DNA of 64,000 bases, taken from an uncultured Acidimicrobiales bacterium (lineage in GTDB: Bacteria > Actinomycetota > Acidimicrobiia > Acidimicrobiales > SZUA-35). The stretch is taken from NCBI GenBank assembly GCA_937922785.1, contig CALAJQ010000016.1, positions 62,001 through 126,000 of the forward strand, read 5' to 3'. The position numbers were made by a program, and so were the translations under genes. Positions 1 to 64,000 of this stretch are shown in pieces (position 1 is the first letter of the stretch; every line of letters begins with the position of its first letter). The notes beneath the pieces are model-generated. The model saw only the letters and a list, made by a program, of their open reading frames with translations, searched no databases and was not told the origin of the DNA.

Positions 1-530
1 AAGCCGAACGCAACCACCACTATCAAAGTGCCTACCTCTAGGACAGTAACAACTGCTGCGAGAATCACGCTCTCGCGCACGCCCCACCAAGCGACAGTGC
101 ACAGCACGATGACGATCGCAATCGCCGTCATTCGCTCGGGCAGATCAATCAGCGTTGTCACATAGCCAGCGAAGGCCAAGGAAACGACGGCGCTTGAAAT
201 GACGCCAGTGACGACCACGCCCAGCCCAGCAATCCGGCCTGCCGCAATTCCGATTCCTTGGCGTACATAAACTGCTTCGCCACCGGCTCGCGGAAACTGG
301 GCGACCAGCGCCATGTATGAAATACCGGTCAGCCCGGCTATGAGGCCGGCGACAAGAAATGCTAGAGGGGCCTGTGATCCAGCTGAGCCAAGGATCTCTC
401 CGACCAGCGCAAAGATGCCGGCACCAACCGTTACTCCGAGGCCGTAAAAGACGAGGAGCGGAGTTGACAGCGTTCGCCTGAGTTTCCCTCGGTCAGTTGC
501 GTGATCGCGCTCGCAGATGGTGTCGGTCAC
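1..530 (-). CDS. APC-family amino-acid permease, N-terminal part (truncated by window edge)
   Basis: Translating the minus strand from a GTG at 528-530 gives about 176 residues without a stop up to the window edge. The protein has a short polar N-terminus, then the APC-superfamily opening (LLVFYGLGVTVGAGIFALVG), where the GAGIF stretch is the substrate-binding break of TM1. Further hydrophobic segments follow, including one with SYMALVAQFPRAGGEAVY, the TM3 signature of these transporters. It should be an integral membrane importer or exchanger of amino acids; the substrate cannot be told. A weak GAGGA lies about 13 bases before the GTG. It is divergent from the universal stress gene at 711, so both could share the 531-710 control region. 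Confidence 0.85.
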   Translation of the reverse strand, partial: MTDTICERDHATDRGKLRRTLSTPLLVFYGLGVTVGAGIFALVGEILGSAGSQAPLAFLVAGLIAGLTGISYMALVAQFPRAGGEAVYVRQGIGIAAGRIAGLGVVVTGVISSAVVSLAFAGYVTTLIDLPERMTAIAIVIVLCTVAWWGVRESVILAAVVTVLEVGTLIVVVAFG

Positions 531-607
531 GCCCTGACGACATCCTCAAGCCGATTTTGTCTGCCTAGTTTCATGCATTGATTGTCGTTGAGGACCTCCC
601 CAGCGCC

Positions 608-627
608 CAGAGTCCAAAGTCCCAAGA
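608..627. promoter_or_regulatory. DevR/DosR-like box 1
   Basis: CAGAGTCCAAAGTCCCAAGA has an exact right half-site (AGTCCC) of the mycobacterial DosR palindrome TTSGGGACTWWAGTCCCSAA, matching about 12 of 20 positions. Nearly the same string recurs at 13413-13432 in front of two other universal stress genes. It lies 84 bases before the start at 711. A regulatory role is inference from this repetition and from the DevR homologue at 14840-15502. Confidence 0.5.
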
Positions 628-636
628 CCTCCTGAA

Positions 637-656
637 GTAGGGACCTTCGACTCTAG
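637..656. promoter_or_regulatory. DevR/DosR-like box 2
   Basis: GTAGGGACCTTCGACTCTAG contains the left half-site GGGAC and matches about 12 of 20 positions of the DosR consensus. It sits 10 bases after box 1 and 54 bases before the universal stress gene start. Paired DosR sites are common upstream of strongly hypoxia-induced genes in mycobacteria; function here is inferred. Confidence 0.45.
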
Positions 657-710
657 GAAGTCCGCATCATCCAATTCAGGATCAGCACATGGCACAGACC
701 GGGATCTCCA

Positions 711-1523
711 ATGCATAGCCGGGTGCTGGTGCCTCTCGACGGAAGTATCACTTCCCCTGCGGCACTTACCGTCGGGAGGCAGCTTGCTGAAAAGTGGGAT
801 GCCGAGCTGCAGGTGCTAGCGCTAGTTGAGAAAGGCCAAGCCTCATCTGGAATCGAAACCCTGACTAAGCGGCTTCTTGACCGAATCGACCTTAAGCCGA
901 AGCTGGAGGTGCGTCGTATCGCCTATTCAGCGGCAGAAGATATCGCCGGCGAGTTCGACCTAGTGCCCGACACTTTTGTGGTGCTGAGTTCGTGGGCAAG
1001 AGGGCGAAGCGCCGGCGTTGTCCCGAATCTGGCAGAAGACGTTTTCCGTCTAGTGCGCCAGCCCATGCTGCTAGTGGGTCCAAAGGTTGAGGCCCGGAGC
1101 GATTGGCCAGACGGGCCGCTGCATATCAGCATCGACGGATCAGGCTTCAGTGAGACCATCGCCAAATCTGCGGTTCTGTTCGCCAAAAGTCTGCAAATCG
1201 ATGTCAGATTCGTGACTGTCTTCGATCCAGAAGATGCTCCAGGTGGGCCTGACATTTCACTGGAGACCAACGCGATCGCCCGACTCGCAGATCAGGCGCA
1301 GGCGGTGTTAGGTCGCGAGGCCAACTACGACGTTCTTCACAGCCCACAGCCAAATCGAGAGATCCCCAGCTACGCAAAACGCTACGGTGCTGCGGCGATT
1401 GCAATGGCAACGCACATGCGGTCGGGGGTATCTCGGCTAGCGCATGGCTCAGTCACTATGGATGTCGTGGGCCAGGCTCACTGCCCGATTTTGGTTGATC
1501 GTCCGTCAGTGGGTGAGTTCTAG
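711..1523 (+). CDS. Universal stress protein (tandem UspA domains)
   Basis: 270 residues with two UspA-like domains. The first (about 1-130) begins SRVLVPLDGSITSPAAL, the typical beta1/alpha1 of the family. The second (about 139-265) carries a ...HISIDGSGFSET start and ends with a THMRSGVSRLAHGSVTMDVV segment, close to the ATP-binding G-2x-G-9x-G(S/T) pattern. Family members bind ATP or act as stress and dormancy regulators in the cytoplasm; the ligand here is not provable. The start at 711 has only a weak upstream GGGAT. Two DevR-like boxes at 608-656 suggest that it belongs to the same hypoxia/redox regulon as the island at 12.4-18.1 kb, although it lies 11 kb away. Confidence 0.88.
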   Translation: MHSRVLVPLDGSITSPAALTVGRQLAEKWDAELQVLALVEKGQASSGIETLTKRLLDRIDLKPKLEVRRIAYSAAEDIAGEFDLVPDTFVVLSSWARGRSAGVVPNLAEDVFRLVRQPMLLVGPKVEARSDWPDGPLHISIDGSGFSETIAKSAVLFAKSLQIDVRFVTVFDPEDAPGGPDISLETNAIARLADQAQAVLGREANYDVLHSPQPNREIPSYAKRYGAAAIAMATHMRSGVSRLAHGSVTMDVVGQAHCPILVDRPSVGEF

Positions 1524-1566
1524 GTGAGCAAGAAGCCCCAGCAGCGGAACAGCAGCAGAGCAACGG

Positions 1567-2793
1567 TTAGAAGCCTTCGATGAGGTTTCGGTCGATTTCA
1601 GAAATCGAGGTCACACCAGACAACGCCATTGTGCGCTCGATGCCCGACTGGAAGAAGTCCAGCACATGGTCAACGCCGGCCTTACCGCCTACAGCCAGGC
1701 CGTACAAATGTGGCCGGCCCATCATGCAGGCGTTGGCCCCCAAGGCAAGGGCCTTGACGACGTCGCTGCCTCGGCGAACGCCACCGTCGCAGTAGATCTC
1801 GGTTTGGCCGCCCACCGCATCAGCTACAGGTGAGACCAGGTCGATGATGGCGGGGGAGGAATCGAGTTGTCGGCCGCCGTGGTTGGAAAGTGCAACGGCT
1901 TCGATGCCCGAATCGGCAGCGATTTTGGCGTCAGCCACGCTTTGCACGCCCTTCAGAACTACGGGGCCACCCCATTGGGAACGAATCCATTCAACGTCAT
2001 CCCAGGACAGGCCTGGATCGAACTGCTCCACCGTGAACTCAGCAAGCGATACCGCGGAAGTACCGTCGGCAAAGTTGCCACCAAGCCTCTTGCCGCTTAC
2101 GGCAACGTTGGAGAAGATGATCGGGTCATTTCGTAGAAACTCCCACACCCAGCCAGGCCGCAGCGCTCCTTCGACGAAGGTGTCCAGGCCAAGCTTTGGC
2201 GGCATAGCCATGCCGCGGCGAACGTCACGTTCCCGTCGGCCAAGAACTGCGGTATCGATCGTTATGCAGATGGCCTCGAAGCCGCTCTCGCGGGCTCGGT
2301 CAAGCATGTCCTTCACCAGCGCCTTGTCTCGCCAGACATACACCTGAAACCACTTGCTGCCGGCACTGACATCGGCAACTTCTTCAATCGAACGCGTGCC
2401 CATGGTCGAAAGCGTGAAGGGAACGCCGTGGTCTGCGGCGGAACCAGCAGTGGCCAGCTCTCCATCGGGATGGGCAATTCTTGGGAATCCGGTTGGCGCA
2501 AGGATCAGCGGCATTTTGTGACGCCTGCCCAGGATTTTGCACGAGGCGTCAACCTCGCCCACGTTACGAAGTACTCGGGGCACAAGCGTGCGGTCAGCGA
2601 AACGACTGGCATTGCGAGCCATTGCCATCTCATCTTCGGCCCCGCCGTCGATGTAGTCGAACACCCCGGCAGGGAGCTTGCGCTTAGCAATTCTGCGAAG
2701 ATCGTCGACGTTCGCAGCTGACCCAAGTCGCCTTGCTACAGCATCAGTTTCGAAGGACTTAAGGCGGACTACCGACCGCAGCGATTCCAGCAT
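1567..2793 (-). CDS. FMN-dependent alpha-hydroxy acid oxidase/dehydrogenase (LldD/glycolate oxidase family)
   Basis: 408 residues, full length for the family (about 360-410). Near the N-terminus FDYIDGGAEDE is the typical FMN-phosphate and substrate region. The catalytic histidine sits in ALSNHGGRQLDSSPA, and YCDGGVRRGSDVVKALALGA is the C-terminal FMN-binding block. The enzyme oxidises an L-2-hydroxy acid such as lactate, glycolate or mandelate to the 2-oxo acid, passing electrons to oxygen or a membrane acceptor. The substrate cannot be fixed from sequence. It stands alone, convergent with the stress gene upstream and divergent from the VOC gene at 2886. No mycofactocin genes are nearby, so an MftD role is unlikely. 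Confidence 0.9.
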   Translation of the reverse strand: MLESLRSVVRLKSFETDAVARRLGSAANVDDLRRIAKRKLPAGVFDYIDGGAEDEMAMARNASRFADRTLVPRVLRNVGEVDASCKILGRRHKMPLILAPTGFPRIAHPDGELATAGSAADHGVPFTLSTMGTRSIEEVADVSAGSKWFQVYVWRDKALVKDMLDRARESGFEAICITIDTAVLGRRERDVRRGMAMPPKLGLDTFVEGALRPGWVWEFLRNDPIIFSNVAVSGKRLGGNFADGTSAVSLAEFTVEQFDPGLSWDDVEWIRSQWGGPVVLKGVQSVADAKIAADSGIEAVALSNHGGRQLDSSPAIIDLVSPVADAVGGQTEIYCDGGVRRGSDVVKALALGANACMMGRPHLYGLAVGGKAGVDHVLDFFQSGIERTMALSGVTSISEIDRNLIEGF

Positions 2794-2885
2794 GACTACT
2801 GCTTAGCTCATCCCTGGAGCAGGTGCTAAAGGCGACGGGTCAAACCAAGTTAGATGTGGGCGGGCAGCCGTGGCAGAATTGAACT

Positions 2886-3260
2886 GTGCGCGTCCTTCAA
2901 ATTGATCACGTCCAGCTTGCTATGCCTCCCGGCGGGGAGGCTGAAGCCATTGCTTTCTATTCTGGCGTGTTGGGCATCCCGCACGTTGCTAAGCCACCTG
3001 ACCTGGCTGTGAACGGAGGTTGCTGGTTTGAGGCGGGCAGTCTCAAGGTTCACCTAGGTGCACAGGCCGACTTCACCCCGGCAAAAAAGGCTCACCCTGC
3101 TCTACTTGTGGACGATCTGGCTGCGTTGAAGTCAGCAGTTTCAAACGCTGGGCACGAGGTATTCGACGACGTGCCTGTGGAAGGCTATGACCGGGTTTTC
3201 TCCCACGATCCATTTGGCAACCGAGTTGAGTTCATGCAGGTCCTCCAAGACAGTGAATGA
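2886..3260 (+). CDS. VOC-family protein (glyoxalase/bleomycin-resistance fold)
   Basis: 124 residues from a GTG start. It has the single beta-alpha-beta-beta-beta VOC layout: QIDHVQLAMPPG at the start with the first metal-ligand-like His, AIAFYSGVLGIP helix, then HPALLVDDL and FSHDPFGNRVEFMQ, where the final Glu occupies the usual metal position. VOC proteins are metal-dependent lyases, isomerases, dioxygenases or resistance proteins; the substrate here is unknown. Its stop overlaps the start of the kynurenine formamidase by 8 bases, so it appears co-transcribed with the tryptophan-degrading genes. Confidence 0.8.
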   Translation: MRVLQIDHVQLAMPPGGEAEAIAFYSGVLGIPHVAKPPDLAVNGGCWFEAGSLKVHLGAQADFTPAKKAHPALLVDDLAALKSAVSNAGHEVFDDVPVEGYDRVFSHDPFGNRVEFMQVLQDSE

Positions 3261-4155
3261 TGCCAGCTTCGGTGCTCGCCTTGGCTGGAGATCGCTAAGT
3301 TCGCCAGACCTCGAGCGTGAATATTCGCCCAGCAGTTGTGTCGGCGGCAACATCGGGCCATACCTAACCGAGTACTCGGCCGACAGCCAAGTCAGCCGCA
3401 CCTGGTGTGTTGATGCTGGGCTGGAACTAAGAACGCTTTCCTACGGTGGTCTGGCATCTCAGACGATTGACTTCGTCACCCCTAAGGCCGACAACGCACC
3501 GCTTGTTCTTTACATCCACGGCGGTTACTGGCAACAACTCTCCAAGCTCGAGTCCTTTGGTCCCGCTTCGAGTTTTCTCTCCAACGGCATTGCCTATGCG
3601 GCGGTTGACTACACCCTTGCGCCCGAAGCAAGCCTTGATGAGATCGTCGCCGAATGCCGTGACGCTGCAACCACGCTGGCCAGTCAAGCCACCGAGCTTG
3701 GTATCGACCCGAAGCGCATCGTCCTGGCGGGTAGCTCGGCGGGTGCACATTTGGCGGCGATGGTGGCCCTTGATCCGCACATTCGCTGGACGCCCGCAGG
3801 CATGGTGTTGCTGTCGGGCGTTTACGACTTGGAACCTCTGCTGGCCACGACTGTGAACGACGCAGTGGGCATGGACGAAGAAACGGCGCATCGGAACAGC
3901 CCGGCGCGCCTCGTTGACCCAAACCCGGCCACCGACCTTGTATCAGCGGTGATCGCTTGGGGAGACAACGAGACCGATCAGTTCAAGCAGCAGAGCCGCC
4001 TCTTTGCCGAGCTCCTTGGATCCAAAGGCGGATCGGTCACAGTCGTTGAAGCGCCCGAGCGGAATCATTTCAACATCGTTGGAGACCTGGGCCGGAGCGA
4101 CACCCCTCTAGGCTTGGCCACGGCCGAGCTAATCGGATCAGCCAGGAGAGATTGA
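3253..4155 (+). CDS. Kynurenine formamidase-like alpha/beta hydrolase
   Basis: About 300 residues. I place the start at GTG 3253, overlapping the VOC stop, because an upstream ATG at 3187 would add a stretch lying inside the VOC gene and the family typically begins near the DLEREYSPSS motif. Visible are the oxyanion motif YIHGGYW, the nucleophile elbow LAGSSAGAHLAA, a late acidic stretch (WGDNETDQF) and the catalytic histidine in RNHFNIV. The family hydrolyses N-formylkynurenine to kynurenine and formate. The assignment is strengthened by the next gene, tryptophan 2,3-dioxygenase, whose ATG overlaps this stop by one base (TGATG). Together they perform the first two steps of tryptophan catabolism. 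Confidence 0.85.
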   Translation: MNDASFGARLGWRSLSSPDLEREYSPSSCVGGNIGPYLTEYSADSQVSRTWCVDAGLELRTLSYGGLASQTIDFVTPKADNAPLVLYIHGGYWQQLSKLESFGPASSFLSNGIAYAAVDYTLAPEASLDEIVAECRDAATTLASQATELGIDPKRIVLAGSSAGAHLAAMVALDPHIRWTPAGMVLLSGVYDLEPLLATTVNDAVGMDEETAHRNSPARLVDPNPATDLVSAVIAWGDNETDQFKQQSRLFAELLGSKGGSVTVVEAPERNHFNIVGDLGRSDTPLGLATAELIGSARRD

Positions 4156-5087
4156 TGCCCAAGTTCGAGCCGTTCATGCCAAAGATCGTCGACCCAGAAG
4201 GCGTTGAGGCATCAACTGCGGCCCGGCCAATGAATCACAGTAATGATGAGTCTCGGGCAGCCACAGCTACCGAGACTGGTGGCTCACCGATGATTGACTT
4301 TGAGGGAACCTCGAACCCTTACATTGACTATCAAAGCATTGACCTCCTGCTGTCACTTCAACATCCGCGTAGCGAGGGTTATGACGAGATGTGCTTCTTT
4401 GTTATGGGACAAGTCAAAGAGTTGCTATTCCGGGGTCTTCATTTTGAGTTGGTCAATGCTCAGATGCAGATCCGTAACGATGAGGTTGGCAATGCCCTGC
4501 AAATCCTGAGTCGCTCCACCGCTTTTGTTAAGTACTTGGCCGATACTTGGGATGTTCTGTCCACAATTACTACCGAGGGCTTTAATCAATTCCGAGACCA
4601 CTTAGGCACCGCCTCAGGACAACTCTCCTTCATGTATCGCCACGTTGAATTTGTGCTCGGTAACAAGAGTCGACGGCTGGCCGAGGCTCATCGAAACGTG
4701 CCTCACGTTTGGCCTGCGATGTTGGAGGCGTTGGAAACCCCAAGTCTTTGCGACGACGTAAATGCCCTTCTTGCCAGACAAGGGATGAGTATCGACTCAG
4801 CTGTCTTGGAGCGCGATTGGTCCTTGCCTTATGAGGCAAACTTGTCGGTAGAGAATGCGTGGCGTCACATATTCGAGACGACCTCAGCCAACGACGAGAT
4901 GCATCGCTTGGGCCAGGCTTTGGTTTCGCTAGATCAAGAGTTCTCGATCTACCGCTGGCGTCATTTCACAACAGTTGAGCGCATCATCGGTTACAAGCCC
5001 GGCACCGGAGGTTCTGCCGGAGTGGGGTGGCTGGAACACGTAACAAAGCATCACTTCTTCCCGGAGATCTGGGCAACTAGCAACTAG
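4155..5087 (+). CDS. kynA: Tryptophan 2,3-dioxygenase
   Basis: 310 residues. The haem enzyme opens the indole ring of L-tryptophan to N-formylkynurenine. Family signatures include NPYIDYQSIDLLLSLQHP, DEMCFFVMGQVKELLFR, the active-site region EGFNQFRDHLGTASGQLS, and the C-terminal substrate loop with YKPGTGGSAGVGWLEHVT. The start at ATG 4155 is chosen because AGGAG at 4144-4148 lies 6 bases upstream. This gives roughly 40 residues before the core, more than usual; a later ATG at 4290 would give a family-length protein but has no good ribosome site. It is translationally coupled to the formamidase. Three CAACTAG repeats run through the stop codon. Confidence 0.95.
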   Translation: MPKFEPFMPKIVDPEGVEASTAARPMNHSNDESRAATATETGGSPMIDFEGTSNPYIDYQSIDLLLSLQHPRSEGYDEMCFFVMGQVKELLFRGLHFELVNAQMQIRNDEVGNALQILSRSTAFVKYLADTWDVLSTITTEGFNQFRDHLGTASGQLSFMYRHVEFVLGNKSRRLAEAHRNVPHVWPAMLEALETPSLCDDVNALLARQGMSIDSAVLERDWSLPYEANLSVENAWRHIFETTSANDEMHRLGQALVSLDQEFSIYRWRHFTTVERIIGYKPGTGGSAGVGWLEHVTKHHFFPEIWATSN

Positions 5088-5094
5088 CAACTAG
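5074..5094 (+). repeat. Tandem repeat CAACTAG x3 at the kynA stop codon
   Basis: Three perfect 7-base units fill 5074-5094. The kynA TAG stop (5085-5087) lies in the second unit, so the repeat writes the final residues and extends past the gene end. A CAGT tetramer repeat (5136-5147) also covers the stop of the convergent gene at 5143. Confidence 0.85.
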
Positions 5095-5142
5095 CTATCT
5101 GAGGCAATAGGCGTCACCGGCGGAAGTGAGCTGGCCAGTCAG

Positions 5143-6174
5143 TCAGTCAGCGCGAAGTATGGCCATCTGATCCCGCAGAACGTCGGGTTCAAGCGTTGCA
5201 TCAAGGACGACGCTGTCGACAGTTCCGCCCACCCGTTGGCGGATGGTCTCAGCGGCCGCCATTGGCTCGCCGACTGCTGCGAATGTCTCCAGCATCTCGT
5301 CACTGATCTGAGTGGCGAGTTGGTCCCACTTGTTTTCTTTGGTCATTGTCCGCAACACGGGCTGAAGGTCGCCCCAGCCGTGCAGATCCAACACGGGCTT
5401 GTAAGCCGGAGTAGATCCGTAGAAGCCGATCCGATGCTTCACAGCCGCTTTGGATTTCTCGAACGCCTCTTCGTTGGAACCGGTAGCCATGAAGATCGGG
5501 TACTGAATGTCGAAGTCGGCAATGCTGCGACCTCTGGCCTCCAGAGCTGGTTCGATACGTGGCACGATTACTTCCTTCAAATAGCGTTCGGTGCAGAATG
5601 GGTGAACGATGAGGCCGTCCGCCACTTCGGCCGCAGTCTTGATCATGAGCGGCCCGACCGCAGCAAGAAGAATCGGCGGTCGTTTTAGTCCTTCAGTTAC
5701 CGGCGTGAATTCGGGAGTCATAAGCGAGTTCTTGTAGAACTCACCCTCGAAGTCCAGTTTCGTTCCGTCCCACCAGTTATCCCAGATCGCGTTTATGGCC
5801 TCGATGAACTCTCGCATTTGCTTTGCAGCCCCGTGCCAAGGCATGTCGAAGCGTCGGGTGATGTGAGGTTTGATTTGTGAGCCGAGCCCAAGACGAAAGC
5901 GACCGTTCGAAAGGATGTTTATCTCTTGGGCTGCGGCGGCGACGTTCATAGGGTTTCGGGCAAATGCGACGGCGATGCCTGTGCCCAGCTGAATCTGCTT
6001 TGTGTGATGAGCAGCGAGAACTAGCGGCATGAACGGGTCGCGGCCGGTCTCAGCCGTGAACAGTCGGTCAAACCCGAGCTGTTCCAGCTTTTCTGACCGT
6101 TCAGCGATTAGTGAGGTGCCTAGTTTGTTGCCAGGTGACAGTGACGCTTCCACCTTGACCGATTGTGATCGCAT
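5143..6174 (-). CDS. LLM-class F420-dependent oxidoreductase (TIGR03617-like)
   Basis: 343 residues, a luciferase-like TIM-barrel enzyme. The start ATG at 6174 follows AAGGAG with 9-base spacing. Typical stretches are EKLEQLGFDRLFTAET, LGTGIAVAFARNPMNVA and LSNGRFRLGLGSQIKPHI, the last being the cofactor-phosphate region of F420-type members. These enzymes transfer hydride between F420 and an organic substrate in the cytoplasm; the substrate is unknown. The gene converges on kynA and ends inside a CAGT microrepeat. It closely resembles the enzyme at 31397-32542 (same motifs QLGTxxA, GLGxQ, HxxRRxxxxW), so the two are paralogues. Confidence 0.88.
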   Translation of the reverse strand: MRSQSVKVEASLSPGNKLGTSLIAERSEKLEQLGFDRLFTAETGRDPFMPLVLAAHHTKQIQLGTGIAVAFARNPMNVAAAAQEINILSNGRFRLGLGSQIKPHITRRFDMPWHGAAKQMREFIEAINAIWDNWWDGTKLDFEGEFYKNSLMTPEFTPVTEGLKRPPILLAAVGPLMIKTAAEVADGLIVHPFCTERYLKEVIVPRIEPALEARGRSIADFDIQYPIFMATGSNEEAFEKSKAAVKHRIGFYGSTPAYKPVLDLHGWGDLQPVLRTMTKENKWDQLATQISDEMLETFAAVGEPMAAAETIRQRVGGTVDSVVLDATLEPDVLRDQMAILRAD

Positions 6175-6292
6175 TTGATCGTTCTCCTTGACCAGGGATA
6201 TTTGGTTTTCGAAGTTTGGTCTGAGCGCAGCCCCAAGAACAAATACAAGTTAGAGAAACTCTGAAGAACCTCAAGCACATGGCTGAGGCAGG

Positions 6293-6565
6293 TTAGCTAT
6301 CAGCTGAGACTCGGATCACGCAGTACTTGATGATCACGGCAAAAAGCGCAGCGCCGATTAGCGAAATGGCGACAATGGCAATTGTCATCGCTGCCACAGC
6401 GTCGTCCTGTCCAAGCAGAATCGCAAGAGTGATTGTTGCGGTCATTGAAGCGGCCAGGAGGCCCACAAACTTCACGATTGACCGAACATCTGGGTAGTAG
6501 GGCGCCTCGCGCAAGTAGTTGTCAGGCTCTGGGATACCTTTCTCGCTCAGCAGCCCACGAAGCAC
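6293..6565 (-). CDS. Small membrane protein, probable C-terminal part of a frameshifted gene
   Basis: About 90 residues with two hydrophobic segments (roughly residues 32-52 and 58-80) after a polar N-terminus; no family recognised. The frame stays open upstream, giving ...ESEVVDEGFDVLRGLLSEK, and runs straight out of the end of the gene at 6547-6792. A single extra A in the GTAAAAG stretch near 6598, or a -1 slip of tRNA-Lys there, would join both into one protein of about 165 residues: a soluble N-terminal part and two membrane helices. As a free-standing gene it would need a GTG start. Confidence 0.5.
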   Translation of the reverse strand: MLRGLLSEKGIPEPDNYLREAPYYPDVRSIVKFVGLLAASMTATITLAILLGQDDAVAAMTIAIVAISLIGAALFAVIIKYCVIRVSADS

Positions 6566-6792
6566 GTCGAACCCCTCGTCGACAACTTCGGATTCTCTTT
6601 TACCCCTTTAAGTAGCTTCAGGTCATCGGGGTGGTAGCGGTAAGCGCCGTGTTTACGGGCCGAGGTGTAGTTCTCATCCAGCAATGGTCCGAGATTGCCA
6701 ATATCTGGCCTCGGGCTAAGGGTCTTGATGTGGCGTTTGAGTGCCCGCGTCGCAGGTCCATCAGGTATGTAGGTGATTGGGACGTACACCAT
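6547..6792 (-). CDS. Hypothetical protein, probable N-terminal part of a frameshifted gene
   Basis: 81 residues from ATG 6792. It begins MVYVPITYIPDGPATRALK and has a hydrophilic body with KHGAYRYHPDDLKLLKGVK. After this point the reading changes character (ENPKLSTRGSTCFVGC), consistent with reading out of frame beyond GTAAAAG. The remainder of the natural protein appears to continue in the -1 frame as the gene at 6293-6565. No family recognised. It is divergent from the FAD oxidoreductase at 6928. Confidence 0.5.
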   Translation of the reverse strand: MVYVPITYIPDGPATRALKRHIKTLSPRPDIGNLGPLLDENYTSARKHGAYRYHPDDLKLLKGVKENPKLSTRGSTCFVGC

Positions 6793-6927
6793 AATCTCAA
6801 CACTAGTCCGGCCTAGATCTCTCTTCTACAGCGGGTTCTGAGTCATGTAGACGTTCTTGATGAGACCTTCAGATCTTCTCCAGGGGTTCTTCAAGCAACT
6901 TTTGGGTGGTTTCTTCAGAGTGGAACC

Positions 6928-8124
6928 ATGACCAACTCACAAGCAAACCCAGCACAAGCAATCGGCCCAACAATCGACGACCACTACGACGTGGTAATCG
7001 TCGGAGCTCGAGCGGCAGGAGCGGCAACCGCCATGCTCTTAGCCCGTGAAGGGCTTCGGGTGCTCGCAATCGATAAGGCAGCCTATGGCTCCGACACGCT
7101 GTCAAGTCACGCGCTCATGCGTGGCGCAATAAGCAGCCTCGGGCGGTGGGGTCTCCTGGATGAGGTTTACGGGGCAGGCACTCCGATAATCAGCAAGACG
7201 GTGTTCACCTACGGCATTGAGGAACTCGCAATCGACATACCACCAACACCAGATGTGCCAGGTCTGGCGGCACCTCGCCGAACGGTTCTTGACCCGATCC
7301 TGGTGGACGCTGCGCTGGCTTCTGGAGCAACGGTCCTGCACGAGACACGCCTTGTCGGAATCGACACTGATGACACTGGGTGCGTAGTCGGAGTTCAAAT
7401 TGAGGTTCCAGGCGGACCCGTCAAGGCCGTAGCAACTGACCTTCTTATCGGAGCCGACGGATTGCGTTCCGCAGTTGCCCGTCAGCTTGATGTTCCGATA
7501 ACACGAATGGGGTCAAGCGCATCGGCCTACATCATGCGCTACTTCAGTGACCTTGAGGTCGACCGAAACGCATATGCGTGGCTCTACAAACCAGGCATCG
7601 GGGCTGGTGTCATCCCAACCAACGATGGCGTATGCGTGTTCGCAGCAATGACCCAAGACGAGTTCCGCAGCGGCGCCCGCAAGAACACCGAAGCCGCAAT
7701 GGTGAACGTGTTGAATCGTCTGGATCCAGAGCTTGCAGCGTCGGTAATGCGCGCAACGCCGCAAGGGCCTATCCGGAGCTGGCCTGGAGTGCGCGGGCAG
7801 TTCCGCAAGCCCTTTGGTCCCGGCTGGGCGCTGGTAGGCGATGCCGGGTATTTCAAGGATCCGTTTGCAGCCCATGGGATTTCCGATGCCTTTCGCGACG
7901 CTGAGCTGTTGGCACAAGCGGTCCGAACCGGCGACTACGCCCGCTACGAACAGCGTCGAGATGAACTGTCGGCCCCGTTGTTTGATGTACTCGAGAAGAT
8001 CGCTGGCTATGACTGGGATCTAGAGACCTTGCCGGGTCTGCACTTTCAGCTTTCGAAAGCAATGAGGGCCGAAGGCAAAGCGTTCGCCGAAGACCTCGAA
8101 GCTTCGGCACTGCAGACCGCTTAG
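6928..8124 (+). CDS. FAD-dependent oxidoreductase/monooxygenase (PHBH/geranylgeranyl-reductase fold)
   Basis: 398 residues. The N-terminal FAD-binding motif is YDVVIVGARAAGAATAMLLA (about residues 25-45), GxGxxG-like with alanines. The conserved DG motif is DLLIGADGLRSAVAR near residue 177, and the GD motif that binds the FAD ribityl chain is WALVGDAGYFKDPFAAHGIS near residue 305. This arrangement is that of class A flavin monooxygenases and related prenyl reductases. The reaction and substrate are unknown. The gene stands before the DGPF/ECF42 pair, about 110 bases away, and could be a target of that sigma factor, but this is only suggestion. Confidence 0.85.
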   Translation: MTNSQANPAQAIGPTIDDHYDVVIVGARAAGAATAMLLAREGLRVLAIDKAAYGSDTLSSHALMRGAISSLGRWGLLDEVYGAGTPIISKTVFTYGIEELAIDIPPTPDVPGLAAPRRTVLDPILVDAALASGATVLHETRLVGIDTDDTGCVVGVQIEVPGGPVKAVATDLLIGADGLRSAVARQLDVPITRMGSSASAYIMRYFSDLEVDRNAYAWLYKPGIGAGVIPTNDGVCVFAAMTQDEFRSGARKNTEAAMVNVLNRLDPELAASVMRATPQGPIRSWPGVRGQFRKPFGPGWALVGDAGYFKDPFAAHGISDAFRDAELLAQAVRTGDYARYEQRRDELSAPLFDVLEKIAGYDWDLETLPGLHFQLSKAMRAEGKAFAEDLEASALQTA

Positions 8125-8236
8125 GGTCCAGCTGATATCGATCCCAAACAAATCCTGCAGTCGTTGTCGATTTAGGACCGGTTAGCGCGTCATAGTTATG
8201 TCGGCACAACGTCGGCCCAGAAACTAGGAGATGACT

Positions 8237-8590
8237 ATGAAGTACTTCGTTCTACTTGCGGGATACGGCGAGATGAAACCGTGGGAACAGATGACCCCCG
8301 AAGAACAAGAGGCTGGGATGATGGCCCATGTGGCCTTTGACGAGGCTTGTAGCGCCAAAGCAAGCGTTGAACTTGTGGGAGGCGAGGCGTTAGGGGATGG
8401 TTCGGTTGCAACAACTCTGCGTACTCGAGGAGGCGAGATGACCGTAACTGACGGTCCTTTCGCCGAGTCAGCCGAACACATCGGCGGCTACTACGTACTC
8501 GACGCTCCTGACTTAGACACCGTGATCGAGCTTTGCAAGGTTCTGCCGGCCTATGACATCGAAGTTAGACCTGTCCTCGAAACCCCCTGA
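8237..8590 (+). CDS. YciI-like DGPF-domain protein
   Basis: 117 residues. Two ATGs compete; 8237 is chosen because AGGAG at 8226-8230 abuts the first (8231) but stands 6 bases before the second, and family members begin MKYFVLL. The signature MTVTDGPFAESAEHIGGYYV is the DGPF motif. These small alpha-beta barrel-like proteins are encoded beside ECF42 sigma factors and are thought to be partners or targets of that sigma; the precise molecular function is unknown. The last 38 bases overlap the sigma factor start at 8553, which implies translational coupling. Confidence 0.88.
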   Translation: MKYFVLLAGYGEMKPWEQMTPEEQEAGMMAHVAFDEACSAKASVELVGGEALGDGSVATTLRTRGGEMTVTDGPFAESAEHIGGYYVLDAPDLDTVIELCKVLPAYDIEVRPVLETP

Positions 8591-9803
8591 ACGGGTCCTC
8601 GAAGAGGTCTATCGGAGTGACTGGGGACGCCTGCTTTCGCTGTTGATCTCACGAACGCGCCGACTGGATCTCTCAGAGGATGCCCTCGGGGAGGCGTTCG
8701 CCCGGGCCGCCGATCGGTGGGCCCGCGATGGGGTTCCGGCGAACCCGGCCGGCTGGCTCTACACCACGGCCTATAGGCAGATGCTTGGGAAGTTGCGAGC
8801 CGAAGCGATAGCCGGCCGTAAGGCAGCGTTGCTTGCGGTGCGGCCCGACTGGGTTGGCCCAACCGAAGACGGCTTCGACGAGTTGCCTGATGATCGGCTG
8901 CATCTGATCTTGTTGTGCTGCCACCCGGCCGTGCCCAGCGAGTCTCGGTCAGCGCTTGCTCTGCGCCTTGTCATGGGCACCCCCACCGATCAGATAGCGA
9001 AGCTCTTTCTGGTTTCAACCCCGACGATGGCAGCTCGCATAACTCGGGCCAAGAAGAAGATTGTGGCGGCTGGAATTCCACTTGGACAACCGTTGGAGAC
9101 CGAGCTCAGGTTTCGGCTGGACGAAGTGTGCCGGACCATCTACTTGGCTTTCACGGCGGGCTACACGCCCGCAGCGGGGCCCCAGTTGCTCCGGACCGAC
9201 CAGGCCGGCGACGCCGTCAGGCTTGCGGCGCTGCTAAGAGACCTTGTGCCCGGGGCCCAACAAGTCTCAGCGATGCTTGCCCTTGTCCTTTTTCAGCATT
9301 CTCGACGAGACGCTCGAGAGCGCGACGGAAAGCTGGTGACCTTGGCAAAGCAGGATCGTGCGTTGTGGCATCACAACGAGATCCGGTTGGGTATCGGACT
9401 AGTGGCTCAGCTTGAACCCGGCCGTGGCTACGCCGAAGAGCTAAGGCTTCAAGCGCTCATCGCTGCCGAGCACGCAACCGCTAGTTCTGCTGACTCGACC
9501 AACTGGCGCAACATCGCCGATCACTATAAGGCGCTTGAAGCTCTCACTGGATCTGCCATTGTTCGGCTCAATCGTGCAGTCGCGGTCGGTGAGGCGGATA
9601 GTCCTCAACGTGGGCTGGATCTACTGGATGGGTTGGAAGAGGAACTGCCCAGCAACCATCGGCTCTTTGCCGTTAGGGCCGAGCTGGCAATTGCTGCTGG
9701 CGATGTCTTCCTGGCCAGGTCATCGCTAGTTAGGGCAATTGAACTGTGTTCGAACGATGTGGAGTTGGCCCACCTTCGAGACAAACTTGCTGCTCTTGGT
9801 TAG
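8553..9803 (+). CDS. ECF42-type RNA polymerase sigma factor with C-terminal extension
   Basis: 416 residues, far longer than a classical ECF sigma (about 180). Region sigma2 lies in RVLEEVYRSDWGRLLSLLIS through ALGEAFARAADRW, and sigma4 in RLVMGTPTDQIAKLFLVSTPTMAARITRAKK. The C-terminal 200 residues form a helical, TPR-like extension (RLNRAVAVGEADSPQRGLDLL) typical of group ECF42, which has no membrane anti-sigma and is regulated through this extension. The genetic link with the DGPF gene is the group hallmark. The start at ATG 8553 is inside the DGPF gene; no later start in frame preserves sigma2. Confidence 0.9.
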   Translation: MTSKLDLSSKPPERVLEEVYRSDWGRLLSLLISRTRRLDLSEDALGEAFARAADRWARDGVPANPAGWLYTTAYRQMLGKLRAEAIAGRKAALLAVRPDWVGPTEDGFDELPDDRLHLILLCCHPAVPSESRSALALRLVMGTPTDQIAKLFLVSTPTMAARITRAKKKIVAAGIPLGQPLETELRFRLDEVCRTIYLAFTAGYTPAAGPQLLRTDQAGDAVRLAALLRDLVPGAQQVSAMLALVLFQHSRRDARERDGKLVTLAKQDRALWHHNEIRLGIGLVAQLEPGRGYAEELRLQALIAAEHATASSADSTNWRNIADHYKALEALTGSAIVRLNRAVAVGEADSPQRGLDLLDGLEEELPSNHRLFAVRAELAIAAGDVFLARSSLVRAIELCSNDVELAHLRDKLAALG

Positions 9804-9867
9804 ACACTGATCGGCCTGCATGGCGCGCACCTGGTCTGCATGGTTGCTGCGTGGCAGACTCCTCGAC

Positions 9868-10662
9868 ATGGCACTTACGAACGCAGCAGACGGAACCTCA
9901 ATTCACTACACCGATCTAGGTGGCTCAGGACCAGGCGTGATTATGGTCCACGGAATCACCGAAAGTGCGAGAACGTGGGACCCAGTCGTAGCCTTATTGC
10001 GAGACGACTATCGAGTGATCACAATGGATCTTCGTGGCCACGGTCAATCGGCGCTGGCTGACCGGTATGACCTGGAGGCAATGGCTACCGATGTTGTTGC
10101 GGTATCTCAGGCGGCAGGGTGTGAGAGGCCACACATCGTTGGCCACTCGTTAGGTGGCGCTGTTGTCTCAGCCGTCGGAGCGGCGATGGACGTTGCGTCG
10201 GTCGTCAACGTTGACCAGTCGCTTCAACTCGGAAGCTTCAAGGAAGGATTGACTCCAGCTGAACCAATGCTTCGAGATCCGGCCGCGTTCACGACTGTCA
10301 TCGATGGGCTCTTTGAGCAAATGAAAGGGCCGCTTCTATCAGCAAGCGAAATGGACCGGGTCAATTCGGCGCGTCAGCCCAAACAAGATGTTGTTCTGGG
10401 CGTCTGGGAGCTGATCTTCTCGATGTCCACTGATGAAATCAACGGAGTCGTTGAAGAGGCGCTGGGCGGTTACGCAAATCGGCCGAGCCCGTACCTATCT
10501 CTATTCGGCATTGACCCGGGCGATGGTTACGCGGAATGGCTTCAGGGTTTTGTGGACGGGGCAATAGTTGAGTTGTGGGAAGATCACGGTCACTATCCGC
10601 ATTTGGTCGACCCTGAGCGATTTGTGCAACGACTCTCGGACTTCTGGCGGACCGCTGCCTAG
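9868..10662 (+). CDS. Alpha/beta hydrolase
   Basis: 264 residues from ATG 9868; an upstream ATG (9820) would add a basic leader unlike the family. It starts MALTNAADGTSIHYTDLGG, with the HG oxyanion motif VIMVHGITESARTW, the nucleophile elbow HIVGHSLGGAVV, and a C-terminal catalytic histidine in EDHGHYPHLVDPERF. The predicted role is an esterase, lactonase or haloperoxidase-like hydrolase in the cytoplasm. The substrate is unknown. It is 64 bases after the sigma factor and converges on the XRE regulator, overlapping it by 4 bases. Confidence 0.87.
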   Translation: MALTNAADGTSIHYTDLGGSGPGVIMVHGITESARTWDPVVALLRDDYRVITMDLRGHGQSALADRYDLEAMATDVVAVSQAAGCERPHIVGHSLGGAVVSAVGAAMDVASVVNVDQSLQLGSFKEGLTPAEPMLRDPAAFTTVIDGLFEQMKGPLLSASEMDRVNSARQPKQDVVLGVWELIFSMSTDEINGVVEEALGGYANRPSPYLSLFGIDPGDGYAEWLQGFVDGAIVELWEDHGHYPHLVDPERFVQRLSDFWRTAA

Positions 10663-10856
10663 AAATCTTCTGGGTCAAAGATGTCTTCGATTTTTTGACT
10701 GAAGATCTGGCCGATCTTAAAGGCCAACGGAAGGCTTGGGTCGTACTTGCCGACCTCGATTGCGTTGATGGTTTGGCGCGAGACCCCGAGCTGGGAGGCC
10801 AACGCTGCTTGAGTCAGCTCGTGTTCAGCTCTCAGCAGTTTGAGCTTGTTCTTCAC
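10659..10856 (-). CDS. Small XRE-family HTH regulator
   Basis: 65 residues from a GTG. Almost the whole protein is a Cro/C1-type helix-turn-helix: KLKLLRAEHELTQAALASQLGVSRQTINAIE, followed by PSLPLAFKIGQIF and the acidic tail IEDIFDPED. Such stand-alone regulators commonly pair with a small membrane protein; here the GTG overlaps the stop of the membrane gene by 4 bases (GTGA). Likely a local repressor of this two-gene operon. Confidence 0.9.
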   Translation of the reverse strand: MKNKLKLLRAEHELTQAALASQLGVSRQTINAIEVGKYDPSLPLAFKIGQIFSQKIEDIFDPEDF

Positions 10857-11284
10857 GCGTAGCGCCGAGTGGCAATAAGTACGCCGGCCACATATCCAAG
10901 AACCAGCACCGTGCCAGTGTGGGTCAACCCGACGTCGGGGGCGCCAGCGATGTTGAATAGCTGGTAGCTCAGGCTGAACAGAACTCCTGCGCCAAAGCCG
11001 AAGGCCACACCTTCAAGCTGAATTCTTCTGGTTAGCTCGTCGGCCTCAAGTATGAACTTGCGGTAGGAGGCCAAGGCTGCGACGCCCAGAAGTAGGCACA
11101 TTGCGGCGATGGCCCAGGCTGTGGCCCCATCTGGCGCAGAGTCGCCCTTCATGACCCAGGAGCTGGCCACAAACACAACGGCCCAAGCAAGGCTTGCGAA
11201 GAGAATTAGCTGACCGTTGCGGCGGTCAGCTGGTGGGACGCCGTCGCAGCTAAGTGAGTTCGTGTCATCTCTTTGGGACGGCAT
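10853..11284 (-). CDS. Four-helix membrane protein paired with XRE regulator
   Basis: 143 residues. After a polar N-terminus there are four hydrophobic segments, roughly LILFASLAWAVVFVASSWVM, AWAIAAMCLLLGVAALASY, VAFGFGAGVLFSLSYQLF and TGTVLVLGYVAGVLIATRRY. Between helices 2 and 3 lies RKFILEADELTRRIQLEG, seen in small membrane proteins that travel with XRE regulators. The function is unknown. It forms an operon with the regulator downstream. Confidence 0.75.
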   Translation of the reverse strand: MPSQRDDTNSLSCDGVPPADRRNGQLILFASLAWAVVFVASSWVMKGDSAPDGATAWAIAAMCLLLGVAALASYRKFILEADELTRRIQLEGVAFGFGAGVLFSLSYQLFNIAGAPDVGLTHTGTVLVLGYVAGVLIATRRYA

Positions 11285-11363
11285 TTTCAGGGCTCCAATT
11301 GGTCAACGTGGCTGTGTCGTGGTTCCTTGACATTAAGACAAGGAACCTTGACATGTCAAGAAG

Positions 11364-11909
11364 CTACTTCTCGGTGATCGCTGACAAGCTTCTAAGTCTG
11401 TTGATCCGCTCGTCGCCGGCGCCTAGGTATTTGGCAAGGGTGCCCATGATCGACTCGGCATCTAGGGAGTCAGCAGAGTGCATCTCCTCAAGGTCGGCCC
11501 AGTCCTTGGTTCGATTAAAGAAGGCCTTGAATACAGCTAGGTCTTGACATGCAAGAAACGGAATGTCACTGCCGCCGAAATGTTCGAAGCGAGCCCTTGT
11601 GGCAACTTCTTCGTGAAACTCTGTGGTGTTGAAGAACACATCGACTGGTGTCTTGTCCCACCAGAGCCGCGTCTGGCCATCGGATGTAATCTCAGCCCGG
11701 TTTGAACTGGTGACCTTGATGGCTCGGGGGAGGGCGGCGTAGGCCTCTTCGGCTCGCGAGGCAGGAAGAAACAGGTTGATGTCGATGTCGATCGTGGCTC
11801 TGGCTCGCTCGGTGCACCATGCCAACGCCAGTGCGCCCCCAAATGCGTGAGCGATGTCTGCCTCTGTTAGGTCGCGACTGAGTTGGATGATGCGGTCAAC
11901 CAGGTTCAC
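11364..11909 (-). CDS. Nucleotidyltransferase-fold protein, toxin-like (AbiEii-related)
   Basis: 181 residues from GTG 11909. FGGALALAWCTERARATIDIDINLFL reads as a minimal nucleotidyltransferase core, G-G...DxD, with the D-I-D pair as metal ligands. The stretch PVDVFFNTTEFH supplies the third acidic residue and LACQDLAVFKAFFNRTKDW the AbiEii-type helix. Proteins with this layout pair with an upstream HTH antitoxin and act as type IV-like toxins or phage-abortive factors. Here the GTG overlaps the HTH gene stop by 4 bases, a strong sign of a toxin-antitoxin operon. Toxicity is not shown by sequence; a housekeeping nucleotidyltransferase is possible. Confidence 0.72.
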   Translation of the reverse strand: MNLVDRIIQLSRDLTEADIAHAFGGALALAWCTERARATIDIDINLFLPASRAEEAYAALPRAIKVTSSNRAEITSDGQTRLWWDKTPVDVFFNTTEFHEEVATRARFEHFGGSDIPFLACQDLAVFKAFFNRTKDWADLEEMHSADSLDAESIMGTLAKYLGAGDERINRLRSLSAITEK

Positions 11910-12271
11910 GGCGTCGGTCCAAAAACAGGTGCTTCGAGACGCTTGGTGTGTCGGGTCGGGAACTCGGCAGCTAGCTCCAGCACTGCGATCAACTCGTCTC
12001 CCTTTGTAAGCCCCGACGTGCCTCGGTGGCGACGATGCACTCGGACCTCAGCGGTGAATCCGGCGGCGGCTAGCACTCGGTCAAACGTCTTGACATTTGG
12101 CGACTTCGAGCCCGATTCGTACGCAGCCAGCGTCGAGTGTGACGTCCCCGCCATAGCCGCAAGATCACGTAGCGTTAGCCCAGTCTTGGTTCGGGCCTCT
12201 CGTAAAAGGCGGGGGGAGTCAATAGCGCCGTGCTGCTTAGTGTTTTGCGGACTCGAGCTCATGTCTCTCAT
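11906..12271 (-). CDS. HTH (XRE) antitoxin-like regulator
   Basis: 121 residues if started at ATG 12271; a second ATG at 12262 is possible. The HTH is LLREARTKTGLTLRDLAAMAGTSHSTLAAYE and is followed by VKTFDRVLAAAGFTAEVRVH, a small domain seen in HTH partners of AbiEii/nucleotidyltransferase toxins. It precedes and overlaps the nucleotidyltransferase gene. A perfect inverted repeat (12271-12290) sits on the start and is a good candidate for an autoregulatory operator. I infer an antitoxin and repressor role. Confidence 0.75.
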   Translation of the reverse strand: MRDMSSSPQNTKQHGAIDSPRLLREARTKTGLTLRDLAAMAGTSHSTLAAYESGSKSPNVKTFDRVLAAAGFTAEVRVHRRHRGTSGLTKGDELIAVLELAAEFPTRHTKRLEAPVFGPTP

Positions 12272-12290
12272 GGTATCTAATCGGATACCA
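12271..12290. promoter_or_regulatory. Inverted repeat operator candidate at the HTH start
   Basis: TGGTATC-TAATCG-GATACCA: perfect 7-base arms with a 6-base spacer, immediately upstream of and touching the ATG of the HTH gene at 11906-12271. Its position would let bound regulator block transcription and translation. Centre-to-centre spacing suits a dimeric XRE protein. The rest of the gap to 12466 shows nothing recognisable. Confidence 0.55.
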
Positions 12291-12466
12291 GTTTGTCTTG
12301 TTGAGAAACTTGCAAACGCGAAGGCACAGGTCGACACCTGTGACCTATGGTCCGGGGAAGCGCAAGCAGTGGCCAAGGCCGATGCGCATACCTGCCGAAG
12401 GCGGTCCCGGGCCTTGGAGTCGGATTTTGATTTGTGTATATCGACTCCAAGGCAGCCGGGAAGCGG

Positions 12467-13333
12467 CTAGTCGGACTCCGGAAGTGCCTTTGGCGCTAGT
12501 GCTGCGGCCGCAGCAAGAACTGGTTGCTGGGCTTTGGCTACGAGGCCCATCGTGATGCTGCCCATTATTTGTCGGTACGGATCGGCTCGGTCTTTTGAGC
12601 CAGCCAGGATCAAGCTTGCGCCACGACTGCGAGCGAACTGGTCAATAGCTGACACTGGATCGTTGCTCAGTATTATCTCCCACCCGACGTGGCCAAGTCC
12701 TCCGAGTTCAGCGACTCGATCTTCCAGATACTTGACTAAGTGTGGGCGGTGAGAGATCGGATCGTCCCGACCCAGTGGCGGTGCGACGGTAACCAGCCAA
12801 ATCCGATTGCCGTGGATTTGGCTGAGTCCTCGAGCCAGAGACAACGAAACCTCCGACGGCGCTGAGCCGTCCAAGCCGATGACGATCTCACCCTCAAGGT
12901 TTGTCAAACTGGCGTGAGGTCCCATCATCATCAACGGCACGCCACTGCAGCGAAGCACTTCCTCAGCCGCTGATCCTTTGACCCTCCACTCATTTGCGTT
13001 CTGGGTGGTCATGAAGACGAGGGAGTCGTCTTTGATCGTCTCGCAGATGGATCTGCCAATCTGTTCGCCAGCGAGATGGGTCGTGGCGAACTCTTGAAGT
13101 GGGTACCGATGGCGTAGCCTCTCAGCAAGGGATTCGAGACCCAGATCGATGGTTTCAACTGACTCATCCACATGGGTTAACCGAATGGGAAGTTGCCAGG
13201 TTTGGGCAAGCATGACTGCAGCGGATTCGCCTCGTTCGTGAATGGACTTTGCCGTCACTGGAAAGACGATTTCCGAAACCCGTTTGTCTCCTAAGAGCGC
13301 CGGTGAATGTTCAAGCGTGCTTTCGCTGGTCAT
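12467..13333 (-). CDS. Universal stress protein (tandem UspA domains)
   Basis: 288 residues. Start ATG 13333 is chosen because GGAG lies 6 bases upstream; an ATG at 13363 lacks a ribosome site. Domain 1 (to about residue 145) begins VSEIVFPVTAKSIHERGES and is diverged; domain 2 begins EIVIGLDGSAPSEVSLSLA and ends with ILAGSKDRADPYRQIMGSITMGLV, matching the ATP-binding loop of UspA. It is divergent from the second stress gene at 13492, with a DevR-like box in the shared 158-base gap. Likely part of the dormancy regulon. Confidence 0.85.
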   Translation of the reverse strand: MTSESTLEHSPALLGDKRVSEIVFPVTAKSIHERGESAAVMLAQTWQLPIRLTHVDESVETIDLGLESLAERLRHRYPLQEFATTHLAGEQIGRSICETIKDDSLVFMTTQNANEWRVKGSAAEEVLRCSGVPLMMMGPHASLTNLEGEIVIGLDGSAPSEVSLSLARGLSQIHGNRIWLVTVAPPLGRDDPISHRPHLVKYLEDRVAELGGLGHVGWEIILSNDPVSAIDQFARSRGASLILAGSKDRADPYRQIMGSITMGLVAKAQQPVLAAAAALAPKALPESD

Positions 13334-13412
13334 TGGATTCTCCAGTTGCCTGTGCGTTTTCATGTGGATGAGCTAGTTGCGTCAGACCGTAAGAGAGGGA
13401 ACTTGGCATCGT

Positions 13413-13432
13413 CAGAGTCCAAAGACCCAGAC
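13413..13432. promoter_or_regulatory. DevR/DosR-like box 3 between divergent stress genes
   Basis: CAGAGTCCAAAGACCCAGAC is identical to box 1 (608-627) over its first 12 bases and shares most of the remainder. It lies about 80 bases before the minus-strand start at 13333 and 60 bases before the plus-strand start at 13492, so it could serve both. Binding by the local DevR is inferred. Confidence 0.5.
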
Positions 13433-13491
13433 TTACCTGTTGTGACTTAGTGCCCTGTCCTCCCAGTACACGTTCGTTGCACGATTCAGTC

Positions 13492-14361
13492 ATGGAAAGA
13501 TCAGATGGCAGCCAGGGTTCAGTTCTTGTGGGGGTTGACGGGTCCGAAGGATCACGAGTGGCCCTCCAATGGGCGATGGACAAGCAAGCAAGGTTTGGCA
13601 AAGTCCGGACCCTGACAGCGTACCGAATAGGGCCCTTTGACTACGGTCTCGGCACGTTCCAAAGTGCTGAGGCCATTGACGAAGCTCATCAGAGCGGAGC
13701 CGAAAAACGTCTGCGTGAAGTTGTTCAGGACGACTACCCCGAGTTGATGGAGACAGCCACGGTGGTCCAGGCTCACCCTGGCACAGCCTTGGTTCAGGCC
13801 GGGGCCGGCGCCGATCTTGTTGTACTGGGCAGCCGGGGAAGAAGCGGAATCGCCGAAGCACTTCTGGGATCGGTCGGCTCTCACTGCGTGAAACACTCGA
13901 AGGTTCCAGTCGCTGTGATCACGGCTGACGCAGTGCAGTCGGAATCGTTGAGTCGAATCGCAGTGGGAATCGATGGATCGGCCAATTCGCTTACCGCATT
14001 GCGCTGGGCGGTCGATCATGTCGACTCGGATGGCAAGGTGGTAGCTGTAGGCGTCTTTAACCCGGTGGCTTTCTCAATCGAGGGGTACGTGCCGCCCATT
14101 GAGTTGCTCGAAGAGCAGACACACACGACAGTCCAGACCGCCGTTGACAAAGTGCTCGAGAATGCCGAAATCGGCCCTGAGGTTGAGGTTGAGGTCAGAT
14201 CAGGCGATCCTCGCACGCAGCTGCGAACCGCAGGCGAAGAAGCCGATCTCCTTGTCCTAGGTGCCCGGGGCCATCAAGGCGTCGGCTACCTGTTTCTTGG
14301 CTCTGTAACAACTTCAATACTTCACCATCCAACATCGCCAACAGTCGTAGTTCCGTACTAG
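13492..14361 (+). CDS. Universal stress protein (tandem UspA domains, ATP-binding type)
   Basis: 289 residues from ATG 13492; an upstream GTG (13450) would add an unlikely leader. Both domains are well conserved: GSVLVGVDGSEGSRVALQWA and RIAVGIDGSANSLTALRWAV at their starts, and LVVLGSRGRSGIAEALLGSV plus LLVLGARGHQGVGYLFLGSV, each an ATP-loop G-2x-G-9x-G(S/T). This is the same architecture as mycobacterial DosR-regulon Usps such as Rv2623. It leads an operon with the flavin-fold gene 10 bases downstream. Confidence 0.92.
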   Translation: MERSDGSQGSVLVGVDGSEGSRVALQWAMDKQARFGKVRTLTAYRIGPFDYGLGTFQSAEAIDEAHQSGAEKRLREVVQDDYPELMETATVVQAHPGTALVQAGAGADLVVLGSRGRSGIAEALLGSVGSHCVKHSKVPVAVITADAVQSESLSRIAVGIDGSANSLTALRWAVDHVDSDGKVVAVGVFNPVAFSIEGYVPPIELLEEQTHTTVQTAVDKVLENAEIGPEVEVEVRSGDPRTQLRTAGEEADLLVLGARGHQGVGYLFLGSVTTSILHHPTSPTVVVPY

Positions 14362-14371
14362 GAGCCTGTCG

Positions 14372-14797
14372 ATGTCGAACCCTCCAGTGCAAATCAACGA
14401 GCTCACAGAGGACAGATGTTGGCAGCTGCTGGCAGGTAAGACTCTCGGCCGATTGGCGGTCTCGATCAACAATGAGCCAGACATATTCCCAGTAAATTTC
14501 AAGATCGACGGCGAACCCGCTGTCTTCATCCGGACCGCTGCCGGCTTGAAACTCGCCGCCGCAGTACTGGGATCTACCGTCGCTTTCGAGGTCGATGCGA
14601 TTGACGAGGAAACCCGGACAGGTTGGAGCGTAGTAATCAAGGGCAGGGCAACCGAGGTGTATAGCACCGAGGGTCGGCTCCATGTAGAAGACCTGGGCGT
14701 TGAGCCATGGGTGGACGGTGCAAGGAATCGAACGATCAAGATTTCACCTGTCTCGGTTACCGGCCGCGAAATTCCGATCCCGTCAAACCAGGACTGA
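14372..14797 (+). CDS. Pyridoxamine 5'-phosphate oxidase-like flavin-binding protein
   Basis: 141 residues. ATG 14372 follows AGGAG (about 8 bases). It has the split-barrel pattern of the Nim/PNPOx family: ELTEDRCWQLLAGKTLGRLAV, then IFPVNFKIDGEPAVFIRTAAG and a GWSVVIKGRATEV strand. Members bind FMN, F420 or haem and often reside in hypoxia regulons. The ligand and substrate are unknown. Its operon with a Usp and its position beside DevR point to a redox function during oxygen limitation. Confidence 0.85.
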   Translation: MSNPPVQINELTEDRCWQLLAGKTLGRLAVSINNEPDIFPVNFKIDGEPAVFIRTAAGLKLAAAVLGSTVAFEVDAIDEETRTGWSVVIKGRATEVYSTEGRLHVEDLGVEPWVDGARNRTIKISPVSVTGREIPIPSNQD

Positions 14798-14839
14798 AAC
14801 CCATGACAGAAACCAGGAGAAGCCAAATGTCGCTGAGAG

Positions 14840-15502
14840 TCACTCGTAGCGGCGTTTGCCTCGCTCTTCTAGCCGAGCTGCAAAGGCGGCCGCCTCTGTT
14901 CGGCGGCTCATCCCCAGCTTTGCCAGCATGTTGGAGACGTAGTTCTTGACCGTCTTTTCCGCAAGGAATAGTTCGTCAGCGATTTGTCGATTGGAGCAAC
15001 CTTCGCCGATCAAATCGAAGATCTTATGCTCTTGAGCGGTCAGGGTTGCGACTAGTCCTTCTTCGCTGTTCTTCAGGCGGGTCATCGCCATTCGAACTGC
15101 TGCGGAGTCCAAAAGGGTGGCCCCACTCGCGACCCTCCTGATGGACTCAATCAAGTCATTGCCGCGAATTTGCTTGAGCACATAGCCGGCGGCTCCGGCG
15201 AAAGAAGCATCCACGATTGCATGGTCATCAGCGAATGAGGTAAGCATCAAGCAGCCAACATTGGGGTGGGCCGAACGAATCTCACGACACACCTCGATGC
15301 CATTTCCATCACCAAGGCGAACATCCAGCACCGCCACGTCGGGATCGCACAGTTCGACCGCCCTTAGTGCCTGTGCGGCGGAACCCTCCTCACCCGCAAC
15401 TTCCATGTCCGACTCCGCAGCGATCAGATCGGCGACGCCTTTCCTGACGATCTCATGATCGTCGAGAATAAACACGCGGATCTTTCCGTCGTTGTCAGTC
15501 AT
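14840..15502 (-). CDS. devR: DevR/DosR-like response regulator (NarL/FixJ family)
   Basis: 220 residues from ATG 15502, overlapping the preceding gene by 8 bases. The receiver has the acidic pair in VFILDDHEIVRKG (about residues 14-15) and the phospho-acceptor in VAVLDVRLGDGNGIEVC (about D60). The C-terminal LuxR-type HTH reads SNRQIADELFLAEKTVKNYV with LAKLGMSRRTEAAAFAARL; this is very close to mycobacterial DevR, including the TVKNYV recognition helix. It should activate stress genes with boxes like those at 608, 637, 13413 and 16465 when phosphorylated. The cognate kinase is probably the gene at 16497. Confidence 0.9.
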   Translation of the reverse strand: MTDNDGKIRVFILDDHEIVRKGVADLIAAESDMEVAGEEGSAAQALRAVELCDPDVAVLDVRLGDGNGIEVCREIRSAHPNVGCLMLTSFADDHAIVDASFAGAAGYVLKQIRGNDLIESIRRVASGATLLDSAAVRMAMTRLKNSEEGLVATLTAQEHKIFDLIGEGCSNRQIADELFLAEKTVKNYVSNMLAKLGMSRRTEAAAFAARLEERGKRRYE

Positions 15503-16430
15503 GGCTCCCATTCTGGTCTGCTGTAGGGGTGACGGCACAAACAAAGTCGCCTGGCTTGATTACCAGAACAGAGCATCCAACTGACTGGGAGACTGATTCA
15601 GCTGTGTTGCCGACTACTACACCGTCATAGTCAGATCGGCCGACCGAACCCATAACAAGCAGATCTATCCGGTACTGGCGCACAAGCGTTTCAATCGCCT
15701 TTGCCGGGGATCCATTGACCAGATGAGTATTGGCGCACTGGTCCTCTCCAGCTTCGGTGAGGAGTTTGTCTAATTGGCGTCTGTGTGTCTCTTGCACGGC
15801 GTCGGCGTATGAGGCCAACTCTGCCATTGCAAAGTCAAGGTGCTTGCTCTTGGCAAGCGTAACCTCGCCGTGCAGCTCCCAGCTGTGCATTATGTGGAGG
15901 TCACCCCCATGTCTTGTTGCTAGCGAACGCGCGTGTCGCAAGATTGAGATGTTTAGATCGCGACGGCCATTTGGATCTAGCGCAGCGAGCACGTTTCGGG
16001 TCTCGACTCTAGGACGTAGAGCTTGTACCGCGCATGGGGATAGGCGCAGTACGCGCTTAAGGAGCGTGTCGGCTTGTTCGGATCCGGACGAGGTAAGGAG
16101 AACCAGATCGTGGTTGAAGTCGACGACCCGACGCACTATCTCTGACGCTGGCTGACCGTGGACCACCTGCAAATCGACAGCGCCGATACCCGTCCGAGTG
16201 TGGGCGTAAGACGCCAGCGTTGCAGCAATTTCTGCCTCGAGAAGTTCACTGACTGGACGGGGCGGTGTTCCGAGTCGGACAAAGCTTTGCAGCGAAGGGG
16301 CTGGGGGCACGATGCCGAGAATCGTGAGTTCTGCCTGGTTGGCGGCAGCGAGTGAGATAGCAAGGTCGTAGTACTCACTCGATCGATCCGAAACGTCGGG
16401 GACAAACAAGACGTTGCTGAACGATTGCAT
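15495..16430 (-). CDS. Universal stress protein (UspE-like, tandem domains)
   Basis: 311 residues. Domain 1 begins FSNVLFVPDVSDRSSEYYDLAI and lacks a clear ATP loop. Domain 2 begins VLAALDPNGRRDLNISILRHA and ends LLVMGSVGRSDYDGVVVGNT, with a GxxG-like loop. The layout is that of UspE, a non-classical tandem Usp. Its stop overlaps the DevR start, so it and DevR form an operon. A DevR-like box (16465-16484) lies 35 bases upstream of the ATG, suggesting autoregulation of the operon, as in mycobacterial Rv3134c-devR. Confidence 0.88.
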   Translation of the reverse strand: MQSFSNVLFVPDVSDRSSEYYDLAISLAAANQAELTILGIVPPAPSLQSFVRLGTPPRPVSELLEAEIAATLASYAHTRTGIGAVDLQVVHGQPASEIVRRVVDFNHDLVLLTSSGSEQADTLLKRVLRLSPCAVQALRPRVETRNVLAALDPNGRRDLNISILRHARSLATRHGGDLHIMHSWELHGEVTLAKSKHLDFAMAELASYADAVQETHRRQLDKLLTEAGEDQCANTHLVNGSPAKAIETLVRQYRIDLLVMGSVGRSDYDGVVVGNTAESVSQSVGCSVLVIKPGDFVCAVTPTADQNGSHD

Positions 16431-16464
16431 AAGTCCTACTGAACCATCCCGGTTGGCGCTAGCC

Positions 16465-16484
16465 CAGGGTCTTAAGTCCTACGA
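16465..16484. promoter_or_regulatory. DevR/DosR-like box 4 upstream of usp-devR
   Basis: CAGGGTCTTAAGTCCTACGA: the core GGGTCTTAAGTCCT matches 12 of 14 positions of GGGACTWWAGTCCC, the best match in the window. It stands 35 bases before the ATG of the Usp-DevR operon. A second AAGTCCTAC half-site lies at 16432-16440. Autoactivation by DevR is a reasonable inference. Confidence 0.6.
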
Positions 16485-16496
16485 GCTGAGAAGACG

Positions 16497-18068
16497 TTAT
16501 GAATTGAGAGGGACGGACCATTCGACCGTTGTGCCTGCTCCCTCCGAGGATTCAATTGCCGAGTAGCCGCCTAGCGCTTCGGCTCGCGCTCGCATGTTCC
16601 GTAAGCCGTTGGAAGTGAGCTGCGGGGCATTGGGTGATTGTGAGTTAAGGGCCGCTGTGCTGAAACCTATGCCGTCGTCGGTGATTGTCATGGTCAGTCG
16701 ATCTTCCGATGCCTCGACCAAGATATCGACCTTGTCAGATTCGGCATGTTTCGATGCGTTAGTCAAAGCTTCTCGAAGAGCGGCAAGGGCAGCTGAAATC
16801 CTGTTCTCAGCAACAGCGTCGATTGGTCCGTTCATGGTGACTTGTGGTTCGAAGCCGAGTACCGGTTTCATATCAGCTGCAATAGCAAGGATCTCACCTC
16901 TTACGCCATTGCCCCAATCTTGCTGAGAGTGGAGGCCATAAATACTCGTTCTGATCTCCTTTATGCCGGTATCGATTTCGCTTACTGCTGCCTCTATTCG
17001 TTTCTTTGTATCGGGATCGCTCGTCCTTGCTAATGTGGCCTGGAGACTCATGCCGGTGGCGAATAGCCGCCCGATGACGAGATCGTGCATGTCTCGCCCG
17101 ATGCGCTCGCGGTCTTGCAAAAGCTCAGTTCGCTGGCGCTGCTTTCGAGCAGCATCGAATTGAAGAGCAGTGGCGGCGTTAGAGGCGAAGCCTGTAAGAA
17201 GCAGTAGGTCTGCGTCTTGGAAGTGGTCTTCATCGATCCCTCTGAGAATCACCAGAACACCCGCAACACCGTCGTTCCCAACCACCGGCACGACCATCGT
17301 TGGTTGGAGTCCACCGCCGGCCTCGTCGATGCCGCCATGGCTGTCATCGTCGCCAGATCGCCAAGCTGTCCCGTCGCCAGCGATTGCGGCCGACTTCGCA
17401 GCGATGACGGTTTCTGCAGCGGAGCTGCTTAGATCTTGCCCGACATGAGCGAGCTGGACCAACGAAGCTCCAGCCTTGCTCGGCCGCAAGTAGCTAACGG
17501 AGTCGGCGCGGACAAGAGCTCTCGCATGCTCGCAGATCAGTTCCAATATTTCGTCGGTCGAGTGCTTCGCTAGAAGCGTCGACCGCACATCGGCCAGCGC
17601 CTCAAGCGTTGCCTGCGTCCTTTCACCCTGCCTGTGCTCGCGGGCTTCGGTGGCAACTCGTTTCGTAATGTCGCGCACAGCGGCGATTGTGCGTACCTGG
17701 CCGTCAATACTCACTGGGGACAAGCTCACCTCGACGGGTAGTTCCTTGCCGTCAGAGCGGCGGGCCAGCAGCTCCAAATCGGTGCCCATCGACCGGACAG
17801 TTGGCGCACCTTGATAGTGGTTCCGGTGCGCCGAATGGGCCGCACCGAGTCGATCAGGTAGCAGAGTTTCAACAGGCTTGCCGAGCAGGTCGGATCGCTT
17901 GTAGCCGAACAGAGTTTCGGCCTGCTTATTGACCAATTCGATGATGCCGCTTGCGTCCACCATCACTAAAGCATCGGGTGCGGCCTCGACCATCGCCCAA
18001 GCTGCGCTGTCGGAGATCGAAACACTTCGTTGCGGCAATGTCCGCTCAGTTTGGGGATCTACAGCCAT
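16497..18068 (-). CDS. devS: DevS/DosT-like sensor histidine kinase (PAS-GAF-HisKA_3-HATPase)
   Basis: 523 residues, soluble (no membrane segment). A PAS domain (about 25-140) contains AWAMVEAAPDALVMVDASGI and LFGYKRSDLLGKPVE. One GAF domain (about 155-310) begins ALADVRSTLLAKHSTDEIL. The dimerisation helix DRERIGRDMHDLVIGRLFA places the phospho-acceptor near H328 and is very close to DevS. N and G boxes are EALTNASKHA and DDGIGF. Mycobacterial DevS has two GAFs with haem in the first; here a PAS replaces one, so the sensed signal (oxygen, redox or NO) is uncertain. It lies next to the Usp-DevR operon, 66 bases upstream on the same strand. Confidence 0.88.
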   Translation of the reverse strand: MAVDPQTERTLPQRSVSISDSAAWAMVEAAPDALVMVDASGIIELVNKQAETLFGYKRSDLLGKPVETLLPDRLGAAHSAHRNHYQGAPTVRSMGTDLELLARRSDGKELPVEVSLSPVSIDGQVRTIAAVRDITKRVATEAREHRQGERTQATLEALADVRSTLLAKHSTDEILELICEHARALVRADSVSYLRPSKAGASLVQLAHVGQDLSSSAAETVIAAKSAAIAGDGTAWRSGDDDSHGGIDEAGGGLQPTMVVPVVGNDGVAGVLVILRGIDEDHFQDADLLLLTGFASNAATALQFDAARKQRQRTELLQDRERIGRDMHDLVIGRLFATGMSLQATLARTSDPDTKKRIEAAVSEIDTGIKEIRTSIYGLHSQQDWGNGVRGEILAIAADMKPVLGFEPQVTMNGPIDAVAENRISAALAALREALTNASKHAESDKVDILVEASEDRLTMTITDDGIGFSTAALNSQSPNAPQLTSNGLRNMRARAEALGGYSAIESSEGAGTTVEWSVPLNS

Positions 18069-18118
18069 GGCCTCTTTGCCCTCACGTTTAACCGTGCGTT
18101 CGGTCTCAGACTAGCTGG

Positions 18119-18138
18119 CTGGGGCCTGTGGCCCTAAA
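18119..18138. promoter_or_regulatory. Weak DevR-like palindrome between devS and deoC
   Basis: The core GGGGCCTGTGGCCCT is palindromic (GGGCC-TGT-GGCCC) and matches roughly 9 of 14 core positions of the DosR consensus. It stands 50 bases upstream of the kinase start and 47 before deoC. The low match makes this a tentative site. Confidence 0.25.
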
Positions 18139-18184
18139 CGCGCTCAGTTGACCAGCGCTCTGACGGATGTGGAAAGCTGAGGCC

Positions 18185-18958
18185 ATGACGCCGAGCGCTG
18201 ACAACTCTGAAGAAGCCAAATCGAAGTTGGCGGCGAGGCTGGTTCTTGGGCTTGTAGATCTCACAAGCTTGGGCACAGAAGACACGGAGGCAGATGTCGT
18301 CAACCTCTGTAGACAAGCCGTGTCGGCTCCCGGAACCCTTGCGTCGATTTGCATCTGGCCACAGTTTGTTGAGCTGGCAGTTCACGAGCTGGCCGATGTT
18401 GGCATTGGGGTATGCGCCGTTGCGAACTTCCCGCTTGGGGCAAACGATCCAGAACTTGCAATATCGGACGCTTCGGCGATCGTGGACGCTGGCGGGGCCG
18501 AGGTGGACGTCGTCATTCCTTGGCGGGCGCTCGAATCTGGCGAGCGTGGGATGGTGAGACGGTTGGTTGCCGGTGTGCGCGATGGTGTAGGTAGCGCAAC
18601 GACTGTCAAGGCGATTCTGGAAACAGGGGAGTTGTCGGACCCAGATCTTATCCGAATTGCAGGAACCGAAGCTATTGCTGGTGGTGCTGACTTTCTGAAG
18701 ACGTCCACCGGTAAGACTGCACGGTCGGCGACGCCAGCCGCAGTTGAGGTATTGCTTGAACTCGTTCGCGATCACCATGCAGCGACGGGTGCAACCGTTG
18801 GGATAAAGGTCTCCGGTGGCATCCGAATGCTTGATCAGGCACGTGAGTATTTGCACATTGCTGAATCTGTGATGGGTCCCGACTGGGTCGACCGTTCAAC
18901 ATTCAGGTTCGGTGCCAGCTCGCTGCTAGATGACATAGTGATCGTGCTCGACGCATAG
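18185..18958 (+). CDS. deoC: Deoxyribose-phosphate aldolase
   Basis: 257 residues. Start ATG 18185 chosen over 18167 because of GGAAAG and GAGG upstream and the better N-terminus. Family landmarks: LGLVDLTSLGTEDTEADV, ANFPLG and the catalytic lysine stretches GGADFLKTSTGKTA (Schiff-base lysine) and GIKVSGGIR. It cleaves 2-deoxyribose 5-phosphate to glyceraldehyde 3-phosphate and acetaldehyde in nucleoside catabolism. No other nucleoside-salvage gene is adjacent. It is divergent from devS. Confidence 0.93.
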   Translation: MTPSADNSEEAKSKLAARLVLGLVDLTSLGTEDTEADVVNLCRQAVSAPGTLASICIWPQFVELAVHELADVGIGVCAVANFPLGANDPELAISDASAIVDAGGAEVDVVIPWRALESGERGMVRRLVAGVRDGVGSATTVKAILETGELSDPDLIRIAGTEAIAGGADFLKTSTGKTARSATPAAVEVLLELVRDHHAATGATVGIKVSGGIRMLDQAREYLHIAESVMGPDWVDRSTFRFGASSLLDDIVIVLDA

Positions 18959-18993
18959 CGTGCGGGAGGTAGCGGGCACTCTGGGTTATTCTA

Positions 18994-19027
18994 TCTCTAT
19001 GAAGGTGGCCTCTCTATGAAGGTGGCG
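18994..19027 (+). repeat. 17-base tandem duplication creating a leader mini-ORF
   Basis: TCTCTATGAAGGTGGCc is directly repeated, 18994-19010 and 19011-19027, identical over 16 bases. The first copy gives ATG at 18999 and a 6-codon reading frame (MKVASL) whose TGA overlaps the real ATG at 19016. A TATTCT -10-like element at 18987-18992 stands 6 bases before the first ATG. Confidence 0.8.
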
Positions 19028-19792
19028 TTGATAACCGGTGGCGGGTCCGGTATCGGAGCCGCTTCCGCACGGCGCTTGACGGCCGACGGATGGTCGGTGG
19101 CGGTAATGGGTCGCCGGATTGAGCCAGTCTCGGCTATCGCAGAAGAACTTGGCGGTCTTGCTGTTCAAGGTGATCAGTCAAGCGAGGCAGATTGCAACCG
19201 GGCAATCGCCGCCACAGTTGAGCGCTTTGGACGGTTGGATTCGGTTGTTGCTAATGCCGGAATCGAAGCATTCGGGTCTGCCGAAGAAATCGAGCTTGAC
19301 CAGTGGCGCAAGGTGATGGAGGTCAACGTCGACGGCGTGCTTTTGTTGGCACGGGCTGCGCTTCCATCGCTCCGAGCCTCGACAGGTTCAATCGTTGTGG
19401 TGGCGTCAGTCGCTGGCCTCACGGCTGGGCCACACTATGCCGCATACGTGACTTCAAAGACCGCTGTACTAGGGCTTGTCCGATCACTTGCGGTTGATCT
19501 CGGACCTGACGGAATCAGGGTCAACGCACTTTGCCCAGGTTGGGTAGCAACGGAAATGAGCAACCGAGAAGTTGCCGAGCTGGCAGAAGGACTGGGCACC
19601 GACGAGACCGAAGCCCGGGGGAGGTTGGTTGAACACTTGCCGTTGAACCGCATGGCCGACCTTTCGGAGATCGCGGGATGTATTGCCTTTCTCGCTGGGC
19701 CCGATTCTTCCTTTATGACTGGCGCCAACCTGGTGGTTGACGGCGGCGGCTCTGCGGTAGACGTCGGCACACTTGCCTACAAAGGGCTGTAA
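19016..19792 (+). CDS. SDR-family oxidoreductase
   Basis: 258 residues. Cofactor motif ALITGGGSGIGAASARRL near residue 5, NAG motif VVANAGIEAFG, and catalytic Ser-Tyr-Lys in VVASVAGLTAGPHYAAYVTSKTA. NADPH preference is suggested by VMGRR after beta2. C-terminal GANLVVDGGGSAVDV is typical of classical SDR enzymes. The substrate is unknown. It ends 5 bases before the F420-type gene at 19798, so both are probably co-transcribed. The start lies in a 17-base tandem duplication that creates an overlapping leader frame. Confidence 0.9.
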   Translation: MKVALITGGGSGIGAASARRLTADGWSVAVMGRRIEPVSAIAEELGGLAVQGDQSSEADCNRAIAATVERFGRLDSVVANAGIEAFGSAEEIELDQWRKVMEVNVDGVLLLARAALPSLRASTGSIVVVASVAGLTAGPHYAAYVTSKTAVLGLVRSLAVDLGPDGIRVNALCPGWVATEMSNREVAELAEGLGTDETEARGRLVEHLPLNRMADLSEIAGCIAFLAGPDSSFMTGANLVVDGGGSAVDVGTLAYKGL

Positions 19793-19797
19793 CACCG

Positions 19798-20745
19798 ATG
19801 ACCGAAGCACAAGCCTCAAGACCTTTGCGCACGATGGTGATCCTGACTGAGAATCACACGCTGGTTCCGCCAGGGGATTTACGAGGCCTGGTTCAGATGG
19901 CAGTTGACGCCGAGAGCGCCGGCGCCGATGCGGTGATGTTGAGTGATCATGTGTGTCTAGGGCCCGAGGCCGGCGCTGTTGGCCGCCCGACCAACTTGAG
20001 GGAATACGCGGCTCCGGGCAATCAAGACCCGGCCACCGAATGGCCAAGCTCAATTGTGATGGCTTCGGCGATTGCAGCTGCGACGTCGACCGTCCGAATT
20101 GCGCTTGCCGCGCTGATAACGCCGTTACGAAACCCGATTGTGTTGGCCAAGGACCTGGCCACACTTGACCGGCTCTCAGAAGGTCGACTGGTAGTTCAGC
20201 CCACGGTTTCTTGGTCTCGAGAAGAGTACGAAGCGCTAGGTGTTCCGTTCAACAAGCGCGGCGCCATCCTCGATGATGGACTTGCGGCAATGCAAGCTCT
20301 TTGGCGTGATACGCCTGCGACTTACAACGGTGAGTTCTTTCAGTTTGAGAATGTGTATTGCGAACCCTCGCCTTGGAGCCGGTCGGGCCCAACCCTTTGG
20401 TTCGGTGGGCAGAACATGCACTCTGCACTGAAGCGTCGGCTGGTGAATCATGGATCTGGCTTTCATCCCTTCGGCACGCCAACGGCTGAAGATCTGCAAC
20501 AGTTGTCTGATGCAATGCAGGATGCGGGCCGCTCGCTCGGTGAGCTTGAACTAATCGGCGGGACACGCGCCAAGTTCACGGGCGCAGATGACTGTGCTGA
20601 TCTTGCTGAGTCCATGGCCGACTTTAGCGATCAGGTGGCAGCCGGCTACACGACCTTCTGCATCAAGCCTTCTCAACACACTGACGACCCAACCGAAGTT
20701 CAAGCACTAGTTGAACAGATGGTGAGACATCTTCAAACCCTCTAA
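19798..20745 (+). CDS. LLM-class flavin/F420-dependent oxidoreductase
   Basis: 315 residues. Luciferase-like barrel with AVDAESAGADAVMLSDHVC, VRIALAALITPLRNPIVLAKDLATLDRLSEGRLVVQP and the Trp-Phe-Gly strand PTLWFGGQNMHSALKR. Distinct from the TIGR03617-type paralogues in this window. The reaction is unknown; the tight spacing to the SDR suggests a two-step oxidation or reduction of a shared substrate. Confidence 0.87.
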   Translation: MTEAQASRPLRTMVILTENHTLVPPGDLRGLVQMAVDAESAGADAVMLSDHVCLGPEAGAVGRPTNLREYAAPGNQDPATEWPSSIVMASAIAAATSTVRIALAALITPLRNPIVLAKDLATLDRLSEGRLVVQPTVSWSREEYEALGVPFNKRGAILDDGLAAMQALWRDTPATYNGEFFQFENVYCEPSPWSRSGPTLWFGGQNMHSALKRRLVNHGSGFHPFGTPTAEDLQQLSDAMQDAGRSLGELELIGGTRAKFTGADDCADLAESMADFSDQVAAGYTTFCIKPSQHTDDPTEVQALVEQMVRHLQTL

Positions 20746-20801
20746 CATCTGTCTGCTCGCAACGCTCACCCACCGAGCGTTAAGCCCAGACAGAATCTTG
20801 A

Positions 20802-21566
20802 CTAGACGGCCAACAGCTGAAGGTAGGCCATGCCCAGGATCTCGCGATAGCCGTTGTAGTAGGCGCCGGTCTGCCGGGCCAGTTTGGCCGCAACCTCGGC
20901 TCGATCAGGGTGGTCGGCTGGGTTATCTGCCAGCCAACGTGCGTAGCCGGCCGTGAATCCGGACTCAAACTCGTCCCATTCGTCGAGCGATGCTTGGTGG
21001 GTGCGCATGACAACAAACCCACACTCACTGGCGATTTCTAAGAGACTGGGTAAGAACACGAACTCATCAAGCCGACCTGCCAGGGGAGCGATTGCTTCGG
21101 GAGTCGGTTGAGCAGTCCAGATGCCGTCCCCAAACACCAAGGGAAGGCCCGGTTGAAGCAGATCGCGTATGGCGGTCAAGGCGCATCGGTAGTCAAGAGG
21201 CTGGTTTTCCTCTACGGAGGCGCCCCAGATCTGGCTTGCGCCGATACAGAAGACTCCACCTGCTTGATCGGGCAAAGACTCAAGAGCGTTACCTACGACA
21301 AACTCCAGCCGGTCGCCGACTCCACGCTGTTCAGCAACAGTCCGACCATGACTAATTCCGTCCGATTCGAGGTCGTAGCCGATCGCTGTTAGATCGTGGC
21401 CCTGTTCCAAAGTTTCGATGAGAAGCTCGGCCCACCCGCAGCCGAAATCTAGAACACATCCGCTTGCGTTGGATGCCACGAACTTACTCAAAACGGCCGC
21501 ACGCTCCTGCGACAGCGGCGCCATGTACTTCAAGTCTTGGTACGGAGGGGCAAATTCAGGTGCCAT
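20802..21566 (-). CDS. Class I SAM-dependent methyltransferase
   Basis: 254 residues from ATG 21566, overlapping the selenoprotein stop by 11 bases. Motif I is CVLDFGCGWAELLIETL, followed by the acidic ligand in GYDLESDGI. ALESLPDQAGGVFCIGASQIWG forms motif IV. It resembles SAM methyltransferases that modify small molecules. Its overlap with the GrdB-like gene indicates a joint operon, perhaps with a common substrate. Confidence 0.83.
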   Translation of the reverse strand: MAPEFAPPYQDLKYMAPLSQERAAVLSKFVASNASGCVLDFGCGWAELLIETLEQGHDLTAIGYDLESDGISHGRTVAEQRGVGDRLEFVVGNALESLPDQAGGVFCIGASQIWGASVEENQPLDYRCALTAIRDLLQPGLPLVFGDGIWTAQPTPEAIAPLAGRLDEFVFLPSLLEIASECGFVVMRTHQASLDEWDEFESGFTAGYARWLADNPADHPDRAEVAAKLARQTGAYYNGYREILGMAYLQLLAV

Positions 21567-22464
21567 CGGTCTCGGCGTCAGCCGCATCTTGGCGAGCCTT
21601 GCGGATGGCATCGATGTTGTGTTTGACGATTGGGCTGGGCTCTGAAGGTTGCCAGTCCTTGTAGGCCTGCCTGCGATCGCCCGGCCACTCGATGTTCAAG
21701 TCGACTCGAGTCTCGGGCTCACTCGCGGATGTCAACACCTCTAGCGCAGCGAGCAAAACCTGGGTCTGCATTTCGGAATCACCGACCACGCCAAAGGAAT
21801 GTCCGAACGGGAACTCGACACCCAGCACCCGTGAGGCTCGATACTTGGTTGATAACTCGGGCATCATCGAAACGGTGACCGTTGGAATTCCTGCGGCTTC
21901 AATCTCACGTGCCAACACGGGCACGTTTTGGCAGCAGTCTGGTCAGGCCGGAGCCAGAATTAGAGCATCGATATCCGCCGCATGGCATCGGGCGGCAATC
22001 TCGGGCGCTGTAGTGGTGCGCCAAACGTCGGCACCTTCTGACTGAAAGCCCATCACCGAAAAATGCTCGGGCGAGGCAGAACCGATAATGCCCGTTGCGG
22101 CCATCTCGTTAAGACGTTCTATCGGTAGGGCAACGTTCATGTCGGTCAGCAAGTCGGTGGTATTTATATGCAGGTGAGTTGCATCAAGATCGGCTTGACT
22201 AACTGAATTCGGGATGACTCGCATTGTCGGGTCACCCCAAGTCGGTTCGTTGCGTTCGCGCTCGACGTCGAAAGGTGGCTGCTGGTCAGAAACGAAAATC
22301 CCGGCGCTTGTCAGCAAACCGATTCGGGCCTCAGATAACGGCTTGTCGAATGGCGCCCAAATCGGCTCGTGATCGAAGTGAGGCGCCGCTTCAAAGATTG
22401 ATCGGAAGGCTCTCGGTAAGAATGCGTAGCTGTCAACGGTCACGTCTGGTTGCATCTCATCCAC
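21556..22464 (-). CDS. GrdB-family (glycine/betaine/proline reductase B-like) selenoprotein with in-frame UGA as selenocysteine
   Basis: The gene appears as two pieces, 21943-22464 and 21556-21924, in the same frame and separated only by TGA at 21943-21945. Reading the UGA as selenocysteine gives 302 residues with Sec at about 174 in ALILAPA-U-PDCCQNVPVLA. The U-x-x-C redox motif sits exactly where GrdB-like proteins carry Sec or Cys, after a beta strand and before an AREIEAAGIPTV helix. The N-terminal half (RIGLLTSAGIFVSDQQPPFD, WGDPTMRVIP, DLNVALPIERL-like, IGSASPEHFSVMGFQ) matches this family too. A SECIS-like hairpin follows at the correct distance. Family members were named after Clostridial reductases, but these actinobacterial ones lie outside glycine reductase operons; the reaction is unknown. 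No selA/selB/selC/selD is in the window. Confidence 0.82.
21907..21926 (-). promoter_or_regulatory. SECIS-like hairpin downstream of the selenocysteine UGA
   Basis: On the coding strand ACGTGCC-CGTGTT-GGCACGT forms a perfect 7-pair stem with a 6-base loop. The loop begins 23 bases after the UGA and has G at its second position. This meets published bacterial SECIS rules: loop of 3-14 bases, 16-37 bases from UGA, a G among the first two loop bases. The hairpin lies inside coding sequence, as in bacteria it should. Confidence 0.7.
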
Positions 22465-22558
22465 TTAGTGACCTTATACCGAGGATGCGGGCAGGGCTAA
22501 AGCTGGTCAAGGACCACAACATCGGAATACTTGCTTGGGCCGGTTGGTTCCATCCCTC

Positions 22559-22975
22559 ATGACGAACGGCTCCGAACTTCCAGCAGGTCTAGTTGAAACA
22601 CAAGGCAGCGGTACTGCTGTTGATGCAGCTGATCGTCTGGTCGCAGCGATCGAGGCGAACGAAAAGCTGCGACTAGTCGCACGTGTTGACCACGGTGCTG
22701 GTGCCGAAAGCGTAGGTCTTGAGCTGACTCCAACCATCGAAGTGTTCTTCGGAAATCCCGCCCTCGGCACACCGCTGATGCACTTGGCTCCGACCGTTGC
22801 GATCGACCTGCCTCAGAAGATTCTGATTATCCAGACTGACCGAGGGGTCCGGGTGCTGTACAACTCGCCGGCCTACTTGGCAGAACGTCACGGCATTGAT
22901 GGCGATACCCCACAGCTCGCCGTGATAAGCGGAGCTTTGCAGAACCTGGCCGACGTCACTGCAGGCGTCAGCTAG
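22559..22975 (+). CDS. DUF302-domain protein
   Basis: 138 residues from ATG 22559 (a TTG at 22535 is possible). VDAADRLVAAIEANEKLRLVARVDH opens the domain, then TIEVFFGNPALGTPLMHLAP and ALDLPQKILI-like strands, ending VRVLYNSPAYLAERHGI. DUF302 is a small alpha-beta domain often found in redox and sulfur-related settings; its activity is undetermined. It is divergent from the selenoprotein with a 94-base gap. Confidence 0.83.
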   Translation: MTNGSELPAGLVETQGSGTAVDAADRLVAAIEANEKLRLVARVDHGAGAESVGLELTPTIEVFFGNPALGTPLMHLAPTVAIDLPQKILIIQTDRGVRVLYNSPAYLAERHGIDGDTPQLAVISGALQNLADVTAGVS

Positions 22976-23009
22976 AAAGCCTTAAGCGCAGTTTCTGTCA
23001 TCGCCGAAG

Positions 23010-23801
23010 CTAGATGCGATCCCGCAACTGCGGTAGATCTTGAAAGTAGGGGATTCGCTGTTGGGCTTTTTGCACTGCGCGTGAAGTGAGGTCCGCAGTT
23101 ATCACTTGTTCGGCGCTTCCTGCCCGAGCTAGGTCGACTCCGTCAGGGCCCACGATGCAGCTTCTGCCCAGGTAGGTCTTGCCGTTCTCCACTCCGGCAT
23201 GGTTTGCATACATCACATAGATCCCGTTTTCGAAGGCTCGGGCGGGAACTAGGCGATTGGCAACAACATCCCATTCAGCACCAAGGGCTGTGGGCGCCAG
23301 AATCACATCGGATCCGGCAACCGCAGCCGCTCTGGCCGCCTCAGGGAACTCAAGGTCATAACAAATGAGCAGCGCCATCGACATGCCACCAAGCTGAAAT
23401 TGACTGATCCCGCAGCCAGTCGTGAAGGTGTCAGTTTCAAAGCCCGGCGGCAAGACCAGCTTCCGTTGGACAGCAACGGTTGAGCCGGTGCTATCTATGC
23501 ACAGCGCAGAGTTGTATAACCCGCCAGCGGCGAGTTCGGGGTACCCGTATGCGATTGCGGTGTTAGTTTTCCGAGCGATTTTTGCGACACCATCAGCAAA
23601 CGGCCCATCGCTCGGCTCAGCTAGCTGTCTGAAGTCAGACTCGATGTTGTAGCCCGACATAAACAACTCGGGGCAAAGCAGGAGATCAAAATTATTGGCA
23701 CTGGCTACAGCGCCGAGCTTATGAAGTCTGGCTGCCTGTGTTAGTCCAGAAGCATCGGCCTGAAAGATTGCTGCCTTCAAAACCGGACTCTCCTCAGTCA
23801 T
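23010..23801 (-). CDS. Carbon-nitrogen hydrolase (nitrilase superfamily amidase)
   Basis: 263 residues from ATG 23801, whose A is shared with the VOC gene stop (TGATG). The Glu-Lys-Cys catalytic triad is visible in LLLCPELFMSGY, VQRKLVLPPGFETD and ALLICYDLEFPEAAR. GIYVMYANHAGVENGKTYLG and GPDGVDLARAG are the usual substrate-pocket strands. Members are amidases, carbamoylases or omega-amidases; no specific substrate can be assigned. Translationally coupled to the VOC gene. Confidence 0.88.
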   Translation of the reverse strand: MTEESPVLKAAIFQADASGLTQAARLHKLGAVASANNFDLLLCPELFMSGYNIESDFRQLAEPSDGPFADGVAKIARKTNTAIAYGYPELAAGGLYNSALCIDSTGSTVAVQRKLVLPPGFETDTFTTGCGISQFQLGGMSMALLICYDLEFPEAARAAAVAGSDVILAPTALGAEWDVVANRLVPARAFENGIYVMYANHAGVENGKTYLGRSCIVGPDGVDLARAGSAEQVITADLTSRAVQKAQQRIPYFQDLPQLRDRI

Positions 23802-24193
23802 CAAGCAGGCCCCAACAAGTCCCACTTGTTGCCCGCCATATCTAGAAAAACTGCAACTTGGCCATAGGGCTCGGTTCGAGGCTCGCTGACGAACTCGACT
23901 TCGTGTTCCACCATGTCCTGGTGCGCCGCTTGAAAGTTGTCCACCCGTAGGAACAGTCCAACCCGGCCAGCGAATTGCTGGCCGACGGCTGCTTGTTGAC
24001 GGTCTCCGTCAGCTTTGGCCAACAACAAACCAGTAGCTGCACCAGGCGGGCGCACAACAACCCATCTCTTCGGGCGCCCATCGTTAGTGAGCGAAGGTGA
24101 ATCCTCAATTAGCTCGAACCCCAACGCGTTCACGTAGAACTCAATTGCGGTGTCATAGTCATCAACGATGACAGCGGTGTGTTCGATGTGCAT
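23801..24193 (-). CDS. VOC-family protein (glyoxalase-like)
   Basis: 130 residues. HIEHTAVIVDDYDTAIEFYVNALGFELIED is the first VOC motif with its His, and the second half has GLFLRVDNFQAAHQDM and VAVFLDMAGNKWDLL. The last position is Asp rather than the Glu ligand, as in some non-enzymatic or resistance-type VOCs. It is the first gene of a coupled pair with the C-N hydrolase. Confidence 0.85.
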   Translation of the reverse strand: MHIEHTAVIVDDYDTAIEFYVNALGFELIEDSPSLTNDGRPKRWVVVRPPGAATGLLLAKADGDRQQAAVGQQFAGRVGLFLRVDNFQAAHQDMVEHEVEFVSEPRTEPYGQVAVFLDMAGNKWDLLGPA

Positions 24194-24285
24194 TCATTGA
24201 ATCTAGATGACCGCCAGGTCCTGCACTCGCTAACCTTCTGCTCAGTCCGTCTCTATTAGCTTCTCTCCTAACTTTCGATCTTCCA

Positions 24286-25062
24286 ATGACTACTGCTCAC
24301 CTTGACACCAACAGGCACCCAATTGGCGAACCTGCATTCGTGGCTAGCTGCCGGGACCTGCTGGACACCGACGGTGCCCTAGTGCTCGAGGGATTTGCGC
24401 CAGCGGACACGATTGCCCAGATTGTCGCCGAGTCTGCACCGCTCGAATCTGATGCGTTCTATGCAGACAAGACCCACAACGTTTATCTGACCCCAAACGA
24501 TCCGAAGTTCTCTGCGGGCCATCCCTACAACCGCCAGATCACCAGTAGTAAGGGTTTGATCGCCGATGACGAGATTCCCGCCTCGTCACCGCTCCGCGAG
24601 ATTTACCAAGACGAAGACTTCTGTAGTTTCCTTTGTGGTGTTCTCGGCATCGATCAGATCTATCCGTATGCCGACAACCTTTCGTCCATCAATGTTCACT
24701 TCGCAGCAGAAGGCATGGAGTTGGGCTGGCACTTCGATAACTCTTCGTTTGCGGTAACGATGCTGCTGCAAGCTCCTGAAGCCGGCGCTCACTTTGAGCA
24801 TGTGCCCGCCGTGCGTAACTCTGCCGAGGGCGATATGGCCTATGACCGGGTCGCTGCGGTCCTGGATGGTCACACCAAAGTGCAGACTTTGGAGTTCGAA
24901 CCGGGTGACCTTGTTTTGTTTCGTGGTCGCGACGCGATGCATCGGGTCACTCCCACCGAAGGTGGCACCACCCGCCTACTAGTTGTGTTTGCATACAACG
25001 ATCAGCCCGGAGTGGCGCTGTCAGAATCGGCATTGGAAACTTTCTACGGCCGGACTTGCTAA
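24286..25062 (+). CDS. 2-oxoglutarate Fe(II) oxygenase (HalD/BesD-like hydroxylase)
   Basis: 258 residues. The facial triad is H-x-D in GMELGWHFDNSSFAVTMLL plus the distal His in GRDAMHRVTPT, with the 2-oxoglutarate Arg in TTRLLVVFAYNDQPG. The order and the phrase ending FYGRT are like the HalD/BesD family of amino-acid halogenases and hydroxylases; because the Asp is present rather than the Gly of the halogenases, hydroxylation is expected. The substrate may be a free amino acid, but this is inference. It stands alone between two minus-strand blocks. Confidence 0.8.
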   Translation: MTTAHLDTNRHPIGEPAFVASCRDLLDTDGALVLEGFAPADTIAQIVAESAPLESDAFYADKTHNVYLTPNDPKFSAGHPYNRQITSSKGLIADDEIPASSPLREIYQDEDFCSFLCGVLGIDQIYPYADNLSSINVHFAAEGMELGWHFDNSSFAVTMLLQAPEAGAHFEHVPAVRNSAEGDMAYDRVAAVLDGHTKVQTLEFEPGDLVLFRGRDAMHRVTPTEGGTTRLLVVFAYNDQPGVALSESALETFYGRTC

Positions 25063-25094
25063 CTAGCGCTAGATATTAAGGCCGAGTTGCAGGG

Positions 25095-27086
25095 TCACAA
25101 CAGCAGGGCGTCGGTGACCACCTCAACAATTGATGGCCCGCCATGCGCCAGCGCAGTCTCGATTGCACCGCGTAACTCAGAAAGCTCAGTAACTCTGATT
25201 CCCTGAGCTCCACAAAGTTGTGCGAACTCGGAGAAATTCGGATTGTGCAGACTGGTCTGCCAAACGTCGAATTGGCCAGCTCGCTGCTCCTTGCTGATCT
25301 TGCCGAGTTCGCTGTTGTTCATGAGCACATGGGTGATGTTCATCCCGTACTTGACCGCGGTGGTCACCTCCATTGCATACTGGCCAAAGCCGCCGTCGCC
25401 AGACACCGAAACGATTTGGCGGCTGTCGCCAGCAGCGGCCCATGCGCCCATTGCTGCAGGGAACGAGAAGCCAATCGAACCTAGGTATCCGCTCATAAGA
25501 ATGTCTTGGTTAGCAACTTCGAAGTAGCGGCCAAAGGAGTAAGTGTTGTTGCCAACGTCCACACAGATAACTGCATCGTCGGGCACAAGTTCGCCAAGTT
25601 CTTGGAAGATCGAAGCGGCGTTCACACCTTTGCCATGGTCATCGGTGCGCCGACTAGCCTTTTCTTCTCTCCAGATCTGCCAACGTTCAGCTACAACCGC
25701 TCGTTGGTCAACGCAGGCGTGCTTTCCACCGAGTCCGGCTGTCAGGAGACGGGCGGTTGTGCTTACGGCGCCTTGTAGTCCAATCTCAACTGGATGGTGG
25801 CGGCCGATTGCCATTGGGTCGTGATCGATTTGAACAATTGGCTTGTAGGGGGCAATGCCGGTGTGGTTTGAAAACGACGAGCCAAACACGATGACTGCAT
25901 CAGATTCGTTCATCAGCCAGCTAGCAACTGGAGTTCCGCTGCGGCCAAGAACGCCACAGCCGAGTGGGTGGTTGTCAGAAATGGCACCCTTGGCTTTGAA
26001 GGTTGTTATCACTGGAGCGCCTAGAAGCTCAGCCAACTCAACAACCGCATCCATGTCTGGGCGGGCGCCCTGACCCACCACGATTACTGGACGTTCGGAC
26101 TTTGCGATTAAGGCAATGGCTTCTGCCAACACAGCTGCCGGGGGAGAGATCTCACGGTCTCCAGTTCTACCGTCGGGTCCCGAAGCTTCTTGGTCTGAGG
26201 TCTGTTCCTGAACCTCATCTGGGAAAATCAGGTGCGCAACGTCGTTTTCAACCAACGCGGTCTTGCAAGCAAGCGTCATGATCTCGGCATGGTCTGCGCC
26301 TGCGAGAACCACTTCGCCAAAGCGGGCGACATCATTGAAGGCATCGGCAAGATCCATGTCTTGGAAAGCACCACGGCCTTTGGTCTTTGATGGCACCTGA
26401 CCCGATAGCGCTAGCACGGGTGCACGATCGACCTTGGCGTCATAAAGTCCGGTCAGCAGGTTCGTGGAGCCGGGGCCAGCGATGCCGAAACAGCCTGCGA
26501 GCCGGCCAGTCAGTTTGCCGTAAGCTGTTGCGGCGAATGAGGCGGCGCCTTCATGGCGAATACCGAAGTAGCGAAGTTCGCCGCGTTCTTCGGCTCTTCT
26601 CATTGCATCGGCAAAGCCGAGGTTGGAATGCCCGACCATGCCAAACACCGTGTTGACACCCCAATTGACCATCGTTTCGACCATGACGTCGGAAACCGTT
26701 CGGACATGCTCGGCCTCTGGGGGTAAAGCGACGTACAGACCGTCATCTCTCATCTCGCTGGCGTAAGCCTCGGGGGCATCATCGAATCCGCCCGGCGGTG
26801 TGCCATTGCATGGGCTGTAGTCATAGCCATGCCACGGGCAACGCAACCAACCCTTTTCGATGGAGCCTTCGCCCAATGGGCCGCCTTGGTGTGGGCAATG
26901 GTTGCTCATAGCCCCGTAGTTTCCTTCTACGTTGGTGATGCACAAGGTGCGATGGCCAATGGCGACGGCCGTGACGCGGCCCTCGGGTAGTTCGTCGACG
27001 TCTAGCACTTTGTGCCAGTCGTGAGCACTCTCAGGTACAGGCACAGGTTCGGTTGAGGGCGCTTCTTGAGAGCTCATCTGGATCAT
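25095..27086 (-). CDS. Rieske-type ferredoxin fused to a ThDP-dependent (pyruvate oxidase/acetolactate synthase-like) enzyme
   Basis: 663 residues from ATG 27086 (27077 also possible). The N-terminal domain (about 20-120) is a Rieske [2Fe-2S] ferredoxin: SNHCPHQGGPLGEG supplies C-x-H and LRCPWHGYDYSPC supplies C-x-x-H. The rest is a full ThDP enzyme: catalytic Glu in YFGIRHEGAASFAATAYGKL, central NAD/FAD-like domain, and C-terminal diphosphate motif SGDGGFGQYAMEVTTAV ... MNNSELGKI. ThDP enzymes decarboxylate 2-oxo acids such as pyruvate; a Rieske domain could accept electrons. I know of no standard enzyme with this fusion. Single gene, no in-frame break. Confidence 0.85.
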   Translation of the reverse strand: MIQMSSQEAPSTEPVPVPESAHDWHKVLDVDELPEGRVTAVAIGHRTLCITNVEGNYGAMSNHCPHQGGPLGEGSIEKGWLRCPWHGYDYSPCNGTPPGGFDDAPEAYASEMRDDGLYVALPPEAEHVRTVSDVMVETMVNWGVNTVFGMVGHSNLGFADAMRRAEERGELRYFGIRHEGAASFAATAYGKLTGRLAGCFGIAGPGSTNLLTGLYDAKVDRAPVLALSGQVPSKTKGRGAFQDMDLADAFNDVARFGEVVLAGADHAEIMTLACKTALVENDVAHLIFPDEVQEQTSDQEASGPDGRTGDREISPPAAVLAEAIALIAKSERPVIVVGQGARPDMDAVVELAELLGAPVITTFKAKGAISDNHPLGCGVLGRSGTPVASWLMNESDAVIVFGSSFSNHTGIAPYKPIVQIDHDPMAIGRHHPVEIGLQGAVSTTARLLTAGLGGKHACVDQRAVVAERWQIWREEKASRRTDDHGKGVNAASIFQELGELVPDDAVICVDVGNNTYSFGRYFEVANQDILMSGYLGSIGFSFPAAMGAWAAAGDSRQIVSVSGDGGFGQYAMEVTTAVKYGMNITHVLMNNSELGKISKEQRAGQFDVWQTSLHNPNFSEFAQLCGAQGIRVTELSELRGAIETALAHGGPSIVEVVTDALLL

Positions 27087-27249
27087 TTCGGGTAGGGGAG
27101 TTGGGTTACTTGTTGGTTTGAGTGACAGCCTTGACGACCGGCGGCTCGATCGCAAATGCGAACTGTTTCTGTGGCTCGAGTGTGCCTGCTTCAGCACTCT
27201 TAGTGGGTTTAAGTCGCACTCAGTTGTCAGTTGTGCAACTCTGTTCTAC

Positions 27250-27414
27250 ATGGTTTCCCTCGCAGCTCTCGGAACTGGTATGGCGCTCTGTCTCATAGCG
27301 GCTTTGCTCATACTCACTCAAGTCTTGAGTGTGACTGTCGGTTCAGCAGTGGGAGTGGCGGGCGTTGCTCTTATTGGCACATCTCAGCTAAGAACTCGCG
27401 CCGACTCTGGGTAG
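27250..27414 (+). CDS. Possible small two-helix membrane protein
   Basis: 54 residues from ATG 27250 with two hydrophobic segments, ALGTGMALCLIAALLILTQV and VGSAVGVAGVALIGTS, then a basic-polar tail. It lies in the 468-base gap between the Rieske-ThDP start and the anchored protein at 27555. No family recognised. The upstream extension to 27118 reads poorly and is not used. No ribosome site is seen, so it could be chance. Confidence 0.3.
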   Translation: MVSLAALGTGMALCLIAALLILTQVLSVTVGSAVGVAGVALIGTSQLRTRADSG

Positions 27415-27428
27415 ACGAGGGGTAAGCG

Positions 27429-27453
27429 TGAGCGCCCCCGTTTCCCGCGCTCA
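27429..27453. other. Inverted repeat in intergenic region
   Basis: TGAGCGC and GCGCTCA form a perfect 7-base stem with an 11-base loop. No T-run follows, so it is not a classical terminator. It could be a regulator site or weak transcription stop ahead of the gene at 27555. Confidence 0.35.
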
Positions 27454-27554
27454 AGGAGGTGGGCGGTTTGGTCGAGAATGTAATTGTCTGTCGCAACATC
27501 AACAGCGGCAGCCGAATTATGTCTAGAAAGTAGCCTTAGAAAGGCCTCGCCCGA

Positions 27555-29474
27555 ATGAACGAACCTAATTCCTACCTTCCTGGGGAGTACCCAACGAGTC
27601 CTCCAGAGTTCATCTTTGATGAACCAGCTGCAGTGTCGAGTACCACCGAAGTGGCTACGTCAGGAATTGGTGGTCGTATCGCACTAGGTGTTATGGCAAT
27701 TGGTTTGGTGGCCGCTGGCGGGTTTGCCGCTCGGGCCGCACTAGCACCGCCCGCCGGCCCGTCAAGTTCTGATGAGGCGATCACCCAGTTCTTCGCGGCT
27801 CTTGACAACGATGACCTCGTTGGAATGGCCGAGTTGGTTCACCCCGCAGAGCGCGAGTCCATAGCCGACCCGATGTTTACGATGCTTGAACACGTCCAGC
27901 GGCTTGAGATCGTCGCTGCCGAAGGTACCGATCCAGAGGCTGTCACGTTCACCGATACCCAGGTTGAAGGGCTCACCTACACAATTGAGGAGACCGGCGC
28001 CCGTCTCCACTACGTAACAACAACGGGCGGCACAGTAACCACCCCCAACGATTCCAGCATGCCCGGCGGTGCGTTGTTTGATCGGTTCGATATCGACTTC
28101 CCCGAGGTTGATTCGGGCACCAGCGTTGTTGACCTTGGTGACGACCCAGTGAAAATGGCTGTGGTCGAGGACGACGGTTCTTGGTACGTAAGCCTTTGGT
28201 ACTCGGTTGCCGAAGACACTCGTCGGAACGAAGGAATGCTGTTCTCTGAACTGGGATCGGGTCCGGCACCGGTGGGCGCAGCATCTCCTGATGCCGTGAT
28301 GGAAGACATGATGCAAGCGATGAGTGACCTGAACCCTCGAGGCGTATTGACGTTGCTTGATCCACGCGAAGCAGCAGTGCTTTATGACTACAGCTCGCTC
28401 TATCTCTCAGATATCGACGATGCAATGGACGAGGCTCGCGCCGAAGCTGACGCCGAAGGCATTTCCTGGACTCTTGATGCTGTCGATTTCGATGCGAAAG
28501 AGGTGAACGGCCGTCAGGTAGTCACGCTTTCAACAATGGCGATGTCTATTGAATATGAGCAAGACGGGCAGAGCGAAACTGCAAGCGTTGAGTTAGTAGA
28601 CGGATGCACAATTGTCACCGTCGCTTCTGAAACTACCGACTCATGCGAACAGGCACAGGCAACCCAAACTGAAGAGTTCGAACAGCTCAGTCAGCAAGGA
28701 CTGGACATCTTGGGTCTTTCAGATGTCACCTTGAATGCGTTTGAGAAGTTGGGCAATGTAGAAACCGGCCTAACAGTTATCGAGCGCGACGGCCGCTGGT
28801 ATCTGTCGCTGGTGCCGACTGCGCTTGAAGCCGTGAACGATCACCTTGCGGTTCTCGAGCCAGAAGACCTTGTGGCCATGGGAACAGATATCGAAGAAAT
28901 CTACGAAGACAGCGATCGTGTGCTTGAAGAGATGGTTGACCTGATTTCAGAAACCGACTGGGACTCTCTGGAGGGCAACGAAGGCGGAGCAGTTGCGCTA
29001 GGTGAACTCCTTGGGGAGCTAAGCGGAACAACATCAGGTGAGACCTTCGAAGACGTCTCGCCCACAATTGGTGACGACGACGTCTTTGGCGACCCCGACA
29101 GTGATCCGTTCGCTGAGGCCGAGTTAGGCCCGCTAGTTGACGTCATTGAAAACCCAGACATGTGGTTCGCAATTGACTACGACTTCAGCTACCTGAGCTG
29201 GGAGGCCTGGGCGTTAGAGACACCGCCTTATGTTGCGGGTGGTTATACAACTGGCGACGGATTCATAGAGTTGCTCCAGTTTGAATCGCCTGTTGATCCT
29301 TCATCCCTGGATCCCGACGCCTGGACGCTCGAGGTCAACGGTGACATAACAACAGCGACTAGCACTGCTGGGGGAACCGTATTCGCCTTCGTCGGCGATT
29401 ACGTCGTGTGGCACGGCGGCGACGAAGCCAGCATGGCCATGGCTGCTGACCAGATTGCTCGGCTGCCGCGATAG
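27555..29474 (+). CDS. Membrane-anchored extracellular protein with two NTF2-like repeats
   Basis: 639 residues, no known family recognised. A polar acidic N-terminus (1-40) precedes one membrane helix (about residues 45-65, IALGVMAIGLVAAGGFAARA), giving an N-in/C-out anchor. The exterior part is very acidic and carries two repeats: SSDEAITQFFAALDNDDLVG ... GSWYVSLWYSV, and SPDAVMEDMMQAMSDLNPRG ... GRWYLSLVPTA. Each looks like an NTF2-like fold (helix pair, strands, W-Y-S/V end). Between 470 and 520 lies a Glu/Asp-rich linker and the C-terminus has more beta structure. It could be an envelope sensor or carrier; no function is assigned. Confidence 0.78.
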   Translation: MNEPNSYLPGEYPTSPPEFIFDEPAAVSSTTEVATSGIGGRIALGVMAIGLVAAGGFAARAALAPPAGPSSSDEAITQFFAALDNDDLVGMAELVHPAERESIADPMFTMLEHVQRLEIVAAEGTDPEAVTFTDTQVEGLTYTIEETGARLHYVTTTGGTVTTPNDSSMPGGALFDRFDIDFPEVDSGTSVVDLGDDPVKMAVVEDDGSWYVSLWYSVAEDTRRNEGMLFSELGSGPAPVGAASPDAVMEDMMQAMSDLNPRGVLTLLDPREAAVLYDYSSLYLSDIDDAMDEARAEADAEGISWTLDAVDFDAKEVNGRQVVTLSTMAMSIEYEQDGQSETASVELVDGCTIVTVASETTDSCEQAQATQTEEFEQLSQQGLDILGLSDVTLNAFEKLGNVETGLTVIERDGRWYLSLVPTALEAVNDHLAVLEPEDLVAMGTDIEEIYEDSDRVLEEMVDLISETDWDSLEGNEGGAVALGELLGELSGTTSGETFEDVSPTIGDDDVFGDPDSDPFAEAELGPLVDVIENPDMWFAIDYDFSYLSWEAWALETPPYVAGGYTTGDGFIELLQFESPVDPSSLDPDAWTLEVNGDITTATSTAGGTVFAFVGDYVVWHGGDEASMAMAADQIARLPR

Positions 29475-29483
29475 CTAGACCGC

Positions 29484-29519
29484 GCTAGCTGAACCCTGCT
29501 AGCTGAACCCTGCTAGCTA
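29484..29519 (+). repeat. 14-base tandem repeat at the esterase stop
   Basis: GCTAGCTGAACCCT repeats twice (29484-29497, 29498-29511) plus a partial third copy (29512-29519). It fills the gap between the convergent genes ending at 29474 and 29517 and covers the latter's TAG stop. Confidence 0.85.
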
Positions 29520-30410
29520 GGCGTTGGCAGTGTGGCCAGAAATGAAGTCGGCGCCTTCTTGCATGGAGGCGTTGGCTTCTCGCATCAATCCGACAAACGC
29601 TTGAAAAACGTGCCACATCTCTGGCCAAATCTTGATCTCAACATCAACTGCAGAACCCTTGGCCGACTCGCCAAGTCGGGTTGAGTCGTTGAGGAGCATT
29701 TCGTTCTCACCTACATGAATAAGTACAGGTGGAAGGCCCGCGAGGTCTGCGAATACTGGAGATGCGCCGGGGTTGTCGGCTGGGGTGTCAGCCAAATAGT
29801 GGTTTGTGGCTTTCTGAAGAAGCGACATTGTGATCACGGGATCGATCTCAGCCTTGGTGACCATCGTCTCGCCACTTGCAGTGAGGTCGGTCCAAGGTGA
29901 AATCACGAATGCGCATGCTGGCAGCTCATCACCAGCATCGCGCAGCGCACACAAGGTAGCTACGGTTGCGCCACCACCGGCAGAGTCGCCCGCTATCGCC
30001 AAGTTGCTGGCGCCGAATTCTGACATGAGGGCCTTAGCCGCTGATACGCAGTCATCAAGAGCTGCCGGAAACCGGTGTTCGGGGGCAAGCCGGTAGTCGA
30101 TCGTTGTAACGATCGCCTCCGCCTTGGCGGCCAGTCTCGTGGCCATGGTGGTGTGGCTGGTTGACGACCCTATGAAGTAGCCGCCACCGTGAATGTAAAG
30201 AATGTGACGGTTTGTCGTGGAGGTTTTTGGGGTTGACCGAATTCCCGGTACGCCTCCGACCATTACCTCGCTATATCGGTAGCTGCGTGGTCGCGGTAGT
30301 TTTCCGGCCCGGTCAAGATCGCTCCGGAGCTTTTCTAGGGTGTCGTCATCGCCGCCTATGAATAGTGGCATCAATCGCCTGAGGAGCCGGGCACGTTTAC
30401 TAATTGCCAT
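29517..30410 (-). CDS. Alpha/beta hydrolase, HSL-type esterase/lipase (NlhH-like)
   Basis: 297 residues. Oxyanion motif YIHGGGYFIGSS (HGGG), nucleophile elbow AIAGDSAGGGATVA (GDSAG), acidic residue near ENEML and catalytic His in EMWHVFQAFVG. This is the hormone-sensitive-lipase family, cytoplasmic esterases of short acyl chains. The physiological substrate is unknown. It ends a run of minus-strand genes starting at 32542 with gaps of 14-63 bases, so it may be in one operon with the F420-type enzyme. Confidence 0.9.
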   Translation of the reverse strand: MAISKRARLLRRLMPLFIGGDDDTLEKLRSDLDRAGKLPRPRSYRYSEVMVGGVPGIRSTPKTSTTNRHILYIHGGGYFIGSSTSHTTMATRLAAKAEAIVTTIDYRLAPEHRFPAALDDCVSAAKALMSEFGASNLAIAGDSAGGGATVATLCALRDAGDELPACAFVISPWTDLTASGETMVTKAEIDPVITMSLLQKATNHYLADTPADNPGASPVFADLAGLPPVLIHVGENEMLLNDSTRLGESAKGSAVDVEIKIWPEMWHVFQAFVGLMREANASMQEGADFISGHTANA

Positions 30411-30473
30411 TTGCGAAACTTACTACAGAGGATCTAGAGCGAACACTTGGCCAGGCACTAGGCCTGGGCCCGC

Positions 30474-30830
30474 CTAGAAGTCCATCAAGCCCTTGCCGTT
30501 TGGCGTTGACATAACTGGATTGTTGCCTTGGGGATCAAGCAAGATCAAACCGAGCTTCTTGGCCCGCGCTGAGAAACTCATAATGGTGTTCTCCCAGTTG
30601 CCAGGATCACCCGGTTGGTTGATGTTGCAGTAACGGCCCTGTCCGCTTAGGTAACTTCCGACGAAGTTCCCACCAGTCTCAGCTAGGAACTGTTGGATCG
30701 AGGCAGTGGCGTCGGTTGCGTCGTACTCGCTGTTTGCCATGTAGGCGTCAATGGCCGTGTTGATCTCGGGAGCCTCGCCGTCGAAACCGGCAAGGCCAGA
30801 TGGATCAAACAGAATTAGGTCTCGGCTCAT
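30474..30830 (-). CDS. Hypothetical protein
   Basis: 118 residues, no family recognised. It begins MSRDLILFDPSGLAGFDGE and contains YDATDATASIQQFLAETG and GNWENTIMSFSARAKKLGL; the composition is that of a small cytosolic alpha-beta protein. It lies 14 bases downstream of the DinB gene on the same strand, with good codon usage, so it is likely real. Confidence 0.65.
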   Translation of the reverse strand: MSRDLILFDPSGLAGFDGEAPEINTAIDAYMANSEYDATDATASIQQFLAETGGNFVGSYLSGQGRYCNINQPGDPGNWENTIMSFSARAKKLGLILLDPQGNNPVMSTPNGKGLMDF

Positions 30831-30844
30831 GCCCGACGAAGTTA

Positions 30845-31378
30845 TCAGTGGTTTGGTGTGGTGAGAATTTGCTCCCTCAGGATGTCAGCGTGGCCACAGT
30901 GTTGGGCGAGCTCGCGAAGGACGTGAGCCAGTACCCAGCTAAGCGGCAACGGTCCTCGTCGATTGCCCGGCAACCGATCACTTAGTGTCAGGTCCGCAAT
31001 TGCTGCTCTGGACTTCGCGCAAACCTCCAGAAATTCGGCCCGGACAGAATCGATGGTGTCTTCTGGCTCAAGCACGAATGACTCAGGCGGTCCGGCCACG
31101 ATTCCAAGCTCTTCGCGAGATCGGCCGGTCACGGCTTGCTCGAACCACACCTGTTCCACAAAGATCGCATGCTTAACAAGACCTAGGAGTGTGGTGTCAG
31201 ACTGCACGAGTCGCTGCCGCGCTTGAGTCTCGGTCAAACCGTCTAGCGACTCGACAAGCATCGCCCGGTGCTCATCCACGAACACCTCCAGTTGTTGCCG
31301 CACGCCAAGGGCGAACGTGCTGGGGTCATCGGTGTCTGGGTCGTTGTTGTCTGGGCCATGGGTGTCTGCGTCTTGCAT
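30845..31378 (-). CDS. DinB-family (DUF664) protein
   Basis: 177 residues. The DinB four-helix bundle begins HRAMLVESLDGLTETQARQR (about residue 37) and has LVKHAIFVEQVWFEQAV and the final His-bearing stretch LAHVLRELAQHCGHADILREQ. These His positions match the metal site of DinB/mycothiol-dependent enzymes. An Asp/Asn-Pro-rich N-terminal segment (DTHGPDNNDPDTDDPST) is unusual. Role: likely a thiol-dependent transferase or stress protein. Same operon as the F420-type enzyme 18 bases upstream. Confidence 0.83.
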   Translation of the reverse strand: MQDADTHGPDNNDPDTDDPSTFALGVRQQLEVFVDEHRAMLVESLDGLTETQARQRLVQSDTTLLGLVKHAIFVEQVWFEQAVTGRSREELGIVAGPPESFVLEPEDTIDSVRAEFLEVCAKSRAAIADLTLSDRLPGNRRGPLPLSWVLAHVLRELAQHCGHADILREQILTTPNH

Positions 31379-31396
31379 GTCTTGACTATCGCCGAT

Positions 31397-32542
31397 CTAG
31401 CTGATGTCGGCCAGGATCCGCTTCAGAGCGGCCGCGTCTTCTGGCTTTGTGACCGGCGTTGAGAACTCGATCCGGTCAACTCGGTTCGAGTAGCGGTGGT
31501 TAAGTTTGCTGGCTATCTCGCCGTAGGTGCCGATAGTTGCCACCGTGTGAAGCATGTCATCGGTGACCAAGTCAGGTAACTCATCCCACCTTTGGGCCCG
31601 TGACAGTTCGGAGGCTTTGCGGGCGAGCTGGCCCCAACCGTGAAGCTCAAATGCCCTGCGGTAAGAAGGTGTCGACAAGTAGAACGACACTCGCGCCCTA
31701 ACAGTCTTCACCACCTTTTCCAGTCTTTCCTCAGTCGGGGCCGTGCCGACTAGCGGTTTCATGCAGACCTCAACGTCTTTCACATCGCGGTCGGACCGAG
31801 CGGCACCCCTGGCGAGGTTAGGTAGCACGTGTTCGTCGATGTACTTGGCGGTGCAAACCGGGTGTAGTCGGACGCCGTTGGCAACCTCACCCGCAACCGC
31901 ACACATGTTTGGACCGATGGCGGCGAGATGAATCGGGATGTCGGGGTTGTCGATTGGGCCCGGGTTGAACAACGGCACCATCACATTCAAGTTGTAGTGG
32001 TCGCTGACGAAGTTCAGCCTCGTGTCGTTCTGCCAACAGTCCCAGACCGCACGGATGGCGTTGATGTAGTCACGCATCCACGGAGCAGGGGCTTGCCAGC
32101 CAATTCCATAGCGGCGTTCTACATGGGCTCGAACTTGGGTGCCCAGTCCCAAAATGAACCGGCCGTCTGACAGTTTCTGTAACGACCACGCAGACATTGC
32201 GGTGACAGTTGGGCTTCGAGGAGTGGCAATAGCTACCGACGTTCCAAGCTGAATTCTTGTTGTAGCCGCTGCTCCCAACGCCAAGAGTTGGAAAGGGTCA
32301 TCCTTGGTTTCTTCAACCAGAACTGCCCCAAGTCCCACGTCTTCCGCTGTTGCGGCGAGCGCGGCAAAATCTCGAATATCTAGCGGCGTCTCGGGCTCTC
32401 GGAGACCGGGGTCAAGCTTTCCCAGGGGCAGTAGCGATTCGACAATCAACGCAATTCTCCGGTCAGTGAGGGGTTGGGGCGGGGCTTCACGGGATGACTC
32501 CACTTTGGTGCCGTGGGTCTGGTCAGTAAAGTCGGGGGCCAT
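31397..32542 (-). CDS. LLM-class F420-dependent oxidoreductase (TIGR03617-like)
   Basis: 381 residues. After a polar N-terminal extension of about 30 residues, the barrel follows with IQLGTSVAIATPRSPTVTA, LSDGRFILGLGTQVRAHVE and VANGVRLHPVCTAKYIDEH. It shares residue patterns with the gene at 5143 (GLGxQ, ERRYGI/RRFDM W), so they are paralogues. The start is uncertain: the ATG at 32542 is used. It is divergent from the MttB-like gene 48 bases away, suggesting common control. Confidence 0.87.
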   Translation of the reverse strand: MAPDFTDQTHGTKVESSREAPPQPLTDRRIALIVESLLPLGKLDPGLREPETPLDIRDFAALAATAEDVGLGAVLVEETKDDPFQLLALGAAATTRIQLGTSVAIATPRSPTVTAMSAWSLQKLSDGRFILGLGTQVRAHVERRYGIGWQAPAPWMRDYINAIRAVWDCWQNDTRLNFVSDHYNLNVMVPLFNPGPIDNPDIPIHLAAIGPNMCAVAGEVANGVRLHPVCTAKYIDEHVLPNLARGAARSDRDVKDVEVCMKPLVGTAPTEERLEKVVKTVRARVSFYLSTPSYRRAFELHGWGQLARKASELSRAQRWDELPDLVTDDMLHTVATIGTYGEIASKLNHRYSNRVDRIEFSTPVTKPEDAAALKRILADIS

Positions 32543-32590
32543 GACCTCTGACCGCCACGGAATTCGGATTGAGAAGCTGAGTAGCTGCTA

Positions 32591-34111
32591 ATGGCTCGAC
32601 GGCGTGAGCGAACAAAGCGAGTTCGAACAGTACGTTCCACCAGTCATCACCGGCTACTCAAGAATCCGTTTGAACCTTTGCGGGTCTTATCCGATGACCA
32701 TGTAGCCCACATTCATGCCAGCGCCGTGCGTTACCTAGCCGACCAGGGCGTGAGGGTTCTGTTTGACGAAGCTCTTGCTCTATTTGGCCAAAGTGGAGCT
32801 TCAGTCGATAAAGAAACAATGATGGTTCGACTCGATCCAGACGCTGTCGCTGAGGCATTGTCTAGCGCACCGGCAGAGTTCGAAATCGATGCGCCCAATC
32901 CAGAGCGATCTGTGATCGTCGGAGGATCAAACCTAGTTTTGGCGCCAGTCGGTGGCCCCCCGTTTGCCTCTGATCTTGCCGGTGGTCGGCGGGCTGGCAC
33001 CATTGCAGATCAAGAGAACTTTCTGCGTCTAACTCAACACTTTGACGTGATGGCCGTGACTGCGCCTTGTGTAGAGCCCGACGACGTCCCATTGAACACG
33101 CGTCACCTACGAAGTTGCCAATCAACCCTGACCCTTACCGACAAGGTGCCGTTCTTGTATTCCCGTGGCCGGCAGAGGGTGCGGGACAACTTGGAAATGG
33201 TGAAGCTGCGGCATGGGATTACGAGTGATGAGGAGTTCGCGGCTCGGCACCGCTGCTGGACGAACATCAACACGAACTCGCCTCGGCAACTCGATGTTCC
33301 AATGTCCATGGGAATCATCGACTTCGCTCGGGCTAACCAGCCGTGCATCATGACGCCGTTCACTCTGGCGGGAGCTATGGCTCCAGTGACTTTGGCGGGC
33401 GCTCTTGTGTTGCAACACATGGAAGTATTGGCCGCCGTTACTTTGGCTCAGCTGGTTCGGCCCGGAGCGCCGGTGCTATACGGCGCCTTCACCTCCAACG
33501 TCGACATGAAGTCCGGTTCGCCAGCCTTTGGAACTCCTGAAGCGATGAAGGGCGCCTTGGCTAGCGGGCAATTGGCTCGTCATGTTGGTTTGCCTTGGCG
33601 GTCATCTGGGTCTAGTTCTTCGAACGCAGTTGACGCCCAGGCCGGATATGAAACCATGACCAATACTTACGGTGCATTCCTGGCTGGCGCTAACTGGCTA
33701 ATGCACTCAGCTGGGTGGCAAGAGGGCGGGTTGTCGGCGAACTTTGAAAAGTTCATCGTCGATATCGAGATGTGTCAGATGATCGCCGAGATGTGCACCC
33801 CGATCCAGGTAGATGAAGGTGAGTTGGCGTTGGATGCCATAACCGACGTTGGCCCGGGCGGACACTTTTTCGGAACCGACCACACGCTCGCCCGATTCGA
33901 GACCGCGTTCTATGACCCAGTTGTATTTAGCCGAACCAACTTCGAGCAGTGGACTGAGGAAGGAAGCCAAAGGGCCGATCAGCGGGCCGCTGGTATCTGG
34001 AAACAGATTGTTAACGACTTCGAACCTCCACCGATTGCTGATGATGTGTCAGAAGCCCTGGCTGATTTCGTTCAGCGCCGAACCACCGAAGGTGGCACGC
34101 CGCCGGACTAG
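32591..34111 (+). CDS. MttB-family (trimethylamine/betaine) corrinoid methyltransferase homologue
   Basis: 506 residues. It follows the MttB superfamily throughout: HIHASAVRYLADQGVRVL, GPPFASDLAGGRRAGT, PMSMGIIDFARANQP, TPFTLAGAMAPVTLAGALV, and GSPAFGTPEAMKG near the barrel end. The coding frame is uninterrupted, with no UAG (no pyrrolysine), so it belongs with the Pyl-independent branch that includes glycine-betaine methyltransferase MtgB. No corrinoid protein gene adjoins. Substrate is inferred to be a quaternary amine such as betaine, carnitine or choline derivative. It is divergent from an F420-type enzyme. Confidence 0.85.
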   Translation: MARRRERTKRVRTVRSTSHHRLLKNPFEPLRVLSDDHVAHIHASAVRYLADQGVRVLFDEALALFGQSGASVDKETMMVRLDPDAVAEALSSAPAEFEIDAPNPERSVIVGGSNLVLAPVGGPPFASDLAGGRRAGTIADQENFLRLTQHFDVMAVTAPCVEPDDVPLNTRHLRSCQSTLTLTDKVPFLYSRGRQRVRDNLEMVKLRHGITSDEEFAARHRCWTNINTNSPRQLDVPMSMGIIDFARANQPCIMTPFTLAGAMAPVTLAGALVLQHMEVLAAVTLAQLVRPGAPVLYGAFTSNVDMKSGSPAFGTPEAMKGALASGQLARHVGLPWRSSGSSSSNAVDAQAGYETMTNTYGAFLAGANWLMHSAGWQEGGLSANFEKFIVDIEMCQMIAEMCTPIQVDEGELALDAITDVGPGGHFFGTDHTLARFETAFYDPVVFSRTNFEQWTEEGSQRADQRAAGIWKQIVNDFEPPPIADDVSEALADFVQRRTTEGGTPPD

Positions 34112-34225
34112 TTCGGCCTTCAAAGCGGTTCAGGTGGCCTGTCTCCCTAGTCACGCATTAGAACAAGTCGCAAGGGCTGGGGAAAAATGCTCAACCCCAA
34201 CTTTGGTACCCCTGCACCATAAACG

Positions 34226-34254
34226 TTGCCCAAAATTGGTAGCGGCGTGATAGT
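34226..34254 (+). promoter_or_regulatory. Promoter candidate upstream of the GTPase locus
   Basis: TTGCCC (34226-34231) and GATAGT (34249-34254) are separated by 17 bases and approximate -35 and -10 elements. The ATG at 34261 lies 6 bases after the -10, so a transcript would be leaderless, which is common in actinobacteria and agrees with the lack of a Shine-Dalgarno site. The rest of 34112-34225 shows nothing recognisable. Confidence 0.45.
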
Positions 34255-34260
34255 GCCTCT

Positions 34261-34542
34261 ATGAACGAAGCAGCCGAGCAAGTAAGAACTCTTGAGTCAT
34301 CATCGAGCCCCATGAACAGATCTCTTGGCCGGGCAGTCTTGTTTTGTCTGGTTCTTCTACTTTCGAGTGGGTTGAAATCTAATCTTTACGTCCAAGTTGC
34401 AGCTGGGTCTCTTGTTGCTTTCTTCGCGCTGTCTCTCGCAGTGGTTGTGCTGGCCGGTCGCCTCGACTTGGCAAGGTACAAAGATGCCCTAGTCGGAAGC
34501 GACCGAGCTTCGGTCGAGGTTGACGGAATGGGACTCGCATAG
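34261..34542 (+). CDS. Small two-helix membrane protein
   Basis: 93 residues. Two hydrophobic stretches, RAVLFCLVLLLSSGLKSN and VQVAAGSLVAFFALSLAVVVLAG, follow a polar N-terminus; the tail (RLDLARYKDALVGSDRASVEVDG) is cytosolic and polar. No family recognised. Its position 43 bases before a response regulator and close to a promoter suggests that it belongs to the signalling locus. A later ATG at 34312 could be the real start. Confidence 0.5.
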   Translation: MNEAAEQVRTLESSSSPMNRSLGRAVLFCLVLLLSSGLKSNLYVQVAAGSLVAFFALSLAVVVLAGRLDLARYKDALVGSDRASVEVDGMGLA

Positions 34543-34585
34543 GTTGAGGTGAGGTTCGGCCCTGCGCACTGAATATCGTGCTCTG

Positions 34586-35206
34586 ATGGGTGACAAGACT
34601 CGAGTTGTGGTCATAGATGACCAGGTGTCCTACGCCGACGCTCTCGAGCTGGCGATGTCGATGACCGAAGATTTTGAAATGGTTGGTAGAGGCTCCGACA
34701 GCGAGACAGGTTTCAGTGCGTGTCTCGAGGCGAGGCCTGAGCTGGTCGTCTGCGACTATCGGCTTCCAGACGGCGAAACAGGTACTTCGGTAGCAAAAAG
34801 GCTTCGGGAGGCTGGCTTCAAACATCCGATTCTCATACTGACAAGCTTTCTAGCTCCCCAAGTTCGTAGGGAAGTCACAGAACTTGTGCGCGTCTCGGCA
34901 TTGTCCAAGGACACACCTATTGCAGGGATAGTGAATGCAATGCGGGAGATGCGAAGCAACGGCGAAATCGACAATGCCGAGTTCGCTTCCGTAGCCCCCA
35001 ATTCGCTCCTGTCTGCAGGGGAGATCGAAGTGCTCGAACATCTGGCAGGCGGGTCAACTCCTGCTGAGATCGCCGAGGCCCTCTTCCTATCGCTGCACTC
35101 TGTCCGGGCACGCATCAAGTCGATGCACAAGAAGCTCGAAGTTGGATCTCAAGGCGAAGCTATAGCGAAAGCTATTCGAATCGGTTTGGTCGTTCCGCCG
35201 TCTTGA
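34586..35206 (+). CDS. Response regulator with LuxR-type HTH output
   Basis: 206 residues. The receiver begins TRVVVIDDQVSYADALELA with the acidic pair near D10-D11, the acceptor in LVVCDYRLPDGETGTSVAK (about D57) and a late LSKD. The C-terminal HTH reads AGGSTPAEIAEALFLSLHSVRARIKSMHKKLEV, close to LuxR/NarL but with unusual SLHSVRARI recognition helix. The likely kinase is the gene at 36676-37839 in the same locus; the genes between are a tail-anchored coiled-coil protein and a Ras-like GTPase. Confidence 0.85.
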   Translation: MGDKTRVVVIDDQVSYADALELAMSMTEDFEMVGRGSDSETGFSACLEARPELVVCDYRLPDGETGTSVAKRLREAGFKHPILILTSFLAPQVRREVTELVRVSALSKDTPIAGIVNAMREMRSNGEIDNAEFASVAPNSLLSAGEIEVLEHLAGGSTPAEIAEALFLSLHSVRARIKSMHKKLEVGSQGEAIAKAIRIGLVVPPS

Positions 35207-35279
35207 GTGGCACCGTCACCCATTGCTCCAACAGCTCCGATTAACGTCTGTGGGCCGGGGGGAGTGACAGGAGCGCACA

Positions 35280-36158
35280 GTGTTCGTCAGCGAAACCCCC
35301 AACACCGAGCTGGACCAGTTGAGGCACATTCTGCTGGGTGACGCCCAGACCGAAATTATCGAATTGCGTGAGAGGGTCTCTGAGCTCGAAGCCATTGCAG
35401 CCCGGGTCTCAGAGCTGGAGTCCGCTCTGGCATATGAGAATCGAGCAACGGCAACAGGTGAGATACTGGTTGACTCGGTAGCTGCTAACAGGCGGGCTGA
35501 AGGCGAACTCGGATCGGCGCTACGAAATGAGATCGAGCTTGCTGTCAGCGAGTCGGCCCGCACCGATTCGACAGTTCTGGCTGACGCTTTGTACCCCGTG
35601 ATGGGGCCAGCAATGCGCAAGATGATTGCAAACATCTTCTCCTTCGACCAAAGCAAGGCAGGTAAGACCTTCAAAGTTCAACAGGTCCTTCTGATTGAGA
35701 GATCATCGGGGTTGATGCTGGCAGCAACAGCACACGATGAATCCCATCTCGACGATGCAGACGTTGTGTCAGGCATGCTTGATGCCATCCGGCGCTTTGT
35801 TCAGGACGCTTTCAACACCGAGGATCACGATGGCCTGCAAGATCTAAGGGTTGGTGACACTTCTGTTCTGGTGGAGTGGGGGCCCGACGCAGTCCTAGCC
35901 TCGGTCATTCGTGGCATACCCACCGACGCCTATCGAACTAGAGCCGCACAGACACTGGAGCTAATTCACTCTGATCGTGCTGAGGACTTCGAAACATTCA
36001 ACGGTGACGTGACCCCATTCAACGCATGTTCTGATGATCTTTCTGAACTTCTCAGAGCCGGCAAGCCAGCACTTGCAAAGCAGGCGGGCGCAACAATGTA
36101 TGTTCTTGCGATCCTGGTCCTGGTATCGCTAGTGGCAGTCGTGCTGTACCTATCGTGA
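35280..36158 (+). CDS. Tail-anchored coiled-coil protein partnered with a Ras-like GTPase
   Basis: 292 residues from GTG 35280, preceded by AGGAG at 6 bases. An N-terminal coiled coil (about 9-65, DQLRHILLGDAQTEIIELRERVSELE) is followed by ADALYPVMGPAMRKMI and a domain with VQQVLLIERSSGLMLAATAH and SGMLDAIRRFVQDAF. Those phrases occur in envelope proteins encoded beside Rab-like GTPases and OmpA proteins in other bacteria. A C-terminal helix (MYVLAILVLVSLVAVVLYLS) anchors it to the membrane with a very short exterior end. Its stop overlaps the GTPase GTG by four bases (GTGA), so they are coupled. Likely a membrane scaffold or regulator of that GTPase. Confidence 0.72.
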   Translation: MFVSETPNTELDQLRHILLGDAQTEIIELRERVSELEAIAARVSELESALAYENRATATGEILVDSVAANRRAEGELGSALRNEIELAVSESARTDSTVLADALYPVMGPAMRKMIANIFSFDQSKAGKTFKVQQVLLIERSSGLMLAATAHDESHLDDADVVSGMLDAIRRFVQDAFNTEDHDGLQDLRVGDTSVLVEWGPDAVLASVIRGIPTDAYRTRAAQTLELIHSDRAEDFETFNGDVTPFNACSDDLSELLRAGKPALAKQAGATMYVLAILVLVSLVAVVLYLS

Positions 36159-36679
36159 ACGCCAGAGATTCGCCACAGAAACGAATCGTTCGGGCGAAGG
36201 TCGCAATGCTTGGTGCTCCGGGTGTTGGCAAGTCAAGCCTTGTAAGGCAGTACGTGCACTCGGTGTTCTCCGAAGAGTACAAATCGACTCTGGGAGTCAA
36301 GGTCGATCGAAAAATCGTGATGGTGGATGGCTGGTCAGTGACGTTATTGCTATGGGACATGCATGGTGAGACAGAAGGTCTCGATGTTCCAGTGACCTAT
36401 CTTTCGGGAACTGCGGCGGCAATGGTTGTTTTCGATTCGACCCGGCCTGAGACGATTATCACTGCCGAGACCTTGCGCAACAAGCTAAAGGAGCAGTCAC
36501 CTGCTGCTCCCGTCCATATTCTGGCGAACAAGTCTGATCTTGACGTCGATTGGCCAACTGTCAACGAAGCTTCGCGCCGCACATTGGGGATGGCTGGCTA
36601 CCCGGTTTCAGCTAAGACCGGTGATGGGGTTGATGACGTTTTTACCTCGATTGCTGCACGACTAGTTCCGAGCGATTAA
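36155..36679 (+). CDS. Bacterial Ras/Rab-like small GTPase
   Basis: 174 residues, a bare G domain. P-loop KVAMLGAPGVGKSSLVRQYV (G20-S27), switch I Thr in YKSTLGVKVD (about T45), G3 in LLLWDMHGETEG (D68-G71), G4 in ILANKSDLDV and G5 in VSAKTGDGVDDV. Glu replaces the catalytic Gln of Ras at the position after DxxG, and the intrinsic rate could therefore be low. No lipidation motif is visible, so membrane contact would come from the tail-anchored partner. It belongs to the bacterial Rab-like group, not MglA. Role: nucleotide switch in a signalling module with the regulator and kinase. Confidence 0.88.
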   Translation: MNARDSPQKRIVRAKVAMLGAPGVGKSSLVRQYVHSVFSEEYKSTLGVKVDRKIVMVDGWSVTLLLWDMHGETEGLDVPVTYLSGTAAAMVVFDSTRPETIITAETLRNKLKEQSPAAPVHILANKSDLDVDWPTVNEASRRTLGMAGYPVSAKTGDGVDDVFTSIAARLVPSD

Positions 36680-37839
36680 CTTTCGCTGGCCTGTCGTTGC
36701 CTGTTCTGCGCCGTGGTGGTGTGCGTTGTTCCGATTCGAGGGAATTCCACCCAAAAGACCGAGCCTTGCGCTTCAGAAGCGTCGACCCCGATAGAACCGC
36801 CGAAGGACTCAACAATGCGACGGCTGACGGCAAGCCCGATTCCCGAGCCAGCTGCACTAGCCGAGGCACGTTCGAACAAGTTAAAGATCCGTTTCTTGTC
36901 GGACGGATCGACCCCGACACCATTATCTCTGACGCTAATGCGAACGGTGTTTGCAGAATCGGTTGCGTCGACCGATATCAGCAACTGGCGATCTGGGTCT
37001 CGGTAACGGATCGCATTCGAAATGAGATTGGCGAAAACGCTCTGCAAAGGAGTGTGACGCCCGCTAACTATCGGTAGTGGTGTCGCCTCCACGGAAGCAC
37101 CAACTGCCTCCAGAGGATCAGCCAGAGTTGACAACGCGCTGTCAAGCACGGCGTTGAGATCGGTAGGCACAGCGCTGTCGGTACCTGGCTGGATCGTCGA
37201 CAGGTCCATTAGGTAACGGACTTGCTGGCTCATTGTAATGATGCCCGTCCTGATTTGAGCAGCACACAGCGAGGCTTGGGCTGTGTCTGGTGAATCGCCC
37301 GACCCAATGAGGCCCTCAAGTAGTTCGGCATAGACAGAGACTGCTCGAAGCGGGGCAACCAGTTCGTGGGCGGCGATGTAGGCGAATTGTTCAAGCTCGG
37401 CGTTGGAAGCTGCCAGTTGGGTGCCGGTTGCTACCAGCTGTTGTTGGCTGTCTCTCAACAAGTCACCAATTTCATTGAGGCGGATCTGTTCGATCGTTCG
37501 ATCGAGCTGGTCTTCGATGAGTATTTGAACTGGCTTTAGCGACGTTATGGATTTCGGAGTCAAAGCAGATCTGCTTGTGGACCCAGCTGCGATCCAGCCC
37601 ACCTCGCCAGTCGGCCCTGTGATCGGCAGTATTGCCACTGAGGACACCCAATCTTGGCAATCTGAGAGCTGCTCAGTCTCTGAATCTGAGAAGATTCCTG
37701 TCCGGTCAGCCCAAGATTGTCCAAGCTCCATTGGTTGCGCGCCTTTTGTCAGCAAAACCCCTGGGTCGCCTAGCAGCGTCAACTCCGCAGAAACAGCACC
37801 CGTGCAGGAGCGCGCTAGTTCAACCAAAAGCTCCAGCAT
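36676..37839 (-). CDS. Histidine kinase (GAF-like sensor, HisKA, HATPase)
   Basis: 387 residues, soluble. The first 135 residues look like a GAF-type sensor (LTLLGDPGVLLTKGAQPMEL ... WVSSVAILPITGPTGEVGWI). A coiled segment with LNEIGDLLRDSQQQLVAT leads to the H box FAYIAAHELVAPLRAVSVYA, in which AAHELVAPLR replaces the usual SHDLRTPL. N, G and F boxes are VFANLISNAIRYR, VRDNGVGVDPSDKKRIF and GIGLAVSRRIVESF. It converges on the GTPase with a 4-base overlap and is divergent from the coiled-coil gene at 38019. It probably phosphorylates the regulator at 34586. Confidence 0.85.
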   Translation of the reverse strand: MLELLVELARSCTGAVSAELTLLGDPGVLLTKGAQPMELGQSWADRTGIFSDSETEQLSDCQDWVSSVAILPITGPTGEVGWIAAGSTSRSALTPKSITSLKPVQILIEDQLDRTIEQIRLNEIGDLLRDSQQQLVATGTQLAASNAELEQFAYIAAHELVAPLRAVSVYAELLEGLIGSGDSPDTAQASLCAAQIRTGIITMSQQVRYLMDLSTIQPGTDSAVPTDLNAVLDSALSTLADPLEAVGASVEATPLPIVSGRHTPLQSVFANLISNAIRYRDPDRQLLISVDATDSANTVRISVRDNGVGVDPSDKKRIFNLFERASASAAGSGIGLAVSRRIVESFGGSIGVDASEAQGSVFWVEFPRIGTTHTTTAQNRQRQASES

Positions 37840-38018
37840 TGCTACAACCTATCGGAACGGCACAGCACGAAACCAGCTTCGCACCTCAGGTCACCCCAAT
37901 TCTGGTGTCAATCGGCCGACTTATTGATTCTTGGGTTCGGTTGCGGCACAGTCCACTACTGTGGACGCACGATGCGGCGAAGAGGGCGCTGCCAAATCGA
38001 ACAGGTGAGTTGCTGCTA

Positions 38019-38579
38019 ATGACCCAAAATTCTGAGACCGGAAATTCTTCGACGGACATCGCCACGGCGTCCGCAGAGATAGATCTGACGTTTGGCGACG
38101 GCGATCTCGGCACTATCCAGGGCATTCTGCTCGGTGGCTATGCTCGCCAGACGTCGGAGCGCATCGGAACGCTGGAGGCGGCGCTCCTCGGTGTCATTGC
38201 CGATTTGCGTTCGGAGATGGATATTCGGTTCGAGAAGTTGTCGAAACAAATCGCGGCCGAGTCGCAGACTCGCACGACTGCGGTTAACAATGTCGTTAGC
38301 CGACATGAAGCGGAGTCAAACGCTCGGGTCAAAGCTGAACAGGCGATCAGAGCCGAGCTCGAAAATACCCGATCGACTTTGGATTCGGCTATTAACAAGA
38401 CAACAGTCACCGCCGCTGCCGAACTCAGCCGGGTTCGCGCTGAGCTTGCCGAACAGCTGCAACAAACCGACTCGTCATTACGCGACAACAAGGTCGACCG
38501 CGAGACCTTGGCTGGGTTGTTTGAAGCAACAATCGATCAGCTTCGAGGTCAAGAACCTGAAACCTCTAACGGCGACTGA
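38019..38579 (+). CDS. Coiled-coil protein of the GTPase locus
   Basis: 186 residues from ATG 38019 with AGGTGAG 10 bases upstream; longer frames to 37632 lie inside the kinase on the other strand. After an acidic start, DLGTIQGILLGGYARQTSERIGTLEAALLGVI resembles DQLRHILLGDAQTEIIELRERV of the tail-anchored protein: both have an L-x-x-I-LLG motif followed by a coiled coil. A long predicted coiled coil (about 45-160) then follows. No membrane segment. I infer a paralogous partner of the same GTPase switch. Two GTCCAC/GTGGAC half-sites at 37951-37966 form a small inverted repeat upstream. Confidence 0.65.
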   Translation: MTQNSETGNSSTDIATASAEIDLTFGDGDLGTIQGILLGGYARQTSERIGTLEAALLGVIADLRSEMDIRFEKLSKQIAAESQTRTTAVNNVVSRHEAESNARVKAEQAIRAELENTRSTLDSAINKTTVTAAAELSRVRAELAEQLQQTDSSLRDNKVDRETLAGLFEATIDQLRGQEPETSNGD

Positions 38580-38604
38580 CGTTGTCGCGTAATGACGAGT
38601 CGGT

Positions 38605-39120
38605 TTAGACAGACAAGTCGATTGAGTAGCGACGCTCGGTCAGGGTCACTCCAGCGACGTCTTCGTATTTAAACGCCTCGTTTGATGTCCAACCCTGGCG
38701 CTCGTAGAAGCGCCGCGCCCGATCGTTCTGCTCGATGACCCACAGATATCCGGTACGCAAGTTCTTCTCGGCGAAGTGAGTAAGCGTGGCTTGCATCAGG
38801 GCGTAGCCCGCGCCAGCACCCCATGCGTCGGGGTTTACATACATTGCCCACAACTCGCCGGCAGCGTGGTCGTCGGGGTCGTCTCGAAACACTCCGACAT
38901 TGGCAAAGCCAACAACCTCGCCATCGACCTCAGCGACGTAGTCGGTTGGAGTATCTGCTTCGAGATAGCCACGCCATTGCCCCAGCCGCTGTTCAATATT
39001 GATTGCGTCCAAATACTCCTGAGGCACAATTCCCTTATAGGCCACTTGCCATCCCCGGGCGTGGGCCGTCGCCACAGCCAGGGCGTCGTCAACGTTTGCC
39101 TTCCGAGTGGTTACAGCCAT
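38605..39120 (-). CDS. GNAT-family N-acetyltransferase
   Basis: 171 residues from ATG 39120; a longer frame lacks homology. TTRKANVDDALAVATAHARGW is the beta1-alpha1 region, the acetyl-CoA motif A is LWAMYVNPDAWGAGAGYALM with V-x5-G-x-G, and ENDRARRFYERQGW the motif B with the Y of the active site. Substrate unknown. Its 3' end converges on the coiled-coil gene. A 10-base inverted repeat lies just upstream, between it and the aldehyde dehydrogenase. Confidence 0.88.
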   Translation of the reverse strand: MAVTTRKANVDDALAVATAHARGWQVAYKGIVPQEYLDAINIEQRLGQWRGYLEADTPTDYVAEVDGEVVGFANVGVFRDDPDDHAAGELWAMYVNPDAWGAGAGYALMQATLTHFAEKNLRTGYLWVIEQNDRARRFYERQGWTSNEAFKYEDVAGVTLTERRYSIDLSV

Positions 39121-39202
39121 CAACCCATTCTCGCACGTTCTGCTGATCGGTGAGATGGTCTCAAAAGTCAGCTGGAGACCACATTTTCGCCTTCTGTCAG
39201 CC

Positions 39203-39227
39203 CCAGACCACACCAGATGTGGTCTGG
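39203..39227. other. Perfect 10-base inverted repeat (hairpin or operator)
   Basis: CCAGACCACA and TGTGGTCTGG with a 5-base CCAGA loop. It lies between the stop of the aldehyde dehydrogenase at 39251 and the GNAT start. No T-run follows on either strand, so it could be a weak terminator of the dehydrogenase or a regulator site for GNAT. Confidence 0.5.
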
Positions 39228-39250
39228 AGCAGAAATTTGGGAGGAGGGGG

Positions 39251-40678
39251 TTACCAGTTTGCGGCGATGTATTGGGTCTCGCAGAACTCGTAAATGCCTT
39301 CGCTTGCGCCTTCGCGTCCGAGGCCCGACTGCTTCATGCCACCGAAGGGAGCCGCCGGGTCAGACACCGCGCCACGGTTTACCCCAACCATTCCAGACTC
39401 GAGCCGTTCGGCGATGTTTAATCCCTGGGCCAGGTCGCCCGAGTAGACGTACGCTGCAAGCCCCATTTCGGTGTCGTTGGCTTGGGTGATCATTGCGTCA
39501 ACATCGGTATAGGGGATCACCGGAGCTACTGGGCCGAAGATTTCCTGATGCGTAATAGGAGCGCCGGGCGTGACATTGCCAAGAACTGTCGGTGGGAAGA
39601 AAAAGCCCGGTCCGTCTATTGCCTGACCGCCTGAAACTAGCGACGCGCCAGCCGAGACTGCTTCGTCGACGAGTTGAGTGATGGTTTCAACCGCACTCGG
39701 GTTGATCATTGGTCCACAGCCCACAGCGGCGTCCATGCCATTGCCTACCTGAATGCCATTCATGGCGGCTGCCAGCTTCTCGGTGAATTGGTCGGCAACC
39801 GATGCCTCGGCAAAGAAGCGGTTGGCGGCGGTGCATGTCTCGGCCGAGTGGCGCATTTTTGCCACCATTGCGCCTTCAACCGCAGCATCGATGTCTGCAT
39901 CACCGGTCACTATGAACGGAGCGTTGCCTCCCAGCTCCATCGCAACCTTCAACACACGGTCGGCACAGCGACGCAAGAGTACCCGGCCAACTTCGGTTGA
40001 ACCGGTGAATGAAACCATTCGGGTTGCCTTGTGTTCGGTGGCCGCATCGAACCATGATCCGGCGCTTTCGGTGGGCACCACGTTGACAACGCCCTCAGGC
40101 ACGCCGGCCTCTTGCAGAAGGTCGGCAATTCGTAGGGCAGTGAGAGGGGTCTCCTTTGGTGGCTTAATGACTACGGCATTTCCTGCTCCAAGGGCCGGAG
40201 CAACCTTGCGGGTGATCATTGCGGCCGGAAAGTTCCAAGGAGTGACCATTACAACAACTCCCACTGGCGGATGGCGCACGATGATTCTGTTGTTGCCGGA
40301 CGGAGCCGTGCCGATCATGCCGTGAATACGCACTGTCTCTTCGCTATTCCAGCGGAAGAATTCGGCCGCGTAGGCAACCTCGCCGCGAGCATCGGCAATC
40401 GGCTTGCCATTCTCAGCGGTGATCAGGTCCGCGATTTCATCCGTGTGATCGAGCAGCTTCTGCCAGCACGCCCGCAGGATCTCCGCACGGTCTCGAGGTG
40501 ACCGCTTTGCCCACAGAACTTGGGCGGCTGCTGCGGCATCAACGGCAGTGTGAGCGTCCGCTGGAGTGCCTGCAGCGACAGAGCTGATTTCCTCACCCGT
40601 TGCCGGGTTGAGAACCGAAATGCGGTTACCTTCAGCGCCGTCACGCCACTCGCCACCAATCAGAAGTTGTTCACGCAT
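39251..40678 (-). CDS. gabD: NAD(P)-dependent succinate-semialdehyde-type dehydrogenase
   Basis: 475 residues from ATG 40678. MREQLLIGGEWRDG is the typical start. VMVTPWNFPAAMITRKVAPAL and FTGSTEVGRVLLRR are the cofactor strands; catalytic Glu in MELGGNAPFIV and catalytic Cys in SAETCTAANRFFA; C-terminal PFGGMKQSGLGREGASEGIYEF. These phrases match GabD/SSADH rather than generic aldehyde dehydrogenases. The enzyme would oxidise succinate semialdehyde, the end of GABA breakdown; a GAD/CSAD-like gene is found at 62 kb, but they are not linked. Confidence 0.85.
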   Translation of the reverse strand: MREQLLIGGEWRDGAEGNRISVLNPATGEEISSVAAGTPADAHTAVDAAAAAQVLWAKRSPRDRAEILRACWQKLLDHTDEIADLITAENGKPIADARGEVAYAAEFFRWNSEETVRIHGMIGTAPSGNNRIIVRHPPVGVVVMVTPWNFPAAMITRKVAPALGAGNAVVIKPPKETPLTALRIADLLQEAGVPEGVVNVVPTESAGSWFDAATEHKATRMVSFTGSTEVGRVLLRRCADRVLKVAMELGGNAPFIVTGDADIDAAVEGAMVAKMRHSAETCTAANRFFAEASVADQFTEKLAAAMNGIQVGNGMDAAVGCGPMINPSAVETITQLVDEAVSAGASLVSGGQAIDGPGFFFPPTVLGNVTPGAPITHQEIFGPVAPVIPYTDVDAMITQANDTEMGLAAYVYSGDLAQGLNIAERLESGMVGVNRGAVSDPAAPFGGMKQSGLGREGASEGIYEFCETQYIAANW

Positions 40679-40777
40679 TGCAGAGTTAGCCTTTCGCAGC
40701 CAAAGATAGAATCGAACGAGAATCGAAGGCAACGCTAACGCTCTTTGTCTTGATATACGATGCCGACCACGTCGCTT

Positions 40778-41437
40778 TCATACGCTGTGGCTAACCAGTC
40801 CGGCTTTGGGTTTAGGTCTCCAAAAGCGCAACTGCGGTTCATGGGCACTTAGCCACTTGCGAACAGCAGGGACACGGCCAACAAATCCAAGCGCAATCAA
40901 CGCCGCTCCCGGACCAATGTCTCCAATGAGGACCACATGGCCTAGCAACGCAACAGCCACAACATAAGTCAGTTTGTGCAGCGACCGCCAACGCCTCATC
41001 CCCATAGCCCGCTGGGCTCGCCGGCTACTAGTTACGAACAACGGCAGGGCTAGGGCAAGGGCAAGAGTTCCTGCAACTAAGAACGGCTCCGACAAGGCTG
41101 AGCCGATGCCGGTTTCAAGAACGAACATGGCTCCGTTGCTTAGGGCCAAAACGAAGAAGCTGATGCCAAGGAATTTTCGGACCCTCACCTGGGATCGGCC
41201 GGTAAGCCACTGAACTGGCGAGGCTAGAAACATTGCCCCGAAGGTGATCATGCCCGGATCCTCACCTGCCTCGAGGTTGAACTCGATCATGGTTTCGAGC
41301 GGGATCAGGCCAAACAGCGTTGCTAGGACTGCGCCGGTGATGAGTAGGACAGGGATGCTGGCAATGGTCATTGTCGCTAGCTGAGCTAGGGAGAAGCCAA
41401 GCCATCGGAGGCGACGTTGCTTTGGTTCGTTTGTCAT
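40778..41437 (-). CDS. Ferric-reductase-like (MsrQ/YedZ-type) transmembrane protein
   Basis: 219 residues with about six hydrophobic helices. After FSLAQLATMTIASIPVLLITG, the helix pair carrying haem ligands is marked by MRRWRSLHKLTYVVAVALLGHVV, with His pairs in the YedZ/ferric reductase pattern. It likely binds one or two b-type haems in the membrane. No MsrP partner gene is present nearby. The function could be electron supply to periplasmic enzymes. Confidence 0.75.
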   Translation of the reverse strand: MTNEPKQRRLRWLGFSLAQLATMTIASIPVLLITGAVLATLFGLIPLETMIEFNLEAGEDPGMITFGAMFLASPVQWLTGRSQVRVRKFLGISFFVLALSNGAMFVLETGIGSALSEPFLVAGTLALALALPLFVTSSRRAQRAMGMRRWRSLHKLTYVVAVALLGHVVLIGDIGPGAALIALGFVGRVPAVRKWLSAHEPQLRFWRPKPKAGLVSHSV

Positions 41438-41627
41438 GACTCAATCGTGATCAATTGCGATGTCGGGCGAATCTGCCTGGGAGAGCGGTCATGTACTCCT
41501 CAGGGAGTATTTCTAAAGTCACGGTTGTCTACCCAGCTACGATGCGCTCGGTGTGTCAATAGGTCACACTGGAGGCAATCAAACCTTTTCTGACTCTTCA
41601 CTTATCTCTCTGTATGACAACCACTCA

Positions 41628-42806
41628 ATGACAAGCATGAACCGAAGCTGGTCGACAGGGCCGCGTCGTAGATTCCTGATCGAGGCAGTCGTCGTTTGTT
41701 TTGCGATGGTGTTTGCGGTCCTAGCCATTGTCGAACATGGGATCGCCGAGCGGACCCCAAGCGGGGGAGTTCTGGTTGTAGGCCTAATTGTTGTAGCCGG
41801 GTTGGCGTTGGTCGCGCTGCGCCGAGAGCCTGTGGTGGCGTTGTTGGTGATCGCCTCAGCTCGACTTTTGATGACGTGGCAGGCCAGCGACGACGTCGCG
41901 TTGATTCCTGCGGAGATGATCGCCCTCTATGTGGTTACCAATTCTGGTGAGCGGAGAACTCGCCTTTTCATAGCTATAAGTGTGGCCGTCGTAACAATGT
42001 TTGTTGTTGCCGCTTTCGATTCCGAAGGCTTCTTCCAGGAACTTGCAGGTGAAGCTGCACTAATGCTGTTGCCGATTGCTGTTGCCGATGGCGTGCGTAG
42101 TCGTGCTGACCGAATCAAGGTATTGATCGATACCGAAGCAGAGTCACGGGTGCAGGCTGAGCGGTTGAGAATCGCCCGGGACCTTCACGACGTGGTCGCC
42201 CACGGACTATCTACCATTGCGATCCAGTCCGGGGTTGCCGCTCATCTTCTGGGCAGCGGCGCTCACAACGGCGCCGCTCAAGCCAAAGAGTCGTTGGAGA
42301 TCATCAACGCAACAGGCAAGCGCTCGCTAGATGAACTTCGCGCAATGGTCGGGGTTCTGCGTTCGGTCGATGACGCCCTGCCCCTCAGTCCCGCGCCGAG
42401 CGACCCCAATGATCTCAGTGACGTTCTGGCCGGGGTTGCTCACGCTGGCCTGACCGTTACAACTGAACAACATGGCGTCTTCCCGACCTTTGCTGGTGAC
42501 GCGTGTGTGGTGGCAGTTCACCGGATAATCCAAGAAGCATTAACTAATGTGGCGCGCCACGCTGGGTCAGTACCGGTCGCAATAGAGGTCGATCACAGAA
42601 CTGATGAGGTCCGTATTCGGGTCAGTAACGGTCCTAGCATTGCGGCCCGCAATTCAACAGCTTCAACCGGCGTGGGCATCATCGGCATGACTGAACGGGC
42701 CGAGGCTCTGGGAGGAACTCTGTTCGCTGGGCCTATTGATGACGGCGGCTTTGTTGTAGACGCGACTGTTCCTTATCGGCTTCCGAGCGAAGTTGCCCGA
42801 CACTGA
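41628..42806 (+). CDS. Histidine kinase (NarL/DesK-type, HisKA_3)
   Basis: 392 residues from ATG 41628; GTG 41553 and ATG 41637 are alternatives, none with a clear ribosome site. The N-terminal 135 residues hold four or five membrane helices (FLIEAVVVCFAMVFAVLAIV and following). The dimerisation domain RLRIARDLHDVVAHGLSTIAIQS has the phospho-acceptor His; the HATPase has IIQEALTNVARHAGS and GVGIIGMTERAEALGG. A small-signal membrane sensor, with the response regulator 25 bases downstream. The stop falls in a 13-base tandem duplication (42797-42822). Confidence 0.88.
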   Translation: MTSMNRSWSTGPRRRFLIEAVVVCFAMVFAVLAIVEHGIAERTPSGGVLVVGLIVVAGLALVALRREPVVALLVIASARLLMTWQASDDVALIPAEMIALYVVTNSGERRTRLFIAISVAVVTMFVVAAFDSEGFFQELAGEAALMLLPIAVADGVRSRADRIKVLIDTEAESRVQAERLRIARDLHDVVAHGLSTIAIQSGVAAHLLGSGAHNGAAQAKESLEIINATGKRSLDELRAMVGVLRSVDDALPLSPAPSDPNDLSDVLAGVAHAGLTVTTEQHGVFPTFAGDACVVAVHRIIQEALTNVARHAGSVPVAIEVDHRTDEVRIRVSNGPSIAARNSTASTGVGIIGMTERAEALGGTLFAGPIDDGGFVVDATVPYRLPSEVARH

Positions 42807-42822
42807 TGGCCGACACTGATGG
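42797..42822 (+). repeat. 13-base tandem duplication at the kinase stop
   Basis: CCGACACTGATGG occurs twice in tandem, 42797-42809 and 42810-42822. The kinase TGA (42804-42806) is in the first copy; the regulator start follows 10 bases after the second. Confidence 0.85.
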
Positions 42823-42831
42823 GCGGCGACG

Positions 42832-43518
42832 ATGACTACTGACGGCCCGATTAGCGTGCTGGTTGTCGACGACCAAGAGTTAGTTCGGCGAGGGTTTTGC
42901 GCACTCATCTCAGCCGAACGGGGCCTAGAGATCGTCGGAGAGGCAGCAACAGGCTCCGAGGCCATCAATCAGACCTTTGCCAAGAACCCTGACGTGATCC
43001 TGATGGACATCCGGATGCCTGAAGTTGATGGCATCGAAGCAACCCGTCAAATCACCTCCGACGAACGCCTCAACGAGACCAAGGTGATAGTTCTCACAAC
43101 CTTCGATCTTGATGAGTACGTCTACGACGCGCTCCGGGCCGGGGCTTCAGGGTTTCTGCTGAAGGACACTGCGCCCCAACACTTGCTTGATGGCATCCGG
43201 GTTGTAGCCGCTGGTGACGCCTTGATTGCTCCTGGTATCACTCGGCGATTGATAAGCGAGTTCGCAAGTCGCCCAAACCTAACAGGCAAGACTTCGGTGC
43301 TTGAGGCATTGACTGCCCGCGAACGTGATGTGCTGGCCGAGGTTGGTCAGGGACTAAACAACGCCGAGATCGCTGAGCGTCTCTTCATCAGCCCTTTGAC
43401 CGCCAAGACTCACGTGAGCCGAGTCATGACGAAGTTGGCCGCCCGCGATCGAGCCCAACTGGTAGTGATTGCTTACGAGACCGGACTGCTCACTCCTGGG
43501 TCGCCGCCGAACCGCTAG
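42832..43518 (+). CDS. NarL/LuxR-type response regulator
   Basis: 228 residues. Receiver with VLVVDDQELVRRGF, acceptor in VILMDIRMPEVDGIEA (about D59), conserved T in VIVLTTFDLDEYV and K in GFLLKDTAP. The C-terminal HTH is ALTARERDVLAEVGQGLNNAEIAERLFISPLTAKTHVSRVMTKL. It pairs with the kinase upstream; target genes are unknown. The end overlaps the convergent SDR by four bases. Confidence 0.92.
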   Translation: MTTDGPISVLVVDDQELVRRGFCALISAERGLEIVGEAATGSEAINQTFAKNPDVILMDIRMPEVDGIEATRQITSDERLNETKVIVLTTFDLDEYVYDALRAGASGFLLKDTAPQHLLDGIRVVAAGDALIAPGITRRLISEFASRPNLTGKTSVLEALTARERDVLAEVGQGLNNAEIAERLFISPLTAKTHVSRVMTKLAARDRAQLVVIAYETGLLTPGSPPNR

Positions 43519-44249
43519 GCGGTCATTGCGCCATCAACAACGAACTCATGGCCGCTGCAATAACTCGAGTCTTCCGACGCCAAGAACAACACAAGCTTGG
43601 CCACTTCTTCAGCGGTGGCCACGCGGCCAAGCGGGATGCGAGTTTCCATGCGATCGCGAAGCTCATCTCCGAACTCCTGGAGCATGTGGGTATCAATGAT
43701 TCCGGGGTGCACCGAATTTACTCTGATGCCTGAAGGCGCCAGTTCCACCGCTGCGGCTTTTGACATACCTCGTACTGCCCACTTTGTAGCGGCGTAGGCG
43801 TGCGCAACAGCTGCTGCACCAAGCCCAGCAATTGAAGAGATGTTTATGATGCTTCCTGCGTTGTGGGCCTGCATGGCCGGTGCACAGGCTTTCATTCCTA
43901 GGAACACGCCAGTCTGATTCACCGCCAACATCTGGTTCCAGTCCTCAACCGAAGTCTGAAGCATGCTGGCGATCCTGAATATGCCGGCGTTGTTAACCAA
44001 CACGTCAAGTCGTCCGTGGCGCTCAACAGTCTCAGCAACCACTCGCTCCCAATCACTGACCGACGTGACGTCATGGCTGATGAACGAGCACGCTTCGCCC
44101 AGCCGTTGCGCGGTAGCGTTGCCCTCGTCTTCAAGCACGTCGGTAATTACGACTTTGGCGCCCGCTGCGATGAACAGCTCGGCTTCGGATGCGCCCTGAC
44201 CACGAGCACCTCCGGTAATCAGTGCGACCTTGTCATCTAATCGATTCAT
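43515..44249 (-). CDS. SDR-family oxidoreductase
   Basis: 244 residues. Cofactor motif VALITGGARGQGASEAELF, acidic NAD-selecting D in VVITDVLEDEG, NAG in DVLVNNAGIFRIASM, catalytic Ser-Tyr-Lys in IINISSIAGLGAAAVAHAYAATKWAVRG. GARGQG is a form seen in actinobacterial 3-alpha/20-beta-hydroxysteroid dehydrogenase-like enzymes. Substrate not assignable. It precedes the GlcD-type oxidase in the genome but that gene is upstream on the same strand with a 22-base gap, so they are probably one operon. Confidence 0.9.
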   Translation of the reverse strand: MNRLDDKVALITGGARGQGASEAELFIAAGAKVVITDVLEDEGNATAQRLGEACSFISHDVTSVSDWERVVAETVERHGRLDVLVNNAGIFRIASMLQTSVEDWNQMLAVNQTGVFLGMKACAPAMQAHNAGSIINISSIAGLGAAAVAHAYAATKWAVRGMSKAAAVELAPSGIRVNSVHPGIIDTHMLQEFGDELRDRMETRIPLGRVATAEEVAKLVLFLASEDSSYCSGHEFVVDGAMTA

Positions 44250-44271
44250 AGATGCATATTGTCACGTCTCG

Positions 44272-45678
44272 CTACGGGTCTGGAATTAGCACGCCCGGGT
44301 TAAGTCGATTGTCGGGATCCAAAGCTGCCTTGATGGTGCGCATCAGTTTCCATTCGACCGATGACTTTTGGCCGACCACACGATCTCGGAGATCTCGGCC
44401 AACACCGTGCTCGGCACTTAAGGTGCCGCCCATAGAGAAAGTCAGCTCATCGATCCGACGCATCAGCTCAGGCTTTACCGATTTGAACTTTGCGATGTCG
44501 GCTTCGCCCATTGGCAAAACATTCATGTGTAGGTTGCCGTCACCTACGTGGCCGAAACCGTAGGTGAGCGCATACGGGGCGAGCTCGGCTGCGATCTCGC
44601 GAACCGAGTTGTGAAACTCGCCCATCCGGGCGATCGGGACGGCGGTATCCATCTTTATGCCGGTTGCGTGATGGGTGTAAAGTCCGGTCGGAGGGAGTTC
44701 ATCTCGCAGCGTCCATAGCTTGATCTCTTGCTCGGGCGTGGCTGCAACTACGGCATCAGTAATCTGGCCAGCGTCAGCGGCCAGGGCCAAAAAGTCAGTT
44801 AGGAGGTCGGTAACCGGGCGATTTGAACCAAGCTTTATCAGCACGTAGAAATCGGCCCTGGTTTCCATCGGATGAACAAGGTCATAGGTGTCGCATACCT
44901 TCTGAATGCCGACTTCGGGGAGCAGCTCGAACGCAGTCAGAGCATCGCCAGCTGAATCCTTCGCAAGCGCAAACACATCCATCAGATCATCAAGACTCGA
45001 CAACGCCGCCAGGGCTGACTGTTCGTGAGGCGTAGTTTGATGCAGCTTCACAACAGCCCGGGTAATAATGCCAAGGGTTCCCTCCGAGCCAACAAACAAC
45101 TGCTTCAAGTCATATCCCGAAGAGTCTTTGCGCAGTGACCTAAGGCCGTTCCATATTTCACCGTCGGCCATGACCACTTCCACACCCATTATTTGGTCGC
45201 GCATGTTTCCGTAACGCACAACATTGTTTCCGCCCGCATCAGTAGCTATCGCTCCGCCGATGGTGGCCGAACCTCGGGCTCCCCAGTCGGGGGCGAACAA
45301 GCGATGTTCGGCGACGGCCGCTTCCTGCATAGTCTGAATGAGTACTCCTGCCTGAACCGTCATGGTCCATCCGTCAGGGTCCAGCTTTTCGATCTGGTTC
45401 ATGCGCTGTAGCGACATGATGACAGCGGGCCCCGATCCCCAAGGGATAGCGCCGCCAGACAGACCGGTGTTACCGCCTTGGGAGGAAATCGCCACATCGT
45501 TCGTAACACACCAGCGCACAACGGCTGCGACTTCATCAGTGCTTGCGGGTCTGACCACCGCCAGGGCTTCGGCGAAGTGAACCTTACGGGCATCAGTGAA
45601 AAGAGCTTCTGCGTCCTTGCCGGTAAGGACGTTTGAGTCTCCGACGATTTGTCCCAACCCTGCGATGTCGATTGTCAT
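44272..45678 (-). CDS. FAD-linked oxidase (GlcD/D-lactate dehydrogenase type)
   Basis: 468 residues. VAAVVRWCVTNDVAISSQGGNTGLSGGAIPWG is the PCMH-type FAD domain, RGSATIGGAIATDAGGNNVVRYGNMRDQIMG the FAD-pyrophosphate loop, and the C-terminal cap has HVGDGNLHMNVLP and GTLSAEHGVGRDLRD, metal and substrate residues of the family. It oxidises D-2-hydroxy acids (D-lactate, glycolate, D-2-hydroxyglutarate). It could pass electrons to a GlcE/F-like partner, which is not nearby. Likely operon with the SDR downstream. Confidence 0.9.
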   Translation of the reverse strand: MTIDIAGLGQIVGDSNVLTGKDAEALFTDARKVHFAEALAVVRPASTDEVAAVVRWCVTNDVAISSQGGNTGLSGGAIPWGSGPAVIMSLQRMNQIEKLDPDGWTMTVQAGVLIQTMQEAAVAEHRLFAPDWGARGSATIGGAIATDAGGNNVVRYGNMRDQIMGVEVVMADGEIWNGLRSLRKDSSGYDLKQLFVGSEGTLGIITRAVVKLHQTTPHEQSALAALSSLDDLMDVFALAKDSAGDALTAFELLPEVGIQKVCDTYDLVHPMETRADFYVLIKLGSNRPVTDLLTDFLALAADAGQITDAVVAATPEQEIKLWTLRDELPPTGLYTHHATGIKMDTAVPIARMGEFHNSVREIAAELAPYALTYGFGHVGDGNLHMNVLPMGEADIAKFKSVKPELMRRIDELTFSMGGTLSAEHGVGRDLRDRVVGQKSSVEWKLMRTIKAALDPDNRLNPGVLIPDP

Positions 45679-45747
45679 AGTGGCACCTTAACGCTGGCCG
45701 ACAGCCAACTTTTGTTTGACACAGGTGGCGCCTAAGTTTGATGATCA

Positions 45748-46959
45748 ATGGTTGCTGTATCGTTCAACAAGCCCCATCAGCGAGTAGTTGCTGCCTCGGG
45801 TCTAACAAACTTGGCCGACGGGATTCGAGCGGTCGCCCTTCCGCTTCTTGCATTGCAGCTGACCAGCAGTCCGTTCCTGCTGGCAGTGGTATTTGCGGCC
45901 GGTCAAGCTCCTTGGTTACTTCTCGGACTCTGGGCCGGCGGCCTAGCTGACCGGCTAGACCGGCGCATGCTGGCCCAGCGAGTTGCGCTGGCAAGAACTG
46001 GGCTTCTGGCTTTGATGGCGGTGCTAATCCTGTTGGAAGCCGTGCCCATCGCGCTACTAATAGCAGCCGCGTTTGTCTTGGGAACTAGCGAAGTCATGGC
46101 TGATAGCGTCAACGGCACGCTCATTCCCGACCTTGTGCCTGAGGCTGATCTTGAGCGCGCGAACAGTCGGATGGTTGGCGCAGAGATCGCTGGCAACGAG
46201 TTGGTGGGACCCGCACTGGGCGGTTTGCTGTTTGCGGTAGCCGCGTCGGTTCCCTTCTTTACCAATGCTGGCCTGCTTTCGCTTGCGTTTGTGTTGTTGG
46301 CTGGGCTGCCACTAGTGGGTCCTGGCTCTGGTGCCGAAAACATCGCAGGGCCAGTTTCCGATGTGGGATCTGGTGAGGAGACGGCGGGTATTCGAGCAGG
46401 GCTTGAGATCGTTCGAGACACTCCGCTGCTCCGGACCATCACTTGGTCAAGCGCCCTGCTAGCGGGGGTTGACGGAGCCTGGTTTGCCCTGATTGCCTTG
46501 ATAATCACAGTTGAGCTTGGGATGTCAGCCGCAGCACTCGGACTGTTTCTTGCGATCGGAGCCCTGGGCGGGCTAGCTGGCGCAGCATTCGCCGACCGCA
46601 AACCAGAGCTAACTTTGGCTTGGGTCGCCACCGCTGTTTTCGCAACCATGGCGATTCCGCTCGTTTGCTTGGCCTTGTTCACAAACCCATTCGTAGTTGG
46701 ATTTGCTCTGGTTCTAACCAGCGCGGCGTTTGCGCTATGGAACGTATTTATGGTTTCAGCGCGGCAGAGGGTCACACCGACGGAGTTGTTGGGAAGAGTG
46801 GGCGCTGCTTACCGAACTTGTGTGGCAGCGGCGGGTCTACTCGGAATGCTGGCCGGCGGTGCAATGGCACAGCTGGCATCTGTTCAGGCAACGCTTGCCG
46901 CTAGCGCCGCGATTCTCGTTGCCGGAGCGGTGCTGTTAACGGGGCGATTCTCTAACTGA
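45748..46959 (+). CDS. MFS transporter (drug-efflux-like)
   Basis: 403 residues with 12 predicted hydrophobic segments. The signature between TM2 and TM3 is GLWAGGLADRLDRRMLAQRVALA, a typical MFS DRxxRR loop, and the N-terminal half has GLTNLADGIRAVALPLLALQ. The second half starts near TPLLRTITWSSALLAGVDG. Related to the MFS type that exports macrolides or siderophores. Substrate unknown. Its upstream has TTGACA at 45716-45721 but no clear -10 partner. The 3' end overlaps the convergent cyclase gene by 8 bases. Confidence 0.88.
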   Translation: MVAVSFNKPHQRVVAASGLTNLADGIRAVALPLLALQLTSSPFLLAVVFAAGQAPWLLLGLWAGGLADRLDRRMLAQRVALARTGLLALMAVLILLEAVPIALLIAAAFVLGTSEVMADSVNGTLIPDLVPEADLERANSRMVGAEIAGNELVGPALGGLLFAVAASVPFFTNAGLLSLAFVLLAGLPLVGPGSGAENIAGPVSDVGSGEETAGIRAGLEIVRDTPLLRTITWSSALLAGVDGAWFALIALIITVELGMSAAALGLFLAIGALGGLAGAAFADRKPELTLAWVATAVFATMAIPLVCLALFTNPFVVGFALVLTSAAFALWNVFMVSARQRVTPTELLGRVGAAYRTCVAAAGLLGMLAGGAMAQLASVQATLAASAAILVAGAVLLTGRFSN

Positions 46960-48559
46960 CCTGATTTGGTCTGACCTGATCTGGCCTGACCCGATCTGGC
47001 GAATTGGCGGCCAGCTTTTTGGCCCTCTTCTGTTCATACATCGCTTCGTCAGCTCGTTTGATAAGCGAGTCGAAGTCGTCTGTAGCGGTGGCAAAGGCTA
47101 TGCCGATAGTGACGCCCACGGTTAGGTCTTGAACCATTTGGTCCGAGATCGCCCGAACCGATTCTTTGATACGGCTTGCGATCGCCGAGCTCTGCTGCGA
47201 TCCGTCTTCGCACGCCATCATTACCAGGAACTCATCTCCACCAAGTCGCCCGACTATGTCAGTCGGTCTCACCAGCTCGGTGACAGCGTCGGCAACCCGA
47301 GCAAGTACTGCGTCGCCGGTGGCGTGGCCGTGTGCGTCATTAATGGCCTTAAAGCGATCCAAGTCCAGAAATAGAACCGCAATCTCCGATGTCTCGTCTT
47401 GGCGAGATAGGTCGAGCTGGGTCTCGATAGCGTTCTCCAGGCCCAACCGGTTGTAGACGCCGGTAAGAGAATCCCGTTGGGTCTGAGCGGCCAGTTCGTC
47501 CTGATAGGTGAGCAGCCTGGTCACGTCGTCCAAGGTCAGCAGAAGTCCAGCGTGAACGTCGTCCTCGCGCAGGGGTCTGACGTGGAGTCGACCGAACTTG
47601 CTGGCGGCTGAGTCGCTGTTAAACGTCACCTCGATGTCGTCATCAGTTCCGTCATCGAGAGCAGCCTTGATCGCCTTGGCCGCCTTGGTCGTCTCGTCCA
47701 AAGAGTCCAGCAACCCAGCAACTCCGGCGATGGGCTCTGATCCAGTAAGGTTTGCCCACTGGTCATTCCAAATTTCGGCTGCCCCCTCAGCATTGAGCTG
47801 GAGGACTCCAGAGGGCAAAGCCTGCGTAAGCCGATCCAGTAGGGTCTCGCGTCGCTGGAGCGCTGCTTGGGCGGCAAGTTCACGAGACACATCAAGAATC
47901 TCGCTAAGAACATGTGGATTGGTTGCATCATCCAATCGATTCGTATCTTCGACATCACACCAAAGCCAGTCGCCGGACTTGGTCTTGAATCGTTGTCTTA
48001 TCTGGCACTGGCGAGTCGGATTCTCAAGTAGCTCAATCCATCCGACGATCGCATTCTCGTGATCGTCAGGGTGCACGTAGTCAAGTACCGAGCGTCCAAC
48101 CAATTCTTCGCCGTCCCATCCGAGCATCTTTGAGATCTCTGCGCCTACTGAAAGGAAGAGACCAGAGGCACTCACACGAAAGTGACCTTGGCGAGGAGGC
48201 GCGACGTCAGGCGAATCAGAAGCAGCGATTTCGGCATCCTGGGGAAGAGCGACCGCAACGAAGCACCCGTGTGTCTTGTCCATGTTGAAGATGTGGAGAC
48301 GGTGTACAGCGTCGTCGTCGGTCATGGTGACAAGCGTCGTGCCGTGGCCTCGACGATTTGCCGACTCGAATGCCCCAACGGCGCTGCCCTGAAACTCCCG
48401 AGCGATTGGATCCAGGGGGCTGTCGCATTGCATCGGAACGGCTAGGCCTAGATCTAGACCAGCTGGAAGGTCAACTGTTTGACCACCTGTTGGATCCATA
48501 GCCAGGACTCTGGACGAGGGCGTGTTCAGTAGGTCATGGAGATCGACGGGAACTTCCAC
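46952..48559 (-). CDS. PAS-PAS-GGDEF diguanylate cyclase
   Basis: 535 residues from GTG. After an N-terminal region of unclear fold, two PAS domains follow (FRVSASGLFLSVGAEISKML near 127; GVLQLNAEGAAEIWNDQWAN near 250). The GGDEF domain starts DSLTGVYNRLGLENAIETQL and has the intact active site GRLGGDEFLVMM, so it should make cyclic di-GMP. An RxxD inhibitory site is not obvious. No EAL domain. The final 15 or so residues (RPDQVRPNQVS) come from a 15-base tandem repeat. Confidence 0.9.
   Translation of the reverse strand: MEVPVDLHDLLNTPSSRVLAMDPTGGQTVDLPAGLDLGLAVPMQCDSPLDPIAREFQGSAVGAFESANRRGHGTTLVTMTDDDAVHRLHIFNMDKTHGCFVAVALPQDAEIAASDSPDVAPPRQGHFRVSASGLFLSVGAEISKMLGWDGEELVGRSVLDYVHPDDHENAIVGWIELLENPTRQCQIRQRFKTKSGDWLWCDVEDTNRLDDATNPHVLSEILDVSRELAAQAALQRRETLLDRLTQALPSGVLQLNAEGAAEIWNDQWANLTGSEPIAGVAGLLDSLDETTKAAKAIKAALDDGTDDDIEVTFNSDSAASKFGRLHVRPLREDDVHAGLLLTLDDVTRLLTYQDELAAQTQRDSLTGVYNRLGLENAIETQLDLSRQDETSEIAVLFLDLDRFKAINDAHGHATGDAVLARVADAVTELVRPTDIVGRLGGDEFLVMMACEDGSQQSSAIASRIKESVRAISDQMVQDLTVGVTIGIAFATATDDFDSLIKRADEAMYEQKRAKKLAANSPDRVRPDQVRPNQVS
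46956..47000 (-). repeat. 15-base tandem repeat x3 at the cyclase C-terminus
   Basis: CTGACCTGATTTGGT, CTGACCTGATCTGGC and CTGACCCGATCTGGC follow one another. On the coding strand they encode the repeated VRPDQ/VRPNQ tail of the GGDEF protein and touch its stop codon. Confidence 0.88.
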
Positions 48560-48670
48560 AGTCGTCCATCGACAAGTGGCTCACCGAGCTTGATAGGCAG
48601 TGTTGCCGGACACGTTTCCAGCCGTCTAGATGAGATAGCGGCCTGTGGGGGTCTTTAGTAGCTTGAGGTC

Positions 48671-49963
48671 ATGGATATCCCACTGGATAGAGGCAATTTT
48701 CACCCTGGCTACTGGCCATCGCCTTGGCCTGTTGAGTGTGGTGGTAACCGTCGCCAAAAGGCCGTTGCAGGCCGGTTGGACGCAGCTAGCGGAACAGCTT
48801 CGGTGGTGTCACGCCATGACAAGAAGTGGCATGTGATGGCGATCCGAAGGGAGCCGGGTCAGTGGTATGTGGGTGGAACCATGCCTGCCTTTAGTGGCCC
48901 GCCGCCCTATGGCTGGGTGGAGCGAATCAACCCGGAAACTCTTGGAGTTCTGGCTAGCTCACCAGAGCTTCCTTGTGGTGGTCACGTCTGGTGCGGAGCC
49001 ATTCTGGCTCACGCAAATGGTTCGATCATGTCTGTAAATGGAAGCTTCTTGCACCGCTTAGACCCTGAAGACCTTTCGATTCAGGCCGAACGCGAGCTGC
49101 CGGTCAGTCGTTCTCACAACGGATTGCTGGCGCTAGCTGACGGGTCGCTTGTTACCAAGGACCTCAAGCTGGAAGGTCAGGGAGGCACAACAATCACAAG
49201 GCTTAGTTCAGAGACTCTTGAAGTGATTGACGAGCCCGTTGTGCTGCCCGAAGGGTCGATGGGGCGCATCGCCGCCGACCTCGACGGTGACGTCGAGAAC
49301 ATCTACGTGCCTGGCACCGAACACATGTGGCGGCTGCAACTAAACAACGGGAGGCTTGAAGTTGATCGCTGGCGACCCCGCTATCGCACCGCGTCAGATT
49401 CCCATGGCTTGGCTTGGGACTCGTGCCTTTCGGAGGATTCTGTTTGGATTATGGATTGTGGCGACATTGGTTCGGTGCGCAAGATCCACAACACAGTTCC
49501 AAACGGTCGCTGGGACGAAGCGCCGGGTAAAGATCTGTCTTGGAGGAATCCGGCACCGTGGCAAGGCGCACAGCGCCTGATCCGGCTGGACGCGCGTACC
49601 GGCGAAAGTTCTGAGATAGAACCGTTCGGCACCCCGGGCGGTGGAATCATTGCGCCGCCGGTTCACGTCCCCGAGCTACAGACGACCATCGCATGGGACT
49701 CGGTTAACGGAGGACTGGCCGGTGTCTCTTCGGCCGCTGAGGATCTGGAAGTTGCTTGGCAGCTAGAGGTACGACCAAGCATGCAACCGATCGTCTATCC
49801 CGAATCGGGCGAACTAGTGATCAACGACTTCACAGACTCCGGCAGCGACGATCTGATAGTGGTGGACATCAGAAGCGGAGAGTTGTTGGACCGGGTCCCA
49901 ACTGGTTCACGGATAGCAAACGGGATGTTCTTGTCACCTGGCGACGGCAGAAGCGTCTACTAG
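48671..49963 (+). CDS. Beta-propeller-like protein (SMP-30/quinoprotein-like)
   Basis: 430 residues, no signal peptide. Blade-like repeats recur about every 45 residues: WVERINPETLGVLASSPELP, FLHRLDPEDLSIQAERELP and ITRLSSETLEVIDEPVVLP, each with (N/D/S)PE(T/D)L-x-V and a closing hydrophobic-P. Later blades include LIRLDARTGESSEIEPFG and LIVVDIRSGELLDRVP. Such proteins are lactonases, quinoprotein-like dehydrogenases or binding proteins. Family is not firmly recognised and metal ligands cannot be assigned. Confidence 0.68.
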   Translation: MDIPLDRGNFHPGYWPSPWPVECGGNRRQKAVAGRLDAASGTASVVSRHDKKWHVMAIRREPGQWYVGGTMPAFSGPPPYGWVERINPETLGVLASSPELPCGGHVWCGAILAHANGSIMSVNGSFLHRLDPEDLSIQAERELPVSRSHNGLLALADGSLVTKDLKLEGQGGTTITRLSSETLEVIDEPVVLPEGSMGRIAADLDGDVENIYVPGTEHMWRLQLNNGRLEVDRWRPRYRTASDSHGLAWDSCLSEDSVWIMDCGDIGSVRKIHNTVPNGRWDEAPGKDLSWRNPAPWQGAQRLIRLDARTGESSEIEPFGTPGGGIIAPPVHVPELQTTIAWDSVNGGLAGVSSAAEDLEVAWQLEVRPSMQPIVYPESGELVINDFTDSGSDDLIVVDIRSGELLDRVPTGSRIANGMFLSPGDGRSVY

Positions 49964-50008
49964 GGTTCCACCCTGACAGTTGCAAGAATCAGCTGGGGCT
50001 AACCAGCC

Positions 50009-51166
50009 TTAGTTCAGCGCAAGAGCGATGTTGCGCAGGAAGGTTGCGGTCTCACCTTCTTTGTTTGTCGCCTCTTCGGTTGATGTTCCATAGGTCCTGT
50101 TAGCTGAGAGCTTGACTATCACCGCTCCGCTTGGCGGGTGTACATAGATGTTCTGGTTGTAAACGCCGATGGCGTTGAACTCGCCCTCGTCTCCCTCTGG
50201 GATCCACCACTGGTAGCCGTAACCGAACTCGTCTTGGTGATCGCCGATCCACACCTGGCCGGGCTGGGTATGGGCGGCGGTTGCGGATACCGAGGCTCTC
50301 ACGTAGTCGGCGGGCACAATCTGGCATCCATGCCACATGCCATCGTTCCGATAGAGCTCACCGAGTCTTGCGAAGTCTCTAGCAGTCATATTCAGGCCGA
50401 AGAAGCCTCCGACTCGCCCAGTAGTGTCAGTTAGCCAGTGGCTCTCGTCAACCAAGCCCAGAGGATCAACCAGCTTCTCTTGCATGTAGTCGTTGATGCT
50501 GCGTCCGGTCGCTCCGGCCAGCAGTGATGTGAGGGCTTGAGTGTCGGCTGAGTTGTAGCGGCACATAGTTCCTGACCGATACTCCCGGGCTGAGGTGGCA
50601 ACAAATTCATCAAACGTGCTTGCGCCGTTCATTGCGGCAGCGAGTCTGAAAATGTCTGAATCGGGATCGTTGTAGTCCTCGTTCCAACGAGCACCCGATG
50701 ACATCTGAAGAACGTCAATGATCGGTACGCCGTCATAGGCCGAACCTGATTCCACCGCAAAGTACTGGCTGATCGGATCTTCCACCGAGCCAATCAATCC
50801 TTCGTCTGCGGCTATTCCGACAAGAGCAGAAATGAAGCTCTTTGCCACAGACATCGATAACCATCTGACGTGGCGCCCGCCGGTCAGGGCGTAATGTTCA
50901 AATCTGATCTTGCCGTTTTGGAGAACAAGAAGCGCTGCAGTATCGGTCCGGGTGAGGAACGCTTCTGAGCAAACCTCGGCGCCATCGAACTCAAAGGAGT
51001 CTGGCAGGTCGAATGGCTCGCCCTCTTCCCATTCACGAGGCGTGGGGGAGGGTCCCATAGTGACGCTCGGACCAAGTTCGGCCATGCGGCAGAAATAGTC
51101 GTGCATGGGTTCACCGCTGAAGAATGGGATGTCTTCTCGTGCGTGTTGGTTGGGTTCGTTGCTCAC
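50009..51166 (-). CDS. Serine hydrolase (class C beta-lactamase / 6-aminohexanoate-dimer hydrolase type)
   Basis: 385 residues from GTG 51166; ATG 51106 is an alternative with GGTGA nearby. Ser-x-x-Lys in WLSMSVAKSFISALVG, Tyr motif in MCRYNSADTQALTSLLAG and YGYQWWIPEG near the third motif. Overall pattern is that of EstB/NylB-like esterases rather than resistance lactamases. No signal peptide, so probably cytoplasmic. It is preceded by the secreted protein gene with an 11-base gap on the same strand. Confidence 0.85.
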   Translation of the reverse strand: MSNEPNQHAREDIPFFSGEPMHDYFCRMAELGPSVTMGPSPTPREWEEGEPFDLPDSFEFDGAEVCSEAFLTRTDTAALLVLQNGKIRFEHYALTGGRHVRWLSMSVAKSFISALVGIAADEGLIGSVEDPISQYFAVESGSAYDGVPIIDVLQMSSGARWNEDYNDPDSDIFRLAAAMNGASTFDEFVATSAREYRSGTMCRYNSADTQALTSLLAGATGRSINDYMQEKLVDPLGLVDESHWLTDTTGRVGGFFGLNMTARDFARLGELYRNDGMWHGCQIVPADYVRASVSATAAHTQPGQVWIGDHQDEFGYGYQWWIPEGDEGEFNAIGVYNQNIYVHPPSGAVIVKLSANRTYGTSTEEATNKEGETATFLRNIALALN

Positions 51167-51177
51167 AGCGGAACAAC

Positions 51178-52407
51178 TTAGGCCGTAACGGTGAATGCCT
51201 TCCAACTGCCTGTGCCGACGTTCCCATCAGAGTCGACGGGCTTGATGCCCATGAAGTAGTTGCCCACAGGAAGCTGCATCGGATCATCGTTGAAGCATGA
51301 ATTGCCGACGTCCGGGTCGCCTTGGATGATCTGGCCCAGATTGTCGAACGCCTTGAAGTTGCCGAAGACGATGTTGTTCGGATCGATGCCGTCCCCGCCT
51401 ACGTTCGGCTGAACCCACCTGCCAGTGTCGGTGTTGAGAATCGTTAGGCGAACCGATCCGCCCTCTCGGTAGGTGTCGGATCGGACCGAATAACAGAGCC
51501 CACCGTCGTTGCTAAGTGAGTAGGTTCCAGTCGCCCCGCCGTCGGCTGTCACGTTCCCACAGTTGGCGGAGCAACTCTTAACTGAGAATGCCGACCACAA
51601 CTGGGAGAATTTGGTTCCTTCTGGGCTGAAGTGTTCCAGCCAGAATCCATAGCGGCCTGGGGCGAGGTTGACCTTGGTTTGGGCCACGAAGCTGAACGGG
51701 CCGAATCCTTCTATGGCCATGTTCTGAACAGCGTTTGCTGTGCCGAACGAGCCGTCAGCCTGTAACCACTGGTTGTCTGACAACCTCTTGATGCTGATCG
51801 TCGCGTTGCCGGGGCTATTGCCACCGAAGGGGTCGCCAAACGGGTGTCCGCTCGTGATCGTTACAAGGCCGGCCTTCAGCGTTGCGTTGTTTGCCGGGGT
51901 TGCTGACGCTGTCTCGAAAGGGTCTGGATCAACCGGAGGTGGGTCGACGGGGTCTGGTCCGCCGCCGACGTTGAACTGATACCACGGTCCAGGTGCAACG
52001 TCGCCGTTGTTTGCCACGGGCCTAATGCCGACCTGGTAATCACCAGGCGGGAGATCGGCGGGAAAGGCAGCAAGGATGCGATCGCCCTCGGAGGTAAGAA
52101 CTGCGTCGGCACGGCTCCACCTGGTCTCAAAAGAACCGAGTGGGCAGCCCAGGTCGATGAGGCCTGGGCAAGTGGCCCGCTGCCACCACAACCCGGTGGA
52201 GTTATCTCGTATCGCAACCAGCACGCCTGCGGTGTTATCCGAGACATAACCACCCAGCACGAGTGGTTCGCTTGAGCTGTTGTTGGTTGCTCCCGGCTGG
52301 ACAAGAAGCTCAAGAACCACAGGGGCTTCTACCTGCTGTGCTTGAGCCATCGTCGGGCCCGCAAGCATCGCAAAAGCTGTGACCAAAGAAAATAGAATCC
52401 GCCGCAT
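51178..52407 (-). CDS. Secreted protein with three Ig-like repeats
   Basis: 409 residues. Signal peptide MRRILFSLVTAFAMLAGPTMAQ, with probable cleavage after AQA. Three repeats of about 110 residues share a TGLWWQ / NQWLQ / GRWVQ strand and a closing GxYQVGIRPVxxNGDVxxGPW-x-F-x-V type phrase. A Pro-rich linker (DPVDPPPVDPDPF) separates the first from the second. Two cysteine pairs suggest disulfides. No catalytic motif; a surface or adhesion role is possible. No known family recognised. Confidence 0.75.
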   Translation of the reverse strand: MRRILFSLVTAFAMLAGPTMAQAQQVEAPVVLELLVQPGATNNSSSEPLVLGGYVSDNTAGVLVAIRDNSTGLWWQRATCPGLIDLGCPLGSFETRWSRADAVLTSEGDRILAAFPADLPPGDYQVGIRPVANNGDVAPGPWYQFNVGGGPDPVDPPPVDPDPFETASATPANNATLKAGLVTITSGHPFGDPFGGNSPGNATISIKRLSDNQWLQADGSFGTANAVQNMAIEGFGPFSFVAQTKVNLAPGRYGFWLEHFSPEGTKFSQLWSAFSVKSCSANCGNVTADGGATGTYSLSNDGGLCYSVRSDTYREGGSVRLTILNTDTGRWVQPNVGGDGIDPNNIVFGNFKAFDNLGQIIQGDPDVGNSCFNDDPMQLPVGNYFMGIKPVDSDGNVGTGSWKAFTVTA

Positions 52408-52495
52408 CCCAAAGAAGCTAGCGCACCTTAAGTGCTAGTAAAACGCTCTAGGTGGTATTGAGTGTCGATTGCCTGCGGGAAAGCCGACGGAAGCT

Positions 52496-54283
52496 CTATT
52501 CAGGCCAGCTGGCTTCGATTACTGCTGCGGCTTCTGCTGCAGTTGTTTCACCTTCGACGAGCCTCGTCCCTTCAGACCAGAACGTGCCAGCTCCGACTTC
52601 GGGCGGGAACTGATCGGAAGCGTCCAGTCTGATGACGGTTGTTACCTCTGCAATTGAAAACATGCGCTGTTCGATGGGCAGGTAGACGTCGCTGTTTTGC
52701 CCTTGGGCTAAGGAGAAGTAGAAGACATAGTCCGAGCCCATTTCAACCCGCCATCTTTCGGCAAATTCGCGGCCGATCATGTACTCGAAGACGGGCCAGA
52801 CCTCGGGTCGGTCTTGCAAAGCTCCAACGGTTTGGAGACTGCCTGATGTCGGCCGATGACTCTCTTGAGCGGTTGGGTTGTAGAAAACGTCAATGGACTG
52901 TGGGGAACCGTCAGCCAGCGGGGCGTCGTCGCTCATGTATTGCGGGGCGTAGGAGGCTTGGCGAATCATCATGCACTCGCCATCTTCGAAATCGACAATG
53001 GCTTGGTCGAACCGGGTGGTCCCGATGGTTCCGCCGCTAGCGAACACCATGCCCTCGATGTTCCAGTTATCCACTACCCGCTGCATCGCACTTGTGACTG
53101 CGTCGTCGGTAAATGGAATGTCGTGATCGATCCACTCGTCATAAACGTCGGGTCCAGAGATTCTTAGCAAGTTCTCTTCGACTTCGTCTGTGTAGACCCA
53201 GCCAGTTGACGGTCCCGACTCGATGCCGACGCAGTATGGAACATTGCCATCAGCGATCATCTCTAGCTCGAGCGCTCGTAGCTCGGTTACCGAAGCGGGA
53301 ATTGAATAACCGTTCTGGCCGAACTCGCCGGGGCGATACCAAACAAGGCTCTTCGGGATGGTGAAGATCGGTGCTGTGTTGCGAACAGAGGCGGCATCGC
53401 CCATCTCTGTCCACGGCGATGGCCACGCTGCGATTTTTGCAGCAACCGCAGACGGGGGCAGCAATTTGAAAGCCCCGTTGACGTCAATGTGGCGTTGGCT
53501 CCGGCCTGCGCTGTGTATGGCAATTGAGGCGTCAGACGTTCGAGCCAACAGGTTCGCTTCAATTTGGGGCTCGCTGATGTACTTTGCGTGAACTTCGCCG
53601 CCATCGGTGAAGGCGTCAAGCGCGTTCTGCATGGCTGCGATCTCCCGGTCGGAACCGAAGATGCCCTTGACCAGAACGGAGTTGCCGGTTCCAGGCAGGT
53701 AGGGGGCGGAGGTAATGAACTCTTGGTTTATGGCAACGAAGTAGATCACCTCGCCGCGGTTGCCCATGGCGTTGGTTGGGTTGCTGCCGGTCTCGTTGGT
53801 TCCGTTCAAGATGTCCAACCAATACGCAAATCCATCAGCGTCGGGCTGGCGGCCGAGGACGTTCTGATAGACCCGAGTTAGGAAGACTGAGTTATCAGGA
53901 GCATCGGCGTAGGTCGTGTCGAATTCGGGTGAGGCGTCTACGAAGAACTCTGCGATCTGTAGCGTCGAGTACTCATTTCCGTCGAGCTCACCTTTGCTTA
54001 CGCCGATCCAGTACTTGATGCCTTCAAGATCTGGCTCACGGTCGAAGAACGCCTTGTAGAGACGCATGATTTCAGGGTCAACATCAGGCCTGAAATCGTC
54101 AGAGTTGATCAGCTGGGCCAAGTTCTGAGCGTCGTCGATTGTCAGCGACGATATTGAGGCAGGTGACGGAGTCTGGGCTGTCGCGGTAGAAGCCGATGCT
54201 GTCGCCGAGGGTGCAACGATTGAGATCGAAGCTGTCAGAAGGCCGAGCGCCAGAAACGCAACGCTTGTACGTAGAGAATTCAA
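52496..54283 (-). CDS. Secreted DUF4214 - solute-binding-like fusion protein
   Basis: 595 residues from a TTG at 54283, supported by GGGAG 6 bases upstream. Signal peptide residues 1-30 (FLALGLLTASISIVAPSATA). DUF4214 follows (about 70-190): EIMRLYKAFFDREPDLEGIKYWIG and VFLTRVYQNVLGRQPDADGFAYWLD. The C-terminal 350 residues resemble ABC solute-binding family 1 (IPKSLVWYRPGEFGQNGYS, LELEMIADGNVPYCVGIESG). DUF4214 is linked to cell-surface and glycan-binding proteins. This fusion is uncommon; it may bind a sugar near the envelope. Confidence 0.75.
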   Translation of the reverse strand: MNSLRTSVAFLALGLLTASISIVAPSATASASTATAQTPSPASISSLTIDDAQNLAQLINSDDFRPDVDPEIMRLYKAFFDREPDLEGIKYWIGVSKGELDGNEYSTLQIAEFFVDASPEFDTTYADAPDNSVFLTRVYQNVLGRQPDADGFAYWLDILNGTNETGSNPTNAMGNRGEVIYFVAINQEFITSAPYLPGTGNSVLVKGIFGSDREIAAMQNALDAFTDGGEVHAKYISEPQIEANLLARTSDASIAIHSAGRSQRHIDVNGAFKLLPPSAVAAKIAAWPSPWTEMGDAASVRNTAPIFTIPKSLVWYRPGEFGQNGYSIPASVTELRALELEMIADGNVPYCVGIESGPSTGWVYTDEVEENLLRISGPDVYDEWIDHDIPFTDDAVTSAMQRVVDNWNIEGMVFASGGTIGTTRFDQAIVDFEDGECMMIRQASYAPQYMSDDAPLADGSPQSIDVFYNPTAQESHRPTSGSLQTVGALQDRPEVWPVFEYMIGREFAERWRVEMGSDYVFYFSLAQGQNSDVYLPIEQRMFSIAEVTTVIRLDASDQFPPEVGAGTFWSEGTRLVEGETTAAEAAAVIEASWPE

Positions 54284-54406
54284 GGCGCGCTCCCTATTGA
54301 GTTAGTTCCGCCGCTGAGCACGCTAGCGGACTTGCAGGCTCAGGTTCGTAGCCTGTCTAGGCAAAACGCCCCGAAAGCGGTTTTGGCGGCGTGTGCGACC
54401 GAATCC

Positions 54407-54459
54407 GGGCCTGGGCGCAGCCAGAACCAAATTTATAGGGCCTGGGCGCAGCCAGAACC
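54407..54459. repeat. 22-base direct repeat downstream of the secreted DUF4214 gene
   Basis: GGGCCTGGGCGCAGCCAGAACC occurs at 54407-54428 and 54438-54459, 31 bases apart. Each copy has a short CTGG...CCAG hairpin. They lie between the genes at 52496 and 54469, followed by an imperfect hairpin around 54362-54391 (GCAAAAC paired with GTTTTGC-like bases). Possible transcription terminator or regulator site. Confidence 0.5.
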
Positions 54460-54468
54460 GATTTTGGC

Positions 54469-55995
54469 TTAGGGCTGGAGCACTGAGTCGGTGACGATTG
54501 CGTCGCCGTTACCTAGGTAGAAGATTCCGGGAAGTCCAGCGGTCTCGAAACCCAGGCTTGGATTAGCCAGCATGGCTACGCCGTCAAGGGTCATCGTTCC
54601 TTGGCGGTTGTTGCTTACATAGAAGATCCCGCCTCCGCCTTCGTTGGCTGAGTTGTCCCTGATCAGCGTTCCGCGAACGGTCAGGTGGAACGTGCCGCCG
54701 TCGTTATAGATGGCTCCACCGTTGCCTCCGCCTGGGGTTCCGGGCTGGGCCGGGTTTGCACCGTTACCGATGGCGTAATTGTGGGAGAAAACGCTATTGA
54801 GGATTGTGAACGATGATCCAATGGTGCTGAGGCCGCCACCGTTCGAGCAGATGTTTGCTTCTTCGGCGCTGCCGCCAAATGTCGAATTCACTATGTAGAC
54901 GGGCAGGTCGTTGTACTGGCTTATGACTCTGAGTCCAGCGCCAGCCACATCGGGCCCGGTTTCATCACATCGGTTCGAAGTGAAGATCGTGTTGACTGCT
55001 TTGAATCTTCCGCCACGAACAAACACTGCGCCTCCACCCAGCAGGCCTAGCCCGGTCGAGTTGCCTTGGGTGAAGCGAATGTTCTGAACTGTGAGCCGAG
55101 GGTGATCTTGATTTTGGCAGTGCGGGGTAGTCCAGACCTGATCTGGATCACAGGTGTTCATGTACAGAATTCGACGGGCGTTCTGACCTGACAGTGTCAC
55201 TTTGCCGCCGCCGTCAATGACAATGTTTGGGTTTTGATCGTTAAAGACCTTGGCCGTTTCGTGCATGAGGATGGTGATTGGGTCCGGACCACAGTTGAAG
55301 GTGATCACGCCACCCTTAGCCACCGCAGCCACAACTTCGGCCGAGGTGCAGGTGGCCGGCGTGCCGTTGCCGATGATGTGGTCTGGAGCTCCGACCGGTT
55401 CTGCTTCAGCCGCGGCCGGAACCGCAGCTCCGCCAGCTGGGTTGCCCGGGTTCTGCGGGCCGCCAGGGGCTGGCGGCTCTGGGAGGTATGGGTAGCGGGT
55501 CTTGAACTCGTTGCCGGCGGTAACCCAACGAACCACTACACCTCGACTGAGAGTTTCGAGACCGGAATTCTGGCCCGAGGCATTAGTTCCATCAAGGAAG
55601 TCAAGCCAATAGACAAAGCCTGCTTCGTCATAATCACGGCCTAGGACGTTGGCATAAACGCGTCGTAAGAACTCAGGATTAGCCGTGCCGTCGTAGTTGT
55701 TGGCGAACTCATCAGATTGGGTGAAGTACTCGGCAATGCTCTCAAGTGAGTGGCCCGAGTCGCTGACGTCTAGCCAGTATTGCGCACCGCCGATTTCGGG
55801 CTCGCGGTCAAAGAAAGCTCGATAGAGCCGGAGCACGTCGCCGTGAGATTCGGGTCGATAGTCAACAGCATTGACTACGTCATCGATCGATTCAGCATTC
55901 TCAATTGTTGGCAACATTGCCGCCACCGGTGCAACAGGGACAGCGGTAATCGCTCCAACTGCTAAGAAAAGGGCGACAAACAATGAGCGAGGCAT
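54469..55995 (-). CDS. Secreted DUF4214 - parallel beta-helix protein
   Basis: 508 residues. Signal peptide MPRSLFVALFLAVGAITAVP. DUF4214 (about 45-165) has DVLRLYRAFFDREPEIGGAQYWLD and FLRRVYANVLGRDYDEAGFVYWLD. After a Pro/Gly/Ala linker (about 170-205) a right-handed beta-helix follows, with repeated N-x-x-F and GGG turns: LTVQNIRFTQGNSTGLGLLGG, FKAVNTIFTSNRC, FTILNSVFSHNYAIGNG. The fold is that of pectate-lyase-like or Pmp-like surface proteins; no lyase active site is recognised. It likely shares DUF4214-driven surface attachment with the protein at 52496. Confidence 0.78.
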   Translation of the reverse strand: MPRSLFVALFLAVGAITAVPVAPVAAMLPTIENAESIDDVVNAVDYRPESHGDVLRLYRAFFDREPEIGGAQYWLDVSDSGHSLESIAEYFTQSDEFANNYDGTANPEFLRRVYANVLGRDYDEAGFVYWLDFLDGTNASGQNSGLETLSRGVVVRWVTAGNEFKTRYPYLPEPPAPGGPQNPGNPAGGAAVPAAAEAEPVGAPDHIIGNGTPATCTSAEVVAAVAKGGVITFNCGPDPITILMHETAKVFNDQNPNIVIDGGGKVTLSGQNARRILYMNTCDPDQVWTTPHCQNQDHPRLTVQNIRFTQGNSTGLGLLGGGAVFVRGGRFKAVNTIFTSNRCDETGPDVAGAGLRVISQYNDLPVYIVNSTFGGSAEEANICSNGGGLSTIGSSFTILNSVFSHNYAIGNGANPAQPGTPGGGNGGAIYNDGGTFHLTVRGTLIRDNSANEGGGGIFYVSNNRQGTMTLDGVAMLANPSLGFETAGLPGIFYLGNGDAIVTDSVLQP

Positions 55996-56126
55996 GGCTC
56001 GCTTAATCGGCCCAAGCCGCGAAAATCCTTAGCAATTTGGAGGAGCAATATATCCCATCGATGGCTGGTCAATCGATGACCTTTCGACGGCGATGCCGTG
56101 GTTATTGATGGGTCGGCATCAAGCCG

Positions 56127-56663
56127 CTAACTGCCAGCCGCAGCAAACAATTCACTGAGCTTGGGAGTATCTGGAAGCTGGCAAAGGAACCACCGCTTGC
56201 CTTCGATCTGCATCTCTGCGTGCGGCCCTTCAAGCAGCTTAAGTGCGGGTGGAGCGCCGCCTGGAAGCTTGTCAACAAAGGTTGCCGAAGCGAGGTCAGC
56301 GGTTGGAATGGTCACGTTTGATTTGTGGGGCAACGCGTCGCGGCCTTGCTCGTCATAGATCTTGGTGTTCTCGGCAATTTCAGCGCGAAACTTGTCGAGA
56401 ATCTTCTCTCCAACAACGGCTCCTAATGCCGTCCCACCAGCCACTTCAGGGTCCAACATCGCGAATTTTCGTTCCAGCGGATTGTGCGGGTTTTTGAGGT
56501 TTGCCGCCATTCCAAGTGACAAGTAGTCCGGACTCCAATGGGCACCGCCCTTGCCCAAACGTACAAAGTGGGTCGAGTCTCCGTCGATCTCAACAACATA
56601 GGTTTGAGCCATGCTGGTTAGGCTTTTCTTCCAGCCAACCAGCGCTGTTCGCATATCTGCCAT
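56127..56663 (-). CDS. Hypothetical protein
   Basis: 178 residues from ATG 56663, selected because GGAGG lies 7 bases upstream; the longer frame to 56780 lacks a ribosome site. It begins MADMRTALVGWKKSLTSMAQ, has VVEIDGDSTHFVRLGKGG and a glycine-rich VAGGTALGAVVGEKIL helix. No family recognised, no signal peptide or membrane helix; a cytosolic alpha-beta protein. It stands alone between two oppositely oriented genes. The 56-bp to 130-bp gaps around it hold nothing else obvious. Confidence 0.6.
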   Translation of the reverse strand: MADMRTALVGWKKSLTSMAQTYVVEIDGDSTHFVRLGKGGAHWSPDYLSLGMAANLKNPHNPLERKFAMLDPEVAGGTALGAVVGEKILDKFRAEIAENTKIYDEQGRDALPHKSNVTIPTADLASATFVDKLPGGAPPALKLLEGPHAEMQIEGKRWFLCQLPDTPKLSELFAAAGS

Positions 56664-56880
56664 TTGCTTCCCTCCAAGCTTGTCGGCCGCTTCTTTGTTG
56701 AGCCGAACCGCTTCAAATTTACACCTGCGGATGGGAGGTGTCGAATGTCGAGTCTGCTTGATTGGTCGACCGCTCAACATGCAGGAGTGATGTGGCCCCA
56801 GTAACTACATGCCAGTTGTTCGTTATCAAACTGAAATATATAGTCAAGGGCTCAACCCCAGCCGCGGAAGTCTGACATCT

Positions 56881-57681
56881 ATGTTCGATCTTGAGATAGC
56901 TGACGTTGCAGCCGATGATGGTCCTGAGACCACGGTTGCTCCCGGAATTGGTAGTAGCCGTCCGAAGTTGGATGACCTAAAGGTTGGCCTGCCGATTGCC
57001 ATCGCGTTCTTGCCAATGCGACTGTTCTTGGCAGCAGGCTGGCTCAGGGCCGCAGCAGAGAAGGTGCCGGATCCTGCATGGTGGAATGGTGAAGTTGTCA
57101 CCCAGTTTGTTGCTGACCAGCGCGCCGAGTCTTTGTCGTTCTTCAAGCCTGTTTTGGTCGATCTGATTCTGCCCAACGCCGTGGCCGTATCTGCGATCGT
57201 TGTGGTCAGTCAGATCTTCGTTGGCTTGGCTCTATTGGTCGGACGTCGGCTTTCCTGGGCTTTACGCGCAGGAATGGTCATGAACGTCGCGTTCGTACTT
57301 TCTGGGCTTGTTAATCCGTCGGTCTTCTATCTAGTAATGGAAATCGGTTTGCTGTACGCCGTCGCATCGGGCTGGCTTGGGCATAAGCCGCCTGAGCAGC
57401 AACGGTCGCCGATGCTTGTTGCTGCGGGCTGGGTCATCGTAGGTTTGGTCTTGGCGCAATGGATTCAAACGATTGAGCCCGCTGGGGTGATTGATGACCC
57501 TGCAATTGTTCTGGCGTTCTTATGCCTGATTTTGGCTGTCGGCTCTGTGCTCAGGTCGGCGATAGCCCGCGATCTAATTGCCAGGCTCGACAGCGGAGTT
57601 ACTTCGCGTGTCATCCACAGCTGGCTGTTTTGTCGAAGTGTTGACCGGCCAGCGAAGCAAGGTAGGCAGGAAGCAAGGTAG
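56881..57681 (+). CDS. DoxX-like membrane protein
   Basis: 266 residues from ATG 56881; 56809 is possible. An acidic N-terminus of about 45 residues precedes four to six hydrophobic helices: IAIAFLPMRLFLAAGWLRA, AVSAIVVVSQIFVGLALLVG, VFYLVMEIGLLYAVASGWLG, MLVAAGWVIVGLVLA and IVLAFLCLILAVGSVL. The W-N-G-E-V-V and FFKPVL spacing is that of DoxX/TQO-like proteins. Role is probably electron or sulfur-linked membrane function, unproven. The C-terminal tail (AKQGRQEAR) is encoded by a 16-base tandem repeat. Confidence 0.7.
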   Translation: MFDLEIADVAADDGPETTVAPGIGSSRPKLDDLKVGLPIAIAFLPMRLFLAAGWLRAAAEKVPDPAWWNGEVVTQFVADQRAESLSFFKPVLVDLILPNAVAVSAIVVVSQIFVGLALLVGRRLSWALRAGMVMNVAFVLSGLVNPSVFYLVMEIGLLYAVASGWLGHKPPEQQRSPMLVAAGWVIVGLVLAQWIQTIEPAGVIDDPAIVLAFLCLILAVGSVLRSAIARDLIARLDSGVTSRVIHSWLFCRSVDRPAKQGRQEAR

Positions 57682-57698
57682 GTAGGAAGCAAGGTAGG
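57654..57698 (+). repeat. 16-base tandem repeat at the DoxX gene end
   Basis: GAAGCAAGGTAGGCAG (57654-57669), GAAGCAAGGTAGGTAG (57670-57685) and GAAGCAAGGTAGG (57686-57698). The TAG stop lies at 57679-57681 within the second unit. Confidence 0.88.
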
Positions 57699-57711
57699 AA
57701 GATCTAACTCC

Positions 57712-58752
57712 CTATTCAGAATTCACGGCTTTGACCAAATCCATCAGTCGACCAAGGTGGTCTATTCGCTGGTGGTCGTCGTCGGCGTTGATACCGACCC
57801 TGAGCGTCTGGATTCCAGCCGCTTGATAAAGCCTCAAACGTTTGCTGACGTCTGCGTCGGTGCCAATCAAGTTGGTGCCAAGCCCGATCTCAATGGGAAC
57901 TCTTTTGGCGGCACCATCGCGGTTGCCCGCTTGCCAGAGTCGGTGAACCTCTTTGATGTCTTCGCCAAAGCCTTGTCTACTGAAAGCCTGGTTATAGAAG
58001 TTGGTGGAGCTAGACCCCATGGCGCCAATAGTGAAGGCGTAACCATCGGCATGACGTCGACCAGCCGCTTCAGCATCATCACAGAACTCAAGCGTTACCG
58101 GCGCCGTCAGCTCGATGTCACTTAGATTGCGGCCATTTGCATGTGCACCCTCGCGTATCGGATCGATGAAGACGTCGGCCGTTTCAGGTAGGAAGGCGGT
58201 TCCAATCCAGCCGTCGGCCTTGGCCCCAGTCAGCTTCAAGTTAGCTGGCCCCATCGATGCGACGTAGATATTGATGTTTGGTCCCGCTACCGGCGAACGA
58301 AGAGCGCGGCCCTGGCTATCGGGTAACGGAAGCACATGAAGCTTGCCTTCATAAGTCAGCCGCTCACCGGTAGCTATCTTCCTGACGATGTCGATGGTCT
58401 CGCTTGTGCGCGTGATTGGCTTATTGAACCGGACTCCGTGCCAACCCTCCATAACCTGGGGCCCGCTGGTGCCAATTCCCAGGATGAATCTGTCGCCGGA
58501 CATTTTCTGAAGAGCCAGCGCCGACATTGCCAACATGGCGGGCGAGCGTGCGCCCAGTTGCACTACTCCTGCGGCCAGCCGCATTCGTTCGGTTATGGCA
58601 GCGATGTAACCCAGCGGGGTTAGGGCGTCATACATCCAGGCCTCGGGAACCCAAACTGAATCCACTCCCAGCTCTTCAGCCGCGCGGATGTAAGCGAACC
58701 CGCTGTCATCCAGCGAAGGTGGGTAAACGCCGATTCTCAAGTTGTTGGGCAT
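57712..58752 (-). CDS. LLM-class F420-dependent oxidoreductase
   Basis: 346 residues from ATG 58752 (ATG 58788 possible). MPNNLRIGVYPPSLDDSGFAYIRAAEELGVDSVWVPEAW is the barrel start, LQKMSGDRFILGIGTSGPQVMEGWHG the cofactor-binding loop, and YVASMGPANLKLTGAKADGWIG the third strand. This arrangement matches F420-dependent methylene-H4MPT-reductase-like enzymes. Substrate unknown. It is divergent from the hotdog dehydratase gene at 58886, with overlapping 5' regions. Confidence 0.88.
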   Translation of the reverse strand: MPNNLRIGVYPPSLDDSGFAYIRAAEELGVDSVWVPEAWMYDALTPLGYIAAITERMRLAAGVVQLGARSPAMLAMSALALQKMSGDRFILGIGTSGPQVMEGWHGVRFNKPITRTSETIDIVRKIATGERLTYEGKLHVLPLPDSQGRALRSPVAGPNINIYVASMGPANLKLTGAKADGWIGTAFLPETADVFIDPIREGAHANGRNLSDIELTAPVTLEFCDDAEAAGRRHADGYAFTIGAMGSSSTNFYNQAFSRQGFGEDIKEVHRLWQAGNRDGAAKRVPIEIGLGTNLIGTDADVSKRLRLYQAAGIQTLRVGINADDDHQRIDHLGRLMDLVKAVNSE

Positions 58753-58885
58753 GACACTGTTGTTAATCAAGGGTTGGATTGCGGTCAAACTCCCAAGCTA
58801 CGGTCGGTCTGCTAATCAGCTTCTTGATACTGACTGGCATTCACACTCAACTACCGAGCTGCAACCCGAACTCGAGGCCTGGCCA

Positions 58886-59746
58886 ATGACTGAATTCGAA
58901 TACACAAACGATCTTGACAAGCTAAGCGAGTGGGTCGGTCGAACCGAGCGAATTGTCGACGTCATCTCCGCGCGTGCTGTCAACATGCTGGAGCACACCC
59001 TTGATCGTCCGGGTGATCTTAAAGACGCCGACACCATGCCGCCTTTGCGACACTTTATCACTCATCTGACCTCAGCTTCGGCCAGTCGGGTGGGGCGTGA
59101 TGGGCATCCGGAGCGGGGCCCGTTCTTGCCGCCGGTGGCGCTGCCCCGGCGAATGTGGGCTGGCGGTCGCCTGGAGTTCTCCGGTGATTTGCGCATAGGT
59201 GATGAAGTCGTGAAGACCTCAACAGTTGACAAGATTGAAATGAAAGAGGGTCGCTCGGGTCCGCTGTGCTTTGTTACTGTCAAGCACACCTTGGAGGTTG
59301 AGGGCGCGATCCGTCTCACCGAAGAGCAGGACTTGGTGTATCGAGAAGATCCGGCGACGGATGCTCCCAAGCTCCAACCCAAACCGGCGCCAACTGACGC
59401 AGCGTTTAGCAAGATGGTTGAACCGTCAGAAGTGATGCTCTTCCGCTACTCGGCGCTTACGTTTAACGGCCACCGCATTCATTACGACCGAGACTACGCG
59501 CGGTCGGTTGAGGGTTATCCGGCTTTGGTCTTTCATGGACCCCTGACTGCAACTCTCTTGGCTGACCTGGCCGTTTCTGAGACCGGGGCCCAGCTCGCCT
59601 CGTTCAAGTTTCGGGGACTAGCTCCGCTGTTCGACACTCAGCCGTTCAGCGTCTCGGGCAAACAATCGGGCGACATCGTCGAGTTGTGGGCAACCACGCC
59701 AGATGGTGGTTTAGCAATGAGCGCACAGGCCACGATTGCGGCCTGA
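58886..59746 (+). CDS. FAS1-like/MaoC-type hotdog dehydratase (mesaconyl-C4-CoA hydratase-like)
   Basis: 286 residues from ATG 58886, with GAGG 9 bases upstream. N-terminal half hotdog: LPRRMWAGGRLEFSGDLRIGD; C-terminal half: RYSALTFNGHRIHYDRDYARSVEGYPALVFHGPLTATLLADL, where the H-x-I-H-Y-D motif is the hydratase active-site region. This double hotdog is the mesaconyl-CoA hydratase (HTD2/FAS1-like) type, adding water to an enoyl-CoA. Actual substrate unknown. It is divergent from the F420-type enzyme, so they could act together in an acyl-CoA route. Confidence 0.85.
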   Translation: MTEFEYTNDLDKLSEWVGRTERIVDVISARAVNMLEHTLDRPGDLKDADTMPPLRHFITHLTSASASRVGRDGHPERGPFLPPVALPRRMWAGGRLEFSGDLRIGDEVVKTSTVDKIEMKEGRSGPLCFVTVKHTLEVEGAIRLTEEQDLVYREDPATDAPKLQPKPAPTDAAFSKMVEPSEVMLFRYSALTFNGHRIHYDRDYARSVEGYPALVFHGPLTATLLADLAVSETGAQLASFKFRGLAPLFDTQPFSVSGKQSGDIVELWATTPDGGLAMSAQATIAA

Positions 59747-59800
59747 CTTTCGGAGATGACATAACCCATTGCCTCAGGTCTGGCAGTCTGGATACTCGCG

Positions 59801-60856
59801 ATGAGTAGCCACCACGACATGTCGCCTTATGAGCCGACCGAAGTAATGCCGCTGGTTGACCTCATCGAGGAGCCCGAACAGCAGCCCGAAACAGTTCGGC
59901 GGGGCGGCATCGGACGCTTCTTCGGGTTCCTTTTGTTTTTGGGGCTTTTGGTGGCTGGCGGCACGTTGCTATACGGCCAGCGCCAGTTCAGCGAGATAGA
60001 GCGGGTTGCGGTTGGAGACCTGCTGGCGTTCTCGAGCCCGGGCGGAACCAACTATCTGATCGTTGGCAGCGATTCGCGAGAGAACCTTGACCGTGACATC
60101 GAGAACGCAGGGGCGATCTTTGGCGATGGTACGGAAGAGATAGGCGGCCAGCGCACCGACACCATCCAGATTCTGCGCATAGCCGCTGATGGGACACAAC
60201 ACATTCTGGCACTCCCGCGCGATCTATATCTGCCTATTGGAGGCGACCAAGCCCCGAATCGAATCAACGCGGCCTACGCATTCGGCGGCCCGGAGCTTCT
60301 CATCCAGACGGTTCAGAGAAGTCTTGGAATCCCAATTCACCACTATGCGGAAATCGACTTTGCTGGCTTTATCGACATGGTCGACGCAGTTGGCGGCGTC
60401 ACAATCGAGTTTGAGTATCCGGCCTCTGATCCAAAGACCGGATTGAACGTGGCGGTTGCTGGCCCCGCCGTTCTTGACTCTTCACAGGCCTTGGCCTTCG
60501 TGAGGTCTAGGCAATACACCGAGGTTATTGATGGCCAGCAGGTGGTGGACAGTCGTGGCGATCTCGGCCGGGTTAAGCGGCAGCAGGTGTTCCTTAAGTC
60601 CCTTTTTGCCGAGCTTGGCAACCCCTCAAGCCAAGTAGCGATGGCTCGTAACCTGGACGCTTCGACCGGCTCGGTAAAGCTTGACGACCGCCTTAGCTAC
60701 ACGGACGCATTGAGCTTGGCAAACAAGTTACGCAGCTTCGAACCCAACGACACTTGGGACTTGGTCGTGAGTAATTTCGTGGCGCCAAATGGGGCTCAGG
60801 TATTGAGGCTTGACGCAGCCGCATCGCAACAGACTCTTACGTTCTTCTCGAGCTGA
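59801..60856 (+). CDS. LytR-CpsA-Psr (LCP) family cell-wall protein
   Basis: 351 residues. N-terminal cytosolic segment, one membrane helix (about 43-63, FFGFLLFLGLLVAGGTLLYG), then the LCP domain: NYLIVGSDSRENLDR, GGQRTDTIQILRIAADG and LALPRDLYLPIGGDQ, which hold the Arg and Asp residues of the pyrophosphate-lipid site, and FDLGRVKRQQVFLKSLF-like end. LCP proteins attach wall teichoic acid or arabinogalactan-like polymers to peptidoglycan. Size and domain order fit. No polymer-synthesis genes adjoin. Confidence 0.9.
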   Translation: MSSHHDMSPYEPTEVMPLVDLIEEPEQQPETVRRGGIGRFFGFLLFLGLLVAGGTLLYGQRQFSEIERVAVGDLLAFSSPGGTNYLIVGSDSRENLDRDIENAGAIFGDGTEEIGGQRTDTIQILRIAADGTQHILALPRDLYLPIGGDQAPNRINAAYAFGGPELLIQTVQRSLGIPIHHYAEIDFAGFIDMVDAVGGVTIEFEYPASDPKTGLNVAVAGPAVLDSSQALAFVRSRQYTEVIDGQQVVDSRGDLGRVKRQQVFLKSLFAELGNPSSQVAMARNLDASTGSVKLDDRLSYTDALSLANKLRSFEPNDTWDLVVSNFVAPNGAQVLRLDAAASQQTLTFFSS

Positions 60857-60862
60857 AGCTTC

Positions 60863-61702
60863 TCAACGTGAGGCGTGTGGTGGTTCTTTGGGCGGCTCTT
60901 TAGGTCTTGACGGCGCTGGTGACCCGAAAGGCTGACATCGTGGACACCAATAGGTGCTTCTCTGGGTCTTCACGCCAGCCTGGGCAAACAGCACTGAGTC
61001 CGAACAACGCATGCAGGCGTGTCGGAAGCGCCCATAGACGTAGTTCCGATCCCTGATTGATCGTGAGGTTGTCTTGCGGCTCGGGCGGTCTCTGTTCTCA
61101 ACTAGCTGAGTGTGAGCAATCCGCCAGATGCGCGCCAGCGCGTGGTCAGACAGATCCTTTACTGGAGTGAACGGATGGACCCCAGCCAGGAACGCGACTT
61201 CGCTTTTGAAAACATTGCCAACACCTGCGGCAATACTCTGGTTGAGGAGAGCCTCGGCCAGCAAGCTCTGGTTTCCCAGTTGCCGTGTGCGTCTTACAAG
61301 TTCGTCGATGTCGACCTCGTCGTTGCTGAGGTCTGGTCCGAGATGATCGATTGGTGATGATTCGCCGTCTCTGATGAAGGTATCGATCGTGGGTGCAGCG
61401 AAACAAAGCGCAGTGCCCGCAGTGGTCCGAATCAACACCCGAAGCTTGGGATCACGTGGGGGAGCCGAGCCAGTCTTAGCAATTCGCCAAGACCCAGTCA
61501 TGCCAAGGTGGGTCCTCAGCGTGATCCGTCGGTCGAAGTTGATGAGTAAGTGCTTGCCTACGGCATCAACATTCTCGATCGTTTGACCAACTCGAGGACG
61601 ATGACCCCGAAGCTTGCGAAACCAGATGTCGGTAACCACCTGACTGTCAAGCACGGGCGAAAGCAACGCTTCGGCCCGTCGCAGCGAATCGCCTTCAGGC
61701 AT
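60863..61702 (-). CDS. Formamidopyrimidine-DNA glycosylase/endonuclease VIII-like (Nei)
   Basis: 279 residues. The N-terminus MPEGDSLRRAEALL has the catalytic Pro2-Glu3. LINFDRRITLRTHLGMTGSW is the strand with the lysine region, and ALLNQSIAAGVGNVFKSEVAFLAG the H2TH DNA-binding motif. The C-terminal zinc finger is C-x-x-C in HACMRCSDS and C-x-x-C in YWCPRCQP. MPEGDS and the GVGNVFKSE type favour Nei over Fpg. It removes oxidised pyrimidines from DNA. Confidence 0.92.
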   Translation of the reverse strand: MPEGDSLRRAEALLSPVLDSQVVTDIWFRKLRGHRPRVGQTIENVDAVGKHLLINFDRRITLRTHLGMTGSWRIAKTGSAPPRDPKLRVLIRTTAGTALCFAAPTIDTFIRDGESSPIDHLGPDLSNDEVDIDELVRRTRQLGNQSLLAEALLNQSIAAGVGNVFKSEVAFLAGVHPFTPVKDLSDHALARIWRIAHTQLVENRDRPSRKTTSRSIRDRNYVYGRFRHACMRCSDSVLFAQAGVKTQRSTYWCPRCQPFGSPAPSRPKEPPKEPPHASR

Positions 61703-61825
61703 GAGTTGCTCGGTCGAAGTTGGTCATGGGCGCTTCAGCGTAATGCGGGCTATAGGCCGGTGCCCCACCGGCCAGCTGTCCGAATCCCGCCAGACCTTCG
61801 CCGGCGGAGATCTTAGGATCAGCAC

Positions 61826-62320
61826 ATGAGCAACATCACAGTTAGCGGAATAGACAGCGCCGAACTCAAGCGAGTACTGGAGGCGGGCGTCGATCATGGA
61901 GGTAACTCGATCGAGCCATTCGCGGACAAAGACGGAGGCATGCCGATGCGCTGCTGTCTGGCGGACTCACGGGCCGGTGACAACGTTGCCATCATTGCTT
62001 GGTCGCCATTTTCCTGGCATGGGCCCTACAAAGAAGTTGGTCCGATTTATGTTCATACCGACCCATGCCCAAGCGCTGACGCGCTGGATGAATTGCCCGA
62101 AGATTTCGACAGCCGGGCGATGGTTCTGCGGCCCTACGGTTTCAACAAGATGATCGCTTATCACCGTGTTCGGCATGTGCCGGCCGGTGAGTCCTTGACG
62201 GCCCATGCGAAAGAACTGCTGGCAATGGACGATGTCGATTTCTTGCATGGCAGGAACGTGACCGGTGGCTGTTTTAGTTTCGCTGCCTCCTCAAAGACCA
62301 AATCTTCGAAGACCAAATAG
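61826..62320 (+). CDS. DUF1203-family protein
   Basis: 164 residues. PMRCCLADSRAGDNVAIIAWSPF and PYKEVGPIYVHTDPCPSAD are hallmarks of DUF1203, followed by RAMVLRPYGFNKMIAYHRVRHV. The function is unknown. It has a Ser-Lys-rich repeated tail (SSKTKSSKTK) made by a 15-base tandem duplication at the stop codon. Confidence 0.85.
   Translation: MSNITVSGIDSAELKRVLEAGVDHGGNSIEPFADKDGGMPMRCCLADSRAGDNVAIIAWSPFSWHGPYKEVGPIYVHTDPCPSADALDELPEDFDSRAMVLRPYGFNKMIAYHRVRHVPAGESLTAHAKELLAMDDVDFLHGRNVTGGCFSFAASSKTKSSKTK
62291..62320 (+). repeat. 15-base tandem duplication at the DUF1203 stop
   Basis: TCAAAGACCAAATCT and TCGAAGACCAAATAG follow one another, differing at few positions. The second copy ends at the TAG stop (62318-62320). 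Confidence 0.85.
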
Positions 62321-62347
62321 ACCCACAAGTCGTGCGATGCCGTTGGT

Positions 62348-63907
62348 TTGGGCCAAACTTCTGAGGTGACATCATACGAATCGGCGATTATCGACGGAAT
62401 CATTGAGCGAGCGTCAAGGTACCTCACTGAGCCTCCACGAGGTTCAGATCCGGTGATTCGCTTGGCGTCACCGGCCGAGTTGACTGCAACCTTCTCAGAA
62501 TCGGTTGGCCTTGCGTTTGGCGAGACCGCTTCAGCCCACGATGATAAGGCCGTGCTGGAGTCGGTTGAACAGGTCATCCGATACTCGATGCAGACCAGCC
62601 ATCCCAGGTTCGTGAATCAGAATTTTGCTGGTCCCGATCCGCTTTCGGTAGTGGGCGACTGGCTGGGCGCGGCTCTGAACACAACAGGGGCAACATATGA
62701 GGTGGCGCCGGTGTTTACCTTGATGGAGAGCGCAGTTCTAAGCAAGCTCGGCCGAATCGCTGGCTATCTCGAGGAGTCAACTGAGAAAGACAGCGATGGT
62801 GATGATGGAGGTCTGCCGACCCTGCCGCCTGGTCTCTTCTGCGCAGGGGGCTCAATGGGCACGTTGTTCGGTTTACAGCTGGCTCGTCATCGCCATCAGC
62901 CTGACGTCACCACCCGTGGTTCTAACGGTGACCGCCTGGCATTGTTCGTATCTGACAGCGGACACTACGCAGCTTCTAAGTCTGCAGCGCTGTTAGGCAT
63001 CGGTACCGACGGCGTAGTCAAGGTCGCAACCGATCACGAAGGCTCAATGATTCCAGAAAAACTAACTGAGGCGATCAAAGCCTCAATCGAAGCCGGGCAG
63101 ACACCTTTTGCCGTCATCGCAACTGCGGGAACGACGGTGACATCGGCGTTTGATGATCTGCACGCCCTCGCCGACATTTGTGCCGAAGCAGGACTTTGGT
63201 TACACGTAGACGGTTGCTACGGAGGATCTGCCCTGTTTTCTGACACCCATGCGGCTCGGCTTGGTGGAATTGAGCGATCGGATTCCTTCGTATGGAACCT
63301 GCACAAGATGATGGGTATGACCCAACAATGCACTGCGCTACTAGTGAAGGACCCTTCCCAGCTGGCGGCGTGCTTCGCTGCCCGCGCTGACTACCTGTTT
63401 CAATCTGACAAACTCAACGGCGAGTTCGACTCGGGCGACAGAACCTTTCAGTGTGCTCGCCGAATCGACGTTCTGAAGTTGTGGCTTACGTGGAAGGTTC
63501 GGGGCGACGCCGGCTTCGCTGAGCGCATAGATCACGCCTTTGCGATGGCCCAGCACACTCGCAAGTTGATTTCTGCCAGCGAGGGAAAGTTCGTTCCTTT
63601 GGTTTCAGGCTCGTTCACAAACGTGGTCTTTGCCTGGGTGCCTCCCCAATTGCGACCTCTGCCCACAAATCAGTCGGGTGAGATTGATCTTGAAGCCCTG
63701 TCGCCCGAAGATCACGTCGTCTTGAACGAGTGCCCACCTCAGATCAAGGCCCACATGCAAGCCAGTGGATCAGGAATGATCGGGTTCCAACCGATCCACG
63801 GTTTGAACACGTTCAGAATGATTTGCATGAGCACGACTTTGCAGGCTGCAGACGTCGAGGCGCTGCTAACAACGATTGACGAAGCTGGCTGTCAGCTCAA
63901 ATCGTGA
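62348..63907 (+). CDS. PLP-dependent decarboxylase of the animal-type GAD/CSAD group
   Basis: 519 residues from TTG 62348; a GTG at 62366 is another start. SHPRFVNQNFAGPDPLSVVG and TGATYEVAPVFTLMES match the N-terminal core of group II decarboxylases, WLHVDGCYGGSALFS has the PLP-stacking Asp, and the PLP lysine is in FVWNLHKMMGMTQQCTALLVK. FQSDKLNGEFDSGDRTFQC and DVLKLWLTWKVRGDAGF are very like vertebrate glutamate/cysteine-sulfinate decarboxylases. Reaction: decarboxylation of L-glutamate (to GABA), cysteine sulfinate (to hypotaurine) or aspartate. Substrate not fixed. Confidence 0.88.
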   Translation: MGQTSEVTSYESAIIDGIIERASRYLTEPPRGSDPVIRLASPAELTATFSESVGLAFGETASAHDDKAVLESVEQVIRYSMQTSHPRFVNQNFAGPDPLSVVGDWLGAALNTTGATYEVAPVFTLMESAVLSKLGRIAGYLEESTEKDSDGDDGGLPTLPPGLFCAGGSMGTLFGLQLARHRHQPDVTTRGSNGDRLALFVSDSGHYAASKSAALLGIGTDGVVKVATDHEGSMIPEKLTEAIKASIEAGQTPFAVIATAGTTVTSAFDDLHALADICAEAGLWLHVDGCYGGSALFSDTHAARLGGIERSDSFVWNLHKMMGMTQQCTALLVKDPSQLAACFAARADYLFQSDKLNGEFDSGDRTFQCARRIDVLKLWLTWKVRGDAGFAERIDHAFAMAQHTRKLISASEGKFVPLVSGSFTNVVFAWVPPQLRPLPTNQSGEIDLEALSPEDHVVLNECPPQIKAHMQASGSGMIGFQPIHGLNTFRMICMSTTLQAADVEALLTTIDEAGCQLKS

Positions 63908-64000
63908 AGCTGGAGCCGATCGCCTCTTCGCTCTTGGACCACAACAGTTCATGTGTCTCGGCGTTGTCATAGAAGTCCTCAAGCGCGAACGGTTTTGCTT
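63897..64000 (-). CDS. Partial gene, probable SDR C-terminus
   Basis: Reading the minus strand from the window edge gives 33 residues, ending at TGA 63897-63899. The sequence AKPFALEDFYDNAETHELLW continues SKSEEAIGSSFTI; the phrase LW-x-x-SE-x-x-x-G at the end is frequent in retinol-dehydrogenase-like SDR enzymes. It overlaps the convergent decarboxylase gene by 11 bases. Assignment is tentative because only the tail is seen. Confidence 0.4.
   Translation of the reverse strand, partial: AKPFALEDFYDNAETHELLWSKSEEAIGSSFTI

Follow-up and report, generated by a model that had tools for sequence, protein, structure and literature searches.

The window gene, which lies on the minus strand of an uncultured Acidimicrobiales genome, is on comparative evidence a real bacterial selenoprotein gene, with an internal UGA codon predicted to be read as selenocysteine (Sec). 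We put a probability of about 0.8 on the explanation that best covers the observations as a whole: one 302-residue, UGA-recoded selenoprotein of the PrdB family, made with the aid of a hairpin bound by SelB and acting in partner-free selenol-thiol reduction. Within this explanation, sequence comparisons support the gene itself, the recoding of its UGA, the family, the constrained hairpin, and the partner not having been found. "The window" refers throughout to the whole stretch of 64,000 nucleotides that was analysed (G000:C16:62001-126000); it comes from a draft genome of 4.9 Mb in 45 contigs that is 95.7% complete. Coordinates of the features under discussion are collected in Table 1.

Table 1. 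Features of the selenoprotein gene and the gene overlapping it, in window coordinates
Feature	Coordinates	Strand	Description	Basis
PrdB-like selenoprotein gene ("window gene")	21556..22464	(-)	302 residues, one predicted Sec	TIGR04483 and PF07355 profile matches
In-frame UGA, predicted Sec174	21943..21945	(-)	Opens the U-P-D-C motif	Homologue comparison
SECIS-like hairpin	21907..21926	(-)	7 pairs, 6-base loop, loop start 23 bases past the UGA	
Cys177 (second half of UxxC) and Cys178	21931..21936	(-)		Homologue alignments
Class I SAM methyltransferase gene	20802..21566	(-)		PF13649, 8.5e-08

The reading frame runs from a GTG at 22464 to a terminal TGA at 21558-21556, and its sole interruption is the TGA at 21945-21943 (codon 174). 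The earlier note had described one minus-strand frame split by this codon only, and sequence and translation agree with it exactly. In translation, the motif and its surroundings read ALILAPA-*-PDCCQNVPVLA; the second TGA, at the 3' end of the gene, was taken as the real stop. The choice of start codon among GTG 22464, ATG 22455, and GTG 22443 is unsure, and conservation with close relatives begins at about residue 8 of the protein. Cys177 is invariant in 32 aligned rows, and Cys178 in the 12 rows that carry the UPDCC motif.

Selenocysteine machinery and Sec/Cys exchange

SelA (384.6 bits) and SelB (275.2 bits) are encoded next to each other on contig C21 of the same genome, the gene for SelD (368.1 bits) shares the window's contig at a distance of about 80 kb, and a tRNA-Sec with the anticodon TCA reaches 66.7 bits, where the gathering score is 47. 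All four best matches exceed curated cut-offs, and the assembly thus holds each of the genes (selA, selB, selD, and selC) that the earlier note had proposed to look for. The SelD gene (G000:C16:164748-165671, outside the window; L019) itself has one in-frame TGA, in the motif GAG-U-GCK. When 26 chosen genomes were surveyed at E<=1e-9, tRNA-Sec was detected in 13 of 14 genomes with a Sec form of the family, compared with 2 of 9 that lack a family match; the one Sec-form carrier in which it was not found at this threshold is G047. Two of the three genomes that have only a Cys form also gave a match (G421 and G746, and not G173).

At the site of residue 174, TGA is present in 33 of 34 homologue rows (a set that includes the window gene as L026 and one locus twice, as L023 and L027), and the remaining row, L039 from G173, has Cys. 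The earlier note had asked whether homologues carry Sec or Cys here; a wider alignment of 70 rows, with one gene of the window's own genome entered twice (L083 and L113), has a stop codon at the site in 64 rows, Cys in six, and nothing else. Of the 397 genomes sampled from the order, 141 have a homologue at E<=1e-6, and homologues occur in 78 of 396 genomes of the phylum, the window's own genome being counted in both. Among the order-scan matches listed, every row except that of G173 has one TGA; the phylum scan also returned stop-free matches in G407 and G436. A scan of GTDB contigs recovered four loci, three of them in Acidimicrobiales/Ilumatobacter MAGs at 69-73% identity and one in Chloroflexi at 32%. 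The window's own genome has three PrdB-family genes with one TGA each, namely the window gene on C16, C29:76369-77292, and C12:303079-303897. Further afield, three genuine PrdB genes of anaerobes, all with a PrdA-type gene annotated or detected next to them, have Sec in the same column; two alphaproteobacterial homologues have Cys at the aligned site; and in the Peptoclostridium and Ligilactobacillus records, prdB is annotated as reading through the TGA.

These comparisons bear on two other readings of the codon. If the TGA were a true stop, what we treat as one gene would be either a pseudogene or a pair of short genes; formally the frame is indeed broken, and GTG 21924 could open a second ORF of 122 aa. 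This is very unlikely, as the TGA occupies the same codon, with coding conserved on both sides, in all but one of the 34 rows, is replaced by Cys in six of 70, is followed by a region of constrained codon choice (below), and occurs in a genome with Sec machinery. The UGA could also be read as some other residue (Trp, for example, through reassignment or suppression), and readthrough alone would likewise keep the frame open, or the TGA could be a sequencing error. We find either scarcely credible: the 70 rows show only stop or Cys, the window gene itself ends at a TGA, SelD too has one in frame, tRNA-Sec is present, and the TGA recurs in separate assemblies. The claim of a UGA-encoded selenoprotein, with which the earlier note began, is thus supported by the Sec machinery, the exchange of Sec with Cys, the synonymous constraint after the codon, and a PF07355 match above its cut-off.

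Two related loci, L133 (G504:C19:14654-15346) and L134 (G474:C4:547399-548091), have two in-frame TGAs three codons apart, in the motif U-P-I-U-H, which may represent a double-Sec, diselenide site; both genomes have tRNA-Sec. Among 20 stretches compared, some of them from double-TGA rows, these were the only two with both TGAs inside the motif; in others, the second TGA falls where the frame ends. UxxU motifs are reported for Prx-like and mercuric reductase-like selenoproteins in passages of two papers (PMC9312934; PMC2398784), and the literature passages searched hold no mention of UxxU in PrdB. In two other related genes (L131 and L132), the site has a TGA followed by G-T-G, possibly a Sec that lacks the second Cys.

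Family placement

The protein matches PF07355 at 27.4 bits (cut-off 22), which places it in the superfamily that holds both GrdB and PrdB. The best NCBIfam model is that for PrdB, TIGR04483, at 1e-34 and 120 bits, below the cut-off of 300 for a PrdB equivalog. GrdB, GrdF, and GrdH (TIGR01917, TIGR01918, NF040794, and NF040795) share the superfamily with the window protein, whose PF07355 match stops just before the Sec, and differ from it in that their models give 39-49 bits against cut-offs of 65-800 (39 against 602.2 for TIGR01917, GrdB itself, of which the protein is by this model not a member) and are matched in the second half of the profiles only. The earlier assignment to the GrdB family is therefore right at the level of the superfamily, PF07355, and the nearest curated family is instead PrdB, at a score below its cut-off.

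A quick tree built from 69 rows groups the 12 UPDCC rows in one clade (SH-aLRT 99, no bootstrap) and the three true PrdB rows in another (SH-aLRT 100); the deeper joins are unsure because some branches are long. Judged from this tree, the UPDCC clade is a distinct one within the known PrdB family. An AlphaFold model built from 32 rows, with Sec entered as Cys, has a mean pLDDT of 93.4 and a pTM of 0.91, and places residue 174 between a strand (167-171) and a helix (177-190). Searches for solved relatives gave none by sequence at E<=0.1 and no Foldseek match at E<=0.001. The best VIA-align match to the model, a LacI-type regulator (Z 8.9, rmsd 4.2 over 141 residues), is read as a common alpha/beta arrangement only, and the lack of a GrdB or PrdB structure among the matches listed carries no weight.

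PrdB of Acetoanaerobium, Peptoclostridium, and Ligilactobacillus (TIGR04483) has Sec at the homologous position and Cys three residues on and, over 75% of the window protein, is about 28-31% identical to it. However, in these anaerobes the motif is U-G-T-C, the protein has 237-242 aa, and the gene lies beside PrdA-type genes, whereas the window protein has U-P-D-C-C and a C-terminal extension and comes from a genome without a PF09338 match. Homologues on plasmids of Roseomonas and Haematobacter, annotated as "glycine/sarcosine/betaine reductase selenoprotein B family protein" (tblastn 4e-14 and 9e-10), resemble it in that the searched plasmid records have no PF09338 match either, and differ in having Cys, not Sec. 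The marine "Proline reductase PrdB" proteins are likened to it by description, as UxxC selenoproteins assigned in the second of two papers to pfam07355: passages of the Sargasso Sea paper give 42 PrdB selenoprotein genes (PMC1088965), and those of the GOS paper give 235 Sec and 110 Cys sequences (PMC2398784). A 2016 survey, as excerpted, counts proline reductase Sec proteins in 110 organisms (PMC5029168). PrdB is thus a long-known selenoprotein family of proline-fermenting anaerobes and ocean metagenomes, and since its selenoproteins are so well known, the window gene adds one more member to a family already described. Our literature search found no paper that links "Acidimicrobi" with both selenoprotein and selenocysteine; in it, the terms "PrdB-like", "GrdB-like", and "selenoprotein B family" occurred only in papers on rumen Synergistota. 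The main text of the deep-Sep paper does not mention Prd or Grd.

The hairpin and its position

The hairpin that follows the UGA has the sequence ACGTGCC/CGTGTT/GGCACGT (21926-21907), and its description in the earlier note (seven pairs, a six-base loop with G as second base, a spacing of 23 bases) is exact as placed. The numeric limits used, which are reportedly those of bSECISearch, are a loop of 3-14 bases, a spacing of 16-37, a stem of at least 4, and a G among the first two loop bases. The window hairpin lies shortly past the UGA and has a G in a small apical loop, as a SECIS element should; a passage of the Sargasso Sea paper counts a guanosine in a small apical loop among the features that SECIS elements share (PMC1088965). 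Its energy is modestly unusual, with RNAfold z scores of -1.86 (51 nt) and -1.03 (81 nt), and was matched by 22 of 2000 codon shuffles in one run and 14 of 1000 in a second. Over 33 rows, the best hairpin has a mean of -7.7 kcal/mol, compared with -3.0 in codon shuffles.

Far stronger than hairpin energy alone is the comparison of homologues, with the TGA at one and the same site in 33 of 34 rows. Among columns with an invariant residue in eight clade members, a single codon is used in 6 of 12 that lie within 14 codons after the UGA and in 2 of 75 elsewhere (Fisher P 4.5e-5); with 11 members, three of them found later, the counts are 5 of 11 after the UGA and 0 of 59 elsewhere (P 3.8e-5). No such constraint was seen in 21 sister rows, where few columns are available (0 of 3 vs 0 of 24). 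RNAalifold recovers the same hairpin, with six pairs, from the eight clade sequences, and when the seven pairs are written in, 92.9% of cells in the window clade pair (without the truncated L032 and the duplicate L023). There is no covariation in these eight rows because the hairpin hardly varies within the clade; one inner pair is mismatched in L022, and the outermost pair is missing in three of the eight. The three later members have seven pairs in one case and six in two, and in L135 and L136 the minimum-energy fold of 48 nt differs, though six of the seven pairs can form.

The position of the hairpin differs between clades. In 9 of 10 window-clade rows, the loop of the best hairpin begins 23 bases past the UGA, the exception being L022 with its mismatch; most sister rows have theirs 5-6 bases nearer to the UGA. 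Among 23 non-clade rows, the loop is placed at 17-18 bases in 16, on a stem of 6-8 pairs and with 3 or 5 loop bases; in the other seven that stem has a mismatch, and a weaker 5-pair hairpin was scored at 21. In the 8-pair sister stem (20 rows, without the near-copy L055 and the distant L025 and L033), four pairs have changed on both sides, a number reached by 5 of 500 shuffles, and the covariation score is reached by none of 500. Sliding this stem by one column leaves covariation similar (0.170 vs 0.159) with 49% of cells pairing vs 84%, and RNAalifold on the same 20 rows gives a weak 6-pair consensus only. When structures are swapped between the clades, pairing falls to 33% and 53%. Both spacings occur in the window's own genome, with the loop at 17 bases in the C12 paralogue and at 23 in the window gene, so one SelB presumably reads both. 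By simple criteria, the C29 paralogue has a weak hairpin, equalled by 168 of 1000 shuffles, and SelD a middling one, equalled by 52 of 1000.

Genomic neighbourhood

The ATG of the methyltransferase gene lies inside the last codons of the window gene, and the same-strand overlap of 11 bases suggests that the two are perhaps translationally coupled here. From this arrangement comes the idea, already put forward in the earlier note, that selenoprotein and methyltransferase form one pathway, for instance by methylation of a shared substrate or product. We consider this unlikely. A search of 22 other family loci, two of which (L023 and L056) overlap and some of which, such as L061, end at a contig edge, gave no match to the methyltransferase, nor did a search of five more, and at E<=1e-15 a homologue occurs in 3 of 198 genomes of the order, the window's own included. 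The remaining two are G015, which lacks a family gene, and G139, in which two of three family matches are listed, both on contigs other than that of the methyltransferase homologue. With no association with family loci found elsewhere, the shared pathway was dropped as unsupported.

Ten neighbours of clade members or near relatives are a mixed set that includes regulators, a peptidase, an acyl-CoA dehydrogenase, DUF885, and others, and comparison of the family loci found no conserved partner or neighbour that would point to a substrate or donor. Among the 22 neighbourhoods, one gene cluster is common to five loci and another to four, and the window belongs to neither. Some individual neighbours may be recorded. 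A divergent HTH_67 regulator lies beside two clade members (L022 and L061), and a mycothiol maleylpyruvate isomerase-type gene follows another (L057). Near the selenoprotein gene in the window, 24286-25062 is Fe/2-oxoglutarate halogenase-like (HalD PF23169 3e-17, with the BesD model far below cut-off), and 25095-27197 encodes a Rieske ferredoxin domain fused to a pyruvate oxidase-like thiamine diphosphate enzyme.

Pyruvoyl partner and proposed reaction

PF09338, the profile for the pyruvoyl subunit, found no match in any of 16 genomes of the order (the window's own and 15 relatives, all of them drafts save the single-contig G006 and G134) nor in the two alphaproteobacterial plasmid records; as a positive control, it matched in three anaerobe records, to PrdA and to pyruvoyl subunits of B-complexes. 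This result weighs against the reading in which the window protein would serve a genuine D-proline reductase as its PrdB subunit, together with a PrdA-like pyruvoyl subunit. Such a reading would fit the best curated match (TIGR04483, 1e-34) and the alignment of the window-gene Sec with that of true PrdB. Yet the score is 120 bits where 300 are required, PF09338 gave no match in 16 of 16 genomes although the control worked, the true PrdB rows stand in their own clade (SH-aLRT 100), and the ten neighbouring genes scanned include no prd gene; we regard it as distinctly improbable. With the PF09338 partner not found, a strict D-proline reductase reaction is unlikely, and because the pyruvoyl subunit of D-proline reductase and glycine reductase B-complexes was not found, partner-free working is the most likely alternative.

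In the partner-free selenol-thiol mechanism that we favour, SelB would bind the hairpin just downstream of the UGA and deliver tRNA-Sec, which would decode codon 174. The product would be a PrdB-family oxidoreductase of the alpha/beta type that works without a pyruvoyl subunit; Sec174 would sit in a loop that precedes a helix and have Cys177 as its partner in the UxxC motif. The Sec174 selenolate would attack an electrophilic small substrate, and Cys177 would resolve the resulting intermediate, forming a selenenyl-sulfide that a thiol system of the cell, for instance thioredoxin or mycothiol, would reduce again. We infer the redox cycle and the existence of an electron donor; which substrate and which donor these are is a guess. 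There is about an even chance, in our estimation, that the UPDCC clade represents a selenoenzyme in its own right that needs no partner, namely an orphan actinobacterial PrdB-fold selenol reductase with its own substrate and a shifted SECIS, the same SelB reading both kinds. A passage in the literature proposes GrdB-like proteins, with a GrdE homologue, for fluoroacetate reduction (PMC10838667), a proposal that hints that selenol chemistry in the superfamily may extend beyond amino acids.

The shifted hairpin is a ready-made test of the latitude that SelB allows in the placement of SECIS elements. The window's own genome has three such Sec genes, and homologues are found in 141 of the 397 genomes sampled from its order. 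A tractable member would make it testable what a PrdB-fold selenoenzyme reduces without PrdA.
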